Shown here: positions 1 through 64,000 of the stretch, piece by piece
Layout: the number at the start of each line of letters is the position of its first letter
Numbering within the stretch: position 1 is the stretch's first letter
Source of the DNA: Actinospica robiniae DSM 44927
GTDB taxonomy: Bacteria > Actinomycetota > Actinomycetes > Streptomycetales > Catenulisporaceae
Direction: 5' to 3'
NCBI RefSeq assembly: GCF_000504285.1
Contig: NZ_KI632511.1
Location: 2,415,372-2,479,371 of the forward strand
Length of the DNA: 64,000 bases
Made by a program: the position numbers and the translations under genes
Notes under the pieces: model-generated
Database searches by the model: none
What the model saw: the letters and a program-made list of their open reading frames with translations, nothing else
What the model was told of the DNA's origin: nothing

Positions 1-948
1 GGCCGGGCCGGTGAAGCTGACCACGACCGAGCGCGAATCGCTCGACCACACCGGCGTCGGCAGCGGGAACAGGCCGGCCCAGCCCGTATCCGGCAGCTCC
101 AGCCGGCGCCGGACCTCGCCGGTGCGCGCGTCGTGCAGGCTCAGCCGGGTGAACCCGCCGTCGTTGGTGACGACCAGCAGGGTCGTGCCGTCCGGCGAGG
201 GGAAGCCGTGGACGTCGTGTTCGGGGTCTGCGACCACCTCGCTCCACGTTCCGGCGGCGAGGTCGTAGCGCAGCACCGCGACGAACTCGCGATCGCGGTC
301 CGAGCTGACCAGGATCGAACGGCCGTCGGGGTCCCAGGCCAGCTGACCGTGCGACGCCGGCTCGGCCACGCCGGTGATCGCGCGCACCCCGTCGGCGGTG
401 GAGACGAACAGCTGCTCGGACATGGGCGCGGAGCCGTCACGGGTGAAGGCGCAGTCCCGGCCGTTCGGCGCGACCACGACCTGCGCGGTCAAACCGCCCT
501 GGTCGAAGACCACGGTCTCGTTGCCGTCGGCGAGCTCGCGCACGACGACGTCGAAGTCCACGCCGTTGCGCCGGTTGGTGCCGTAGACGATCCGACCCGG
601 CACGACGTCGCAGAGGTCGTGGATGAACCGTGGATCGCACACCAGCGGCCCGAGCCCGTCGAGGCCCACCGGCTCGGCCGGCGGCGGATCGAGGCTCAGC
701 AAGGACAGCTGCGCGCGCTCGTCGCCGCCGTCGTCGTGCACGACCACCACGGCCCGCCGGCCGCGCAGGTAGCGGCCGTGGCAGGCGCCGGGCAGAGCGG
801 TGAGCTCGGTGACGGTGCCGTCCGGGCCGAGTTCGACCAGCTGGACGGATCCGGTCGCGTCGGATCCGGCCAGGATGCGGCCGGACTCGTCGATGTCGAA
901 GGCCCGCCAGGTCGGCAGGTCGAGAAGTTCGCGTATACCGAGGGCCAT
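1..948 (-). CDS. S9-family (prolyl oligopeptidase-type) peptidase, N-terminal part
   Basis: The gene starts at ATG 946-948 (complement) and runs off the left edge, leaving 316 codons. The visible part is a beta-propeller-like region: repeated segments such as SHGQLAWDPDGRSILVSSDR and VHGFPSPDGTTLLVVTNDGG have the TolB/WD40-like pattern of a hydrophobic strand, a D-G turn and another strand. In S9 peptidases this propeller gates a C-terminal alpha/beta-hydrolase that would hold the Ser-Asp-His triad, but that part lies outside the window. No signal peptide is visible, so a cytoplasmic peptidase is likely. It lies 36 bp beyond the response regulator on the same strand and may be read through from it. 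A stand-alone propeller protein cannot be excluded. Confidence 0.75.
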   Translation of the reverse strand, partial: MALGIRELLDLPTWRAFDIDESGRILAGSDATGSVQLVELGPDGTVTELTALPGACHGRYLRGRRAVVVVHDDGGDERAQLSLLSLDPPPAEPVGLDGLGPLVCDPRFIHDLCDVVPGRIVYGTNRRNGVDFDVVVRELADGNETVVFDQGGLTAQVVVAPNGRDCAFTRDGSAPMSEQLFVSTADGVRAITGVAEPASHGQLAWDPDGRSILVSSDRDREFVAVLRYDLAAGTWSEVVADPEHDVHGFPSPDGTTLLVVTNDGGFTRLSLHDARTGEVRRRLELPDTGWAGLFPLPTPVWSSDSRSVVVSFTGPA

Positions 949-984
949 GGGCTGATCCTAGAGTCTCAGCGGTCTGCGCAGGCG

Positions 985-1728
985 TCAGTCCTGGGGTTCG
1001 CCGGGGGTGATCAACCCGGATTCGTAGGCTGCGACGACCGCCTGGGCGCGGTCGCGCAGCTGAAGCTTCGCCAGGATCCTGGCGACGTGGGTCTTGACCG
1101 TGGCCTCGCTCAGCACCAGCTGCTCGGCCAGCTCCGCGTTGCTCAGCCCGCGCGCCAGCAGCCGGAAGACCTCGAGCTCACGCGGGGTGAGCGCCGCGAG
1201 TTCGGCCCGGGGCGCGGGGATCGGCCGGGCCTCGGCCGGCCGAGAGGCGAACTTCTGCACCAGCCGGCGGGTGATGGCGGGGGCGAGCAGCGCGTCGCCG
1301 GAACGCACCAGGCGGACCGCGCCGACGAGGTGCTCGGGCGTCACGTCCTTGAGCAGGAATCCGCTGGCCCCGGCCGCGAGCGCGTCGTAGACGTACTCGT
1401 CGAGGTCGAAGGTGGTCAGGATGATGATACGGGGCGGATTCCCCGTGCCGTCGGGCGTCGCGTCGACGGGCTCGGCAGCCCCGGCGAGGATCCGGCGGGT
1501 CGCTTCGAGCCCGTCGAGCTCGGGCATCCGGATGTCCATCAGGACGACGTCCGGCCGGGTGCGCCGGACCGCCTCGATCGCCGCGTGCCCGTCGGCGGCC
1601 TCGCCGACCACCTCGATCCCGTCGGCCGCGAGGATCATCCGGAAGCCGGTGCGCACCAGCTGCTGGTCGTCGGCCACGACCACGCGCACGCGGTCGGTGC
1701 TGGGTGTCTCGGTCATCGTCGGGTTCAC
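985..1728 (-). CDS. NarL/LuxR-family response regulator
   Basis: The protein has 247 residues. An N-terminal receiver domain shows the acidic pair in VVVADDQQLVRTGF, the phosphoacceptor Asp in VVLMDIRMPELDG and the conserved Lys in GFLLKDVTPEHL. A C-terminal LuxR-type HTH follows (LTPRELEVFRLLARGLSNAE, then a SEATVKTHVARILAKL recognition helix). The GTG start overlaps the TGA of the upstream kinase in the string GTGTGA, so the two are translationally coupled; an internal ATG twelve bases in (MTETPSTDR) is an alternative start. With the kinase it forms a two-component system. The divergent ABC exporter is the obvious candidate target, an inference from position. Confidence 0.93.
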   Translation of the reverse strand: MNPTMTETPSTDRVRVVVADDQQLVRTGFRMILAADGIEVVGEAADGHAAIEAVRRTRPDVVLMDIRMPELDGLEATRRILAGAAEPVDATPDGTGNPPRIIILTTFDLDEYVYDALAAGASGFLLKDVTPEHLVGAVRLVRSGDALLAPAITRRLVQKFASRPAEARPIPAPRAELAALTPRELEVFRLLARGLSNAELAEQLVLSEATVKTHVARILAKLQLRDRAQAVVAAYESGLITPGEPQD

Positions 1729-2978
1729 ACCGTGTCCTCGGCAGGAAGCGGAAGCTGCACGCGCACACGATATCCGCCGAGCGCCCGTGGCCCCGCCTCG
1801 ACCGTCCCGCCGTGCACGCCGACCCGCTCCTTCAACCCGATCAGTCCCCTGCCATTGCCGCTCGCCGCGGTCTGGCCGGCCACGCCGCCGCTGTCGTCGA
1901 TCCTGAGCCCGAGTAACGCGGGCGCGTACTCGACGTCGATGTCGATGCTCGCGCCCGAGGCGTGCTTGATCGCGTTGGTCAGGGCCTCCTGCACCACGCG
2001 GTAGGCGGTCAGGTCGATGCCGTGCGGCAGCGGGCGCGGCGTGCCCTGGACCCGGTACTCGATCGGGACGCCGGTGGCCCGGATCCGCTTGATCAGCGCG
2101 CCGATCTGATCCAGCCCTGGTTGCGGGGCCAGCTCGTGGCGGTCTCGCGGGTTCTCTGTGAGCAGGCCCATGACCTGCCGCAGCTCCGTCATGGCGGCGC
2201 GTCCGGCGGCCTCGACCTCGAGCAGCGCGTCGGTGGCCTGCTGCGGACTCATGTCCAGCACCTTGCGCGCCGCGCCCGCCATGACCACCATCACGCTGAC
2301 GTTGTGGGTGACCACGTCGTGCAACTCCCGGGCGATCCGCGCGCGTTCCTCCTCGACCGCGAGACGGATGGCGTCCTGTTGCTCGCGCTCGAGCCGCCGC
2401 TGCTCCTCGGCGACGGTGCCCGTCGCGTCCTTACGCACCTGCAGGCCGTAGAGGTACAGCCCCGCCAGTGCCGGCACCGCCACCGGGAGCACGTAGAGGT
2501 TGTTGCCGGGAACGAGGTTCGCGTAGTCCAAGACGAACAGCTCGACGGCCGCGAACGGTATCAGCCAGTAGGCCAGCTGCCGATAAGGGCTGTACACGGT
2601 GGCTGAGTACGCGCTGATCACCAGGCCGATCGCGATCGTCACCAAGGGCATGGGACAGAGCGGCAGCAACGCCATCATCGCCCACAGCACGGTGAGCGGA
2701 AAGCGCCGGCGGAAGCAGAGCGGGACGAGCAGGGCGAAGGCGAACGTCACCAGCGTGCCCTTGTCCACGTCCATGTTGGCATAGAGACCGCCGAGATGCA
2801 CCTGCGAATAGTTGCGCGCGGCCTTCATAGGCGACGCGAGCAGGAAGGCCAGCACAATATCGAACAGGTACTCACGTATTCCCGGCCGGGGAGCCGGGCC
2901 CTGAGCGCGCAGCAGCCGGCCCAGGCCGCGCGGCTGTTCGGCGGGAGCGGGTCGAGACAACCATTTCACGTCAGCCAT
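1725..2978 (-). CDS. sensor histidine kinase, NarL-type (HisKA_3), partner of the adjacent regulator
   Basis: About 417 residues from ATG 2978 (MADVKWLSRPAPAEQ); the frame stays open further upstream but that part is arginine-rich and not protein-like. An N-terminal block of several hydrophobic segments (FAFALLVPLCFRR, LLPLCPMPLVTIAIGLVISA) forms the membrane sensor. The HisKA_3 dimerisation helix carries the phospho-accepting His in ARIARELHDVVTHNVSVMVV. The HATPase_c domain has the N-box (VVQEALTNAIKHA) and a G-box (GNGRGLIGLKERV). The architecture resembles DesK/LiaS-type kinases that sense envelope or antibiotic stress. A glycine-rich loop that would bind an extracellular ligand is not seen. 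The 221 bp upstream separates it from the ABC operon and must hold divergent promoters. Confidence 0.92.
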   Translation of the reverse strand: MADVKWLSRPAPAEQPRGLGRLLRAQGPAPRPGIREYLFDIVLAFLLASPMKAARNYSQVHLGGLYANMDVDKGTLVTFAFALLVPLCFRRRFPLTVLWAMMALLPLCPMPLVTIAIGLVISAYSATVYSPYRQLAYWLIPFAAVELFVLDYANLVPGNNLYVLPVAVPALAGLYLYGLQVRKDATGTVAEEQRRLEREQQDAIRLAVEEERARIARELHDVVTHNVSVMVVMAGAARKVLDMSPQQATDALLEVEAAGRAAMTELRQVMGLLTENPRDRHELAPQPGLDQIGALIKRIRATGVPIEYRVQGTPRPLPHGIDLTAYRVVQEALTNAIKHASGASIDIDVEYAPALLGLRIDDSGGVAGQTAASGNGRGLIGLKERVGVHGGTVEAGPRALGGYRVRVQLPLPAEDTV

Positions 2979-3199
2979 TGTGACAAGCCGCCGGACCCTG
3001 GTGCATCGGTCTCCCGGATCATCGCGCCCGCGGCCCGGTGTACATCGCGGGGATGACCCGGGCTCGCATGGTCCGGATGCGGTAGCGAGAGTTCGCCCGC
3101 CGGACCGACGATCCGATCCCGCTTCCCGGCATACGCTCGCGCTGCATCGCCGAACACATCTATTCGCAGTCGTATCCATGAGGTTTGAGGAGAAGTCCG

Positions 3200-3895
3200 A
3201 TGCCAGCGCCCGTCATCGAGTTCAAGCAGGTCGTGAAGCGATACGAGGACGGCCCGCCGGCGCTCGGCCCGGTGGAGCTGAGCGTGTATCCGGGAGAGGC
3301 GGTGGCGCTGCTCGGCCCCTCGGGCAGCGGAAAGTCCACGTTCCTCAACCTCGTCGCGGCCCTGGATCGGCCGACGGAGGGTGAGATCACGGTCGACGGG
3401 GTCCGGGTGGACCGGCTGGGCGAGGCGGCAGCGGCGAAGTATCGCAGGGCCCGGATCGGGATGGTGTTCCAGTTCTTCAACCTGATCGACGACCTGTGCG
3501 TGATGGACAACGTCCTGCTGCCCGCACAGCTGGCCGGCCTCAACCGGGCCGAGGCACGGGACCGCGCGTGGACCCTGCTCCAGTCGCTCGGCGTGGACGC
3601 CTACGCCAAGCACTATCCCGGTCGCCTGTCCGGCGGTGAGCGCCAGCGCGTCGCCGTCGCCAGAGCCCTGATCAACCGGCCACCGCTGCTGCTCGCCGAC
3701 GAGCCGACCGGCGCTCTGGACACCGCTTCCCGCGAGGACGTCAAGGAACTGATCAGGGAACTGAACGAGCAGGGCCAGACCATCGTGCTGGTCACCCACG
3801 ACGAGGATCTCGCGACCGGATGCGCCAGCCGCGAGGTTCGGCTGCTCGACGGCTGCGTCGTGTCCGACCAGACCCTGTCGGCGGTGACTCGATGA
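3200..3895 (+). CDS. ABC transporter ATP-binding protein, MacB/LolD type
   Basis: The protein has 231 residues. Walker A is GPSGSGKST at residues 39-47, the Q-loop is in VFQFFNLI, the signature is LSGGERQR, Walker B is LLLADEPTGALD, and the H-loop is in VLVTHDEDLA. The EPTGALD and short size are typical of ATPases paired with FtsX-type permeases. ATG 3200 is chosen because a GAGGAG Shine-Dalgarno lies eight bases upstream; an in-frame codon at 3185 has none. Its stop overlaps the next start in ATGA. It energises the permease encoded downstream and probably exports or extracts a membrane-active compound. It is divergent from the two-component system, a BceRS/BceAB-like arrangement. Confidence 0.95.
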   Translation: MPAPVIEFKQVVKRYEDGPPALGPVELSVYPGEAVALLGPSGSGKSTFLNLVAALDRPTEGEITVDGVRVDRLGEAAAAKYRRARIGMVFQFFNLIDDLCVMDNVLLPAQLAGLNRAEARDRAWTLLQSLGVDAYAKHYPGRLSGGERQRVAVARALINRPPLLLADEPTGALDTASREDVKELIRELNEQGQTIVLVTHDEDLATGCASREVRLLDGCVVSDQTLSAVTR

Positions 3896-6258
3896 GCCCG
3901 CTGCTCAGGAAAGCGGCGCGCGCGGGAGCGAAGCGGCGAAAACTCCAGACGCTGATCCTGGTGCTGGTCACGGCGGGCTCGATGGCCTGCGCCCTGTTGG
4001 CCGCGCAGTTGCTGGCCGGGGTGAACGGACCGTTCGACCAGGCGTTCGCACGGCAGCATGGGAGTGAGCTGACAATTCACTACGACGCGGCGCGGACCAG
4101 CGCCGCCCAGGCCGCCGCGACCGCGCACACGAGCGGCGTCACCGACTCGGCCGGCCCGTTCCCCACAGTGGTGCTCAGCGGCTATACGACCACGCTGAAC
4201 ACCCCCGACCTCGACCTGGCCGACTTTCCGTTGCCGGCCATGCACCTGGTCGGCCGGGCCGAGCCGGGCACCACAGTGGACGCCGTGCAACTGACTGCGG
4301 GCCACTGGCCGAGCGCGGCGAACCAGATCGTCATCGCGGAAGGGTCTTCGCCGCTCGATGGCGCGCCGATGGGTAGCACGCTGACCTTCCCGCACTCCCC
4401 CGGCAGTCCCACGCTCACCATCGTCGGCATCGCCGACTCAGTGAGCCAGACCGCTGACGCCTGGGTGCTGCCGCAGGAGATCTCCACGCTCACTCCGGCG
4501 GGCGCGAAGACCGGATACGAGATGCTCTACCGGTTCACCTCGGCCGACACGGCCTCGCAGATCGCAGCGGATCAGAAGGCTGTGACTACTGGGCTGCCGA
4601 GCGGCGTCGTCACCGACACAGAGTCCTGGCTCACCCTCCAGTCGGCCCGGCAGAGCGGCGGCACGGCGATCATCCCGCCGTTCCTCGCGGCGTTCGGCGT
4701 GCTCGGGGTGATCCTGTCCGTGATCATCCTGGCCAGCGTGATCAACGCGACGATCGCGGCGTCGTCCCGGCGTATCGGCATCCTCAAAGCCCTCGGTTGC
4801 ACCCCGGCCCAGGTGGTCCGGATGAGCGCACTGCAAGCCGCGATCCCGTGCGTGGTCGGGGTGGTCCTGGGCACGGTCGTCGGCACCATCGGCGCCGTGA
4901 GCCTGCTCGGCAACACCGGCGAGGCGCTCGACGTGGGCACGCCGTCGCTGTCCACGCCGATCGAAGTACTCGTGCCGATCGGGGCGCTCGCCCTGGTGGC
5001 GGCAACGGCCATGCTCGCGGCCGGCCGGGCAGGGCGCATGTCCGTGCTCGAAGCCCTGTCCGCCGGGCGTACTCCGTCCGCCGGCCGAGGCCGAGCCGTG
5101 CAGCGGCTGCTGACACGCACCCCGCTGCCGCGCTCGGTCAGCCTGGGCCTGGCCGCTCCCTTCACCCGGCCCGCCCGCGCGCTGGCGCTCACCCTGGCCG
5201 TCGTGTTCGGCGTGATCGCGGCGACGTTCGCGGTGGGCGTGGCGAGCTCGCTCAACCAGGCCACTGCGGACGAGTCGGACAACAAGGGCGGCGTGCTCGT
5301 GTTCATCGATGCGAACAAGGACGGCCCGCCGAGCGCGCAGGACTCCGCCGCGGCGATCAAGGCGATCGAAGCCCAACCGGGCACCGCCGCGTATGCCGCC
5401 ACCGTCAGCTTCCCGATGTCGGTCCAAGGCGTCGGCGAGGACGGCACGGTGACCGAGTTCACCGGCCGGGGCTCGTGGAGCTATCTCCCGATCGTCTCAG
5501 GCCACTGGCTCACTGGTCCGGGCCAGGCCGTGCTGCCCACCCATCTGATGCGCGTGACCGGTCTGCACCTCGGCGACAGCATCACAGTGAGCGAATACGG
5601 CGAGGACTTCCCGCTCACGATCGTGGGCGAGGCGTTCGACACGCACCAGCAGGGCATGGAGGTGCTGGCCGACGCCGACACGTTCGCCGCAGTGCAGCAC
5701 ACTACCCCGCTCGGATCGATCAGTGTGCAGATAAAGCCCGGGGTCGACCAGGGGTCGTACTTGTCGGCGCTGAACCGGGCGCTGGCGCCGTCCAGCTCGG
5801 TCGCCGTGGTCGGAACCTCGGGCGGCGGCAAGCTCAAGCTGATCATGGGCGCGCTGTCGGTGATGATGACCTTGGTCCTGGTGCTGGTCGCGGCTCTCGG
5901 CGTGATCGGCAGCGTGATGCTCGACACGCGCGAACGGGTGCACGACATCGGCGTCTTCAAGGCTGTGGGCATGACTCCGAGACAGACCACGATGATGGTG
6001 CTCACCTCAGTGCTGTCGCTCGGCCTCGTCGCCGGCGCCATCGGAGCTCCCCTCGGCATGGCGCTACACGCCTTCGTGATGCCTCGGATGGGCGACGCCG
6101 TTCAGGCGAACCTCCCCTCGGACGTGCTGAACGTCTACCACCCGGTCGAAGTGGTCTCATTCGCGCTCGGCGGCGTCGCGATCGCCCTGATCGGCGCCCT
6201 CGGCCCGGCCGGCTGGGCCGGCCGGCTCCGCACCGCGGCGGCGCTGCGGACCGAGTAG
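3892..6258 (+). CDS. FtsX-like ABC permease with two FtsX domains
   Basis: About 788 residues from the ATG that overlaps the ATPase stop. The order is an N-terminal membrane segment (LQTLILVLVTAGSMACALL), a large extracytoplasmic domain, an FtsX domain with three or four helices (PPFLAAFGVLGVILSVIILA onward), a second extracytoplasmic region and a second FtsX domain (MGALSVMMTLVLVLVAALGV, then helices to the end). The paired motifs RRIGILKALGCTPAQVV and VHDIGVFKAVGMTPRQTT are the coupling-helix signature of FtsX permeases and show an internal duplication. The permease acts with the preceding ATPase in the cytoplasmic membrane. The substrate is unknown; resistance to a cell-envelope compound is a reasonable guess from the neighbouring two-component system. 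Confidence 0.93.
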   Translation: MSPLLRKAARAGAKRRKLQTLILVLVTAGSMACALLAAQLLAGVNGPFDQAFARQHGSELTIHYDAARTSAAQAAATAHTSGVTDSAGPFPTVVLSGYTTTLNTPDLDLADFPLPAMHLVGRAEPGTTVDAVQLTAGHWPSAANQIVIAEGSSPLDGAPMGSTLTFPHSPGSPTLTIVGIADSVSQTADAWVLPQEISTLTPAGAKTGYEMLYRFTSADTASQIAADQKAVTTGLPSGVVTDTESWLTLQSARQSGGTAIIPPFLAAFGVLGVILSVIILASVINATIAASSRRIGILKALGCTPAQVVRMSALQAAIPCVVGVVLGTVVGTIGAVSLLGNTGEALDVGTPSLSTPIEVLVPIGALALVAATAMLAAGRAGRMSVLEALSAGRTPSAGRGRAVQRLLTRTPLPRSVSLGLAAPFTRPARALALTLAVVFGVIAATFAVGVASSLNQATADESDNKGGVLVFIDANKDGPPSAQDSAAAIKAIEAQPGTAAYAATVSFPMSVQGVGEDGTVTEFTGRGSWSYLPIVSGHWLTGPGQAVLPTHLMRVTGLHLGDSITVSEYGEDFPLTIVGEAFDTHQQGMEVLADADTFAAVQHTTPLGSISVQIKPGVDQGSYLSALNRALAPSSSVAVVGTSGGGKLKLIMGALSVMMTLVLVLVAALGVIGSVMLDTRERVHDIGVFKAVGMTPRQTTMMVLTSVLSLGLVAGAIGAPLGMALHAFVMPRMGDAVQANLPSDVLNVYHPVEVVSFALGGVAIALIGALGPAGWAGRLRTAAALRTE

Positions 6259-6281
6259 GCGGTGCCCGCGGTCACCCGCGG

Positions 6282-6911
6282 TCACCGCGACGTCAGGAGT
6301 TTGATTCCGATCAGGAGCATGGTCGCGGCGATGACGCCGTCCAGCACCCGCCAGGAGCCCGGCCGGGCGAACACCGGCCGGGCCAGCCTGGCGCCGAACC
6401 CCAAGCCGCAGAACCACAGCGTGCTCGCCGCGCCCGCGCCGACCGCGAACATCCAGCGGCCGGTCCCGTAGCCCGCGGAGATCGAGCCGAGCAGCAGCAC
6501 CGTGTCCAGGTAGACGTGCGGGTTGAGCCAGGTCAGACCCATGCAGGTGAGCAGACTGCCACGGCGCGTCGGCCCGCTCGCGCCCGCCTCGGCGGCGACG
6601 AGGACGCCCGGTCGCAGGGCTCTGCGTACCGCGGTGAGCGCGTACCCGATCAGGAAGGCCGCTCCGGCCCAAGCGATCACGGCCAGCGCGGTCGGACTCG
6701 TCCGTACCAGCACGCCCAGCCCGGCCACCCCGCTCACGATCAGGACGAGGTCAGAGGTCACACACACGGTCACGATCGTCGCGACGTGCTCGCGGCGCAG
6801 GCCCTGGCGCAGCACGAAGCTGTTCTGCGCGCCGATCGCGACGATGAGCGACAGACCGGTGCCGAATCCGGCGGCCACGGCGCCGACGTCGAGGTGGGGA
6901 TGAAGAACCAT
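6282..6911 (-). CDS. lysE: LysE/ArgO-family amino-acid exporter
   Basis: The protein has 209 residues and about six membrane helices. The N-terminal IVAIGAQNSFVLRQGLRREH is the LysE/ArgO hallmark, and LTCMGLTWLNPHVYLDTVLL carries the second conserved element with its NPH. The family exports lysine and arginine to relieve intracellular excess. The ATG at 6911 follows TACGTT-N6, the spacing expected for a leaderless transcript. The divergent neighbour encodes a LysG/ArgP regulator, the classic Corynebacterium lysE-lysG layout, so induction by basic amino acids is likely. It converges on the FtsX permease gene with 23 bp between stops. Confidence 0.9.
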   Translation of the reverse strand: MVLHPHLDVGAVAAGFGTGLSLIVAIGAQNSFVLRQGLRREHVATIVTVCVTSDLVLIVSGVAGLGVLVRTSPTALAVIAWAGAAFLIGYALTAVRRALRPGVLVAAEAGASGPTRRGSLLTCMGLTWLNPHVYLDTVLLLGSISAGYGTGRWMFAVGAGAASTLWFCGLGFGARLARPVFARPGSWRVLDGVIAATMLLIGIKLLTSR

Positions 6912-6956
6912 ACCCGGAACGTAACCGGACGCCGGTCCATCAGTACAGCTAATGAT

Positions 6957-6973
6957 TCTTACCTAACATAAGA
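6957..6973. promoter_or_regulatory. probable LysG/ArgP operator between lysE and lysG
   Basis: TCTTA-N7-TAAGA forms a perfect 5-bp dyad in the 91-bp divergent region. It has the T-N11-A layout typical of LysR-family activator sites. It is 46 bp upstream of lysE and 29 bp upstream of lysG. The AT-rich block around it stands out from the GC-rich surroundings. Binding is inferred from position and symmetry. Confidence 0.5.
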
Positions 6974-7002
6974 GCTGCTAACGCTCGGGTAGCATCGTCA
7001 CC

Positions 7003-7920
7003 ATGCTGCCCGAACTTCCCCTCGACCAGATCCGCACCCTGCTCGCCGCCGTCGACGAAGGCACTTTCGACGCCGCTGCCCGAGCTCTCAACGTCACGCC
7101 TTCTGCGGTGAGCCAGCGGGTGAAGGCGCTCGAGCAGCGGATCGGGCGCGTACTGCTCGCGCGCACCAAGCCGCTGACGCTCACGGAGTCCGGCGAAGTG
7201 CTCGTGCGCTACGCGCGGCAGTTCGCCCGCCTCGAGGCCGACGCCGCGGCCGAACTCGGACTCGGACCAGGACTCGCCGGAGAGCCGCAGGCCCCGACGA
7301 CCCTCGCCATCGCCGTGAACGCCGACTCGCTCGCCACCTGGTTCCTGGACGCCCTCGCCCGCGTCCCCGAGTCGCTGCGGGTCGGCTTCGAGCTGCACCG
7401 GGAGGATCAGGAGCACACCGCGGAACTGCTCAGCAGCGGCGGCGTCGCCGCGGCCGTGACCTCCTCGGCCCGTCCGGTCGCCGGCTGCCGCGTACAGCCG
7501 CTCGGCGTGATGACGTACCGTGCCTGCGCCACACCCGAGTTCGCCGAGCACTGGCTGCGCGGCGGCCCGCTCAAGGAGAAGCTGCCGTCGGCACCCGTCG
7601 TCATCTTCGATCGGCACGACCGTCTGCAGGACGACTTCCTTCGCGAGCTGACCGGCGCGTCGTCCCACCCCCACGTAAGACACCTGATCCCGGCGTCGGT
7701 GGCCTACCTGCGGGCCGTCGCCACCGGGCTCGGCTGGGGCATGATCCCCGACGAGCAGGAGGCTCAGCTGCCGCCGGACACGATCGTCGACCTCGCCCCC
7801 GGGCGCGTCGTGCAGGTGCAGCTGTACTGGCAGCAGTGGAAGCTCGACTCCCCCGCCCTCGCCGCACTCACCGAAGCCGTCACCGAGGCCGCGCGCGACT
7901 TGGGGCGACCGTCCCGGTAG
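7003..7920 (+). CDS. lysG: LysG/ArgP-type LysR-family activator
   Basis: The protein has 305 residues. The N-terminal winged HTH (IRTLLAAVDEGTFDAAARAL, then VTPSAVSQRVKALEQRIGRV) closely follows LysG/ArgP, which keep a characteristic leucine-rich LxQLRTLxAVxxxG start. The remainder is a two-lobe LysR effector domain (LAIAVNADSLATWFLDALAR). Family members sense lysine or arginine and activate the divergent exporter. TAGCAT ends seven bases before the ATG, so the mRNA is probably leaderless. It is divergent from lysE, with the TCTTA-N7-TAAGA dyad between them. Confidence 0.9.
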   Translation: MLPELPLDQIRTLLAAVDEGTFDAAARALNVTPSAVSQRVKALEQRIGRVLLARTKPLTLTESGEVLVRYARQFARLEADAAAELGLGPGLAGEPQAPTTLAIAVNADSLATWFLDALARVPESLRVGFELHREDQEHTAELLSSGGVAAAVTSSARPVAGCRVQPLGVMTYRACATPEFAEHWLRGGPLKEKLPSAPVVIFDRHDRLQDDFLRELTGASSHPHVRHLIPASVAYLRAVATGLGWGMIPDEQEAQLPPDTIVDLAPGRVVQVQLYWQQWKLDSPALAALTEAVTEAARDLGRPSR

Positions 7921-7978
7921 ACCCTCGGGCCGACCTCGGGCGGGTAGGGGCACCCACCGGACGTCGTAAGGTGAGCAC

Positions 7979-8452
7979 ATGACCGACCTGACTTCCCCGG
8001 CCCCCGGCGCCGTCGACCCCCTCGCCTTGCTCGCCGTCGCCCGCGAGGAGGCGCGGCTCGGCCTGTCCGAGGGCGGAATCCCCATCGGGGCCGCGCTGTT
8101 CCGGACCGACGGCACCCTGCTCGGCCGCGGCCACAATCGGCGCGTGCAGGACGCCGACCCGTCGGTCCACGGCGAGACCGCCGCGTTCCGCAACGCCGGC
8201 CGGCTGCGCGGCTACCGCGACACCATCATGGTCACGACGCTCTCGCCCTGCTGGTACTGCTCGGGCCTGGTGCGCCAGTTCGGCATCGGCCACGTCGTCA
8301 TCGGCGAGGCGCAGACCTTTTACGGCGGTCACGACTGGCTCGCCGAACACGGCGTCAGCGTGACCGTGCTCGACGACCCGGAGTGCGTGGAGCTGATGCG
8401 CACGTTCATCGCCGAGCGCCCCGAGCTGTGGTACGAGGACATCGGCGAATAG
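7979..8452 (+). CDS. cytosine deaminase of the fungal FCY1 type (CDA fold)
   Basis: The protein has 157 residues. Zinc ligands are His64 in HGETAAF, Cys91 and Cys94 in SPCWYC, with catalytic Glu66. These positions nearly coincide with those of yeast cytosine deaminase. The GIPIGAALF and GRGHNRR segments and the C-terminal AERPELWYEDIGE are also fungal-type, the last matching the yeast C-terminus that caps the active site. It is unlike the larger bacterial CodA amidohydrolase. The expected reaction is cytosine to uracil plus ammonia, a pyrimidine salvage step. TAAGGT-N6-ATG indicates a leaderless transcript of its own. The alternative is another small nucleobase or guanine deaminase. Confidence 0.85.
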   Translation: MTDLTSPAPGAVDPLALLAVAREEARLGLSEGGIPIGAALFRTDGTLLGRGHNRRVQDADPSVHGETAAFRNAGRLRGYRDTIMVTTLSPCWYCSGLVRQFGIGHVVIGEAQTFYGGHDWLAEHGVSVTVLDDPECVELMRTFIAERPELWYEDIGE

Positions 8453-8508
8453 CCGACCGCGCAGGTCGCCGCCACGATTCTGTCGGTGGCCGCGACTAGG
8501 CTGAGATC

Positions 8509-9603
8509 ATGACCGAGCTCAGCACCCGCACGCTCAACCGCACCCTCCTGAAGCGGCAAATGCTGCTGCGGCGCGCGGCGCTCAGCCCCGAGCAGGCGGT
8601 CGAACACCTCGTGGGCATGCAGGCGCAGGCCCCGAACCCGCCGTACCTCGGCCTGTTCGCGCGGCTCAGCGAGTTCGACCCCGAGGATCTGTCGGAGCTG
8701 GTCAGCAACCGTCGCGTGGTGCGCATAGCTCTGCAGCGCAACACGATCCACCTGGTGTCGGCGAGCGACGCGATCCTGCTGCGCCGCGTCCTCAAACCGG
8801 TGATCGACAGCGGGCTGAGACACAACTACGGCGCCCAACTGCGCGACGTCGACCTGCCGGCGCTCGCCACCCGCGGCCGGGAGCTCGTGGAGAGCGAGCC
8901 GCTGACCTTCGCTCGCCTCGGCGAGCTGCTGGCTGAAGAGTTCCCGCAGGCCGAGCCGAACGCCCTGGCCCAAGGCGTCCGCCAACTCGTCCCGCTGGTA
9001 CAGGTGCCCCCGCGCGGCTTGTGGGGCCAAGGCGGCGCCGCCACCCACACGTCGCTGGAATCCTGGCTGAGCAGCGGCGGCGGCGCTCCCTCCGGCGAGT
9101 CACCAGACGAACTCGACGCCGTCGTGCTGCGCTACCTGGCGGCCTTCGGACCAGCAAGCGTCCGGGACATGCAGATGTGGTGTGGCCTGACGCGCCTGAG
9201 CGCCGTGGTGAAGCGGCTCGGCGACCGGCTCTCCCGCTACATGGATGAGAACGGCACGGTGCTCTACGACTCGGCCGAAGCCCCGCTCGCCGACGAGGAT
9301 CTGCAGCCGCCCGTGCGCCTGCTGCCCGACTACGACAACATCCTGCTCTCCCACGCCGACCGGACCAGGATCCTGGACGCCGAATACCGGGCCGCGATAT
9401 TCACGGCCAACGGCAGGATCCTGGCAAGCGTACTCGTCGACGGCTTCGTCGCCGCGACGTGGCGATACGACGCGGGCAGGCTGACAGTAAGCCCACTGCG
9501 CACGCTCAAGCCGACCGAGAAGCGGGAGGTGGAGTCCGAAGCGGAGCGGACGCTCGGGCTGCTCGCCCCAGAAGGCGAGGCGCGCGTGGCCTTCGCACCG
9601 TGA
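8509..9603 (+). CDS. winged-helix HTH_42 protein, AlkZ-like DNA glycosylase family
   Basis: The protein has 364 residues. The N-terminus (LNRTLLKRQMLLRR, then VEHLVGMQAQAPNPPYLGLF) and the C-terminal LLPDYDNILLSHADR are HTH_42 (formerly DUF1006) signatures. AlkZ enzymes of this family unhook bulky or crosslinked adenine and guanine adducts. Their catalytic motif is Q-x-Q, present here as Gln38-Ala39-Gln40; the YcaQ branch has Q-x-D. Glycosylase activity is thus plausible, but many actinobacterial paralogues have unknown substrates. TAGGCT-N6-ATG marks a leaderless start. No biosynthetic gene cluster adjoins, so a self-resistance role is not indicated. Confidence 0.8.
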   Translation: MTELSTRTLNRTLLKRQMLLRRAALSPEQAVEHLVGMQAQAPNPPYLGLFARLSEFDPEDLSELVSNRRVVRIALQRNTIHLVSASDAILLRRVLKPVIDSGLRHNYGAQLRDVDLPALATRGRELVESEPLTFARLGELLAEEFPQAEPNALAQGVRQLVPLVQVPPRGLWGQGGAATHTSLESWLSSGGGAPSGESPDELDAVVLRYLAAFGPASVRDMQMWCGLTRLSAVVKRLGDRLSRYMDENGTVLYDSAEAPLADEDLQPPVRLLPDYDNILLSHADRTRILDAEYRAAIFTANGRILASVLVDGFVAATWRYDAGRLTVSPLRTLKPTEKREVESEAERTLGLLAPEGEARVAFAP

Positions 9604-9623
9604 CATTTCCCCCCGTCGGCGGG

Positions 9624-10700
9624 TCAGAAAATCGGTCCCGGCGACCGGCCCGCGAGCAGCGTGTCAGCCGTCGGCGCCCATTGGGAGTCGTAGGCCGACC
9701 AGTCGGCGGGCGTGGCGGCGAAGTCGACGTAGAGCGCCACACCGAAGCGCCGGTCCGTCGGCGTGCCGTCAGGCAGCGCCAGTTTCACCCCACGCAGCGC
9801 CGCCCCGACCGTTTCCGCAGAGGACGAGTGCCCGAGGCTGTGCATGTCGTGGTAAGCGGGCAGGCCTATCAGCAACGCGACGTTCTTCGGCACGGCCGCC
9901 AAAGCCCGCTCCGTCTCGTCGCGCACGTAGCCCGCGTACGCGCTCTCGCTCCACAACTCGGTGTCGTACGTCATCAGGGCGATCTGATCCACGCGCTCGG
10001 CGACCTGGTGCAGGTAGCCGACAGACCACCAGGCGTCGCGCCCGGCCACGGCCTCCATCGCCCAACGCATCCCCGGCACCGGCTCGACCTGCTCGCCGGA
10101 CACCGACAGCACTCCGCCCGCCGCGTGGACGACGGGCTCAACCGCCGACAGGAGGGCGAGGTAGCCGGGATCCGCATCCCCTATGGGCTCGAGGTCGAGG
10201 TGTACCCCGCCGAAGCCGCGCGCCATCACCGCACGAGCCGAAGCGACGATGTGGGCCCGGACCGCCGGGTCCTCCAAGTTCATCGCGCCGACCGGCTCGA
10301 CCTCGTCTCCGAGCCACGCCTGCACCCGCACGCTGGGTATCGACGTCCGGATCTGGTCGACGAACCACTCCGCCCGCGGCGCCTTCGCCGGGTCCAGCGT
10401 CCCGTCGTCATTGAGCGGCCCGACGTGCACGAACACGTCGGTGATCCCGGTGCCACGCAGCTGCAACGCGAGCGCGGCGGCGTCCGCCTCGTTCTCCCGG
10501 CCGTCCACCCAGGAATGCCCGAGCCATAGCGCATCGTGACTGGTCGATCGCGCGACCGCCGAGCTCGGCGTGCCGAGCCCCTGCACCGAGAAGGCCGCCC
10601 AGCGGCCCCCGATCAACACGCTGATCGCCGCGAGCACGGCCATCGACTTGCCCACCAACTGCCGGGCCACACCCGGGCCGTACGCGGAGATCATTCCCAC
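9624..10700 (-). CDS. membrane-anchored GH18-like TIM-barrel protein
   Basis: The protein has 358 residues. One hydrophobic segment near the N-terminus (SMAVLAAISVLIGGRWAAF) probably anchors it, with the rest outside the cell. The soluble part has alternating strand/helix spacing. It contains FGGVHLDLEPIGDADPGY, like the D-x-D-x-E strand of GH18 chitinases and related YaaH-type hydrolases, and a later QIALMTYDTELWSESAY, the GH18 M-x-Y-D strand. Family membership is inferred from these two motifs only. The GTG start follows TAACCT-N6, a leaderless arrangement. It lies 31 bp beyond the clamp gene on the same strand. A polysaccharide or glycoconjugate substrate is likely but not identifiable. 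Confidence 0.65.
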   Translation of the reverse strand: MGMISAYGPGVARQLVGKSMAVLAAISVLIGGRWAAFSVQGLGTPSSAVARSTSHDALWLGHSWVDGRENEADAAALALQLRGTGITDVFVHVGPLNDDGTLDPAKAPRAEWFVDQIRTSIPSVRVQAWLGDEVEPVGAMNLEDPAVRAHIVASARAVMARGFGGVHLDLEPIGDADPGYLALLSAVEPVVHAAGGVLSVSGEQVEPVPGMRWAMEAVAGRDAWWSVGYLHQVAERVDQIALMTYDTELWSESAYAGYVRDETERALAAVPKNVALLIGLPAYHDMHSLGHSSSAETVGAALRGVKLALPDGTPTDRRFGVALYVDFAATPADWSAYDSQWAPTADTLLAGRSPGPIF

Positions 10701-10731
10701 TTGCGCAGGTTAGTGGATCATCGTCGCGCGG

Positions 10732-11958
10732 TTAACCCCTTTCCGCTCCGCGGGATGGAATGAAAAGGTAATGGAACAATGCGTCGGCCTCGGTTCCGGT
10801 GCCGCCGCCGCCCGTCGTCCCGGTCGGCTCGGCCAGTGGGCTGAGAAAGACCGGCCGTATCTTCGCGGGAAAGCGCAGCCGCGCATACGCCGTGCCGAGC
10901 GCGCCGAGGCCGTCGAGGAGGAATGCCGGGTTCGCCGCGATGACCACCGGCTCACCCTCGTACCCGACCTCGACGGTGACGTCCGCCAAGGCGTGATCGC
11001 CGGAACCCGCCGAGACCTTCACCTGTCCGGGCGTGAGTTCCAGCCGCACCGGCGTGTGTCGCTCGGCCACCAGCGCGATCGCCCGTACCGCCTCCGTCAG
11101 CGCCGCCACGTCGAGCACCGCCTCGCCGGCGTACTCGTCGGGGAAGAGCTGGGCGTAGCGAATGAACTCGCCGTCGAGCTGGCGCAGCGTGAGCTCCAAG
11201 CCACCCACGGCCAATCCGAGCCGTCCATCGCCGAGTCCTATGCAGACCTGTTCCGCGCCTGGCAGCAGCTTCGCCGCCTCCGACAATGCCCGCGCCGGGA
11301 CCAACGCCGCCGCCTCGGCTCCGGCACCCACCGCCTCAGTGAGCTGCCAAGGCACGTCGACTCGGGCGAGCCGATACCGGTCGGTGGAAACCATGCGCAG
11401 GTATGCGGGCCCGAACTCGAGCCGAGCACCGGTAAGGAACGGAAGCGCGTCGTCGCGTTCGGCCGCCATCGCGACGCGCGCCGCAGCCGTCGCGAGTGCC
11501 GCGCCGCTCACCGTGCCGACGGACTCGGGAAAGTCCGGCAGCGCCGGGTATTCCTGCACGGGCATGCAGGTCAGCGTGTACCGGTACGCGCCGCAGGCCA
11601 GCACGAGATGCCCGCTCTGCCCAGTCGTGGCGACTTCCCCCTGCGCACCGTCTTGGCCGCCTGCGGCCTTCGGCCCGCCCTCAAGAACGAGCTCCACCGG
11701 CACGTCCGGCAGCACCCGCGTGATCTCGGCCAGCAGCTTCCCGGAGACCAGGACCGTGCCGGACTCGCCGACCCGCGCCGGCGCCGTAGCCCGCACCGCG
11801 AGCTCGAAGTCGAACGCCGCGGCCCGCAACGTCCCCGCCTCCGCGTCAGCGGTGAGCAGCAGACCCGCGAGCGTAGGCGCGGCCGGACGCGCGGCGAGCG
11901 CCTTAGCTGCACCGCCGACTATCTCGGCGAACGCGCCGCGCTCGATCTCGACCTTCAT
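10732..11958 (-). CDS. DNA polymerase III beta sliding clamp paralogue
   Basis: The protein has 408 residues, longer than the usual roughly 370-380. Three clamp-type repeats can be recognised: KVEIERGAFAEIVGGAAKAL at the start, a middle part with AAERDDALPFLTGARLEF and STDRYRLARVDVPW, and a C-terminal part with NPAFLLDGLGAL and FPAKIRPVFLSPL. The last residues FHYLFIPSR replace the family's YLLMPVRL. An alanine- and glycine-rich insertion lies before it. No dnaA, recF or gyrB is nearby, so this is not the oriC-linked housekeeping clamp. A GGGGAG Shine-Dalgarno sits six bases before ATG. It may serve a specialised polymerase or be a divergent accessory clamp. Confidence 0.85.
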   Translation of the reverse strand: MKVEIERGAFAEIVGGAAKALAARPAAPTLAGLLLTADAEAGTLRAAAFDFELAVRATAPARVGESGTVLVSGKLLAEITRVLPDVPVELVLEGGPKAAGGQDGAQGEVATTGQSGHLVLACGAYRYTLTCMPVQEYPALPDFPESVGTVSGAALATAAARVAMAAERDDALPFLTGARLEFGPAYLRMVSTDRYRLARVDVPWQLTEAVGAGAEAAALVPARALSEAAKLLPGAEQVCIGLGDGRLGLAVGGLELTLRQLDGEFIRYAQLFPDEYAGEAVLDVAALTEAVRAIALVAERHTPVRLELTPGQVKVSAGSGDHALADVTVEVGYEGEPVVIAANPAFLLDGLGALGTAYARLRFPAKIRPVFLSPLAEPTGTTGGGGTGTEADALFHYLFIPSRGAERG

Positions 11959-12054
11959 CCCGACTCCCCGTCTGCTGATCTTCCCTGATCACCCTCAGTC
12001 TGACGGTGCCCTCCGACAATTTCCGCGCCTCGCTCGTAGACTGCTGATCCGAGC

Positions 12055-12939
12055 GTGCGGTTCGCAGAGCACTGGGAGCGACTGGTGGGATTCGAGGTCG
12101 GCGTCGCCGATGAGCAGGACTGGGCCGAAGTCGTCGCTTGGGCGGCCGAGGAGCAGTGGAATCCGGGGCTGGCCGACCGGGCGCACTTCCTCGCGCAGGA
12201 TCCGGACGGTTTCTTCCTCGGGCGCCTCGACGGTTGCCCGGTGTCAGCGGTCTCCGTCGTCGCCTACGACGACGCGTACGCGTTCCTCGGCTTCTACCTC
12301 GTACGGCCTGATCTGCGCGGCCGCGGCTTCGGCCTCGCCACCTGGCGCGCCGGCCTGGAACACGCGGGCTCTCGCACGGTGGGCTTGGACGGCGTCGTGG
12401 GGCAGCAGGCCAACTACCGCAAGTCCGGCTTCACCTTTGCTCATCGCACGCTGCGATACTCGGGCGTACCGACCGTCAGCCACTCCGCTCGTGCACAGTC
12501 GGGCGATCTGGTCGAGGTCGGCGAAGAAGCCGGCGTCGTGCACGCGGTGGCCGACTACGACAGCCACTGCTACCCGGCCGACCGGCCCGAATTCGTCACG
12601 CGCTGGGTCGCCAGCCCGCATCACACCGCCTACGCGTGTCTGCGCGACGGCCGCGTAGCCGGGTACGGAGCGATCCGCCCAGCACACGACGGCCACCGGA
12701 TCGGCCCGCTGTTCGCCGACACCGCGCAGGACGCGGCCGCGCTCTTCGACGCGCTGGCCGCCTCGGCCGCGGGCTCACCCGTCATGCTCGACGTGCCCGA
12801 GCCGAACCAGGCAGGGCTCGCGCTGGCGAAGTCGCGCGGGCTGGAAGAGGTCTTCGAGACGGCCCGCATGTACACCGGTCCGATCCGCCCGCTGGCCGGT
12901 CACAAGATCTTCGGAGCCACGACACTCGAACTCGGGTAG
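12055..12939 (+). CDS. tandem GNAT N-acetyltransferase
   Basis: About 294 residues. The N-terminal GNAT domain has the acetyl-CoA loop in LVRPDLRGRGFGLATWRAGL. The C-terminal half (LFADTAQDAAALFDALAASA to FETARMYTGP) matches the second acetyltransferase-like lobe (Acetyltransf_18) often fused to it. The substrate is unknown; relatives include yitI/YycN-like small-molecule acetylases. The GTG start at 12055 is uncertain because no good Shine-Dalgarno precedes it, although a TAGACT -10-like box lies 12 bases upstream. It is divergent from the clamp gene, and its stop is 10 bp from the end of the convergent ArsR gene. Confidence 0.85.
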   Translation: MRFAEHWERLVGFEVGVADEQDWAEVVAWAAEEQWNPGLADRAHFLAQDPDGFFLGRLDGCPVSAVSVVAYDDAYAFLGFYLVRPDLRGRGFGLATWRAGLEHAGSRTVGLDGVVGQQANYRKSGFTFAHRTLRYSGVPTVSHSARAQSGDLVEVGEEAGVVHAVADYDSHCYPADRPEFVTRWVASPHHTAYACLRDGRVAGYGAIRPAHDGHRIGPLFADTAQDAAALFDALAASAAGSPVMLDVPEPNQAGLALAKSRGLEEVFETARMYTGPIRPLAGHKIFGATTLELG

Positions 12940-12948
12940 CGCTTCGGG

Positions 12949-13602
12949 CTACTCGGTGGCGTAGAAGATCGTCAATAGATTGACTTCGATACCGCTCTCC
13001 TCGTGGTCGAACGCGCAGAACTCGCTTGCCAGCGCGGCAACGCGCTCAGCGAACTCGGCCGCCTTCGCCTGCGGGATCCGCACGCTCGAGATGGTGCCGG
13101 CCGAGGCCACATGGGGCGGATGCTCAAGCGCGTCCTCCCGGCGCAGGTACGTCCGCCCCGCCCGCAGCGCATCCTGGTACCGCCCCAGAAACTCGTCGAT
13201 CGCGGCTCCGGCCGCCGCCTCGATCACGCCGGAGGCGAGCCCGTCGCCGGGCTGCGGCCTGAGGGCGAATTCGGCCGCCGCGGTCCGGTAGTGCTGCTCC
13301 ACGATCCCGCCGACCAGCCTCAGCTCGGCGACCTGGATAAACCCCGTCTTGAGCAAGAGCTTGATGTGGCGGTAGAGCTTGGTCGGCGGCTCTCCCAGCT
13401 CCGTCGCGATCTGCTTGACCGTGAAGTTGCGCGGCTCCACGTGCGCGCCGTCCTGCATAAGGCGCATGATCCGGATGCGCAGGGGGTCCGCGATGGCTTT
13501 GATCGCGGCGGGATCGCTGATCGTCCGGCGCCGCTCGACTTCGGGCAGGTTCTGCGGGCCGAGAGGCAGCGCCTCGACGTCTTCCTGCTTCCCACTCGCC
13601 AT
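12949..13602 (-). CDS. ArsR-type winged-helix regulator
   Basis: The protein has 217 residues. The N-terminal wHTH (IKAIADPLRIRIMRLMQDGA, then VKQIATELGEPPTKLYRHIK and KTGFIQVAE) is of the ArsR/HTH_20 class common in actinobacteria. The long C-terminal part (from TAAAEFALRPQPGDGLASGV) is a helical effector domain. No Cys pair for metal binding is seen, so a small organic ligand is more likely. ATG 13602 is preceded by TAACAT-N6 on its strand, indicating leaderless transcription. It is divergent from an MFS exporter, with a perfect 30-bp palindrome between them, so it very probably represses that exporter. Confidence 0.9.
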   Translation of the reverse strand: MASGKQEDVEALPLGPQNLPEVERRRTISDPAAIKAIADPLRIRIMRLMQDGAHVEPRNFTVKQIATELGEPPTKLYRHIKLLLKTGFIQVAELRLVGGIVEQHYRTAAAEFALRPQPGDGLASGVIEAAAGAAIDEFLGRYQDALRAGRTYLRREDALEHPPHVASAGTISSVRIPQAKAAEFAERVAALASEFCAFDHEESGIEVNLLTIFYATE

Positions 13603-13640
13603 GCCGCAATGTTACACAGTGCGCGAGCATTCTGCTTGAC

Positions 13641-13670
13641 AGCATCATTCACGCATGCGTGAATGATGCT
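13641..13670. promoter_or_regulatory. perfect 30-bp palindromic operator between ArsR regulator and MFS exporter
   Basis: The two 15-bp arms (left arm AGCATCATTCACGCA) are exact reverse complements with no spacer. The left end shares its first base with a TTGACA -35 box at 13636-13641 that points toward the MFS gene, so the palindrome fills the -35/-10 spacer. A bound dimer or tetramer would block that promoter directly. It is about 39 bp upstream of the regulator's start. Assignment to the adjacent ArsR-type protein is inference from position. Confidence 0.8.
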
Positions 13671-13719
13671 AGACCCGCAAATGCGACTCGCTGATGCGGA
13701 ACCTCAGGGGCAGGGACTG

Positions 13720-15057
13720 ATGACCACCATGGCCGAACCGGCTGACTCCACCACCGCCACCGCGGTGAACTCCGTATCCACCACCGAAACCGCCGTCACC
13801 ACCGTCACCGTGCCAGGCGCGGCCGCCGGCTCCGTCTGGCGCAATCCGCGCCTGCAGATCCTCAACCTCGGCGCCTTCGCCGCGCTGACCGGCGTCGCCG
13901 TCGCCGACGTGGTCTACCCGCTGCTCGTCCTCGGCTTCACCGGCAAGCCGATCCTGGCCGGGCTCTTCGGCGCGATCCAGTTCACCGCGATGGTGCTCTG
14001 CTCGATTCCGGCAGGCGCGTTCATCGACCGCCACGACCGCCGGCGGGTGCTGGTGACCAGCGAGATCGTGCGGGCGCTGCTGGCCACCGCGCTCGCCGTC
14101 AGCCTCGCCGCCGGCCACGTCTGGCTGATCGAGGTCTACCTCGTCGCCATGGCCCTAGGCGCCTGCCAACCCTTCAGCAGTGTCAGGATCCTGGCCCTGC
14201 GCGGCGTGGTCCCGGCCGAGCAGGTGACCCCCGCGCTGGCCGCACAGCAGATCTTCAACGGCGTGGCCGCGCTCCTCGGCCCTGCGCTGGGAGCCATGAT
14301 GTTCACCCTCAGCCGCTCGTTGCCGTTCACGGTGATCGCGGCCGGCATGGGCGTATCCGCCACCTGCGCCTACCTCGTGCGCTTCGACTCGCGTCCCGTC
14401 GCCGACGTGCCCGGGAGCGGGAGCGGGGACTCTGACGGCCCGCTGGCCGGCCTGCGCATCATCTGGCGGTCCGCAGTGATGCGATCGACCATGCTGTTCA
14501 TCACGATGATCAACCTCATCGGGGTACCGCTGGACCTCGTCATCATCCTCGAAGCCCGGCACCAGGGCGTGCCGACCCGCTATCTCGGCGCGATCCTCGC
14601 CTGCTTCGCGGCCGGCGGCATTCTCGGCGCACCGCTGGTGCCGCGCGTGCATGCGTTGCTGCGCCCCGGAAACGTGCTCGCCGCCTTCGGCGCGGGGGCC
14701 GCCGCGGTCATCGCGTTGCTCGCGGCGCCGTTCGGCGGGTTCTGGATGGCCGGCTGCATGCTCTCGATAGGCCTGCTGCTGCCGGCCGTCGAAATCCTGG
14801 TCAATGTGCTGATTCTGCAGCAGGTCCCGGACCATCAGCGCGGCAGGGTGATGAGCGCGACTATGACGTTCATGGGCCTCGGTACTCCGCTGGGCGCGGC
14901 CTTCGGCGGCACCGTGCTCCAAGTGCTCTCCCCCGCCACCGTCCTGATCGGCGCGGCCGCCCTGCTCGGGTGCGTCACCCTGATCGCGGTCAGTCAGCCG
15001 GATCTGCGTGCCGCCCAGTGGCCGGCGGGTTCGTCATCAGACGCAGCCGGTAGCTAG
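13720..15057 (+). CDS. MFS exporter (MFS_3/EntS-like)
   Basis: About 445 residues from ATG 13720 (MTTMAEPADS), which has an AGGGGCAGGGA Shine-Dalgarno just upstream; the frame is open further 5' into the operator. After a Thr/Val-rich disordered N-terminus come about twelve membrane helices (ILNLGAFAALTGVAVADVVY, FGAIQFTAMVLCSIPAGAFI with the FIDRHDRRRVLV loop). The type resembles enterobactin or macrolide efflux MFS_3 proteins. The substrate is unknown. It is controlled by the divergent ArsR protein through the palindrome. Its last 68 bp overlap the 3' end of lnt on the other strand. Confidence 0.9.
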   Translation: MTTMAEPADSTTATAVNSVSTTETAVTTVTVPGAAAGSVWRNPRLQILNLGAFAALTGVAVADVVYPLLVLGFTGKPILAGLFGAIQFTAMVLCSIPAGAFIDRHDRRRVLVTSEIVRALLATALAVSLAAGHVWLIEVYLVAMALGACQPFSSVRILALRGVVPAEQVTPALAAQQIFNGVAALLGPALGAMMFTLSRSLPFTVIAAGMGVSATCAYLVRFDSRPVADVPGSGSGDSDGPLAGLRIIWRSAVMRSTMLFITMINLIGVPLDLVIILEARHQGVPTRYLGAILACFAAGGILGAPLVPRVHALLRPGNVLAAFGAGAAAVIALLAAPFGGFWMAGCMLSIGLLLPAVEILVNVLILQQVPDHQRGRVMSATMTFMGLGTPLGAAFGGTVLQVLSPATVLIGAAALLGCVTLIAVSQPDLRAAQWPAGSSSDAAGS

Positions 15058-16558
15058 CGCCGAGACTCAACACCGTGAGTCCGGCACACACCACCGGAAC
15101 GTAGTTGCCGTAATGATCATAGGGCGTATCAGCCGCCTGCAAAGGGACGTTCGCGACCACGCTGCCGACCACCGATTTCGGCAGCCATGCCAGCTGACGC
15201 CCCTGTGCGTCAAAGGCTGCTGATACGCCCGCCAATGAGGTCTGGACGGCCGGCCGGCCGGTCTCCGCAGCACGCACCGCCGCGAGACTCGCATGCTGCG
15301 CCGGCTCCCAACTGCCCTGGAAGGTCGAATCCTCCGACTGGTAGACCAGCAGTTGGGCACCGTGGTCCGCCTCCGTGCGGCCCATGTCAGGGAACGCCGA
15401 TTCGAAGCAGATCAGGGGTCCGATATTCGTTCCGCCGGCCTTGAAGACGTCCAGCCCGTTGCCCGGCACCAGATTGACGCCCGCAGCCTTCGTCAGGCCG
15501 GTGAGCCAGCCGAGCTCGCCGCGGAACGGGATGTACTCGCCGAACATCACCAGCCGCGTCTTCGCGTACTCGCCGTGGATGCCGCTGGCCGTGTACAGAT
15601 AGCTGACTTTCCGGGCGTCGTGATCAGCTTGCACGGCATTGCCGTTGACCAGGACCGGCGCCCCCAAGGCCGCGGAGAGCGCCTCGATCTGCTGTTGATC
15701 CGCGGCGTCGCGGGACAGATCGTCGCCGGCGCTGCTCTCACCCCAGACGACCAGATCGATATGCGAACCTTGCCGCACCAGCGCCCTGGTCAAAGCGACA
15801 CCTTCTTCGTCGCGCGCCTGCGGGTCGTGGATGACGCCGGGCTGCACCAGCGCCACGTTCAACTCCCGCGAGGCGGCCGGCAGCGCGTGCGTCGCGAACC
15901 AGAGCGGACCGCCGGCCACCGCGAGAGCGAGGAGCGCACCCGCAACTGCGCGCACGGGCACGCGCGCTCGGACGATCAGCACGACGGCTGTGTTCGCGAA
16001 CATGATCGCGAAGCTCAGCAGCCAGACGCCGCCGAGAGACGCGAGCCCCAACTCGGCGGGGTGGTCCCACTGACTCGCCCCGAGCAGCGACCACGGGCCG
16101 CCGAAGGGCTTCCAGGAACGCACCACCTCGATCAGCACCCAGCCCGACGGCACTGCGGCGAGCGCGAGCAGCGATCTCCCCCATCCCAGCCGGCCGGCCG
16201 GTCCGTGTGGTTCAGGCAGCCCGGGCGGTTCAGGGCGCAGCACGGCCCACACCAGCACCCCCCACGGCAGCCAGAGCAGCCCCAGCGCCGCCGCACCCAG
16301 CGGGAAGAAATAAATCAGGTTGGGCACAAGCCAGTACAACGTCGCCGCGACGAAGCCGAACCCGCCCCACCAGCCGCGCAGCGCCGCCTCCCAGCGCGTG
16401 TCCGACGCCCCTATCAGCAGAAGCAGCGGCACGAAGGCCACCCAGGCCAGCACCCCGAGATCCGGCGCCGGAAACAGCAGAACCCCCACCGCCCCTGCCG
16501 CCGCCGTCCCCAGGCGCGGCATCCATCTGCTGCCCGAGCTCCTCACATATCGCGTCAT
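14990..16558 (-). CDS. lnt: apolipoprotein N-acyltransferase
   Basis: The protein has 522 residues, normal for Lnt. About six N-terminal membrane helices precede a nitrilase-type domain. The catalytic Glu is in VVWGESSAGDD, the Lys in EYAKTRLVMFGEYIPFRGEL and the Cys in GPLICFESAFPDM. The enzyme adds the third acyl chain to the N-terminal Cys of mature lipoproteins. In the window at least one lipoprotein, the sugar-binding protein at 62.3 kb, could be a substrate. A final helix (YVPVVCAGLTVLSLGASYRL) closes the protein. The gene converges on the MFS gene, and the two reading frames overlap by 68 bp. Confidence 0.93.
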   Translation of the reverse strand: MTRYVRSSGSRWMPRLGTAAAGAVGVLLFPAPDLGVLAWVAFVPLLLLIGASDTRWEAALRGWWGGFGFVAATLYWLVPNLIYFFPLGAAALGLLWLPWGVLVWAVLRPEPPGLPEPHGPAGRLGWGRSLLALAAVPSGWVLIEVVRSWKPFGGPWSLLGASQWDHPAELGLASLGGVWLLSFAIMFANTAVVLIVRARVPVRAVAGALLALAVAGGPLWFATHALPAASRELNVALVQPGVIHDPQARDEEGVALTRALVRQGSHIDLVVWGESSAGDDLSRDAADQQQIEALSAALGAPVLVNGNAVQADHDARKVSYLYTASGIHGEYAKTRLVMFGEYIPFRGELGWLTGLTKAAGVNLVPGNGLDVFKAGGTNIGPLICFESAFPDMGRTEADHGAQLLVYQSEDSTFQGSWEPAQHASLAAVRAAETGRPAVQTSLAGVSAAFDAQGRQLAWLPKSVVGSVVANVPLQAADTPYDHYGNYVPVVCAGLTVLSLGASYRLRLMTNPPATGRHADPAD

Positions 16559-16625
16559 ACCCGGACGATGGCGTTCACTACCGGCCGGAATAACGGATTG
16601 CCGCGCTGATCAACGCGCCGAAACA

Positions 16626-17228
16626 ATGACGTCCATGACCGATCTCGACATCAGCGTCTTCGAACCGCCGGAATCCGATTGGGAGGTGTGGCGCGATCTC
16701 CGTCTCGCCGCACTCCGCGACGCCCCCGGCGCCTTCGGCGAGACGCTCACCGCAGCACTCCAGCGCGACGAGGACAACTGGCGTGGCGCGTGGCGCGCCG
16801 AACCGCCGCAGCCCCGGTTCATCGCCGCGATCGCCGGCAAGCCCCAAGGCATGTGCTCGATCGTCCTCCCGGCCGACCACGACTTCCAGCCGCTGATCAT
16901 CGCGATGTGGATCTCCCCTGTTGCCCGCGGCCGCGGCCTCGGCCCGGCGCTGCTCGACGCCTGCGTCGCCTGGTGCCGGCGCAACAGCTTCGCGCGCCTG
17001 CGCCTCGGCGTCGTCGAGGACAACGAGGCAGCCGCTCGCCTCTACGCCCGCTACGGCTTCCGCTACGACGGCACCGGCGAACCGCTTCTGTCGGATCCCT
17101 CGAAGCTGGTCATGTGGATGGAGCTGCCGATCAAGACGAACGCGCCGGCCGACGCTGTGGACCCAGTCCCGTCGCTGAAGCCGATCGCCGTACCGAGCCC
17201 GACCCTCGCGACGGAAGCGACCGCCTGA
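16626..17228 (+). CDS. GNAT acetyltransferase with Pro/Ala tail
   Basis: About 200 residues. It is a single GNAT domain with the acetyl-CoA loop in ISPVARGRGLGPALLDACV and the C-terminal strand VVEDNEAAARLYARYGFRYD. The last 30 residues (from KTNAPADAVDPVPS) are a disordered tail not needed for the fold. ATG 16626 or 16635 (MTDLDISVFEPPES) could start translation; neither has a strong Shine-Dalgarno. It is divergent from lnt. The substrate is unknown; RimI-like protein or small-molecule acetylation are both possible. Part of the tail, KPIAVPSP, recurs in a small open frame downstream. Confidence 0.87.
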   Translation: MTSMTDLDISVFEPPESDWEVWRDLRLAALRDAPGAFGETLTAALQRDEDNWRGAWRAEPPQPRFIAAIAGKPQGMCSIVLPADHDFQPLIIAMWISPVARGRGLGPALLDACVAWCRRNSFARLRLGVVEDNEAAARLYARYGFRYDGTGEPLLSDPSKLVMWMELPIKTNAPADAVDPVPSLKPIAVPSPTLATEATA

Positions 17229-17589
17229 CCCGGCCCGGCCCTCTCGACGGGCCGGTCTCCCACCCGAGCCAGTGATGGCGGCGAAACCGATCGCCCTGCC
17301 AAGTCCGGACCATGGCGACGTAGCCGACCGCCCAACCAAACCAGGCCGCGGCGACGAAGCCGCCACGCTGCTCGCGTCGACTATCGTGCAGACCCCGGAG
17401 TCGATCAGCGTGCCCGACCACGAGCTGACGCGCTGACCCGTCGACGTCCTGTCTCCCTCCACAGCGCACTGCTGCACGGGGCCGCGAGCGCTGCACCCTC
17501 AGCACTCCTCTCAGCACCGCCCCGTCAGAACTCCAATCAGTACTGCTCGCGGGGCAGCCCGTCAGCGTCGCTCCGTAGGCACCGCTCCG
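17229..17589. other. 361-bp gap with a possible 53-codon ORF
   Basis: Between the GNAT gene and the convergent LLM gene. An open frame at 17275-17436 (+) encodes about 53 residues beginning MAAKPIALPSPDHGD. Its KPIALPSP resembles KPIAVPSP in the preceding protein's tail, and the 24-bp DNA match differs mostly at third codon positions. It could be a decayed duplication of the tail or a small gene; no Shine-Dalgarno is obvious. The rest is repetitive GTCAGC/GCTC-rich sequence without a clear terminator. Confidence 0.3.
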
Positions 17590-18426
17590 TCAGCGCTGCT
17601 CGCGGGGCGGCCCGGCGGCGATCCGCTCGCGAATCAGCTCAAGCGGGCTGCCTTCCTCGGTCCCTTCCCAACGCACCTCCAGCCACCACGTGCACCCGTC
17701 CTCGCCGTGGCCGGCGACGTACCTCGCCGCCTCCGGGTCATCCCCGCGCGTCTGGCCTTCCGCGACCATGTCGATGTCGGGCGCCGCGCCGTGCTCCGCG
17801 AGCCACGCGCGCAGCTCGCGCCGATCCTGCGAGGTCGCGGGCACGTCCGGCGGGGAGTACTCCGGAATCACCCCGTCACACCGTGCCGCCCGCCGCATCG
17901 ATTTCGGCCGCGGCCAGCGCCCCACGACCCAGATCGGCAGCTTCTCCTGCACCGGCCGCGCGAGGTCCACGAGTTCGCCGCGTTCGGTCGCGTCGAAGTC
18001 GAAATGGCGCCCGTGATACGTCCGGCCGCCCGACCACAGCGTCCGGATCAAGTCGATCCCTTCGTCCAGACGCTCGGCCCGTTCCCGCCGGTCGGACACC
18101 TCCTCGGTCCCCATCACCATGTCAGGGTACGCACCGAGCCCGACGGCGAGGATCGCCCGGCCGTGGGAGAGCTGGTCCAAGGTCGCGGCCTGACTCGCCA
18201 CCTTCCACGGCCGCCGCCAGGGCAGCGGCGTCAGCAGCGTGCCCAGCCGGACCCGGTTGGTGCGCACCGCCATCGCGCACAGCAGACCCCAGGCGTCGAT
18301 GCCGTAGACGCCCTCCCAGACGAAGACGCCGTCCCAGCCGGCCTTTTCCGCCAGCACGGCGAGCTCGAGCTGCTCCGTCGCGTCGCCTCCCGGCAGGACC
18401 ACCCCGTAACGCATCTGATCACCCAT
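17590..18426 (-). CDS. LLM-class flavin-dependent oxidoreductase (F420-type)
   Basis: The protein has 278 residues and a luciferase-like TIM barrel (RYGVVLPGGDATEQLELAVL, then RVRLGTLLTPLPWRRPWKVA and LDQLSHGRAILAVGLGAYPD). The barrel resembles F420-dependent LLM enzymes of actinobacteria, shorter than FMN luciferases. The substrate is unknown. ATG 18426 follows TAGCCT-N6 and is therefore probably leaderless; a second in-frame ATG four codons later is an alternative. It lies downstream of the ribonuclease gene on the same strand but has its own promoter-like box. Confidence 0.88.
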   Translation of the reverse strand: MGDQMRYGVVLPGGDATEQLELAVLAEKAGWDGVFVWEGVYGIDAWGLLCAMAVRTNRVRLGTLLTPLPWRRPWKVASQAATLDQLSHGRAILAVGLGAYPDMVMGTEEVSDRRERAERLDEGIDLIRTLWSGGRTYHGRHFDFDATERGELVDLARPVQEKLPIWVVGRWPRPKSMRRAARCDGVIPEYSPPDVPATSQDRRELRAWLAEHGAAPDIDMVAEGQTRGDDPEAARYVAGHGEDGCTWWLEVRWEGTEEGSPLELIRERIAAGPPREQR

Positions 18427-18547
18427 GCGACCAGGCTAACCGCGACCTCCGACAAAACTTCGCAGGCCGCCCAAATCGCCCGCTCTCGCCGCGCGCGTCT
18501 CGCTCATCGCCGTGGGCCGAAGCCGCTCCGCCCGCACAGCCGTCCGC

Positions 18548-20029
18548 CTATTCGGCGTCGATCCAGTCGAAGAAGACCTTGCGCGTCGGCAGGTCCACCT
18601 TCGTCAGCCGCACCCGCACTTCAGTACCCTGCGGAAGATCGTGCCCGTCCAGGCGCGCTATCACGGCCGGGTCGCGCAGCATCACCGTTCCGGCGTCCGG
18701 TTTGCCGTTCTGGTCCCAGTCGATCCGGTCGTTGAGGTCGAGGACGACCCCGATGAACTCGTCACCGATCGACTCGCTCAGCACCACGGTCTCGGCGAGA
18801 TCGATGCACGCCCGCTCCACCGCCTTGGAATCCCGCTCGCCGCGCTCCATCTCTCCCGGCAGTACCGGCAGCGCTGTGCGCACCCAGTCCGGCACCGGCT
18901 CGCCGGCAGCCAGCGCCAGGCACGTCTCCGAGGTGTAGCGGTCGATCAGCCGCCGCAGCGGTGCCGTGGCGTGCGCGTACTCCAAAGCCAGAGCCGCATG
19001 GCGGTGATTTACCGGAACCTCGCCGTCGAACGGGGTGTATCCGGCGCCCCGGAGCAAAGCCATGGACTCCCACAGCAACGCCGCCTGGTGCGGGTCATCC
19101 GGCGTCAGGGCATTGATGATCTGCTGGAAGCCGCGTCGTTCCGGCCAGGCCAACCCGAGCGCCTTCGCCGCGCGGCGCAGCCGGCGCAGCATCACCGGAG
19201 AGGGGTTCGGCAGCGTGCGCAGCACACCGATCCGCCCCTCCAACATGATCGAGGCCGCGGCTGCGCCGATCAGCAGCGAGATCTGCGCGTTCCAGCGCTC
19301 GATCGGTCGCTCGACGGCGTAAGACAGCCGCCAACCCTCCGCGGCCGCCGCCACGTCCTGAGTCGGGATGTTCAGGATCAGTCCGCCCCGCGCGGTTTGC
19401 CGCGCTTCCAGCATCGTGCCGATCTCGCGCAGCAGACTGATGACCTCGGGCGCCGTGCCGTCGGCCAGGGCGCGCTCCATCGCCGGGTAGTCGAGTTGGG
19501 CGCGCGAGCGAACCCGTGCCCGGCACACGTCCACTGCCGTCGTGCGGCCGTGACCGTCCACGTCTACGCACCACAGCACCGCGGGCCTCTCCTCGCCCGG
19601 CAGCAGCGAGGCCGCGCCTTCCGAAAGCTCGGCCGGGTGCAAAGGGATCCGGCCGTCGGGCAGGTAGTACGTCAGGACACGGCGATGCGCCTCACGGTCG
19701 AGCTCCCCGCCCGGCGCGACGAACGCGGCGACGTCCGCGATGGCGTACCAGACCCGGTAACCCGCCCCGCCCGCGCGCCGCTCGATCGCCATGGCCTGAT
19801 CCAGATCGCGCGATCCCGGCGGGTCGAGCGTGATCAGTTCCAAGTCGGTGCGGTCGAGGGCAGGCAGGCGCGGAGCCCGGCACGCCTCGTGCGCCTCGGC
19901 GAGGACCGCGTCCGCGAAGCCGTCGGGCAGCGCGTGCTCGGTCCGAATCGCCGCAAGGCCTTCGGGCATGCCGGGCCGCACCGGGGGCAGGTCGGCCGGT
20001 CCTTCGAGATTCAGAGCGGGGCGGGGCAC
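18548..20029 (-). CDS. RNB-domain ribonuclease (RNase II/R family), compact form
   Basis: The protein has 493 residues. The RNB core has the Mg-binding cluster in TLDPPGSRDLDQAMAIER, the WYAIADVAAFV strand, LPDGRIPLHPAELSEGAASL, and the C-terminal HATAPLRRLIDRYT. The last 80 residues contain an S1/OB-like strand set. It lacks the long cold-shock N-terminus of E. coli RNase R, matching the short actinobacterial form. It would degrade RNA 3' to 5' in the cytoplasm. The GTG start follows TACGCT-N6, so the transcript is probably leaderless. Confidence 0.92.
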   Translation of the reverse strand: MPRPALNLEGPADLPPVRPGMPEGLAAIRTEHALPDGFADAVLAEAHEACRAPRLPALDRTDLELITLDPPGSRDLDQAMAIERRAGGAGYRVWYAIADVAAFVAPGGELDREAHRRVLTYYLPDGRIPLHPAELSEGAASLLPGEERPAVLWCVDVDGHGRTTAVDVCRARVRSRAQLDYPAMERALADGTAPEVISLLREIGTMLEARQTARGGLILNIPTQDVAAAAEGWRLSYAVERPIERWNAQISLLIGAAAASIMLEGRIGVLRTLPNPSPVMLRRLRRAAKALGLAWPERRGFQQIINALTPDDPHQAALLWESMALLRGAGYTPFDGEVPVNHRHAALALEYAHATAPLRRLIDRYTSETCLALAAGEPVPDWVRTALPVLPGEMERGERDSKAVERACIDLAETVVLSESIGDEFIGVVLDLNDRIDWDQNGKPDAGTVMLRDPAVIARLDGHDLPQGTEVRVRLTKVDLPTRKVFFDWIDAE

Positions 20030-20117
20030 CAGCGCAGCGTACGTGAGCGCACGCGGAGATGCACGTCCGACACGTCACAGGCCGTGCATCCCCGGGTGTG
20101 CTTGCGTGGTCGCCGCC

Positions 20118-20630
20118 TCACTTGGTCCGGTCGTGGTCTCCCGTCTTGCCGTCGATGAGCTCGCGGAGAATGTCGATATGGCCGGCGTGACGGGCCGTCT
20201 CCTCGATCATGTGCACGACCACCCACCGCAGCGAAACCGGATCGCCGTTCCAGGCCCGCCCGACGAAGTCGAGATCATGCTCCTCGATGACCTTGTCGGC
20301 GGCCGCACACGCGCGTTCGTAGAAAGCCAGGACCGACTCGGCGGTCTCGCCCTCCTCGATGCGCAGGTCGGCTTCTTCATCGTCGTCATCGAAGGGCAGC
20401 GGCTCGGTCGGCACGCCGAAGGTCTCGCAGAACCAGCCGTACTCCACCGCGCCGAGGTGCTTGATGAGTCCGAGCAGGTTCGTTCCCGAGGGCACGAGAA
20501 CGCGGCGCAGCTGCTCCTCGCTGAGCCCTTCGATCTTCCAGAGCAGGGCTTTGCGATGGCGGTCGATGCTCACGTGGAGGATGTCCTTCTCCGACCCCGT
20601 GCGCACGTCAGAGTTCTTCAGATTGATCAC
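20118..20630 (-). CDS. DinB/DUF664-family protein
   Basis: The protein has 170 residues. GTG 20630 is chosen because AAGGA lies seven bases upstream; the frame is open into rsgA but is not protein-like there. The four-helix DinB_2/DUF664 fold is indicated by GLSEEQLRRVLVPSGTNLLG, LIKHLGAVEYGWF and MIEETARHAGHIDILRELID. The His residues in IKHLG and in the H-x3-H pair ARHAGHID are the usual metal ligands. Actinobacterial members are often thiol-dependent (mycothiol) transferases; here this is inference. It starts 29 bp after the rsgA stop and is probably cotranscribed. Confidence 0.88.
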   Translation of the reverse strand: MINLKNSDVRTGSEKDILHVSIDRHRKALLWKIEGLSEEQLRRVLVPSGTNLLGLIKHLGAVEYGWFCETFGVPTEPLPFDDDDEEADLRIEEGETAESVLAFYERACAAADKVIEEHDLDFVGRAWNGDPVSLRWVVVHMIEETARHAGHIDILRELIDGKTGDHDRTK

Positions 20631-20659
20631 AGGTGTTGTCCTTAGTTCGAGGGTTCTGA

Positions 20660-21754
20660 TCAGGGCCGGGCCGGGTTGGAGCTGCGCGAACGCATCTTCC
20701 ACTCGCGTTGACGCTCGGCGGCCACGCGCGCATCCGACCGCGAGGCGACCCAGGCGTTCTCCCGAAGGAGCTTGCGGTAGCTGTCCAGCCTGCGTTGCGG
20801 CAGCGTCCCGAGGGCCACCGCCGCGGTGACGGCGCACCCGGGCTCCGAGGCGTGGCCGCAGTCGGCGAAACGGCACGCGGAGGCGAGTTCGAGCACGTCG
20901 TTGAAGGCCTGATCCACTCCGGACTCACCGCCGAAGAGCCCGACACTGCGCAGCCCCGGCGTGTCGATGAGCGCGCCGCCGCCGGGGAGCGCCACCAGTT
21001 CGCGGGTCGTGGTGGTGTGCCGCCCCTTCTCGTCCACCGCGCGAGTAGCACCCGTGGCCATGACGTCCGCACCGCAGAGAGCGTTGGTCAACGTGGACTT
21101 ACCGACGCCCGACTGCCCGAGCAGAGCGGCGGTACCCGAGCCGAGGAGCTCCGATAGCTCGAGCATGCCGACGCCGGTCAGGGCGCTGACAGCGACGACG
21201 GTGACGCCGGGGGCGACCGCGGCAACCTCGTCGACCCAACTCGGGTCATGAGGCGCGTCGGCCTTGGTGAGCACGACGACAGGTATGGCGCCTGATTCCC
21301 AGGCCAGCGCGAGCAGCCGCTCGATGCGCCCCGCATCCGGCTTGGCGGCGAGCGAAACGCTGATGAGCACGTGGTCCACGTTGGCGGCGAGCACCTGCCC
21401 ATCCGACCGCTCCCCCGCACTGCCGCGCACTACGGCTGTGCGTCGCGGAAGAAGGGCACTGATGCTGGCCGGTTGGCCGGCGTCCATGTGCACGACGGCC
21501 CAGTCCCCCGTGCAGGGATTGCGCATCGGATCGGCCGAAGAGATACCGGACCAGTCGGCACGCACCGTGCGCAGCAGGCCGGGGTCATCGTCGTCTGCGA
21601 CAAGGACGTCGCAGAGCCCTCGGTCGACGCGAACGACGCGCCCAGGGACCGCTCCGGAGGCGAGGAAGGGGGTGAAGCAGGTATCGAAGGTGACATCCCA
21701 CCCGAGCATGGGCGGAAAGTGAAGACTGGTCGTAGACCGGTCGAGAGAAGACAA
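20660..21754 (-). CDS. rsgA: ribosome small subunit-dependent GTPase A
   Basis: About 364 residues. The GTPase is circularly permuted, as in all RsgA: G4 (VVLTKADAP) precedes G1 (LLGQSGVGKST) and G3 (IDTPGLRSVGLFG). The N-terminal OB fold has PGRVVRVDRGLCDVLVADD. The C-terminal zinc knuckle has CRFADCGHASEPGC. RsgA checks and releases the maturing 30S subunit. TTG 21754 is preferred (GAAAGG six bases upstream and an N-terminus like Streptomyces RsgA); ATG 21709 has no Shine-Dalgarno. A 250-bp leader with a short ORF precedes it. The DinB gene follows in the same transcript. Confidence 0.93.
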   Translation of the reverse strand: MSSLDRSTTSLHFPPMLGWDVTFDTCFTPFLASGAVPGRVVRVDRGLCDVLVADDDDPGLLRTVRADWSGISSADPMRNPCTGDWAVVHMDAGQPASISALLPRRTAVVRGSAGERSDGQVLAANVDHVLISVSLAAKPDAGRIERLLALAWESGAIPVVVLTKADAPHDPSWVDEVAAVAPGVTVVAVSALTGVGMLELSELLGSGTAALLGQSGVGKSTLTNALCGADVMATGATRAVDEKGRHTTTTRELVALPGGGALIDTPGLRSVGLFGGESGVDQAFNDVLELASACRFADCGHASEPGCAVTAAVALGTLPQRRLDSYRKLLRENAWVASRSDARVAAERQREWKMRSRSSNPARP

Positions 21755-21861
21755 GTTGAGCCTTTCGAAGAGGATCGCAAGTATCCCCGACGAGCCGTAC
21801 CGGCTTGTGGTGGCGCGGCGACGTACGGTCGCAGAGCCCATACAACAGCGCAGAGCGCTGG

Positions 21862-21939
21862 TCAGACCGGTCGGACGTCGGACGTGAAATCGGTGAGTAC
21901 TGCTGCGAAAGCGGACACGCTGTAGACAGTGACGGCCAT
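21862..21939 (-). CDS. 25-residue leader ORF upstream of rsgA
   Basis: ATG 21939 is preceded at ideal distance by AAGGAGGTGA (complement of 21946-21955), the best Shine-Dalgarno in the window. The frame runs 25 codons (starting MAVTVYSVSAFAAV) to TGA at 21862, 107 bp before the rsgA start. Hairpin-forming sequences lie upstream (21963-22007). A strong translation signal on a tiny ORF before a weakly initiated TTG gene suggests a regulatory leader peptide. No similarity to a known peptide is claimed. Confidence 0.5.
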   Translation of the reverse strand: MAVTVYSVSAFAAVLTDFTSDVRPV

Positions 21940-22012
21940 CGAGGCTCACCTCCTTCACTCGACTCGCGCCCTCGCAAGGCGAGAACGGTGCCGATCCCCC
22001 GGCACGGCTGAG

Positions 22013-22042
22013 ACAGTACAGCCAGAACCGGATCCCTCGCAA
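22013..22042 (-). promoter_or_regulatory. candidate promoter of the leader-rsgA-DinB unit
   Basis: On the minus strand TTGCGA (22042-22037) is followed after 18 bp by TACTGT (22018-22013). The predicted start is near 22006, giving a 5' leader of about 250 nt. That leader contains two hairpins: GTGCCG/CGGCAC, and CTCGC/GCGAG with a 3-nt loop. An 11-bp direct repeat (CCCTCGCAAGG on the + strand) occurs at 22034 and 21969, one copy over the -35. Confidence 0.4.
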
Positions 22043-22159
22043 GGGTTTTTCTCAGCGCCGCCGTCGGGCCAGCACGCCAGGTCTGCATGACCCTGACGAT
22101 CACCGCCGGCGCGTGAAACAGCCCGCCTCCCCGCGGGCCGGCTGGATACGCTCGTAGAC

Positions 22160-22696
22160 ATGAGCGCTCTCATTCGCGTCACCTACCGCAAGTACGACGG
22201 ATCGCTGCACTGGAACGGCGTGCTGCGCCGCCTCGGCGAGGACGACTACGGCGTCTGGCTGGGTTGGGGCGCCGGCCTGACGATGCGGCCCGGCTACAAC
22301 CCGCCGGTCACCTTCAAGGAGCCTCAAGTCGCGCTCTTCCCCAGGAACGCATGGTGGACCGGCACTTTCCACACGGCACCCAACGAGGTCGAGATCTACT
22401 GCGACATCACGACGATCCCGCAGTGGCCGACGCCGGACGAGGTCACCATGGTGGACCTGGACCTCGACGTGATCAGAATGCGCGACGGGCGACGCACCTT
22501 CATCGACGACGAGGACGAGTTCCTGGAGCACCAGGTGCGGTTCAGTTACCCGCCAGAAGTCATAGCCGCCGCACGCAACCAAGCTGACTCGCTGCTCCCG
22601 GAAGTCGCCGGCGACGCCGAGCCGTTCCGGCAGGCGTTCCACGGCTGGCTGAGCAAGGTCGAACACTGCGAAGGCGACCCAGCGGCGGCCGCTTGA
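22160..22696 (+). CDS. DUF402 (FomD-like) protein
   Basis: The protein has 178 residues. The pattern of charged beta strands (RVTYRKYDGSLHWNGVLRRL, NAWWTGTFHTAPNEVEIYCD, MVDLDLDVIRMRDGR, IDDEDEFLEH) is DUF402. Characterised relatives are FomD, which hydrolyses CMP-phosphonates, and Ntdp-type nucleoside di/triphosphatases. The acidic D-x-D and DDEDE clusters fit metal binding in such enzymes. No phosphonate genes are near, so a nucleoside tri/diphosphatase is the cautious reading. TACGCT-N7-ATG marks a leaderless start. Its stop codon is embedded in the TTGACA of the GH59 promoter. Confidence 0.85.
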   Translation: MSALIRVTYRKYDGSLHWNGVLRRLGEDDYGVWLGWGAGLTMRPGYNPPVTFKEPQVALFPRNAWWTGTFHTAPNEVEIYCDITTIPQWPTPDEVTMVDLDLDVIRMRDGRRTFIDDEDEFLEHQVRFSYPPEVIAAARNQADSLLPEVAGDAEPFRQAFHGWLSKVEHCEGDPAAAA

Positions 22697-22721
22697 CAGA
22701 ACCCGAAAGCGGCTGTGCACT
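22693..22721 (+). promoter_or_regulatory. promoter of the GH59 gene
   Basis: TTGACA at 22693-22698, a 17-bp spacer and TGCACT at 22716-22721. The -35 box overlaps the stop codon of the DUF402 gene. The predicted transcript has a 5' UTR of about 100 nt before the CGAGGAG Shine-Dalgarno of the GH59 gene. Confidence 0.5.
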
Positions 22722-22826
22722 AACGGTGGAAATTGTGGCAATACCGAGTGAATCTGTGTGCGATCTCGTCTGTATCTGCTGCCTCCGGCGCCTCTCGCGC
22801 CGTTTTCCCACGAGGAGCACCCGCTC

Positions 22827-25800
22827 ATGCGAACACGATTGTGGCGCCCGCGGACGGCCGCCCTCGGCCTGGCCGCCGCGGCGCTAGCGCTCAGTCCCCT
22901 TACTCCCGCGTACGCGGCGCCCACCGCCGCGTCCACGACCACCCACAACAGCGCCGCTCTGAACGCTACGAACCCGACCGCTCACGGCGGCGCTGCCCTG
23001 AACGCGTCCACGACCACCGACGACGCGGCTTCCGTGACCGAAGCGAACGCGGCGGGTCAGGCCGGCGCCGCCGCTCCGGCCGCCACGACCACCACCCCCG
23101 TCACCGTCAACGGCACATCGGCCGGCCGCACGTTCGACGGCATCGGCGCGATCAGCGGCGGCGGGGGCAACTCCCGCCTCCTCATCGACTATCCGCCCTC
23201 CGAGCGCCCCGCCATCCTGAACTACCTCTTCAAGCCCGGTTACGGCGCCGACCTGCAGATCCTCAAGGTCGAGATCGGCGGCGACACCAACTCCACCGAC
23301 GGCTCGGAATCCAGCATCGAGCACACCTCCGGCACCGTGAACTGCGGCACCGGCTACGAGTGGTGGCTGATGGAGCAGGCGAAGGCGCTCAATCCCGCCA
23401 TCAAGCTCTACGGTCTGGCCTGGGGAGCGCCCGGGTGGATCGGCGGCGGGAACTTCTGGTCCACCGACACGATCAACTACCTGGTCGCCTGGCTCGGCTG
23501 CGCCCAGTCACACGGCCTGAGCATCAACTATCTCGGCGGCTGGAACGAGCGCGGCTACAACATCTCCTGGTACGAGCAGCTGCGCAGCACCCTCAACGCG
23601 GACGGCTACGCGAACGTCACCATCGTCGGCGCCGACTCGGACTGGTCGATCGCCGGCGACATCGACGACAACTCCGCCTTCGCCACCGCCGTGGGCATCA
23701 TCGGCACCCACTACCCGTGCGGCGGAGACGGAGGCAGCGCGGACACCTGCTCCACCACCAGCGCGGCGTTGTCCTCCGGAAAGCCGCTGTGGGCCAGCGA
23801 AAACGGCTCGCAGGACACCAACTCGGGCGCACCGGCGATGATCCGCTCCATCGTGCGCGGATACACCGACGCGAGCATGACGGCGTACATCAACTGGCCA
23901 CTCGTCGCGGCGATCTACCCGAACCTCGGCTACGACACCACCGGCCTGATGGTCGCCAACTCCCCGTGGTCCGGCGCCTACGAGGTCGGCGCCGAGACGT
24001 GGGCCACCGCACAGGTCACCCAGTTCACCGCACCCGGCTGGCAGTTCCTCAACACCGGCAGCGGCTACCTGGGCGGCTCGGAGTCCAACGGCGCGTACGT
24101 CAGCCTGAAGTCCACCAACGGCTCCGACTACACCACGATCCTCGAGACGACGACCGCGACGGCCGCGCAGACCGCGACGTTCACCGTCGGCGGCGGCCTC
24201 TCGACCGGCACCGTCCACGTCTGGACGACGAATCTGGGCTCGAACAACCCGTCGGCCTACTTCGTGCACAGCCAGGACATCACCCCCTCCAACGGCACAT
24301 ACTCGCTCACACTCCAACCCGGCTACATCTACACGGTCTCGACCACCACCGGCCAGGGCAAAGGAACTGCGGCGTCCCCGGCCACGGCCGATCTCCCGCT
24401 GCCGTACACCGACACGTTCAGCAGCGACGCGACCGGCAGCGAGGCGAAGTACCTGTCGGATCAGAACGGCTCCTTCGAGATCCGGCCCTGCACCGGCGGC
24501 CGCAGCGGGCAGTGCGTCGAGCAGATGGCGGCTCAGGCCCCGATCAGCTGGGACAACCCATCGAACCCGTACACGACCCTCGGCGATCTCAGCTGGACGA
24601 ACTACACCGTCTCGGCCTACGCCCTCATGAACCAAGCCGGCGCGGTGCAACTGCTCGGGCGTGTCGGCTCACAGCATCCCTTCTCGGTCGCCGGTATCGA
24701 CGAGTACTACCTTCAGTTGTCGAACACCGGCGCGTGGCAGATCGTCAAGAACGATTACAACGGCACCCTGACGACCCTCGCCTCAGGTACGGTCACCGCA
24801 CCCGGGACCGGCAGTTGGAGCCAGCTCGCGTTGAGCTTCAGCGGCACCAAGATCACCGCCGCGATCAACGGCACGACCGTCGGTTCGGCCACGGACGCGT
24901 CGTACTCCCACGGCCAAGTCGGTCTGGGCGTGAACGGCTGGCAGACCGACGAGTTCGCCAACCTGTCCATCACCCCGATCGGCACCAACCCCGTCGCGGC
25001 GACGTACCAGCTGCTGAACGAGAGCAGCGGTCTGGCCCTGGCCACGGCCAGTGGCTCCACCGCCCAGGGCGCCGGCATCGTCCAGGCCACCCTGCTCCAG
25101 CCGACCGCATCAGGCGCGACGGACCAGCAGTGGCAGCTCCTCGGCCAAGGCAACGGAACCGACGTGCTGACGAACGTGGCCAGCGGAATGGTCCTCGACG
25201 TCCCTGCCAGCTCCACGACGTCGGGCGTCCAGCTCGACCAGTGGAGCGCCAACGGCGGCGCCAACCAGCAGTGGCAAGTCGCCCAGAACGCCGACGGCAG
25301 CTACACGCTGACCAGCGCCAGCAGCAGCCTCGCCGCCGAAGTGGCCGGCAGTTCGTCCGCCACCGGCGCCGCCGTCGACCAAGCGAGCTCAACCGCCGCG
25401 GCGAACCAGAAGTGGCTGCTCGTCTCGGTCCCCGAGCCGAACGCGACATACACGCTCGTCAACCACAACAGCGGCCTGGTCGCGGACATCACCGGCGGCT
25501 CGACGTCCAACGGCGGCCTGTTGATTCAGTGGGTCCCCAACGGCGGCCTCAACCAACGCTGGACACTCACCCCGCTCTCCGGCGGCTACGACACCGTCAC
25601 CAACGTCAACAGCGGCCTCGTCCTCGACGTCCCGAACAGCTCGACCACCCAGGGCGCCCAGCTCGAACAGTGGTCCGCCAACGGCGGCACCAACCAGCAG
25701 TGGACGCTGACTGAGCTCGCCGACGGCTACTACACCCTGACCGCACGCAACAGCGGCATGGCGGCAGACGTCAACGGCGCCTCGCTCGCCGAAAACGCGA

Positions 25801-25865
25801 CGGTGATCCAGTGGCCGTCGAACGGCGGCACGAACCAGCAGTGGCAGCTGAACCTGGCCTACTGA
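22827..25865 (+). CDS. secreted GH59 galactocerebrosidase-like enzyme with two ricin-type lectin domains
   Basis: About 1012 residues from ATG 22827 (CGAGGAG upstream). A Sec signal ends near residue 30 (SPLTPAYA-AP), then an Ala/Thr-rich linker. The GH59 barrel starts at FDGIGAISGGGGNSRLLIDY and has LQILKVEIGGDTNSTDGSES. The acid/base Glu is in WNERGYN and the nucleophile in LWASENGS, matching human GALC. A beta domain and a GALC-like lectin domain (TFSSDATGSEAKYLSDQ) follow. Two C-terminal CBM13/ricin-B domains carry six Q-x-W motifs (QQW, QKW, QRW). It likely releases galactose from galactolipids or galactan outside the cell. GC-rich codon use is uniform, with no sign of recent transfer. 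Confidence 0.92.
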   Translation: MRTRLWRPRTAALGLAAAALALSPLTPAYAAPTAASTTTHNSAALNATNPTAHGGAALNASTTTDDAASVTEANAAGQAGAAAPAATTTTPVTVNGTSAGRTFDGIGAISGGGGNSRLLIDYPPSERPAILNYLFKPGYGADLQILKVEIGGDTNSTDGSESSIEHTSGTVNCGTGYEWWLMEQAKALNPAIKLYGLAWGAPGWIGGGNFWSTDTINYLVAWLGCAQSHGLSINYLGGWNERGYNISWYEQLRSTLNADGYANVTIVGADSDWSIAGDIDDNSAFATAVGIIGTHYPCGGDGGSADTCSTTSAALSSGKPLWASENGSQDTNSGAPAMIRSIVRGYTDASMTAYINWPLVAAIYPNLGYDTTGLMVANSPWSGAYEVGAETWATAQVTQFTAPGWQFLNTGSGYLGGSESNGAYVSLKSTNGSDYTTILETTTATAAQTATFTVGGGLSTGTVHVWTTNLGSNNPSAYFVHSQDITPSNGTYSLTLQPGYIYTVSTTTGQGKGTAASPATADLPLPYTDTFSSDATGSEAKYLSDQNGSFEIRPCTGGRSGQCVEQMAAQAPISWDNPSNPYTTLGDLSWTNYTVSAYALMNQAGAVQLLGRVGSQHPFSVAGIDEYYLQLSNTGAWQIVKNDYNGTLTTLASGTVTAPGTGSWSQLALSFSGTKITAAINGTTVGSATDASYSHGQVGLGVNGWQTDEFANLSITPIGTNPVAATYQLLNESSGLALATASGSTAQGAGIVQATLLQPTASGATDQQWQLLGQGNGTDVLTNVASGMVLDVPASSTTSGVQLDQWSANGGANQQWQVAQNADGSYTLTSASSSLAAEVAGSSSATGAAVDQASSTAAANQKWLLVSVPEPNATYTLVNHNSGLVADITGGSTSNGGLLIQWVPNGGLNQRWTLTPLSGGYDTVTNVNSGLVLDVPNSSTTQGAQLEQWSANGGTNQQWTLTELADGYYTLTARNSGMAADVNGASLAENATVIQWPSNGGTNQQWQLNLAY

Positions 25866-25896
25866 CGAAACCGCAACAGCGGGCTTCCCGCCCCCG

Positions 25897-25940
25897 GGAC
25901 GGTGCCGAGCCGACGCTCCATCGGCGGCTCGGCACCGTCC
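25897..25940 (+). terminator. strong hairpin terminator after the GH59 gene
   Basis: Two perfect 16-bp arms (25897-25912 and 25925-25940) separated by a 12-nt loop, starting 32 bp after the stop. It is followed by a pyrimidine-rich TCCTCCAT stretch rather than a U-run, as is common for GC-rich actinobacterial terminators. Confidence 0.85.
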
Positions 25941-26066
25941 TCCTCCATCTCATCCCCTCTCCGTCCCGCACCCCTCTCGTCGGCCTCGACCGCGATCCTG
26001 CTTCCGCACTGCGTCTACACCGCGCCCACACCGCGCCCACGGCAGCGAACTGCGATCATCGATGCT

Positions 26067-35632: not shown

Positions 35633-36763
35633 GTGCGTATTCTCTTCACATTCATCGGTGGCAGCGGCCATCTGCGCCCTTTGCTTCCCTTCGCGCAGGC
35701 AGCACGGGCCGCGGGTCACACCGTCGCCGTAGCCGGACGGGGCAGCCGCATCGACGAGATCGCCGGCGCTGGCTTCACCGGCATCCCGACCAGCCCGCCC
35801 AACCACCGGCCGCCCGGCGCGGAAGAGGACCCGCTCACCGCCCCCGATCGCCAGCGCGAAGAACAGGTGATGCGCGAGGCCTTCGCCGGGGGCGGCGCCC
35901 GGACCCACGCGGAGGCAGTGCGCCGAATCGCCCTCGACTGGAAACCGGATGTGATCGTCCGCGATGAGGTCGACTTCGGCTCGGCGATCGCCGCGGAATC
36001 ACTGGGCATCCCGACCGCCTCGGTCGTCGTGCTGCTCGCCGGCGGCCTCATCCGCCCGGACGTCGTCGCCGAGCCGCTCGACGAGCTGCGCGCCGAGTAC
36101 GAGCTCGACCCGGACCCGGACCTGACCAAACTGCCCGGCCAGCTCGTGATCATGCCGGCGCCGCAGATCCTGCGCGATCCCCGCTACGCACTGCCCGCCG
36201 GTACCTTCTACTGCCGGCCAAGCCACGCCGTGGCAGTAACGACACCGACGAACGAGCGACCGAAGGTGTACTTCACGCTGGGCACGATCGACACGTTCCG
36301 GGAGCTGTTCGACAAGGTCCTCGCAGCCGCACGGACGATCCCGGTCGATCTGGTGGTGACTGTCGGCCCGAAGCTCGACCCGGCGTCCTTCGGCCCTCAG
36401 CCGGAAAATGTGAGGATCGAACGCTTCATCCCGCAGGACGAGATTCTTCCCACGACGGATCTCGTCATCGCACACGGCGGATCCGGCACTCTCGTCGGCT
36501 CGCTCGCGCACGGACTGCCTTCGATCCTGCTCCCCCTCGGCGCTGACCAGCCGCACAATGCCGACCGCTGCGTCGCGCTGGGCACGGCCTGTCAGCTCGA
36601 CCCGATAACGTTCACCTCGAAGGACGCCGCCGACTGCATCATGGAACTGACGGGCAAGGTGGCGGGCGTTTCATTCCATGAAGCCGCCAGGCGGGTGCAA
36701 GCGGAGATCAACGCGTTGCCTAGTCCGGAGCGGGCTGTGGCGCTGATCGAGCAGCTGAGGTAG
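35633..36763 (+). CDS. GT1/MGT-family glycosyltransferase
   Basis: The protein has 376 residues. The N-terminal acceptor lobe begins RILFTFIGGSGHLRPLLPFA, and the C-terminal nucleotide-sugar lobe has PKVYFTLGTIDTFRELFDKV and the donor-binding HGGSGTLVGSLAHGLPSILL followed by PLGADQPHNADRC. The layout is that of macrolide- and aglycone-type glycosyltransferases. The acceptor is unknown; no biosynthetic cluster is adjacent. TAGGCT-N6-GTG indicates leaderless initiation at GTG 35633. Confidence 0.92.
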   Translation: MRILFTFIGGSGHLRPLLPFAQAARAAGHTVAVAGRGSRIDEIAGAGFTGIPTSPPNHRPPGAEEDPLTAPDRQREEQVMREAFAGGGARTHAEAVRRIALDWKPDVIVRDEVDFGSAIAAESLGIPTASVVVLLAGGLIRPDVVAEPLDELRAEYELDPDPDLTKLPGQLVIMPAPQILRDPRYALPAGTFYCRPSHAVAVTTPTNERPKVYFTLGTIDTFRELFDKVLAAARTIPVDLVVTVGPKLDPASFGPQPENVRIERFIPQDEILPTTDLVIAHGGSGTLVGSLAHGLPSILLPLGADQPHNADRCVALGTACQLDPITFTSKDAADCIMELTGKVAGVSFHEAARRVQAEINALPSPERAVALIEQLR

Positions 36764-36888
36764 CCCACCACTTGCCTAAGGTGTCACCAGGTACACCCTA
36801 GGCTCGGTGGTTGGGGCCCGTGCGCACCATGCTTGACGCCGACAGACTGAGGAGCAGGCCGATACGGCAAAACGAGGAGGACACCGGC

Positions 36889-38250
36889 ATGGCAGGGAAG
36901 TTCGGACAAAGGCGCGGACGATCGCTGCTGCGGTCCTGGTTTACCGCGACCGGGCATGGTTGGGCGCTGCTCGGAGTGAGTGTGTGGCACGCGGTTGTGT
37001 TCACCTTCGTCATCGGCTCGATCTCCGTCTCCTCGATCGGCGCGGGTTTGGTCCTGCTGCCGCCGAGCCTGGTGTTGCTACGCAAGGCTGCCAACGCGGC
37101 TCGGCAGCGCGCATCAAAGTGGAGCGGTGTGGAGATCGCGGTGCCGTATCAGCCGCTGCCCGAGCCCGGAGTGAACTTCGCGTCGAAGACGGCGCGGTTG
37201 TGGGCGCAGATGTCCGACCCGCAGACGTGGCGTGACCTGGCGTGGGCGATTCTGGATCCGCTCGTCGGGGCCTTTCTCGCCTCGCTCGCCGCCGGCCTGT
37301 TCCTCTACGGCGTCTACGGCTACGTCATCGGGATCTTCTGGGATCCGCTCACCCACGCGGGGATGAACGACTGGTACACCTTCATCCACGTCGGGCAAGC
37401 GGGCCACCTCACGTTCCTACGCTGGTGCGCGATACCGGTCGGAACGGCGTTCATCGCCGGCAGCGTTTGGGCGGCGCCGGCGTTGATCCGGACGCATGGC
37501 CGCTGGACGGCGGTTCTGCTCGGACCGACCACGCAAGCGCGTCAGGAAGCGCTGACCCACCGTGTCGCCAGGCTCACCGCGACGCGCGCCGACGCCGTCG
37601 ATACCCAAGCTGCGGAACTACGTCGGATCGAACGCGATCTCCACGACGGAGCTCAAGCGCGGCTGGTCGCCATGGGCATGAACCTCGGCGCGGCCGAAGC
37701 GCTGTTGGACAAGCATCCGGAAGCCGCCCGCGCGCTGCTCGTCGAGGCCCGCGAAGCATCGGCCAAGGCGCTGACCGAACTCAGGGAGCTGGTCCGCGGC
37801 ATCCACCCGCCGGTCCTTGCCGATCGAGGGCTCGGCGACGCGGTACGCGCGCTCGCCCTCGACAGCGCGCTCCCGGTGGAGGTCACGGTGGACGTCCCCG
37901 GACGCCTCGAGCCTGCGGTCGAGTCCGCCGCCTACTTCGCTATCAGCGAACTGCTCACGAATGTCTCCAAGCACGCGCACGCCCGATCCGTGCGAATAGA
38001 CCTCTGGCATCGAGACCAGCGACTGCGTGTGACGTGCACGGATGACGGCCGCGGCGGCGCCGCGGTTGCCGGTGTGGACGGCACGCCAGTGGGCGCAGAA
38101 CGGGCGGGCGGGACCGGGCTCGCGGGAATCGAGCGCAGGATCGGTACATTCGACGGCGTCATGGCCGTACACAGCCCCGTCGGCGGCCCCACCACCGTGA
38201 CACTGGAGATCCCTTGCGTGTCGTCCTTGGCGAAGACCTCTACCTCCTGA
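36889..38250 (+). CDS. NarL-type sensor histidine kinase
   Basis: About 453 residues from ATG 36889, preceded by AACGAGGAGG; the frame is open 26 codons further. Four membrane helices in two hairpins (WALLGVSVWHAVVFTFVIGS; LVGAFLASLAAGLFLYGVYG) surround an extracytoplasmic loop with DPLTHAGMNDWYTFIHVGQA. HisKA_3 has the phospho-His in ELRRIERDLHDGAQARLVAM. HATPase_c has FAISELLTNVSKHAHA and GTGLAGIERRIGTFDGV. The last 37 bp overlap the response regulator start. It autophosphorylates and donates to the downstream regulator. The signal is unknown. Confidence 0.93.
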   Translation: MAGKFGQRRGRSLLRSWFTATGHGWALLGVSVWHAVVFTFVIGSISVSSIGAGLVLLPPSLVLLRKAANAARQRASKWSGVEIAVPYQPLPEPGVNFASKTARLWAQMSDPQTWRDLAWAILDPLVGAFLASLAAGLFLYGVYGYVIGIFWDPLTHAGMNDWYTFIHVGQAGHLTFLRWCAIPVGTAFIAGSVWAAPALIRTHGRWTAVLLGPTTQARQEALTHRVARLTATRADAVDTQAAELRRIERDLHDGAQARLVAMGMNLGAAEALLDKHPEAARALLVEAREASAKALTELRELVRGIHPPVLADRGLGDAVRALALDSALPVEVTVDVPGRLEPAVESAAYFAISELLTNVSKHAHARSVRIDLWHRDQRLRVTCTDDGRGGAAVAGVDGTPVGAERAGGTGLAGIERRIGTFDGVMAVHSPVGGPTTVTLEIPCVSSLAKTSTS

Positions 38251-38855
38251 GGGAAGGCCTGGCCCGTCTGCTCGAAGCCCACGGCTGCGAGATCGTCGCA
38301 GCCGTGGGCGACGGTCCGTCCTTGCTGGCCGCGATGCTCGAACATCGGCCGGACGTGGCGTTGGTCGACGTCAGGCTTCCCCCCACGTTCACCGATGAGG
38401 GGCTGAAGGCCGCGCTGGCGGCCCGTGAGCGCATCCCCGGTCTGCCGGTGTTGGTGCTGTCGCAGTACGTCGAACGCCTCTACGCGCGGGAGTTGCTGGC
38501 CGATGGTGCCGGCGCGGTCGGCTACCTGCTCAAGGACCGGGTCTTCGACGCCGCGCAGTTCGTGGACGCCGTGCGACGCGTCGCCGGCGGCGGCACGGCG
38601 ATGGACCCGGAAGTGATCGCGAAGCTGCTGGCACGCGGCGCGTCCGAGCCTCTGGGCATGCTGACTCCGCGCGAACGGGAAGTACTCGGACTGATGGCGG
38701 AGGGCCGGTCCAACGCGGCCATCGCGGCGAAGCTGGTGGTCACCGAGCGGGCCGTGGCGAAGCACACCTCGAACATCTTCAGCAAACTGGACCTTCCGCC
38801 CTCCGACGACGACAACCGCCGCGTGCTAGCGGTGCTCGCCTATTTGGACCGGTAG
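38214..38855 (+). CDS. NarL-type response regulator
   Basis: The protein has 213 residues. The receiver domain begins MRVVLGEDLYLLREGLARLL, with the phosphoacceptor Asp in VALVDVRLPPTFTDE and the Lys in VGYLLKDRVFD. The LuxR HTH is LTPREREVLGLMAEGRSNAA, then VTERAVAKHTSNIFSKL. The TTG start lies inside the kinase gene (37-bp overlap) with GGAG upstream. The two-component pair stands alone, with no obvious target gene beside it. Confidence 0.92.
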   Translation: MRVVLGEDLYLLREGLARLLEAHGCEIVAAVGDGPSLLAAMLEHRPDVALVDVRLPPTFTDEGLKAALAARERIPGLPVLVLSQYVERLYARELLADGAGAVGYLLKDRVFDAAQFVDAVRRVAGGGTAMDPEVIAKLLARGASEPLGMLTPREREVLGLMAEGRSNAAIAAKLVVTERAVAKHTSNIFSKLDLPPSDDDNRRVLAVLAYLDR

Positions 38856-39003
38856 CTCCAGGGGCGCATCGGCGATCTCGTTTCGCGATCGCTGTATGCG
38901 CGATCTCCTTCTCGATCTAGGGCTCGAAACGCGGTGAACTTAATCCAGCGGGCGGAGCAGCAGTCCGCGGAAACCGAAGAACCTCAGATCGAAGGAGCCT
39001 TCC

Positions 39004-39192
39004 ATGCCCATCGTCACCGTTCAGCAGGGCCCGCGCAGCGTCGAGCTCAAGCGCGAGCTGGTCGCCAAGATCACCGACGCCTTCGTGGACGCGCTCAAGG
39101 TGCCCGCCGACACCGTCCAGGTGTGGATTCAGGAGACCCCGGCCGAGAACTGGGCCGTGGCCGGCCGGCTCATCGCGGACCGGACGAATTGA
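39004..39192 (+). CDS. 4-oxalocrotonate tautomerase-like protein
   Basis: The protein has 62 residues, the standard size. The catalytic N-terminal proline follows the initiator Met (MPIVTVQQGPRSVELKRELV), and an Arg near position 11 is present. A GAAGGAG Shine-Dalgarno precedes ATG. It would act as a homohexamer tautomerising an enol/keto acid. It lies alone between the response regulator and a GNAT gene. Catechol-pathway genes are absent, so the physiological substrate is unclear. Confidence 0.92.
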   Translation: MPIVTVQQGPRSVELKRELVAKITDAFVDALKVPADTVQVWIQETPAENWAVAGRLIADRTN

Positions 39193-39347
39193 GGCTGCGG
39201 GCTCCCGGGTTCGTTCTGCCCGGAGACTCACGAGCTCACGAGCTCACGGCTCGCGGTCTCCGGTTCGAGTGGACGGGGAATCATCACGGCGGGTAGCCTT
39301 GTATTACTGCAAAGGTTACTTTGTATGAGTACAGAAAGGCGCCCGCC

Positions 39348-40001
39348 GTGACGTCGCTCGCCTCCGCCCTGGAGCCCATCGCCCGCCACCCGCTCGTCCC
39401 GCCGTCGCCGTGGCTCGAGGCGGTTCCGCTGGCCGGCGAACACGTCGCGCTCGAGCCACTGGGCCTCGAACACGCGGCGGAACTCTTCGCAGCGCTCGAT
39501 CATGAGGACGTCTGGCGCTACATCCCGGGTGCGCGCCCGACCAACGAAGACGAGATGGCGGCCAACATCCACGGCATGCTGCGGCTGCAAGCGCTCGGCC
39601 AGCGCGTGCCGTGGCTCTACCGCGACCCGGCCAGCGGCGCCGCGATCGGCACCTCGTCCTACTGCCCGCCGGAAGAGCGGCAGCGCTCCGTGCACATCGG
39701 CGGCACGATGACGGCGCGTGCGTACTGGCGCACCGGCGTGAACACCGAAGCGAAGCTCCTGCTGATGACACACGCCTTCGAAACGCTCGGCGCGGTTCGG
39801 GTCGAGTGGCAGACCGATCATCTCAACGAGCGTTCTCAGGCCGCGATCGCCCGGCTCGGCGCTCAGCGAGAAGGCGTGCTGCGCAAGCACAAGCAGCGCC
39901 ACGACGGCACCTGGCGCGACTCGGTGTTCTTCGGCCTTCTCGACACCGAGTGGCCGACCGCGAAGGAGCGGCTGCTCGAAAGGCTCGCCGCCCACCGCTG
40001 A
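39348..40001 (+). CDS. RimJ/RimL-type GNAT acetyltransferase
   Basis: About 217 residues from GTG 39348, with AAAGG eight bases upstream; an in-frame TTG at 39321 is possible. The fold is the RimL class: ALEPLGLEHAAELFAALDHE, DVWRYIPGARPTNEDEM, then AYWRTGVNTEAKLLLMTHAF and VEWQTDHLNERSQAAIARLG. It may acetylate ribosomal protein termini or small amines. An AT-rich stretch just upstream (39298-39330) probably holds its promoter. The gene converges on the GH6 gene. Confidence 0.9.
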   Translation: MTSLASALEPIARHPLVPPSPWLEAVPLAGEHVALEPLGLEHAAELFAALDHEDVWRYIPGARPTNEDEMAANIHGMLRLQALGQRVPWLYRDPASGAAIGTSSYCPPEERQRSVHIGGTMTARAYWRTGVNTEAKLLLMTHAFETLGAVRVEWQTDHLNERSQAAIARLGAQREGVLRKHKQRHDGTWRDSVFFGLLDTEWPTAKERLLERLAAHR

Positions 40002-40033
40002 GGAACGCCCGGGGGCACCCTGGCCTCGGTTGA

Positions 40034-41203
40034 TCAGCCGCCGCAGCCGCCCGCCTTCGTGTCCGCAGCGCTCGCGATGTCCCCGGCGTTCGTCGTGCTC
40101 GAAGACGGGGCGGTCGACGGCTGCGTCGATGCGGCTCCCGAAAGCTGCGAGGGCGGGGCCGTCGGCGTTTTTGCCGCGTAAGGGCCTGCTCCCCCGGGTC
40201 CGTTCGCGATCAACGCGTAGGCAAGCGCGGGATCGAAGGCCCCGGCCGAGGCCGCGCAGCCGTCTGCCTGCCCCGGATCCTTGATCCACAGGTAGGCGTC
40301 GACAACCGAACTGCCCGTGTCGACCGTGGGCAGATGCCCCAGCGCGCGCCCTGACGGATCGCACCACGTGTTGCCCGGCCCGTTCCCGTTGCGACTTGTA
40401 TCGATCACGATGTGCAGGCTGGAGGGGTTGCCCAAGTCCGCCAGGATCCGCTTGTCGTAGGCCACCTCGTCCGCGGTGGAACGGAAGTTGGACACGTTCG
40501 AGAAGATGCCGTCCGCGCTTCCCACCACGTCCGCGGCCTGCAGTCGCTTCGCCTGCACGGAGGCCGGGTTCCAGGCCGAGTTGCCGGCATCGAAGTAGAC
40601 ACGCGCCGCCGCGTCGGCCTGGTGCACGGCACGTCCCGCGAAGGCGATTGCCGCATCACGCTGAGAGGCCTCCTGCGAGTTGAGGCACGTCTGCGACGCC
40701 AATCCATCCGGCTCCACGATGACGATCACCTTATGCCCGCCCAGGCCTGCCGCGAAGGCCGTGGCCCAGGACTCGTAGTCGGCGACGTTCGGTGCCGCGC
40801 CGACCGCGTTCTTCGTGCAGTTGACCTCGGGTATCGCGTACAGCACAAGCACCGGGACAGCGCCCTGAGCCGTTGCGGCAGAGGTGACACTGGACACGCG
40901 TGCAGTAATGCGATCCGGATCATAGGTGGTGAACCAGACAGCCGCGGGTACCGCGCCTATCCGGGCATTGATGGCCGGTTCGTACGGGCTGTTCGCGTTG
41001 TTGGCGTCCCAGTACGCGACAGCCGAATGCGGATCGAGGTAGAAGTGCGTGCCCGCGGATAGAGCTCCGGTCTGTTCCGGGATCGTCGCGGCGCAAGCCG
41101 AACTCTGGCTCACCGCGGCTGTCACGCCAACAGCAGCCGCGAGCAGAACCGCTCCGGCAAGGAGCCGGGCCCGACGCCCGGGTATGTGCCACGTCACACG
41201 CAT
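40034..41203 (-). CDS. secreted GH6 endoglucanase/cellobiohydrolase
   Basis: About 389 residues from ATG 41203; upstream in-frame ATGs at 41221 and 41230 exist. A twin-Arg-containing signal peptide (RRARLLAGAVLLAAAVGVTA) is followed by the GH6 domain. Key segments are VLVLYAIPEVNC, the acid Asp in KVIVIVEPDGLA, DAGNSAWNPASV, and the base region IDTSRNGNGPG with WCDPSGRALG. The conserved Asp before Cys in the Y-x-x-P-x-x-D-C loop is Asn here, which may alter activity. A Ser/Thr/Pro-rich tail ends the protein. The DUF3224 gene starts divergently about 25 bp away. Confidence 0.9.
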   Translation of the reverse strand: MRVTWHIPGRRARLLAGAVLLAAAVGVTAAVSQSSACAATIPEQTGALSAGTHFYLDPHSAVAYWDANNANSPYEPAINARIGAVPAAVWFTTYDPDRITARVSSVTSAATAQGAVPVLVLYAIPEVNCTKNAVGAAPNVADYESWATAFAAGLGGHKVIVIVEPDGLASQTCLNSQEASQRDAAIAFAGRAVHQADAAARVYFDAGNSAWNPASVQAKRLQAADVVGSADGIFSNVSNFRSTADEVAYDKRILADLGNPSSLHIVIDTSRNGNGPGNTWCDPSGRALGHLPTVDTGSSVVDAYLWIKDPGQADGCAASAGAFDPALAYALIANGPGGAGPYAAKTPTAPPSQLSGAASTQPSTAPSSSTTNAGDIASAADTKAGGCGG

Positions 41204-41228
41204 GACTGCATTCTCTATCATGAGCTCC

Positions 41229-41639
41229 ATGCGAGCTTCGGGAACCTTCAAGGTGGTCGCGTTCACGTCGGCCTCGATCGCCCCGGACGCGGCCGCGAGC
41301 ATAGAGAAGCACTACGAGGGTGACATTGCCGGACACTCGGCTACTTTGTTCGCAACTTCCCACGACCAGTGCGATGACGTCAGCTCGTGCAGGGGCGTGG
41401 AGGAATGCACATGCGTCGCCCTCGAGTCCTTCGAAGGCACGGTGAGCGGGCGCAACGGCGCGTTCGACTTCGCCCATTCGCCCGCGACTGCAGACGCCAA
41501 CACCACCTGCGCCGACAAGATCTTCCGCATCGTGCCTGCCAGCGGCACAGGCCTGCTCACCGGCATCCACGGCACTGGCGGCATGGCGATCGACGCGGAC
41601 GGCACGCACCGCATCTGGTTCGACTACGAACTGGGCTGA
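41229..41639 (+). CDS. DUF3224 family protein
   Basis: About 136 residues from ATG 41229; ATG 41220 would add three residues. The beta-rich DUF3224 pattern is clear: MRASGTFKVVAFTSASIAPD, KHYEGDIAGHSATLFATSHD, VALESFEGTVSGRNGAFDFA and GGMAIDADGTHRIWFDYEL. Several Cys residues (CDDVSSCRGVEECTC) in the middle are unusual and could form disulfides or bind metal. Function is unknown. It is divergent from the GH6 gene, with almost no room for separate promoters unless they lie inside each other's coding sequence. Confidence 0.85.
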   Translation: MRASGTFKVVAFTSASIAPDAAASIEKHYEGDIAGHSATLFATSHDQCDDVSSCRGVEECTCVALESFEGTVSGRNGAFDFAHSPATADANTTCADKIFRIVPASGTGLLTGIHGTGGMAIDADGTHRIWFDYELG

Positions 41640-41690
41640 CGGCAGGGCACGCGGCAACACACACGCAGACGCTCCACTATCGTGAGCGCC

Positions 41691-42431
41691 GTGGAGCGCA
41701 AGATCGAGTTCGAGCGACTGTTCAACATCCGCGACCTCGGAGGGTTGCGCACCAAGGACGGCCGCGCGGTGCGATCAGGCCTTTTGTACCGGGCCGACGG
41801 GCTGTTCAAGCTCAATGACGCGAGCGCCGAGGACCTTCGGCGGTTCGCGAAGCTGGACCTGCGCACGGTGATCGATCTGAGGTACCCGTGGGAGATCGAG
41901 CGCCAGGGTAAGGTCCCCGGCGCGGCGGCGCTGGCCTGGCACAATCTGAGCATCGAGCACCGGCCGTACGACCAGACTGTGGACAAGCCGGACCAGCCAT
42001 CGGAACGCTTCTTCGCCGACCGCTACGCGGAAACCGCCCTCGACGGGAAGGCCCAGGTGCGCACGGCACTCGAGGTGATCGCAGACGCGGACAGCGCGCC
42101 ACTGGCGTTCCACTGCAAGAGCGGGAAGGACCGCACCGGCATCATCGCGGCTCTGATACTCACGCTGATGGACGTCCCCGAGGCTGAGATCGTCGCGGAT
42201 TATGCGCTCACCGAGGAGGCCCGTCCGCAATTCCTGGCGGACTGGTACGCCCAAAACGGTGCAGGCACCGCGGCTCCCATGCGCCACGTCTTCCGCGCTC
42301 CTGCCCGCGCGATGGAGTTGTTCCTGCTCGAACTCGCCCGCGACTACGGCTCCGTGCTCGAGTACATAGCGTCCACCGGTGCGGACGTGCCGGCGCTGGC
42401 CTCGGCTTTGCGCGATCGGTACCTCGACTGA
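41691..42431 (+). CDS. tyrosine/serine protein phosphatase (PF13350 type)
   Basis: About 246 residues from GTG 41691, which follows TATCGT-N7; GTG 41682 is an alternative three codons upstream. FNIRDLGGLRTKDGRAVRSG is the family N-terminus and the P-loop HCKSGKDRTGIIAAL carries the C-x5-R nucleophile Cys. Mycobacterial relatives act on phosphotyrosine and phosphoinositides. It may have a signalling role or be secreted without a signal peptide. A 16-bp tandem duplication overlaps its stop codon. Confidence 0.9.
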   Translation: MERKIEFERLFNIRDLGGLRTKDGRAVRSGLLYRADGLFKLNDASAEDLRRFAKLDLRTVIDLRYPWEIERQGKVPGAAALAWHNLSIEHRPYDQTVDKPDQPSERFFADRYAETALDGKAQVRTALEVIADADSAPLAFHCKSGKDRTGIIAALILTLMDVPEAEIVADYALTEEARPQFLADWYAQNGAGTAAPMRHVFRAPARAMELFLLELARDYGSVLEYIASTGADVPALASALRDRYLD

Positions 42432-42477
42432 TTCGTTTTCGGGCTGATTCGTTTTCGGCCGGTCGCGCCCCAGGTCG

Positions 42478-43110
42478 CTAGTCGGTCAGAGACCTGAGCA
42501 GAAGGTCAGAGATGCCTTCCTGTAGGTCCGCACGATCCGGCATCACGGCCACTCGGAAGTAGTACGAGGCCATCAGCGACAGGATGCTCCAGGACGCGGC
42601 ATCCGGATCCAGATCCGCGCGGAACTCGCCTGCGCGACGCCCCTCGCTCACCATCTCGGCCAGCGCGTCGGCCAGCACCCCCACGGCCTGCCGGGCAGCC
42701 GCGCCGATCTCCGGATCCGCGATCAGGCTCATGGCGTCCGCGAACAGCACTCCGTGCCCGGCGCCGGTGTGCATCGCCTCGATATGGCCGGGCGAGAGGA
42801 TCTCCTCGAGCGCTCCCCGCACCCCCGTGCCGTGCCACGTCCGCCGCGCGAACGCCTCCCGCGCGTGCTCTCCCACCTGCTCGATCACGGCGACGTAGAG
42901 CGCGGACTTCGTCCCGAAGTTCTGGAACACCACCGGCTCGGTCACCCCGACGGCGGCGGCCACGTCCGACATCTTCGCCTTCTGGTACCCGACGCGGCCG
43001 AACACCTCGGTGGCCGCGGCAAGGATCGAGGCGCGCCGCTCGGCCGGAGCCAGGCGGGTACGGCGGCGGACGGGGGGCTCGACAGCGTTTTTGCCGGTCA
43101 CGGATCTCAT
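42478..43110 (-). CDS. TetR-family repressor
   Basis: The protein has 210 residues. The N-terminal HTH (ILAAATEVFGRVGYQKAKMS, then VAAAVGVTEPVVFQNFGTKS) is standard TetR. The C-terminal effector domain ends SLMASYYFRVAVMPDRADLQ. The divergent promoter region carries two ACTTAGT-N4-ACTAAG dyads, so it should repress the adjacent methyltransferase gene and probably itself. No Shine-Dalgarno is prominent; ATG 43110 or a later Met could start it. The inducer is unknown. Confidence 0.92.
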   Translation of the reverse strand: MRSVTGKNAVEPPVRRRTRLAPAERRASILAAATEVFGRVGYQKAKMSDVAAAVGVTEPVVFQNFGTKSALYVAVIEQVGEHAREAFARRTWHGTGVRGALEEILSPGHIEAMHTGAGHGVLFADAMSLIADPEIGAAARQAVGVLADALAEMVSEGRRAGEFRADLDPDAASWSILSLMASYYFRVAVMPDRADLQEGISDLLLRSLTD

Positions 43111-43122
43111 CGTAGCCGAGAC

Positions 43123-43177
43123 TTGACATCCAACTTAGTCGCAACTAAGTTTGAACCACACTTAGTGGCGACTAAGG
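43123..43177 (+). promoter_or_regulatory. TetR-controlled promoter with two tandem operators
   Basis: TTGACA at 43123-43128, 17-bp spacer, TAAGTT at 43146-43151. Operator 1 (43132-43151) is AACTTAGT-N4-ACTAAGTT, overlapping the spacer and -10. Operator 2 (43160-43177) is ACTTAGT-N4-ACTAAG, over the expected transcription start. Centres are 27 bp apart, about two and a half helical turns. An AAGGAGG Shine-Dalgarno overlaps the end of operator 2, right before the methyltransferase ATG. Confidence 0.85.
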
Positions 43178-43184
43178 AGGGGCC

Positions 43185-44105
43185 ATGTCACTCGCCAGCC
43201 GCATTCACGGCTCGCACCAGCACGGGCACAACCACAACCAGACGCCCGACGGAGGCCGGGACCAGCGCCAGAACCACCTCGTCGAGCAGGATGGGGACCA
43301 CGACCACGACCGGACTTTCGCCGACAGCCACGGCTACGGTGACGGCCAACCCGCTGGGCGCGGCCAAACTCTCACCGACGGGCATGGCCGTGGCCACGGG
43401 TGGCACGGCTCGGGGGACGGTTCAGGGAACGACTCAGGGCACGGGCACGATCGCGGGCATGCGCACGGCCACGCCGGCGCTCACGGCAACGCGGACACCA
43501 CCGGTATCACGCTCCATCACAGCCGGAGCTACGACGGCTTCGTCAACGCGTTCTTCGCCGGACGGAGGCCCGCGGTCTTCCGCAAGCTCGCCGGATTGAG
43601 CGGTGCCGAGCCGGGCGACCGGGCACTCGATGTCGGCTGCGGCACGGGATATCTGACCAGCATGCTCGCCGCAGCCGTGGCGCCCGGCGGCTCGGTCAGC
43701 GGAGTGGACGCATCGGCCGCCATGGTCGCCGAGGCAAACCGGCTCCGCTCGTCGACTCACTGCACGTACACCGTCGGGGCGGCCGAACGCTTGGAATTCG
43801 AGGACGGCCGGTTCGATGTGGTCACCAGCAGCCTGATGCTCCACCACCTGCCGACCGAGCTGCGGGTGCCGGCGCTGCGCGAGATGCGTCGAGTCCTGCG
43901 TCCGGGCGGCCGGGTGCTCATAGCCGAATTCCGTCCGCCACGCACCGGCCTCGGGCGCCGCGTGGTGGGCGCGATCACCGACCCGGCGATGCAGGAGGAC
44001 CAGCGTCCGCTCCTGCCCGGCCTGTTCCGCGAGGCCGGATTCCCAGCCCCGCTCACCGGCGACCTGCGCCCTTGGGTCACCTATGCCATAGCGACCCGCG
44101 GCTGA
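43185..44105 (+). CDS. class I SAM methyltransferase with a His-rich N-terminal domain
   Basis: The protein has 306 residues. Residues 1-100 contain 18 His, mostly in HGH, HNH, HDH and GHAHGHAG clusters separated by Gly, Asp and Asn; this looks like a disordered metal-binding extension. The methyltransferase core starts near residue 113, with the SAM motif I LDVGCGTGYLTSML, motif II VSGVDASAAM and the SLMLHHLPTELRVPALREMR segment of UbiE/Methyltransf_11 proteins. The substrate is unknown. ATG 43185 has an excellent Shine-Dalgarno directly after the TetR operators, which supports translation of the His-rich part. The TetR gene is divergent. Confidence 0.85.
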   Translation: MSLASRIHGSHQHGHNHNQTPDGGRDQRQNHLVEQDGDHDHDRTFADSHGYGDGQPAGRGQTLTDGHGRGHGWHGSGDGSGNDSGHGHDRGHAHGHAGAHGNADTTGITLHHSRSYDGFVNAFFAGRRPAVFRKLAGLSGAEPGDRALDVGCGTGYLTSMLAAAVAPGGSVSGVDASAAMVAEANRLRSSTHCTYTVGAAERLEFEDGRFDVVTSSLMLHHLPTELRVPALREMRRVLRPGGRVLIAEFRPPRTGLGRRVVGAITDPAMQEDQRPLLPGLFREAGFPAPLTGDLRPWVTYAIATRG

Positions 44106-44110
44106 GGCGG

Positions 44111-44136
44111 CCGGTGGGTCTGCGGGGGCCCACCGG
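44111..44136 (+). terminator. hairpin after the methyltransferase gene
   Basis: CCGGTGGG (44111-44118) and CCCACCGG (44129-44136) form a perfect 8-bp stem with a 10-nt loop, five bases after the stop. The remaining 200 bp to the epimerase start is GC-rich with ACCGGCGG repeats and no other recognised signal. Confidence 0.6.
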
Positions 44137-44337
44137 ACCGGCGGACCGGCGGACGGTCGACGGGGCGCAGCGCCATGGGGCCACGGGCCGCTCGGCGCGG
44201 GGCGATGTGCCGGGGCCGGTGGCAGGGCAGGGCGGCCAAGCAGGGAGTGGCGAGCCGACGGCGACACGGGGCGCTCGGCAGAAGGTGCGGCAAGGAAACA
44301 GAGACATCGAGGGACAGGGAGGTGATTTCATAGCAGC

Positions 44338-45462
44338 GTGCGAGTACTGGTCACCGGAGCTTTCGGGTATCTCGGCAGCGCGGTCGTCGATGCACTGATG
44401 ACCGAAGGACACGATGTGCGTGCGCTGACGAGCAGGCGCACCGAAGTGCTTCATCCCGTGTCTGTCGCGTCCCAGTCCGTCGCGTCCGCGGCCGCGTTCA
44501 CGAGGTCACCGTCCGCTGGAGCTTCGTCCGCAGGGTCCCCTTCCGCAGGGTCCGCGGCCGCTGGCTCTCCGTTCGCTGGGTCCGCGGCCACTGGCTCTCC
44601 GTTCGTCGGGTCTGCGTTCGACGGGTCTGCGTTCGACGGGTCTGCGCGCGGCACCGTGCAGGTGGTCCACGGGGATGTGCGCGATCCGGAGGCGATGCGT
44701 CGAGCTGTTAGCGACGTGGACGGCGTTTGCCACTTGGCAGCGCTCACGCGCGTGCGCGAGGCGGCTGAGCGTCTGGCCGAATACAAGGACGTCAACGAGC
44801 GGGGCACGGCGATCTTGGTTGCGGCGGCGGCCGCCGAAGCCGCGCACTCGGGACGTCCCGTCCGGTTCGTCCTGGCGTCGTCGGGGGCGGTCTACGGTGC
44901 ACCTGACGTCCAGCCGATTCCGGAGGACCTCGACTTCACCGACACGCACGAGTACGGGCTGACCAAGCGCGCGGCGGAACGCGCGGTACTCGACGCCCCC
45001 TTGGACGGGCGCTTCGGAGCCGTCGCGCTGCGAGTGTTCAACGCGGCCGGGGCATCGGTCGACGGTCGGATCGGTGACGCGGACACGATCCTGCCGAAGG
45101 CCCTTGCCGTGGCTTCGGGGTCGCAGGCACAGTTGACGGTCAACGGCGACGGCACCGCCGTGCGCGACTTCGTGCACGTCCACGATGTCGCCCGGGCGTT
45201 CGTGGCCGCTCTGGCCTACGCGCAGCCGGACAGACGGGCGGTGTTCAACGTCGGCGCGGTCGGCGCGAGCGTGCTGGACATCGTCGCTGCCGTACGTAGC
45301 GTCAGCGGCCGAGCCGTGCCCGTCGAGCATCGGCCGGCGAGCGGTGAAGTGCCGAAGCTGCTCGCGGACACTCGGCGTATCAGAACCGAACTAGGCTGGA
45401 CACCGATCTACGCCGACCTCGGCGCGATTGTCGCCGACGCATGGGCAGCGATCTCGGACTGA
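44338..45462 (+). CDS. NAD-dependent epimerase (GalE-like SDR) with a repeat-coded insertion
   Basis: The protein has 374 residues. The extended SDR fold has VLVTGAFGYLGSAVVDAL, the VQVVHGDVRDPEAM strand, LASSGAVYGAPDVQPIPEDL and the catalytic Tyr-x3-Lys in YGLTKRAAERAV. The C-terminal substrate lobe is like UDP-glucose 4-epimerase (VNGDGTAVRDFVHVHDVARA). Residues 59-103 are nine five-residue repeats ([S/A/F]-[A/V/D/T]-G-S-[A/P]) inserted between beta 2 and beta 3. Such a Gly/Ser/Ala loop may be tolerated as a flexible excursion. The GTG start at 44338 has GGGAGGTGA about 13 bases upstream. Confidence 0.85.
   Translation: MRVLVTGAFGYLGSAVVDALMTEGHDVRALTSRRTEVLHPVSVASQSVASAAAFTRSPSAGASSAGSPSAGSAAAGSPFAGSAATGSPFVGSAFDGSAFDGSARGTVQVVHGDVRDPEAMRRAVSDVDGVCHLAALTRVREAAERLAEYKDVNERGTAILVAAAAAEAAHSGRPVRFVLASSGAVYGAPDVQPIPEDLDFTDTHEYGLTKRAAERAVLDAPLDGRFGAVALRVFNAAGASVDGRIGDADTILPKALAVASGSQAQLTVNGDGTAVRDFVHVHDVARAFVAALAYAQPDRRAVFNVGAVGASVLDIVAAVRSVSGRAVPVEHRPASGEVPKLLADTRRIRTELGWTPIYADLGAIVADAWAAISD
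44512..44646 (+). repeat. nine 15-bp coding repeats in the epimerase gene
   Basis: Units such as TTCGACGGGTCTGCG, TTCGTCGGGTCTGCG and TTCGCTGGGTCCGCG follow each other without spacer; the last two are identical. The in-frame period of 15 encodes pentapeptides. Neighbouring units differ by a few bases, a sign of recent tandem duplication with drift. Confidence 0.88.
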
Positions 45463-46171
45463 GCAGCCTAGCCGTCGAGTCGTTCCGCGGCTGAGCCGCC
45501 TGGCCCTCTGGGCCGCCCAAGCGGTGGCCGGCTCAGCCGCGCAGGCCTAGGCTGCTGAGCGACTCGACCGGCGGGCGGCCCAGCCGGATAGGCAGCTCGG
45601 CTGCTGAGCGGCTCGACCGGCGGGCGGCCCAACCGGGTAGGCAGCTCGGCTACTGAGCGGCTCGACCGGCGGGCGGCCCAACCGGGTAGGCAGCTCGGCT
45701 ACTGAGCGGCTCGACCGGTGGCCGGCTCGACCGGGTAGGCAGCTCGGCTACTGAGCGACTCGACCGGCGGGCGGCCCAACCGGATAGGCAGCTCGGCTAC
45801 TGAGCGACTCGACCGGTGGACGGCCCAGCCGGATAGGCAGCTCGGCTACTGAGCGACTCGACCGGCGGGCGGCCCAACCGGATAGGCAGCTCGGCTACTG
45901 AGCGACTCGACCGGCGGGCGGCCCAACCGGGTAGGCAGCTCGGCTACTGAGCGGCTCGACCGGTGGCCGGCTCGACCGGTGCACGGCGGGCAGGCAGCTC
46001 GGTTGCGGAGGGCTCGGCTGGTGGGAGCTCCACTGCTGAACGGCTTGGCCGCTGGGCCGTTGGGCGGTTTGGCTGCTAGACCGCACAGCGCGGGGCTCGC
46101 CGTACGGGCCTCTAAAAAACTGAAGATCCCCAGACCGACAGTTGGGCCGGCAGGTGCTGGCGGCGCCTAGA
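45463..46171. other. 709-bp noncoding gap carrying the 49-bp repeat array
   Basis: Between the epimerase gene and the end of the convergent PPOX gene. It contains a GC-rich imperfect hairpin region (45480-45540) before the array, the array itself (45550-46000), and after it about 100 bp of related GGCTTGGCCGCTGGGCC-type sequence, then a TCTAAAAAACTGAAG stretch (46111-46126) that could serve as a terminator tail. No protein-like frame was found. Confidence 0.7.
45550..46000. repeat. array of eight 49-bp tandem repeats plus a degenerate ninth
   Basis: Units begin with GGCT(A/G)CTGAGCG at 45550, 45599, 45648, 45697, 45746, 45795, 45844 and 45893, exactly 49 bp apart; a degenerate ninth starts at 45942. 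Divergence between units is small and concentrated at a few positions (GACTC/GGCTC, GGATAGG/GGGTAGG). Unit four is shorter in identity (GTGGCCGGCTCG), as is unit nine. Within a unit, GAGC...GCTC and CCGG...CCGG are inverted repeats sharing one centre, so each unit may fold into a hairpin. The period is not a multiple of three, so it is noncoding. Confidence 0.95.
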
Positions 46172-46672
46172 TCAGGCGTGTCCGCCGAGTTCGTCCCTCT
46201 GCCGGATCAGCTCCTCCACGGCGCTGGGCAAGGTCGTCTCGAAGTCGATCAGCTTCGCCCAGCCCGGAGTCACCACGATCCGCACCATGCCGTCATAGAG
46301 CGAGTGAACCTCGGCTTCCCAGGCTGTGCGCTGCTCCGGTGTCATCATCGAAACGCCGTTCGTCGCGAGGAACTCATCCGGGATGCCCGCGACGACGTCG
46401 AGCTCTGCCTGACCGCGGATGAGCAGGATTTTCGGCGGATACGCGTCCGTGTCGATCGTCAGGGCGACTGTCGGGTTCTGGCGCAGAGCCTTGAGCTTCG
46501 GCGCGTTTTTCGCCGTGCACATGACAATCTCCGTGCCGTTCCAGGTGAACCCCATCGGGATGGCGCGGGGCGTGCCGTCCTTCGCGACGTAGGCCAGGCG
46601 CGTCAGCGGACGAGCGAGGAGTTCCTGACTGAGAGGACGCTTCAAGACGTCGGCGATGTCGCTCGGCTTCAC
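46172..46672 (-). CDS. PNPOx-like split-barrel flavoprotein
   Basis: About 166 residues from GTG 46672, with GAGG about nine bases upstream; an open frame continues 20 codons further. The split barrel is indicated by LARPLTRLAYVAKDGTPRAI, PMGFTWNGTEIVMCTAKNAP and LKALRQNPTVALTIDTDAYP. The motif pattern is the pyridoxamine oxidase-related F420/FMN family. The substrate is unknown. It stands alone, flanked by the 49-bp array on one side and a possible small gene on the other. Confidence 0.85.
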   Translation of the reverse strand: MKPSDIADVLKRPLSQELLARPLTRLAYVAKDGTPRAIPMGFTWNGTEIVMCTAKNAPKLKALRQNPTVALTIDTDAYPPKILLIRGQAELDVVAGIPDEFLATNGVSMMTPEQRTAWEAEVHSLYDGMVRIVVTPGWAKLIDFETTLPSAVEELIRQRDELGGHA

Positions 46673-46827
46673 GGGAGGCGCCTCTTCCGATAGGCGTTCA
46701 TCAGTGCACCTCAGCCTAGAGCTCAGGCCCACTCATGCACGTCAGCGACACCCTCAAGCACCACCACCTAGCCATAGATCACACAGGCTAGCGGCATGTG
46801 ATGGCCGTCACGCGTCACCGATTCGGC

Positions 46828-47331
46828 CTATCGACGCCGACCCTTTCCGCGCGCCCAGATCCGGGACATGCTGGGCCATCCCATTCCCGCGAACGGGACG
46901 CCCGTCCACCGACCCCGTCCCTTCGACCACCGCGAACGCGGGACCGGGCCGTTGGCCTGCGGCGGGACGAAGTTGCGTCGTGGCAGAACGGTCAGCACGC
47001 GGTCCAGGTCCACTGCGAACCCGGCCGGCTCGTTGAGCCCGGGACCCGCGCCGATCCAGGCCGTCACCACCGCCGGGCAAGGCGGCGGCGCCGTGGCCGG
47101 TCCATGGGGAGATGGCGACGAGACGTTGGGGAGCTTCCCCTTGTCTGGCGCGGTTCCAGCGTGCGAGAGCGCCTTGACGCCCGGCACCGCGCCCATCCTG
47201 AACGCCGCGCCTGCCGACGCGGCCTTCATCCCGACTACCGCCCCGCGAGACGGAGTCTTCGCCGACGCAGCCGTCGCCGGCCACGGCTCGACCTCGGCTC
47301 GCCCGCTCGTCGCCCTTATCAGGGTGCTCAT
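46828..47331 (-). CDS. possible hypothetical protein
   Basis: A frame of 167 codons from ATG 47331 (MSTLIRATSGRAEVEPWPAT). TACCGT ends seven bases before this ATG on the same strand, matching the leaderless promoters in the window. Third-position GC is high but lower than in typical neighbours. The sequence is Ala/Pro/Gly-rich in the first half, then VVTAWIGAGPGLNEPAGFAV and VDLDRVLTVLPRRNFVPPQA look protein-like. No family is recognised, and the basic C-terminus (RIWARGKGRRR) is unusual. Overlapping + strand frames are also open here, so it could be noncoding. Confidence 0.4.
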   Translation of the reverse strand: MSTLIRATSGRAEVEPWPATAASAKTPSRGAVVGMKAASAGAAFRMGAVPGVKALSHAGTAPDKGKLPNVSSPSPHGPATAPPPCPAVVTAWIGAGPGLNEPAGFAVDLDRVLTVLPRRNFVPPQANGPVPRSRWSKGRGRWTGVPFAGMGWPSMSRIWARGKGRRR

Positions 47332-47752
47332 GGTTACCACGGTATCGCGCGCCGCCCTCGAGTGCTCGGCAATTTCACGTACAAGAACGGGGAACCGAAG
47401 CAGGCCCGGCGCACGAAGGCCCGACCGCCTCAACCACAGGAGAAATCACACGGCACGACAGGCTCGACCGCTGTGGATGAAAAGCCGTGATGGCGAGCCC
47501 GACCGGTCCGATCCAAGGGCCAAACCCGCGCGCCCGACCGTTCCGGATGGAAGAGCCAACCTGGCTCTCGCAACCGTCCCGACCATCCCGATTGAAGAGC
47601 CAAAGTTGCGCGCCAGATCACCCGATCGAAGAGACAAGCCGACCCGACCGACCACCCGATCAAACGGGCAGGCCGACGCGCTCGACCTCGCTGCCGAGAG
47701 TTCTGCGGCGCAACCGTCCCGCCGCCACGCCTGGTCGACCTATCCCCATCCG
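47332..47752. repeat. 421-bp gap with a degenerate CCCGATTGAAGAGCCAA-type repeat
   Basis: Between the hypothetical ORF and the end of dnaE2. From about 47500 to 47680 a motif resembling CCCGATTGAAGAGCCAAAG recurs four or five times with irregular 35-50-bp spacing (for example near 47510, 47542, 47588, 47622 and 47666), with GCGCGCCCGACC fragments between. It is more decayed than the 49-bp array. No gene, terminator or promoter is clear in the rest of the gap. Confidence 0.5.
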
Positions 47753-50700
47753 TCACCGGAAGTCGCGGCCGCGCATGTTCGAGGGCTGCGCGGCGACGCG
47801 GAGGGGCTCGAGGCGGCCGGCGACGATGTTGATCGCGCCCGCGCCGTGGTCGGAGCGTTCGAGGTGGCCGATGATCCGCAGGGCTCCGTGGTTGAGCGCC
47901 ACCTTCTTCTGGTCCTCCCACACGGTCGGGGAGCACACGATGTTCGCCAGGCCCGTCCCGTCCTCCAGGGACAGGAAGCACACGCCGCCGGCGGTCGGGG
48001 GGCGCTGGCGGTGGGTGACGATGCCGGCGATGCGGACCAGGTGGTGGTTCGGGACGTCGGCCAGGTCGGCGATGGACACGTGGCCGGTGGCCTTCAGTCG
48101 CTCGCGTACGTGGGCGATCGGGTGCGAGTCGGGGGACGCGCCGGCGGCCCAGAGGTCCGCGAAGGTCTGCTCGACGACGGTCATCTCCGGCAGCTTCGGC
48201 ACCGATTCGGCTCCGGCTGTGCCCGGCAGGTGGCCGGCGTGGGTACCGGCGAGCGCTCCCGCTTGCCACAGCGCTTCGCGGCGGGTGAGGCCGAAGCAGG
48301 CGAACGCGCCGGCCGTCGCCAGTGCTTCGAGCACGGCTTTGGGCAGGTCGGTGCGGCGGACGAAGTCCTCAAGGTCGACGAACGGCCGGGCTTCTCGCTC
48401 AGCCGCCACGCACTCCGCACCCAACCGCTCGGTGGAGCGAGGTGGCTGGGAATCCTGCACGGCCGCCGAGCGCTCCGCACCCAACCGCTCGGTGGAGCGA
48501 GATGGGTGGGAATCCTGCACGGCCGCCGAGCGCTCCGCCGCCGAACTCTGCCCCGCTGCGCCGCCAACGGCGCGAGGCGGTTGCGCTTCGGACTCCGCCC
48601 CATCCCGCTCCGCCACCACGCGCTCGGCGGCGGATTGGCCGAGGGCGCGGACGGAGGCGAGGCCGAGGCGGATCGCGGGCTGGGGGTGGGCCGAGGCGTA
48701 GGGGTGGGTTGGGCGGTAGGGGCCGGCGGCGGGGGTCAGGGTTGCCTGGGCGGCTGAGGCGTTCACGTCGGGGCCTAGGACGGTCACGCCGTGGCGGCGG
48801 GCGTCGCCGATCAGGGTGGCGGGGCTGTAGAAGCCCATCGGCTGGTTGCGCAGCAGGGCTGCGGTGAACGCGGCTGGATAGTGCCTCTTGAGATACGAGC
48901 TCGCATACACCAGGTACGCGAACGAGATCGAGTGCGACTCCGGGAATCCGTATGAGGAGAACGCCTCGAGCTTCGCGTAGATGTCCTCGGCCAGTTCCCC
49001 GGCGATGCCCTTGGCCGCCATGCCCGACATCAACTGGCTCTTGAGCGCCAGCATCCGCTCGGTTGACCGCTTGGCGCCCATGGCGCGGCGCAGCTGGTCC
49101 GCTTGGGCGGGGGCGAAGCCGGCGGCGGCGACCGCCATCTGCATCACCTGCTCCTGGAACAGCGGCACGCCGAGGGTCCGGCGGAGCGGCTCCTCGAGCA
49201 GCGGGTGCGGTGCCTCGGCCTTTTCCATGCCCGCGCGCCTGCGCATGTACGGGTGGACCGCGCCGCCCTGCACCGGGCCTGGCCGGATCAGCGCGATCTC
49301 GACGACGAGGTCGTAGAACTCTCTGGGCTTCAGCCTCGGGAGCGTCGCCATCTGGGCGCGCGACTCGACTTGGAAGACGCCGATGGAGTCGGCGGCGCAC
49401 AGCATGTCGTAGACCTCGGGGTCCTCAGTCGGGATCCGGCCGAGCGTCATGTCGACGCCGTGGTGCTCGCGCACCAGGTCGAAGGCGTCGTGCAGGGCGC
49501 CGAGCATGCCGAGGCCGAGCAGGTCGAACTTGACCAGGCCGCCGTCGGCGCAGTCGTCTTTGTCCCACTGCACCACCGAGCGGTTCTCCATCCGGGCCCA
49601 CTCGGTCGGGCAGACCTCGGCCACCGGACGGTCGCACAGCACCATGCCGCCGGAGTGGATGCCGAGGTGTCGCGGCAGGCCGTGCAGGCCGGTGGCCAGT
49701 GCGAGTACGTCTGCTGGGATGCCGCTCTCGTCCAGGTCGGCGGCGCCTGTGTATGGGCCGATCGCGCGGGACCACGCGTCCTGCGCGCCGGACGGGTAGC
49801 CGAGCACGCGGGCCGCGTCGCGCACTGCCATCTTGCTTCGGTACGTGATGACGTTGGCCACCTGCGCGGCGTGGGTGCGACCGTAGGCGCGGTAGACGTG
49901 CTGGATCACCTCTTCGCGTCGGCTGGACTCGATGTCGAGGTCGATGTCCGGATAGCCTTCGCGCTCGGGGCTGAGGAAGCGTTCGAACACGAGCTTGAAG
50001 GCCACCGGGTCGACCGCGGTGATTCCGAGCGCGTAGCAAACTGCTGAGTTAGCTGCGGAACCGCGCCCCTGGGCCAGAATCCCGTTGTCCCGGCAGTATG
50101 CGGAGATGCCCTGCACGATCAGGAAGTAGCCCGCGAAGTCGTATTTGGCGATGACGCCGAGCTCGTAGTCCAGCTGCCGGTAGGCGTCGGGGCGTTCGCG
50201 CCGGGTGCCGTAGCGGTCGCGGGCGCCGTCCATCACCAGCTGGCGCAGCCAGGAGAATTCGTCTTCGAAGCCGTCAGGCACCGGGTAGTCCGGCAGGGAC
50301 GGAGCGACGGCGGCGAAGTCGAACGTGCATTGGGCGGCCAGATCCACCGTCCGCGTGAGGATTCCGGGGAAGCGGGCGAAGCGCTCGGCCATCTCCTCGC
50401 CGGTGCGCAGATGGGAGGTCGGGCCGGGCGGGAGCCAGCCGTCGATCTCCTCCAGGGTGCGCCGGGCGCGCAACGCGGCGAGCGCGCAGGCGGTGGGAAA
50501 GTCCTTGGGCGCTGCGTAGTGCACCTGGTTGGTGACGACCGTCAGGGCCCTGTGACGGGACGCGAGTTCCGCCAGCGCGTCGTTGCGGGCGTCGTCCTCG
50601 GGCAGGTCGTGGTCGACCAGCTCGACCGCGACGTTGTCCCGGCCGAACAGCGCGCGCAGCCGGTCGAGCTCGCGGGAGGCAGCCTCCGGGCCGCCTCGGT

Positions 50701-51346
50701 CCATGGCTCGGGGAACCAGCCCTTTGCGACAGCCGGTGAGCACGGTCCAGCGTCCGTCTGCGCGGGCGGCGAGGTCTTCGAGGTCGTAGACGGCGCGGCC
50801 CTTGCCGTCGCCGCGCAGTCGGGCGTCGCCGATTGCCCGGGACAGGGCCCGGTATCCGTCCGGGTCGCGGGCAAGCAGCAGTAGGTGCGCGCCGGGCGGG
50901 TCTGGCACGCCGGTGCGCTCGGCCCGGTCGGCGGCCAGGGAGAGTTCGGCCCCGAACACGGTGCCCAAGCCGGTGCCTTTGGCGGCCTGGGCCAGTTGGA
51001 CCGCGCCGTAGAGCCCGTCGTGGTCGGTGATCGCGAGAGCGGTCAGGCCGAGCCGCACGGCCTCGGCGACCATCTCGCGCGGCGAAGATGCGCCGTCGAG
51101 GAAGCTGTAGGCGGAGTGCGCGTGTAGTTCGGCGTAGGGGACGACGGAATCAGGGGTCGGATGCAGCGAGGACGGACGCGGGGGCGGAGCAAGGCGCACA
51201 GGGGCAAGCGGCGGGTCGTCGCCTGCAGGCGGGTCCGAGGGGTCCGGCGCGTCCGATACGTCGGTGAGTTCGAGGTCGCCGTGCCGGGTCCAGGACAGGG
51301 CGCGATTGAGCTCTCGCCAGGGCATCAGGGGATTGTTGAAGCTCAT
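47753..51346 (-). CDS. dnaE2: error-prone DNA polymerase III alpha-type subunit
   Basis: About 1197 residues from ATG 51346. The PHP domain has ELHAHSAYSFLDGASSPREM at residues 73-92. The polymerase core has the catalytic PDIDLDIESSRREEV and GRGSAANSAVCYALGITAVD. LGIHSGGMVLCDRPVAEVCP and FQEQVMQMAVAAAGF follow, and an OB fold near the end (VSIADLADVPNHHLVRIAGI). DnaE2 extends past lesions with ImuB. A duplicated 20-residue unit interrupts the HhH-containing part (residues about 936-975). GAGG precedes the start. It is the last gene of imuA'-imuB-dnaE2, and an SOS-like site lies in the intergenic gap. Confidence 0.95.
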   Translation of the reverse strand: MSFNNPLMPWRELNRALSWTRHGDLELTDVSDAPDPSDPPAGDDPPLAPVRLAPPPRPSSLHPTPDSVVPYAELHAHSAYSFLDGASSPREMVAEAVRLGLTALAITDHDGLYGAVQLAQAAKGTGLGTVFGAELSLAADRAERTGVPDPPGAHLLLLARDPDGYRALSRAIGDARLRGDGKGRAVYDLEDLAARADGRWTVLTGCRKGLVPRAMDRGGPEAASRELDRLRALFGRDNVAVELVDHDLPEDDARNDALAELASRHRALTVVTNQVHYAAPKDFPTACALAALRARRTLEEIDGWLPPGPTSHLRTGEEMAERFARFPGILTRTVDLAAQCTFDFAAVAPSLPDYPVPDGFEDEFSWLRQLVMDGARDRYGTRRERPDAYRQLDYELGVIAKYDFAGYFLIVQGISAYCRDNGILAQGRGSAANSAVCYALGITAVDPVAFKLVFERFLSPEREGYPDIDLDIESSRREEVIQHVYRAYGRTHAAQVANVITYRSKMAVRDAARVLGYPSGAQDAWSRAIGPYTGAADLDESGIPADVLALATGLHGLPRHLGIHSGGMVLCDRPVAEVCPTEWARMENRSVVQWDKDDCADGGLVKFDLLGLGMLGALHDAFDLVREHHGVDMTLGRIPTEDPEVYDMLCAADSIGVFQVESRAQMATLPRLKPREFYDLVVEIALIRPGPVQGGAVHPYMRRRAGMEKAEAPHPLLEEPLRRTLGVPLFQEQVMQMAVAAAGFAPAQADQLRRAMGAKRSTERMLALKSQLMSGMAAKGIAGELAEDIYAKLEAFSSYGFPESHSISFAYLVYASSYLKRHYPAAFTAALLRNQPMGFYSPATLIGDARRHGVTVLGPDVNASAAQATLTPAAGPYRPTHPYASAHPQPAIRLGLASVRALGQSAAERVVAERDGAESEAQPPRAVGGAAGQSSAAERSAAVQDSHPSRSTERLGAERSAAVQDSQPPRSTERLGAECVAAEREARPFVDLEDFVRRTDLPKAVLEALATAGAFACFGLTRREALWQAGALAGTHAGHLPGTAGAESVPKLPEMTVVEQTFADLWAAGASPDSHPIAHVRERLKATGHVSIADLADVPNHHLVRIAGIVTHRQRPPTAGGVCFLSLEDGTGLANIVCSPTVWEDQKKVALNHGALRIIGHLERSDHGAGAINIVAGRLEPLRVAAQPSNMRGRDFR
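48421..48540 (-). repeat. 60-bp tandem duplication in dnaE2
   Basis: Two adjacent 60-bp copies (48421-48480 and 48481-48540) differ at only four positions. They encode the repeated ERSAAVQDS(H/Q)P(S/P)RSTERLGA segment. A shorter related piece follows at the 48410 side. The duplication is in frame and gives a charged loop of about 40-60 residues absent from the family consensus. Confidence 0.9.
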
Positions 51347-51393
51347 GCCGCAGCCTCGCCGACGATAGGCGGGCGGATGCATGAACTCAATGT

Positions 51394-51406
51394 GCTCATT
51401 TGTTCG
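51394..51406. promoter_or_regulatory. SOS-box-like site upstream of dnaE2
   Basis: On the minus strand it reads CGAACAAATGAGC, 47 bp before the dnaE2 ATG and just after the imuB stop. The same 13-mer occurs at the start of imuA' in the opposite orientation. It resembles the actinobacterial LexA box CGAAC-N4-GTTCG with a degenerate right half. A TTGAGT-N17-TATCGT promoter could start just downstream of it. Confidence 0.5.
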
Positions 51407-51419
51407 CCAACAAGCTCGT

Positions 51420-53099
51420 TCACTGATACACCCCTTCCACCCGCCAGGCGCCGTGTTCGAGCGCGAGCAGGAACGCGCGGCCGTCCGCGACCGACAATTG
51501 CAGCCGGGCCCGGCGGCGGACGGCGGTGGACCAGGGGCGCTCGTGGTACGGCCAGGGGCCGGCCCAGCCGGTCACCCGCAGCCGGTCGCCGCCGAGCACC
51601 AGTACGGCGGGGCCAGCGGTCAGCCGGGCCCGGCCGGTCACCCCGACCTGCTCGCCGCGCGGGTCGAGCAGCTCGGCCGGGTACGGCTCGTCCGGGACCA
51701 GCGCGGGCGCGGGGGCGGGCAGGGCGCCGGGCCAGGGGGCCGCGGGGTCGTCGGCCGGGCCGATGGACGGGGTCTCGCCCCAGGGCAGCCGCCGAATCCG
51801 GGAACTCGGATCGCGTCCGCCGGTCTCGTGCAGCAGGGCCACGCCCTCGTGGCCGAGCATCGCTTGGACTCGCTCGGCCACCCGGCCCACTCGGTCCGGC
51901 ACCTCCTCCCGGCCCCAAAGCGTCTGCTGGCTGCCGGTGTCGGTCTGCAGCGGGCCGGGGACCAGACGCAGGCAGGCGACCGGGTCGACGACGGCGCGGC
52001 CGTCGGCGTCGTCCTTGCCGGTTCCGGTGCGTCCGGATTCGTCTGATTCGCCGCGCGCGGAACGGGTCCGCCAGCCGTCAAGCTGCCAGCGCACCCGCTG
52101 CGCGAGCGCGGAGGCGGATAGGGCTGCGCCGAGTGCGTCGCCGTTGCGCCAGCTGCGCACGCTTTCCCGGCCGCTCTCGGTGACCAGCTCGATCCGGACG
52201 GCGGCGCAGGTCACCCCGGCAGCGGCCATGAGCGCGTGCCACCGGTCGGCCAGCGCCTTGGCGGCGAAGACGATCGGTTCGTCCTGCTCGGCCGGGGGGT
52301 CGAACAGGTGCTCGGCGCTCAGGTCCTCGCCCGGGCGGCGCGCGGCGGGCGGGCGCGGGTCGAGGCCGCGAGCCAGGCGGTGCGCCTGGGTTCCCACCAC
52401 GCCGAAACGGTTGGCCACCGCGGCGGCGGGCAGGGCGGCGAACTCGCCGAGGGTGCGCAGGCCGAGGCGTCCGAGCAACTCGGCCAGGTCTGGTAGGTCG
52501 AGCACGTCGAGGGGATGCGGGGCGAGGAACGCGGACGCGTCTCCCAGCGGGACGATCAGCGGCTCGTCGACCGGGTGGCGAGCAGCCAAGCAAGCTGCGA
52601 AGGCTCCGTCGGCGACGGCAACTCCGCAACCGAGCGGGCCGCCGGCCGGAGTGCCGGCATCGGCCACGGCCTCGCGCACGCAAGCGGCCAGCAGTTTCTC
52701 GCCACCGTGGTAGCGGGCCGGGCCGCGGGCGGCGAGGACGATCAGCCCGGGGCGCACCACCTCCACCCCGGCCGCGACGTCCTCGACCGCCTGGACCACA
52801 GGCTCGAACCAGAGTTCCTCGGCACGTTCATCGCGCGAATGGAGGGTGAGTTCGGGACAGCGTCGCTGTGCGTCGCGTACGGCCTGCCCACGCCGCACCC
52901 CAGCAGCTCGGGCAGCCGGGGAGCAGGCCAGGACAGTGCGACGGGAACCGTTGCCGGCCAAGACGGCAGCGGGCATGTCGGGGTCGGCGCCCACGGCCAG
53001 CACCGGCCAGTCCGGGCACCAGACGGCGAGGACGCGGTCGGCGCCGGGCGGCGCGGCGTCGCGGGGCCCCTCGCCTGGGGAACTCGCACCCTGATCCAC
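51420..53099 (-). CDS. imuB: catalytically inactive Y-family polymerase-like protein ImuB
   Basis: The protein has 559 residues. The ImuB N-terminus VLAVWCPDWPVLAVGADPDM replaces the Y-family catalytic Asp region, so it cannot polymerise. Little-finger-type segments follow (LGLRTLGEFAALPAAAVANR, then GTQAHRLARGLDPRPPAARR). A clamp-binding motif QQTLWG lies at about residue 390, the equivalent of the mycobacterial QLPLWG. The C-terminal part binds ImuA' and DnaE2 in mycobacteria. GTG 53099 has a GGAG Shine-Dalgarno eight bases upstream. It is the middle gene of imuA'-imuB-dnaE2 with gaps of 71 and 73 bp. Confidence 0.93.
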   Translation of the reverse strand: MDQGASSPGEGPRDAAPPGADRVLAVWCPDWPVLAVGADPDMPAAVLAGNGSRRTVLACSPAARAAGVRRGQAVRDAQRRCPELTLHSRDERAEELWFEPVVQAVEDVAAGVEVVRPGLIVLAARGPARYHGGEKLLAACVREAVADAGTPAGGPLGCGVAVADGAFAACLAARHPVDEPLIVPLGDASAFLAPHPLDVLDLPDLAELLGRLGLRTLGEFAALPAAAVANRFGVVGTQAHRLARGLDPRPPAARRPGEDLSAEHLFDPPAEQDEPIVFAAKALADRWHALMAAAGVTCAAVRIELVTESGRESVRSWRNGDALGAALSASALAQRVRWQLDGWRTRSARGESDESGRTGTGKDDADGRAVVDPVACLRLVPGPLQTDTGSQQTLWGREEVPDRVGRVAERVQAMLGHEGVALLHETGGRDPSSRIRRLPWGETPSIGPADDPAAPWPGALPAPAPALVPDEPYPAELLDPRGEQVGVTGRARLTAGPAVLVLGGDRLRVTGWAGPWPYHERPWSTAVRRRARLQLSVADGRAFLLALEHGAWRVEGVYQ

Positions 53100-53170
53100 T
53101 GCTTACTCCATCGAAACGCTTTCCTATACGGCTCACCGGATCAGCCCGCGAGCGGAGCCGCACGCCAGGT

Positions 53171-54091
53171 TCAGGCCACGGCTGTGAGCCGGCGTATCCC
53201 GCCCTGGTCTTTCTCGGCCGGATCGAACGCGGGCGCACCCACCGCTCCGGACTCGACCCAGGGGGCCAGACCGCCTTCGTCGGCCGGGAGCCAGACCTGC
53301 GCGGTGCGTACGCGCCGAGCTCGGTCCTCGGCGGTCACGACCGCTTGGCCCCCGAGCAGACGGCCGGTGCCCGTACCGAGCCCCATCCAGCCGAGCCGTT
53401 TCACGCGCAGTACTGTGCGGGCGCTGGGCCAGGGGCCGAGCACGAGCAGTGCCGCCCGGTGCCGCTCCCCCGCCGCCGCGCCCTGCCGGAGTCTCGCGTC
53501 CACTCTCCGGGCCACCTGCGGGGAGACCGCGCCCGGCGGGCTGAGCAGCAGCAGGTCGACTCCGTCAGCCAGCACCGCGGACACCTCCGCCCACTGCTCG
53601 CCCGGCTCGGGCACCATGAGCAACCGCTGCAACGCCCCAGCCCGCACCGCGTGGGCGCCGAGCAGGCCGGCCAACGCCGCGCCGCCCAGCGCGCTCGCGC
53701 CCACCGCCGCGCACCACAGGCCCTGCCGCAACGCGCCGGCCAGCAGTGCGAGGGCGAGGTAGTCGACCGTCACGGGCCCGCCGCCCAAGATTGCGCCACC
53801 GAGGTGACGGCCGCCGACCAGCGACAGTGCCTCGCCGCGACGGACTCCGCCGGGGACGAGCGCGGCCAGCGGTTCGAGCAGAGCGATCGGGTCGCGACCG
53901 GCGGAGGCCGGGGCGGGGCCCGGAGCCGGGTCGGCCACGGGGTCGGCGGGTTCGGGCGTCATGCCGGTGACCACCGGCCGAAGCGGCGCGGCGGACGTCC
54001 GTGCGGCCAGCCGTTCGACCGCGGCCGCTAGCGCGGCGCGGCGGGCGGCGGGGTCCGCCGGCCGTTCTTCGAACAAATGAGCGACAGCCAC
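53171..54091 (-). CDS. imuA': ImuA' mutasome accessory protein (RecA/SulA-like)
   Basis: About 306 residues from GTG 54091, which coincides with the predicted transcription start; the frame is open upstream but unlike protein. It has the ImuA' pattern LVPGGVRRGEALSLVGGRHL and YLALALLAGALRQGLWCAAV, then AVLADGVDLLLLSPPGAVSP and VLRVKRLGWMGLGTGTGRLL. A RecA-like fold without a usable Walker A loop is seen, as in mycobacterial ImuA'. With ImuB and DnaE2 it forms the damage-inducible mutasome. The first 25 bases contain a near-consensus SOS box. Confidence 0.9.
   Translation of the reverse strand: MAVAHLFEERPADPAARRAALAAAVERLAARTSAAPLRPVVTGMTPEPADPVADPAPGPAPASAGRDPIALLEPLAALVPGGVRRGEALSLVGGRHLGGAILGGGPVTVDYLALALLAGALRQGLWCAAVGASALGGAALAGLLGAHAVRAGALQRLLMVPEPGEQWAEVSAVLADGVDLLLLSPPGAVSPQVARRVDARLRQGAAAGERHRAALLVLGPWPSARTVLRVKRLGWMGLGTGTGRLLGGQAVVTAEDRARRVRTAQVWLPADEGGLAPWVESGAVGAPAFDPAEKDQGGIRRLTAVA
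54069..54084. promoter_or_regulatory. SOS-box-like site at the imuA' start
   Basis: TCGAAC-AAAT-GAGCGA matches 10 of 12 defined positions of the actinobacterial SOS box TCGAAC-N4-GTTCGA. It covers bases +8 to +23 of the predicted transcript, where bound LexA would block elongation or promoter escape. The core CGAACAAATGAGC recurs upstream of dnaE2. Confidence 0.6.
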
Positions 54092-54097
54092 AGCGCC

Positions 54098-54126
54098 AGT
54101 ATCACCCGGCGCCCGGAGCGTGTCAA
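54098..54126 (-). promoter_or_regulatory. promoter of the imuA'-imuB-dnaE2 operon
   Basis: On the minus strand TTGACA (54126-54121), a 17-bp spacer and GATACT (54103-54098). The predicted start at about 54091 is the GTG of imuA', so the operon mRNA is probably leaderless. It is one of the best consensus promoters in the window. Confidence 0.65.
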
Positions 54127-54286
54127 AGCCTGGAGAACGCTGACGCCGGATCAGATCCGGCGGCCGGCGCGGCCCCGCCGCGGCGGCCCGGTCACCCCGC
54201 GTGAGCTGGGCCGGAACGGCCGGGAGCGGTCGGCCGGCGCGGCCGGCCCGGTTGCTCCCGACGGGCGGTTCTGCTGGGATGCGGTC

Positions 54287-55048
54287 ATGGCACCTCTCGC
54301 ACACTCAGCCCTCTACGACTCCATCGGCGTCGGCTACGCCGCGGCTCGCCGGGAAGATCCCCGGTGGCGGGCGGCGATTCTCGACGCCCTCGGCGCAAGC
54401 TCGCCCGTGCTGAACGTGGGGGCTGGGGCCGGTTCGTACGAGCCCGACGACCGCTTCGTCGTCGCGCTCGACCCGTCGTCGGAGATGCTCTCCCAGCGGC
54501 CGGAGGGCGCGGCGCCGTGCGTGCTGGGCGTGGCCGAGCACCTGCCCGCGGCCGACGGGGCGTTCGGCGCGGCGATGGGCGTGCTGACGGTGCACCACTG
54601 GCCGGACTGGCGGCGAGGCCTGGCCGAGCTGCGCCGGGTGGCTGAGCGGCAGGTGCTGCTGGCCACCGACACCGAGCGGCTGGCGCAGTTCTGGCTGGCC
54701 CGCGACTACGCGCCCGAGCTCGCCGCGTACGAGCGCCGCCAGACCACCGCCGCCGAGGTCGCGGCCGAGCTGGGCACCGAGGACGTGCGGGTCATGTGGA
54801 TGCCGCACGACTTCACCGATGCCGTCTACCCGGCGTTCTGGCGGCGCCCCGAAGCCTTCCTGGAGCAAGGGCTTTGGCGCCATTCCTCCGCGCTGGCCAA
54901 GCTCGAGCCCGAGGTGCGCCGCCGCGCGATGACGCGGCTCGCCGCGGATCTCGAGGACGGGACCTGGCACGCACGCAACGCCGAGCTGATGGAGCGTGCT
55001 GACTTCGACGCCGGCTTCCGCCTCGTCGTCAGCCGGCGCGACTCCTGA
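54287..55048 (+). CDS. SAM-dependent methyltransferase
   Basis: The protein has 253 residues. Motif I is VLNVGAGAGSYEPDDRFVVA, followed by LDPSSEMLSQRP and the post-motif AAMGVLTVHHWPDWRRGLAE of Methyltransf_11 proteins. VWMPHDFTDAVYPAFWRRPE and the helical C-terminus resemble small actinobacterial methyltransferases of unknown substrate. No strong Shine-Dalgarno precedes ATG 54287; TGGGAT lies six bases upstream and may act as a -10. It is divergent from the imuA' operon. Confidence 0.88.
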   Translation: MAPLAHSALYDSIGVGYAAARREDPRWRAAILDALGASSPVLNVGAGAGSYEPDDRFVVALDPSSEMLSQRPEGAAPCVLGVAEHLPAADGAFGAAMGVLTVHHWPDWRRGLAELRRVAERQVLLATDTERLAQFWLARDYAPELAAYERRQTTAAEVAAELGTEDVRVMWMPHDFTDAVYPAFWRRPEAFLEQGLWRHSSALAKLEPEVRRRAMTRLAADLEDGTWHARNAELMERADFDAGFRLVVSRRDS

Positions 55049-55081
55049 TCAGCGCTGTTCGGGCAGCGGTACGCCACCCGA

Positions 55082-55321
55082 TCATCCGCGGCCGGCGTCC
55101 GCCACCGCCGCCATCATCTTCTGGATCGCCTGCCGCGTCACGCCCAGCTCCCGGGCGACGTCGGCCTGGGAGAAGCCTTCGGCCATCAGCTTCTCGATCA
55201 GGTCCCGGCGCTCGCGGCTGAGCCTGCGGGCCGCGGCGGCGTGCTCGATCGCCGCGGCCCGCACCCGCAAGAGGTCCTCGAACAACTCGGTGTGCGCGGT
55301 GGATTCGATATGTTTGACCAT
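55082..55321 (-). CDS. 79-residue HTH protein
   Basis: Residues 30-75 contain a simple HTH (RERRDLIEKLMAEGFSQADV, ARELGVTRQAIQKMMAA) of the sigma-70 region-4/Fis-like or resolvase-type class. The N-terminus (IESTAHTELFEDLLRVRAAA) is helical. It is small and probably a DNA-binding regulator acting as a dimer. It is divergent from a P-loop protein gene. Two palindromes CAACC-N3-GGTTG lie in the gap, over its own promoter region, so autoregulation is likely. Confidence 0.75.
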   Translation of the reverse strand: MVKHIESTAHTELFEDLLRVRAAAIEHAAAARRLSRERRDLIEKLMAEGFSQADVARELGVTRQAIQKMMAAVADAGRG

Positions 55322-55334
55322 GCAGTCATTGTGA

Positions 55335-55367
55335 CAACCCCAGGTTGCCTATGTCAACCGGGGGTTG
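55335..55367. promoter_or_regulatory. two CAACC-N3-GGTTG palindromes between the HTH and P-loop genes
   Basis: The copies are 55335-55347 (spacer CCA) and 55355-55367 (spacer GGG), centres 20 bp apart, two helical turns. Outer GACAACCCC and GGGGTTGTC also form a larger dyad around the pair. Both starts lie close (about 14 bp to the HTH start, 26 bp to the P-loop TTG). Recognition by the adjacent HTH protein is inference. Confidence 0.65.
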
Positions 55368-55392
55368 TCGCCTACGGAGGGAATCAGGGGAC

Positions 55393-55947
55393 TTGCACGA
55401 CGAGAACCAGAGCTTCGCCGCCGAGGCACTGCTGATAGGCGGGCGCGCGGGGGTCGGAAAAAGCACGCTCGGCTGGGAGATCTCGACCCAGTTGCAGAGC
55501 GCTGAGATCGGGCACGCCTACGTCGAGGGCGACTTCCTCGACCAGCTCTTCCCCGCGCCGGCACAGGACCCGAGCAAGAGCGGGATCACCGAGGCGAACC
55601 TGACCGCGATGTGGCGCAACTACTCGGCGCACGGGTGCCGACGGCTCGTCTACACCAACACCGTGTCAGTCCTCGAACCCGACTTGATCGTGCGTTCGCT
55701 GGGCGGCTCGGTGCGGGTGATCTCGGTGCTGCTGACCGCATCCGACGACGTCACGCGCGCACGCCTGGAGGCACGGGAGATCGGCAGCCAGCTCGAACCG
55801 CATGCGGAACGCAGTGCTCGCATGGCGTCCTACCTGCAGCAGACCGCGCCCGAATCGGTCTCGCGGGTGGCCACGGACGGACGGACCGTCGAGGAACTGG
55901 CGCGGTCGGTGATCGAACTCACCGGGTGGCTGACGGGCTCCGTTTGA
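55393..55947 (+). CDS. P-loop ATP-binding protein, small-molecule/nucleotide kinase-like
   Basis: About 184 residues. TTG 55393 has AGGGGA just upstream and gives MHDENQSFAAEALLIGGRAG. Walker A is GGRAGVGKST near residue 17. The later VYTNTVSVLEPDLIVRSLGG and TARLEAREIGSQLEPHAERS resemble AAA_18/AAA_33-type adenylate-kinase-like ATPases with a helical lid containing an Arg. Actinobacterial relatives are annotated ATP-binding proteins, some kinases of antibiotic-like substrates. The phosphorylated substrate is unknown. Its promoter region is shared with the HTH gene. Confidence 0.8.
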   Translation: MHDENQSFAAEALLIGGRAGVGKSTLGWEISTQLQSAEIGHAYVEGDFLDQLFPAPAQDPSKSGITEANLTAMWRNYSAHGCRRLVYTNTVSVLEPDLIVRSLGGSVRVISVLLTASDDVTRARLEAREIGSQLEPHAERSARMASYLQQTAPESVSRVATDGRTVEELARSVIELTGWLTGSV

Positions 55948-56068
55948 TCCCGGCGGCGCTCCCGCGAACGGACCGGCGACGGATCGCGACGAGCCGCAAC
56001 AGTCTTGTCAGAGGCCTGTCGTGGCTCTAGTTTCTCCCTCACCCACACTACTCTCGGGAGGGATCAGC

Positions 56069-57748
56069 TTGCGCCACCAAGGCCTGCTACCCGGCGCGAT
56101 CGCCGTCGTCACCCTCATCGCCGGCGCCGCGTTCGCGTCCCCGGCCGTGGCGGCCACCGCCGCGGCTCCGCACAACCCGCTGCTCAAGTACGTGCTCTCA
56201 CAGGGCGATGACGACGACCAGGGCGATGATCCGGCGCTGTCAGCCCTCTGCCAGTCCTATGCGGGCGACACACACGTCTACCGGTCGATCGCGCCGAACC
56301 TCGACGTGATCTCCGGCGACACCGTCGTCCCGGTGGGCAGCCAGACCGGCTGCTACGCCGCGCAGAACGAGACGTCGGTGGCGGTCAACCCGGAGAACCC
56401 GCGCAACCTGGTCGCGGGCTCGAACGACTACCGGGTGTTCAACGACCGGGAGCAGCGCAACGACTCCTCGGGCTGGGCGTACACCTCCTTCGACGGCGGC
56501 CGCACCTGGAAGAACGTGCAACTGCCGGGGCTCACCTACGAGACCGGCGCGACCGGCGCACTGTCCGACATGGACGGAGCCGGCGACCCGGTGCTCGCCT
56601 TCGGTCCGCATAACACCGTCTACTACGCCAACATCGCCTTCTCACGCCTCAACGACGGCTCGGCCCTCGTGGTCTCGGTCTCCCACAACGGCGGACTGAC
56701 CTGGGGCCAGCCGAGCATCGTGCAGATCGACGGCGCGGCGGCGGACGGCACGCCGACGGACACGGACTACTTCAACGACAAGAACTGGATCGCGGTCGAC
56801 CCGCACACCGGCCAGGTGTACCTGACCTGGAGCCGCTTCACCTACGACGACTCGGGCGACTACCTCGAGTCGCCCATCATGCTCAAGACTTCGGTGGATC
56901 AGGGCAGGACCTGGTCCTCGGCGCGCCGCGTCTCGCCGACCACGACGGACTTCTCCGGCGGGCTGACGGCGTTCGCCCAGGGCTCCAACCCGCAGGTGGC
57001 CGCGGACGGAACGCTCTACGTGGCGTACGAGTCGTCCGTGTGCGCGACACTCGCCTGCACCGGTGCGTCAGACCATGACGAGACCGTCGTGGCCACCTCC
57101 CACGACCATGGCAGGACCTGGACGAACGCGCTGATCGGGCAGAACTTCGACTACCCGCTCAACGCCGACATCGGTGACGACGCCTTGACCGGCGAGAACT
57201 TCCGGATCAACTCGTACCCGCAGTTGACGATCGACCCGGTCACCCAGCACCTGTACGTGGTCTGGTCGGATGACCGCAACGGCCAGTACGACTCGTCCGG
57301 AGCGTCGGTGCAGACCGACGGCACGGCTTTCATCGCCGGCTCCGGCGACGGCCGGCACTGGAGCGACGTCACCGCGGCCGAGCCCGGAGGCGACGTGTTC
57401 TTCCCGGCCGTGGCCGCGAATGCGGGGAGGGTCGCAGTGACCTACTACACCCGCTCGTACGACCCGAGCGGCATCGACCTCGACTACGCCTACACCACCG
57501 TGGACCGGACGGGGCAGCACTCGCCGCAGCATCGCATCACCACCGCTTCGGAGAACCCTGATGTGCAGTTCGTCGGCGTCGGCGCAGTGAGCGGCCAGAC
57601 CCTGCAGGGCGAGTTCATCGGCGACTACAGCGCCGTGGCCCTCGGCGCCGACGGGGTGTTGCACCCGGTCTGGACCGACTTCCGCGGCCGGCCCGGCGTC
57701 GATACGCCGCATCAGACGGTGGACACGCAGGCCATCCGGCTCCGGTAG
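56069..57748 (+). CDS. secreted sialidase-like beta-propeller (BNR/Asp-box) protein
   Basis: About 559 residues. TTG 56069 is chosen for the GGGAGGG Shine-Dalgarno six bases upstream; it gives the signal peptide MRHQGLLPGAIAVVTLIAGA with cleavage near PAVAATAAA. Five Asp-boxes (S-x-D/N-x-G-x-T/H-W) occur in FDGGRTWKN, HNGGLTWGQ, DQGRTWSS, HDHGRTWTN and SGDGRHWSD. The propeller resembles GH33 exo-alpha-sialidases, but the catalytic Arg triad and Tyr/Glu pair cannot be assigned, so it may bind rather than cleave. An acidic DDDDQGDD stretch precedes the propeller. It is probably extracellular. Confidence 0.82.
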   Translation: MRHQGLLPGAIAVVTLIAGAAFASPAVAATAAAPHNPLLKYVLSQGDDDDQGDDPALSALCQSYAGDTHVYRSIAPNLDVISGDTVVPVGSQTGCYAAQNETSVAVNPENPRNLVAGSNDYRVFNDREQRNDSSGWAYTSFDGGRTWKNVQLPGLTYETGATGALSDMDGAGDPVLAFGPHNTVYYANIAFSRLNDGSALVVSVSHNGGLTWGQPSIVQIDGAAADGTPTDTDYFNDKNWIAVDPHTGQVYLTWSRFTYDDSGDYLESPIMLKTSVDQGRTWSSARRVSPTTTDFSGGLTAFAQGSNPQVAADGTLYVAYESSVCATLACTGASDHDETVVATSHDHGRTWTNALIGQNFDYPLNADIGDDALTGENFRINSYPQLTIDPVTQHLYVVWSDDRNGQYDSSGASVQTDGTAFIAGSGDGRHWSDVTAAEPGGDVFFPAVAANAGRVAVTYYTRSYDPSGIDLDYAYTTVDRTGQHSPQHRITTASENPDVQFVGVGAVSGQTLQGEFIGDYSAVALGADGVLHPVWTDFRGRPGVDTPHQTVDTQAIRLR

Positions 57749-57764
57749 CGAGATCCGGCAACAG

Positions 57765-57805
57765 CGAGCGCGTCCCTCCGGCTTCGGCGCGGGGGGACGC
57801 GCTCG
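57765..57805 (+). terminator. terminator after the sialidase-like gene
   Basis: Perfect 12-bp arms (57765-57776 and 57794-57805) with a 17-nt loop containing GCTTCGGC, 16 bp after the stop codon. No U-run follows, as usual for this GC content. Confidence 0.8.
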
Positions 57806-57952
57806 GCGCTTTCGCGGGATTCCCATGCCCTCCGCGCACGGCCGGGAACCGGCCGTGATCTGCGCGAGCCCTCCCCGGGCGGTGGATCCGCGCGGGCTAC
57901 CATGGCCCGGCAGGACGTCAGCTCGTTTGAACTCTTCGAAGGCGGATCGCTC

Positions 57953-58933
57953 ATGGAGACCAGGGAACTCGGCCGCACCGGCCGGAACGTCGGTGTGATC
58001 GGGCTCGGCGCGTGGCAGCTCGGCGCCGACTGGGGGCAGGTGGACGAGGCGGACGCGTTCGCCACCCTGCGCGCGGCGGTGGAGGCGGGCGTCAGCTTCA
58101 TCGACACGGCGGACGTCTACGGGGACGGGCGCAGCGAGCAGTTCGTCGGCCGCTTCCTGCGGGAGGCCGGGGCGCCGCTCACGGTGGCCACCAAGATGGG
58201 CCGCCGGGTGGCTCAGGAGGCAGCGAACTACAACGCCGAGAACTTCCTGGCCTGGAACGACCGCTCGCTGCGCAACCTCGACGTGGAGCGGATCGACCTG
58301 GTCCAGCTGCACTGCCCGCCGGACGAGGTCTACGCCGACGACCGGGTCTTCGACGCCCTCGACGACCTGGTCGAGCGCGGCCGGATCGCGGCGTACGGGG
58401 TGAGCGTGGAGACCTGCGAGCAGGCGCTGTCCGCGATCCGCCGGCCGAACCTGGCCTCGGTCCAGATCATCCTGAACGCGTTCCGGCTCAAGCCGCTCGA
58501 GCAGGTGCTGCCCGCCGCGCGCGCCGCGGGCGTCGGCATCATCGCGCGCGTCCCGCTGGCCAGCGGCCTGCTGTCGGGCCGGTACACGGTGAAGACGGAG
58601 TTCGCGGCCGACGACCACCGCGCGTTCAACCGCCACGGCGAGGCCTTCGACGTCGGCGAGACCTTCTCCGGCGTGGACTACGAGACCGGGCTCGAGGCGG
58701 TCGAGCGGCTGCGGCCGCTGGTGCCGGAGGGCGTGAGCCTGGCGCAGTTCGCGTTGCGCTGGATCGCGGATCAGGACGCTGTCAGCGTCGTCATTCCGGG
58801 TGCGCGCAATCCGGAGCAGGCCCGGGCGAACGCCGCGGCCGGCTCGCTGCCGCACCTGACGCCGGAGGCGCACCAGGCCGTATCCGAGGTCTACGACGAG
58901 TTGATCAAGCCTCTGGTCCACGACCGCTGGTAG
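57953..58933 (+). CDS. aldo/keto reductase
   Basis: About 326 residues from ATG 57953; the frame is open 17 codons earlier. The TIM-barrel AKR motifs are clear: the catalytic Asp and Tyr in FIDTADVYGDGRSEQFVGRF, the Lys in TVATKMGRRV and the His in DLVQLHCPPDEVY. NAFRLKPLEQVLPAARAAGV and VVIPGARNPEQARANAAAGS complete the NADP site. It resembles YajO/voltage-channel-type AKRs. The carbonyl substrate is unknown. It is separated from the sialidase gene by a terminator, so it is its own unit. Confidence 0.92.
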   Translation: METRELGRTGRNVGVIGLGAWQLGADWGQVDEADAFATLRAAVEAGVSFIDTADVYGDGRSEQFVGRFLREAGAPLTVATKMGRRVAQEAANYNAENFLAWNDRSLRNLDVERIDLVQLHCPPDEVYADDRVFDALDDLVERGRIAAYGVSVETCEQALSAIRRPNLASVQIILNAFRLKPLEQVLPAARAAGVGIIARVPLASGLLSGRYTVKTEFAADDHRAFNRHGEAFDVGETFSGVDYETGLEAVERLRPLVPEGVSLAQFALRWIADQDAVSVVIPGARNPEQARANAAAGSLPHLTPEAHQAVSEVYDELIKPLVHDRW

Positions 58934-59060
58934 CGGCACCGAAGACGCCGGGCGCCATTTAATTGCTGTTGGCAAGCAACAATATCTGGCGTACCGGCGC
59001 CGGGGACCTATCATGGCCGCAGCGGCGTGATCCAGGGACTACGGCAAGCGGGGTGCGGCG

Positions 59061-60269
59061 ATGACCGTCGGTAGGGAGCGCATCACCATCGGCCTGGCCG
59101 CCGACGCGCCCGCGCAGGCCACCACGGCCGGCGCGGGCGCGGACGGCACCCGGGCCCAGCTGTTCGCCGAGGTGCTCACGGCCGGGCCGCTCTCGCGCAC
59201 CCAGCTGGCCCAGCGCACCGGCTTGTCCCAGTCGACGGTGACCAAGGTCGTCAATCCGTTGATCGAGGCCGGCTACGTGGCGGAGACCGGCGAGCACAGC
59301 GTGGGCGTCGGGCGGCCGCAGCGGCTGCTCGAGGTGGCGGCGTCGCGGCACGCGGTGATCGGGGTGAAGCTGGCTCCTGGCACTGTCACCGGCGTGCTCA
59401 CCGATCTGCGGGCGCAGGTGCTGTGCGTCCGGGAGCGGCGGCTGACGGCGGGTCATGATCCGGCGGCCGCGATATCTGCGGCCGCGGCCGTGGTGCTGGA
59501 CCTCATGGCTTCCGACCGCGGCGCTCCGGACCGGCTGATCGGCGTGGGCGTGGGCGTCGGCGGGCACGTGGACCCGGGCGCGGGGCGGGTGGTGCACTCG
59601 GGCATCCTCGGCTGGGACGAGGTGGCGGTGGCGGCCCCGCTGGGCGCGGCGACCGGCCTGCCCACGGTCGTCGGCAACGACGTGGACGCGCTGGCGGTGG
59701 CAGAACGCTGGTTCGGACTCGGCCGCGGCGTGGACACCTTCGCACTGGTGACGGTGGGCCCGGGGATCGGCTGCGGGCTGTTCCTCGGCGGCGAGCTGTT
59801 CACCGGATCCAGCGGCCTGGCCGGGGAACTCGGCCACATCCCGGTGCGCGCCGACGGCGAGGAGTGCGGCTGCGGACGCCGCGGCTGCCTGGAGACGGTG
59901 GCCTCGGACGAGGCGATCCTGCGTGGTATCGAACGCGCCGGCGGAGCACGCCCGGCCTCGATCGAGGACGCGGTACGCCTGGCCCGGGCCGGCGACGCGG
60001 CGGCGGCCGCCGCGTTCACCTCGATGGGTGAGGAGCTCGGCAGAGCCCTGGCAACCCTGGGCAATCTGATCAACCCGGCCCGGATCATCCTGGCCGGAGA
60101 GCGTGCCGACGCGTTCGACCTGTTCGGCCAGTCCTGCGAGAACGCCTGGCGTGCCCACTCGTTCTCCACCGCCTCGCGTGACTGCGCCCTGACGGTGGAC
60201 GTGACCGACGACGCGCAGTGGGCACGAGGCGCGGCCTGCCTGGTGATCCGGGAGGCAGTGGCGGGCTAG
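59061..60269 (+). CDS. ROK-family transcriptional regulator (paralogue 1)
   Basis: The protein has 402 residues. An N-terminal wHTH (LFAEVLTAGPLSRTQLAQRT, LSQSTVTKVVNPLIEAGYVA) precedes a ROK sugar-kinase-like domain with the zinc motif CGCGRRGCLE. The ATP-binding glycine loop of ROK kinases is not recognisable at VIGVKLAPGTVTGVLTDLRA, so it is a regulator, not a kinase. It is clearly paralogous to the ROK gene at 61.0 kb. An imperfect palindrome (ATTGCTGTTGG..., 58962-58983) lies upstream and may be its operator. Its TAG stop is inside the left flank of the MITE. Confidence 0.9.
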   Translation: MTVGRERITIGLAADAPAQATTAGAGADGTRAQLFAEVLTAGPLSRTQLAQRTGLSQSTVTKVVNPLIEAGYVAETGEHSVGVGRPQRLLEVAASRHAVIGVKLAPGTVTGVLTDLRAQVLCVRERRLTAGHDPAAAISAAAAVVLDLMASDRGAPDRLIGVGVGVGGHVDPGAGRVVHSGILGWDEVAVAAPLGAATGLPTVVGNDVDALAVAERWFGLGRGVDTFALVTVGPGIGCGLFLGGELFTGSSGLAGELGHIPVRADGEECGCGRRGCLETVASDEAILRGIERAGGARPASIEDAVRLARAGDAAAAAAFTSMGEELGRALATLGNLINPARIILAGERADAFDLFGQSCENAWRAHSFSTASRDCALTVDVTDDAQWARGAACLVIREAVAG

Positions 60270-60431
60270 TGTCCCTCACCGCAAATTCGCTGCAGAAATC
60301 GGCCCCAGCGCCCGCCTGGCTGCGTTGCCGAAATGCCCACAGAAGACCGAGTATGAGGGCATCCCGGCGCCTTGCCAGACGAACGCTGGAACCGATTTCT
60401 CATGCAGCGGTTTTCCGAATCGGGACACTAG
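60266..60431. mobile_element. 158-bp hairpin MITE with CTAG target duplication (IS701-like)
   Basis: The element occupies 60270-60427 and is flanked on both sides by CTAG (60266-60269 and 60428-60431). The ends are TGTCCC and GGGACA. Its two halves are imperfect reverse complements over about 70 bp each; GCTGCA, GAAATCGG, CCAGCG, CTGGC and ATGCCC recur in both arms. The centre is an 18-nt loop. It encodes nothing. A 4-bp YTAR target duplication is the hallmark of IS701-family transposition. It separates the ROK gene from the convergent zinc-ribbon gene, and each stop codon (TAG) lies in one CTAG copy. Confidence 0.8.
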
Positions 60432-60775
60432 TGCCGCCGGAAGTCCGAATGGGCCGACAGGCTCCGCCGACCTGACCTGCTCCCCCGAGGCGCGAAGTTT
60501 CCGTACGCGAAGTGCGGAACCTCGATCTCCAGCTCGGCGAGTTCCGCCGTCGATGACTCGTCCAGGCATTCCGGGTCGAACGCGGTCCCGCAGCCGGTGC
60601 ACAGCACGAACATACGGCTGCTTTCATGCACCGGGAGAACGCGGAACACGTGCTGCTCGGAGTGCAGTTCGCGAAGCTCGTATGCGCACTCTGCTTCACA
60701 GCGCAGGCAGAAGAACATGCCCTCCTCCACCCTGCGGACGGTTTTGCGGTACCCGGCCGAGAAAAGAAAGAACAC
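60428..60775 (-). CDS. zinc-ribbon protein
   Basis: The protein has 115 residues from GTG 60775, preceded by GGGGAG six bases upstream. VFFLFSAGYRKTVRRVEEGM is followed by the first zinc knuckle FCLRCEAECAYELRELHSEQ, then FRVLPVHESSRMFVLCTGCG with the second knuckle. This matches the actinobacterial zinc_ribbon_15 type. The C-terminus after PHFAYGNFAPRGSRS is basic and probably disordered. Function unknown. Its stop codon is within the right CTAG of the MITE; before insertion its stop and that of the ROK gene would have overlapped. Confidence 0.78.
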   Translation of the reverse strand: MFFLFSAGYRKTVRRVEEGMFFCLRCEAECAYELRELHSEQHVFRVLPVHESSRMFVLCTGCGTAFDPECLDESSTAELAELEIEVPHFAYGNFAPRGSRSGRRSLSAHSDFRRH

Positions 60776-60906
60776 GCGCGCTCCCCACCCAGCGTCCGAC
60801 GACAACCGTTGAACTTACCAGCACTCGCAGTGTCCTGCCACCACGTCCTCGCGCACGGACGAACCGGCACGAGTCGGGCGCGACGCCGTCGCCTCGAATT
60901 TTTTTC

Positions 60907-60988
60907 TTGACTCACGAAAATCAGCTCGGCCATACTCCTCGTCATCCGGTCACCCGACCGGATCAGGGGCGGCCCTGCGCGGGCCGCC
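60907..60988 (+). promoter_or_regulatory. promoter and dyads upstream of ROK paralogue 2
   Basis: TTGACT (60907-60912), an 18-bp spacer and CATACT (60931-60936). Just downstream, ATCCGGTC-ACCC-GACCGGAT (60944-60963) is a perfect 8-bp dyad over the predicted start, a likely operator. GGCGGCCC/GGGCCGCC (60968-60988) then forms a perfect 8-bp hairpin with a 5-nt loop in the 5' UTR. The GGAAAGG Shine-Dalgarno follows. Confidence 0.6.
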
Positions 60989-61028
60989 GCCTTGCCTCAG
61001 CTTGCTTCGACGCGGAAAGGCACCCTCG

Positions 61029-62219
61029 ATGCGGACGGCGGATCTGCTCGGCGAGGCGACCCGCGCGGAGATCTTCAGCCAGGTGCTCACCGCCGGGCCG
61101 ATCTCCCGCTCGGGCATCGCCACCCGGCTCGGGCTCTCCCCGTCCACGGTGACCCGGCTGCTGCCGGCCCTGCTGGAGGCGGACTACATCCGGGAGGGCG
61201 CGGAGGCCGAGCCGGCCACCGGACCAGGCCGTCCGCAGCGGATGCTGCGGGTCAACCTCGAGCGGCACCTGGTGGTCGGCGTGAAGATCGCGCCCGCGTC
61301 CGTCACCGCGGTGGTCACCGACCTCGGCGCCCGGGTGCTCGGCCGCGACGAGGTGCGGATCGACGGCTGCGCGCCGGTGACCGCGCTGACCGCGGCCGGA
61401 CGCCTGGTGCGCCGGCTGCTGGCCCGGTTCCCGGACGGAGCGGCGCGTGCGCTCGGGATCGGGGTCGGCCTCGGCGGGCACGTCGAGGCGGGCGCCGGGC
61501 GCTGCCGCTACTCCGGCATCCTCGGCTGGCGCGACGTGGACGTGGCCGGCCCCCTGGCCGCGGCCACCGGACTGCCGGTGTACATCGGCAACGATGTCAA
61601 TGCCCTGGTGGTGGCGCAGCGCTGGTTCGGCGCGGGCCGGGACACCGAGACCTTCGCCGTGGTGACGCTCGGCGCGGGCATCGGCTGCGGGCTGCTGGTG
61701 GACGGCACGCTGTTCACCGGATCCAGCGGCCTGGCCGGGGAATTCGGCCACATCCCGGTGGATCCGGCCGGCCCGAGCTGCTCCTGCGGGCGGCGCGGCT
61801 GCCTGGAGGCGCTGGCCGGCGATCCGGCCATCCTGGCCCGGCTGCGCCAAGCGGGCGTGGACGAGCCCGACGTCGAGTCGGCCGCTGCTCTGGCCCGGGG
61901 CGAGTACGGGCCCGGAGACCCGCTCGCGCCGCGGGCCCGGGCGGCCCGGGCCGCGTTCGCCGCGGCGGGCGACGCGCTCGGCCGGGGCCTGGCCACCCTG
62001 TGCAACCTGATCAATCCCGAGCTGGTGATCCTGGCCGGCGAGGGCGTGAGCGTCTACGACCTGATGCGCCCGGCCGCCGAGGACGCGCTGGCGCACCATT
62101 CCTTCTCCACCGCCGCGGCCGACTGCACCGTCCTGCTCGACCCGGTGGACGACGACATGTGGACGCGCGGCGCGGCCTGCCTGGTACTCCGGGCGACCGT
62201 CCGCGCCCCGGTGTCGTGA
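61029..62219 (+). CDS. ROK-family transcriptional regulator (paralogue 2)
   Basis: About 396 residues from ATG 61029 with GGAAAGG eight bases upstream. The wHTH (IFSQVLTAGPISRSGIATRL, LSPSTVTRLLPALLEADYIR) and ROK domain with CSCGRRGCLEA parallel paralogue 1 throughout (for example TGPGRPQRMLRV against GVGRPQRLLEV). Like paralogue 1 it has no intact kinase glycine loop. It is followed in 105 bp by the sugar-binding protein, so it probably regulates that ABC operon in response to a sugar. The dyad in its 5' region may be its own operator. Confidence 0.92.
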   Translation: MRTADLLGEATRAEIFSQVLTAGPISRSGIATRLGLSPSTVTRLLPALLEADYIREGAEAEPATGPGRPQRMLRVNLERHLVVGVKIAPASVTAVVTDLGARVLGRDEVRIDGCAPVTALTAAGRLVRRLLARFPDGAARALGIGVGLGGHVEAGAGRCRYSGILGWRDVDVAGPLAAATGLPVYIGNDVNALVVAQRWFGAGRDTETFAVVTLGAGIGCGLLVDGTLFTGSSGLAGEFGHIPVDPAGPSCSCGRRGCLEALAGDPAILARLRQAGVDEPDVESAAALARGEYGPGDPLAPRARAARAAFAAAGDALGRGLATLCNLINPELVILAGEGVSVYDLMRPAAEDALAHHSFSTAAADCTVLLDPVDDDMWTRGAACLVLRATVRAPVS

Positions 62220-62324
62220 AACCCGCACCGAACCGGCACCACCGCAGTACCCGTACGTCGACGAGCACCGCCCGCTCCACCTCGAACCGCGGCCCCGGCC
62301 GCCCGAATCGCAAGGAAGCGATCG

Positions 62325-63644
62325 ATGTCAAAGACCACGCGCAGGGCCGCGGCAGCCGCCGCGGGCGCCGCCGTTCTGGCCTTCACCGCCGCCTGCTCCT
62401 CGTCCTCCTCCCCCGCCGCGACGCCCGCGGCCACCGGCAAGGCCACCGGGACCATCACCTGGTTCGCCAACCAGTTCGGGCCCACCAGCACGGACGTGCG
62501 CAAGACCCTGATCGCGGCGTTCGAGAAGGCCAACCCGGGCATCACGGTCAAGCTGGAGCAGGCGCCGAGCGACTCCGACACCTACCGCTCCACCCTGGTG
62601 ACCCAGATATCCGGCGGCTCGAGCAGCTTCGACGTCTACAACGGCGACGTGGTCTGGCCGGCCCAGTTCGCCAAGGCGAACCTCGCCCTGCCGCTCGACT
62701 CCTACCTCGACTCCTCGTACTGGAAGACCTTCTCCAACGGTCTCGTCAGTTCCCTGACGTACAAGGGCCAGACCTACGCGGTGCCGCTGTTCACCGACAA
62801 CGCGTTCCTGTTCTATCGCAAGGATCTGCTGGCCAAGGCCAAGCTTCCGGTGCCCACCACCTGGGAGCAGCTGCAGTCCGAGGCCGCCACCCTGCAGAAG
62901 GACGGGCTGGTCAAGTACGGCTTCGCCGCGCAGTTCGATTCCTACGAGGGCCTGACCTGCGACTGGACCGAGTTCGCGGCCGACGCCGGCGCGGCCAGCG
63001 TCAACGCCGACGGCACCTCCTCCACGATCGACTCGGCCGCGGCGCAGAAGGCGCTGACGTACATGCGGGGCCTGATCACCTCCGGTGTGGCGCCCTCGGC
63101 CGTCACCACCTTCCAGGAGCAGCAGTCCGAGTCGCTCTTCACCTCCGGCCAGGTCGCGTTCCTGCGCAACTGGACCTACGCCTACGCCGACGCGAACAGC
63201 GGCAGCTCCTCGAAGATCGCCGGCGACGTCGGCGTGGTGAACCTGCCGACCTTCGAGGGCCAGACCGGGCCGGGCTACTCGGTGACCGGCGGGTGGAACC
63301 TCTACGTCAACCCGCACAGCAAGAACCTCGCCGCGGACGTCGCCTTCCTCAAGTGGATGACCGGCACCCAGGCGCAGACGATCATCGCCGAGCAGGGCGG
63401 GGAGATCCCGACCGTGGCCGGCGTGCTGGCGGACCCGCAGGTGCAGGCGGCCAACCCGGCCTTCCCGGTGGCCGCCAAGAACAAGCTCAACGCCCGCCCG
63501 TCCTACGTCGCGCAGTACGCGCAGGTCAGCCAGGCGATCTACAACAACGTCAACGCCGCGCTGAGCGGCTCGGTCAGCCCGCAGGCGGCCCTGTCGAGCG
63601 CGAACTCGCAGATCGACTCGGCGCTCGGCAACTCCGGACTGTAG
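62325..63644 (+). CDS. ABC sugar-binding lipoprotein (extracellular solute-binding family 1)
   Basis: The protein has 439 residues. A lipoprotein signal ends at FTAACSSSSS (Cys24 would be lipidated, with Lnt adding the third acyl chain). The SBP_bac_1 fold follows, with ITWFANQFGPTSTDVRKTLI, FDVYNGDVVWPAQFAKANLA, FTDNAFLFYRKDLLAKAKLP and GGWNLYVNPHSKNLAADVAF. It delivers a disaccharide or oligosaccharide, perhaps trehalose or maltose type, to the permease that follows. AAGGAAG precedes ATG. Confidence 0.93.
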   Translation: MSKTTRRAAAAAAGAAVLAFTAACSSSSSPAATPAATGKATGTITWFANQFGPTSTDVRKTLIAAFEKANPGITVKLEQAPSDSDTYRSTLVTQISGGSSSFDVYNGDVVWPAQFAKANLALPLDSYLDSSYWKTFSNGLVSSLTYKGQTYAVPLFTDNAFLFYRKDLLAKAKLPVPTTWEQLQSEAATLQKDGLVKYGFAAQFDSYEGLTCDWTEFAADAGAASVNADGTSSTIDSAAAQKALTYMRGLITSGVAPSAVTTFQEQQSESLFTSGQVAFLRNWTYAYADANSGSSSKIAGDVGVVNLPTFEGQTGPGYSVTGGWNLYVNPHSKNLAADVAFLKWMTGTQAQTIIAEQGGEIPTVAGVLADPQVQAANPAFPVAAKNKLNARPSYVAQYAQVSQAIYNNVNAALSGSVSPQAALSSANSQIDSALGNSGL

Positions 63645-63652
63645 AGGATCCC

Positions 63653-63679
63653 GGGGCGGGCCGCGGCGCGGCCCGCCCC
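63653..63679 (+). terminator. attenuating hairpin between sugar-binding protein and permease
   Basis: GGGGCGGGCCGC (63653-63664) and its exact complement (63668-63679) form a 12-bp stem with a 3-nt loop, nine bases after the SBP stop and 26 bases before the permease ATG. It probably lets most transcripts stop or be trimmed here, so more binding protein than permease is made. Confidence 0.75.
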
Positions 63680-63705
63680 TTCGCCCCCGACCCACAGGTG
63701 ACTTG

Positions 63706-64000
63706 ATGTCGAGCACTGTATTGCCCTCGCGCCGGCGCTCCGGCCTGCGGCGCCGCTCCGCCCGGCTCGGCTGGGCCTTCGCCTCCCCGGCCCTGCTCGT
63801 CGTGGCCGCGGTGATGATCTTCCCGATCGTCTTCTCGGTCGTCATGTCCGCGAGCAACGTGCAGGTGAGCGGGAACGGCTTCCATCTGAGCGGGATGACC
63901 GGGTCGAACTACTCGATCCTGTTCCACGCTCCACGGTTCTGGCACGATCTCGAGTTCACCGTGCTCTACACCGTCATCACGGTCGCGGTGGAGATGGTGC
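63706..64000 (+). CDS. ABC sugar permease (MalF/UgpA type), N-terminal part
   Basis: Starts at ATG 63706 with AGGTGA just upstream and runs off the right edge after 98 codons. After a basic N-terminus, helix 1 is GWAFASPALLVVAAVMIFPI, followed by an extracytoplasmic loop (NVQVSGNGFHLSGMTGSNYS) and the start of helix 2 (FTVLYTVITVAVEMV). This is the MalF-type first permease of a carbohydrate ABC importer and must pair with a second permease beyond the window. Confidence 0.9.
   Translation, partial: MSSTVLPSRRRSGLRRRSARLGWAFASPALLVVAAVMIFPIVFSVVMSASNVQVSGNGFHLSGMTGSNYSILFHAPRFWHDLEFTVLYTVITVAVEMV

Follow-up and report, generated by a model that had tools for sequence, protein, structure and literature searches.

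A mobile hairpin exactly between two convergent stop codons of Actinospica robiniae, one copy of a wider actinobacterial family with a conserved core and changing arms

A 160-base mobile hairpin sits exactly between the stop codons of two facing genes of Actinospica robiniae DSM 44927, in the 64,000-nucleotide stretch of DNA analysed here (the window), which is part of a single 9.9-Mb contig. The element is best read as an IS5-type hairpin that is non-autonomous and whose asymmetric core is unusually conserved, and sequence comparisons show it to be one copy of a wider actinobacterial family with changing arms around a similar middle. An odd single insertion can thereby be tied to a family of hairpins in which one sister arm type (type S) duplicates TA and three such types have IS5-type partners. 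As an insertion it is of an ordinary kind; the family is less ordinary, since conservation is seen in the middle and does not extend to the ends.

By inspection of the sequence, an imperfect long hairpin fills the space between two CTAGs, at 60266-60269 and 60428-60431. Folded as single-stranded DNA, 60266-60431 reaches -47.7 kcal/mol against a shuffle mean of -24.8 (sd 2.84; z -8.1), and none of 200 shuffles folds as well, which confirms the initial annotation's description of a hairpin MITE flanked by CTAG on both sides. Its inverted arms comprise stretches of 29 nt (76%) and 27 nt (81%) and, further in, a 15-nt pair (80%). The length of 158 bp given in that annotation has to be revised if TA is duplicated instead of CTAG (see below): the element then spans 60269-60428 and measures 160 bp, with arms of type A (GTGTCCC...GGGACAC) and its core on the plus strand. 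Folding and comparison of the inverted arms place the left palindromic arm at 60269-60310 and the right one at 60382-60428, around the asymmetric core common to the arm types at 60311-60381 (81 bits with core model R1), the one core that a scan with the model finds in the whole window. Outside the arms lie the two TAs of the presumed duplicated target, at 60267-60268 and 60429-60430. The gene on the left, a ROK-family regulator (PF00480; 59061-60269, plus strand), ends GGC-TAG inside the left CTAG, and the small gene on the right (60428-60805, minus strand), a zinc-ribbon gene according to the initial annotation and without a match in Pfam or NCBIfam, ends CAC-TAG inside the right one. Both CTAGs thus hold a stop codon, as had been noted from the letters. 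With a TA duplication, it is the element's own end bases that complete them: the left TA and the first G form the ROK stop, the right TA and the last C form, on the other strand, the zinc-ribbon stop.

The expected second copy elsewhere in the genome was indeed there. BLAST found five full-length copies including that of the window (92-100%), one copy at 83%, a 91% match to a 113-base part, and further fragments. When the six long copies are aligned, CTAG-like ends are common to them (three have one changed end) and their surroundings differ. In G004, a relative from the same family of organisms, copies are numerous and for the most part longer, at close to 199 bp. The element is therefore what one expects of a MITE: it is short, encodes no transposase, occurs in multiple copies in the host genome and in G004, and has inverted arms with TA on both sides, the duplication itself being proven for a sister type, at two empty sites. 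Short end patterns were less informative. The end motif CTAGTGTCCC, with at most one mismatch, occurs twice in the window against 2.6 expected, showing no excess, and CTAGYGTCCC has 18 occurrences in the host genome, fewer than the 70 of its reverse, a pattern with no CTAG in it. A longer end pattern with one mismatch is in clear excess in G004 (187 vs 77 for its reverse) and hardly at all in the host genome (149 vs 131). Phage and viral contigs, searched with a single S-type element and a single exact 21-mer, gave no match.

Several peculiarities were seen among these repeats. Around L200 in G004 (G004:C233) there is a palindrome of about 60 bp that is made of type-A arms and has no core, and the type-A copies L190-L204 of the same genome often have one end that reads C-TG-G inward and not C-TA-G. 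In L043 (1306-1702) two hairpins of different arm types stand back to back with one CTAG in common. A composite palindromic repeat of about 1.3 kb (GTGCTCTCTCCTCGGTCGG...) surrounds different transposases at L008, L021, L054 and L063 in the host genome and at L084-L089, L336, L338, L342 and L344, and type-A hairpin fragments were found at its edge.

Two congeners match the element only across its middle, and those of the matching loci that were inspected hold other hairpins, with different arms and mostly with CTAG at the ends. A model of the roughly 70-nt core, with 12 candidates scored per genome, found it in 60 out of 394 genomes of the class, the host included, and in 18 of 138 genera (E <= 1e-4). 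In 35 of these 60 genomes (7 genera by our own count) the best match had E <= 1e-6; the other 25 are weaker. Thirty loci of stronger matches were looked at, and in one of them, L254, no motif could be located. Among Streptomyces plasmids, a type-S query hit 221 places in 89 records (E up to 1), 32 records having one place that covers at least 80% of the query. No published description of such a hairpin family turned up in a literature search that covered subscription titles in part.

The core is conserved to a degree that the ends are not. Among 19 representatives, hand-chosen from 25 planned (six were dropped, including L257, which was missing from the hits) and including the mutually related types C, C2 and C3, mean identity over 171 pairs was 0.73 in the core vs 0.51 when shuffled, and 0.55 vs 0.49 in the outermost 30 nt. 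Within each of these elements the outer arms nevertheless agree with their own complement at 0.73-0.90. The pairs of the core covary: 91.6% of cells are paired, and 25 cells have a two-sided change vs 8.3 in shuffles, so that compensatory change exceeds both controls. Such change could arise in a DNA hairpin as well as in RNA. Length is also kept, at 158-166 bp in 49 of 69 elements. The question that the family poses is thus why its middle is conserved though its ends are not.

One answer is that the core functions as an RNA or as a hairpin bound by protein, of the host or of the element, and that the mobile arms are a vehicle that changes with whichever IS5 transposase is available. Core identity, covariation and constant length all speak for this, yet related sequences will exceed shuffles without any function, and covariation, as mentioned, is not particular to RNA. 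A search of Rfam with the hairpin gave no family at the gathering score, only weak miRNA and sRNA matches, and the core has no preferred orientation to the genes whose stops lie at the junctions described below (the stop-bearing gene is to its left in 13 cases, to its right in 11 and on both sides in one, by hand count with L003 turned). We consider this answer a real possibility, somewhat short of an even chance. More tentatively, one may go further and view the core as cargo, i.e. an old asymmetric module of about 70 nt that persists across actinobacteria inside short palindromic transposons and swaps its arms to suit one IS5-type transposase or another. Its own function might then be that of an RNA, of a site for a recombinase or host protein, or of a template-switch point at which one new end is copied to both sides. 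If true, this would reverse the ordinary MITE, the conserved part being carried and the inverted repeats being exchangeable. The core model had no match, at E up to 10, in eight IS loci.

Stop codons at the junctions are not peculiar to the window. An in-frame stop that ends a coding-like frame (60 codons, with G+C at the third position of at least 0.85 and above that of the other positions) was found at a junction in 25 of 72 elements from several genomes vs 5 of 50 background CTAGs (p = 0.0024), the background being drawn entirely from the host genome, 25 from the window and 25 from chosen, partly IS-rich loci. In the host genome alone 4 of 13 elements lie at stops, too few for a test. The family suggests a simple reason for this gathering at stop codons: the target is scarce (27 CTAGs in the window vs 177 expected from base composition) and the end base of the element rebuilds the stop. 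A scarce target together with survival at harmless sites could produce the excess, and a preference of the transposase need not be invoked.

One may also consider that the hairpin has been retained for ending transcription of both convergent genes, as a bidirectional terminator or an RNase III site, its place then reflecting selection. A stable hairpin between two convergent stops and the enrichment of elements at stops are what this predicts, but a terminator scan found no T-tract terminator, survival at harmless sites could account for the enrichment, and the window copy is the only one of the 72 elements with stops at both junctions. We therefore consider selection for termination unlikely.

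How the window locus looked before the insertion can be reconstructed in part. The initial annotation had both genes ending in a single palindromic CTAG before the element came in. On the zinc-ribbon side this agrees with an ortholog in the congener G001 (53% identical across residues 8-108 and longer at its tail). That ortholog adjoins a gene whose translation looks hisS-like by eye, and it ends CGGCACTAG, i.e. in CACTAG, with no hairpin; at the right junction the stop codon is therefore probably older than the insertion. The ROK gene has 81% identity (best segment) with one in Actinospica durhamensis and 72% with one in A. acidithermotolerans. That of G001, the closest relative, has GGACAG where the window has GGCTAG and reads on for some residues, so that on the ROK side an original overlap of the two stops is no more than plausible. 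The two genes stand side by side in neither congener; hence there is no true empty site for this locus.

What is duplicated upon insertion was seen in type S. Its copies mostly have CTAA as their left and TTAG as their right flank, which makes a 4-bp direct duplication impossible there, and two empty sites show the duplication to be TA. In NZ_CP109439.1 (L260) the site reads ACC-TAG-CCGAG vs ACCC-TA-[element]-TA-GCCGAG in L106, with one extra C beside the L106 junction, and an empty IS3-family copy in NZ_CP109267.1 (L261) reads CCCCA-TA-G vs CCCCA-TA-[element]-TA-G in L096. A further IS3-type copy, L262, is also empty and has TG where L261 has TA. The initial annotation's 4-bp duplication of CTAG thus gives way to TA in type S. 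In CTAG-flanked copies such as that of the window a 2-bp and a 4-bp duplication look the same, and the TA duplication of type A is inferred from its sister. CTAG as the target of type A is upheld by the copy L002, the left flank of which runs to a single CTAG without an element in both G001 and G004, its right flank no longer aligning. Another type-A copy, L004, can be aligned with G001 by its two flanks, between which the element is absent there, although the exact site itself does not align. L011 has an element-free ortholog whose stop is TGA instead of TAG, and another empty-site candidate, L111, was discarded for its poor alignment.

Across the family, TA was found on both sides in 47 of 68 non-redundant elements, 41 of these being C-TA..TA-G, a tally that leans this way by construction since the boundary caller accepted no flanks other than TA, TG or CA at both ends, with a bonus for TA, for a C..G context and for A or G as first base. 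Among the remaining 21, TA stands on a single side in 13, five have TG/CA or CA/TG, two have CA/CA, and one (L006) has TC/GA, which is inverted and not direct; transitions after insertion are one possible cause of these flanks. The same L006 (1496-1661), an older copy, has the terminal 4-mers CTCG and CGAG, which complement one another in a way that suggests a correction of the palindrome. The sets of elements used here derive from 131 core matches in the fetched loci, excluding those for which no boundary was called, those whose terminal match was weak (apart from seven loci that were set by hand) and those with repeated flanks. Some boundaries were miscalled (e.g. L101, L104, L009, L198, L249 and L250); these remain, as non-stops, in the set of 72, and those with a first base other than A or G were dropped from the sets of 68 (flanks) and 69 (lengths).

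IS5-family elements with ends resembling those of sister types were found for types S (L209, 1690 bp, and L210, 1285 bp), C4 (L139, 1027 bp) and C (L142, 1048 bp). L209 and L210 (better end) agree with S at 16/18, L139 with C4 at 16/18 and L142 with C at 15/18, against medians of 7-8 over all types compared; two other IS, L131 and L138, reach 13 with type C2. The transposases of L139 and L142 score above the cut-off of NF033580 (IS5), and those of L209 and L210 reach 121 and 111 bits with NF033581, short of the 140 bits that this model requires. Both of these S-type IS have a diverged left end, and in L210 the left flank is AA. Elsewhere, three near-identical IS1182-like elements (L017, L018 and L024; family guessed by eye) each abut a type-C hairpin at a TA end, and the hairpin's orientation differs in L024, so this IS may land on hairpin ends.

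An IS with type-A ends (GTGTCCC; GTGTCCCGATCCGG) was not among the loci opened in the host genome (G000) and G004, i.e. nine DDE_5 and all 16 DUF4096 loci of the host, the opened DUF4096 and IS5_4-like loci of G004, and 30 of the 57 DDE_Tnp_1 loci of both. Only one of the 16 host DUF4096 (IS5) elements, L138, has clean TA-flanked ends, of a different sequence, and the IS5_4-like and the 30 DDE_Tnp_1 loci lack type-A ends. That the element is an IS701-family MITE with a 4-bp CTAG duplication, moved by a transposase with TGTCCC ends as first proposed, is most improbable: CTAG does fit the YTAR that IS701-family elements duplicate, and IS701-like DDE_5 genes are present in the host genome, but the inverted repeats at the nine DDE_5 places include no TGTCCC-type ends, the best match (L082) ending in TAGTGCTTTGTTAGGT, and the flanks and empty sites of type S largely refute such a duplication for that type.

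We consider it likely that the hairpin is a non-autonomous, MITE-type element whose palindromic ends are recognised by an IS5-family DDE transposase acting in trans. This enzyme would cut a CTAG-like target and duplicate TA, turning an empty C-TA-G into C-TA-[R...Y]-TA-G, and as the element starts with A or G a stop TA-R would be rebuilt at the junction. Some CTAGs are stop codons and CTAG is scarce in a G+C-rich genome, so that insertion at the end of a gene, where it should do little harm, would often be what survives. By analogy with its sisters type A would use the same kind of transposase, and at the window locus, if the ROK stop already lay at this CTAG, the rebuilding would have befallen two convergent genes at once.

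Among known systems the closest are MITEs of the IS5 family, in the IS427-like grouping with its TA target. Like these MITEs the hairpins are short, have no transposase, carry IS5-like terminal inverted repeats in the sister types and duplicate TA in type S; unlike them they are palindromic throughout, vary in their ends and arms, conserve an asymmetric internal core and, as to type A, have yielded no autonomous partner. IS701-family elements resemble them in a target that CTAG fits, whereas the ends of the IS701-like elements in the host genome differ and type S duplicates TA. REP/BIME sequences, which have RAYT (TnpA-REP) transposases, are likewise multicopy hairpins, some of which serve as landing sites for another IS, as type-C hairpins may do here; in contrast, the present family has a TA duplication, IS5-type ends and a longer hairpin.
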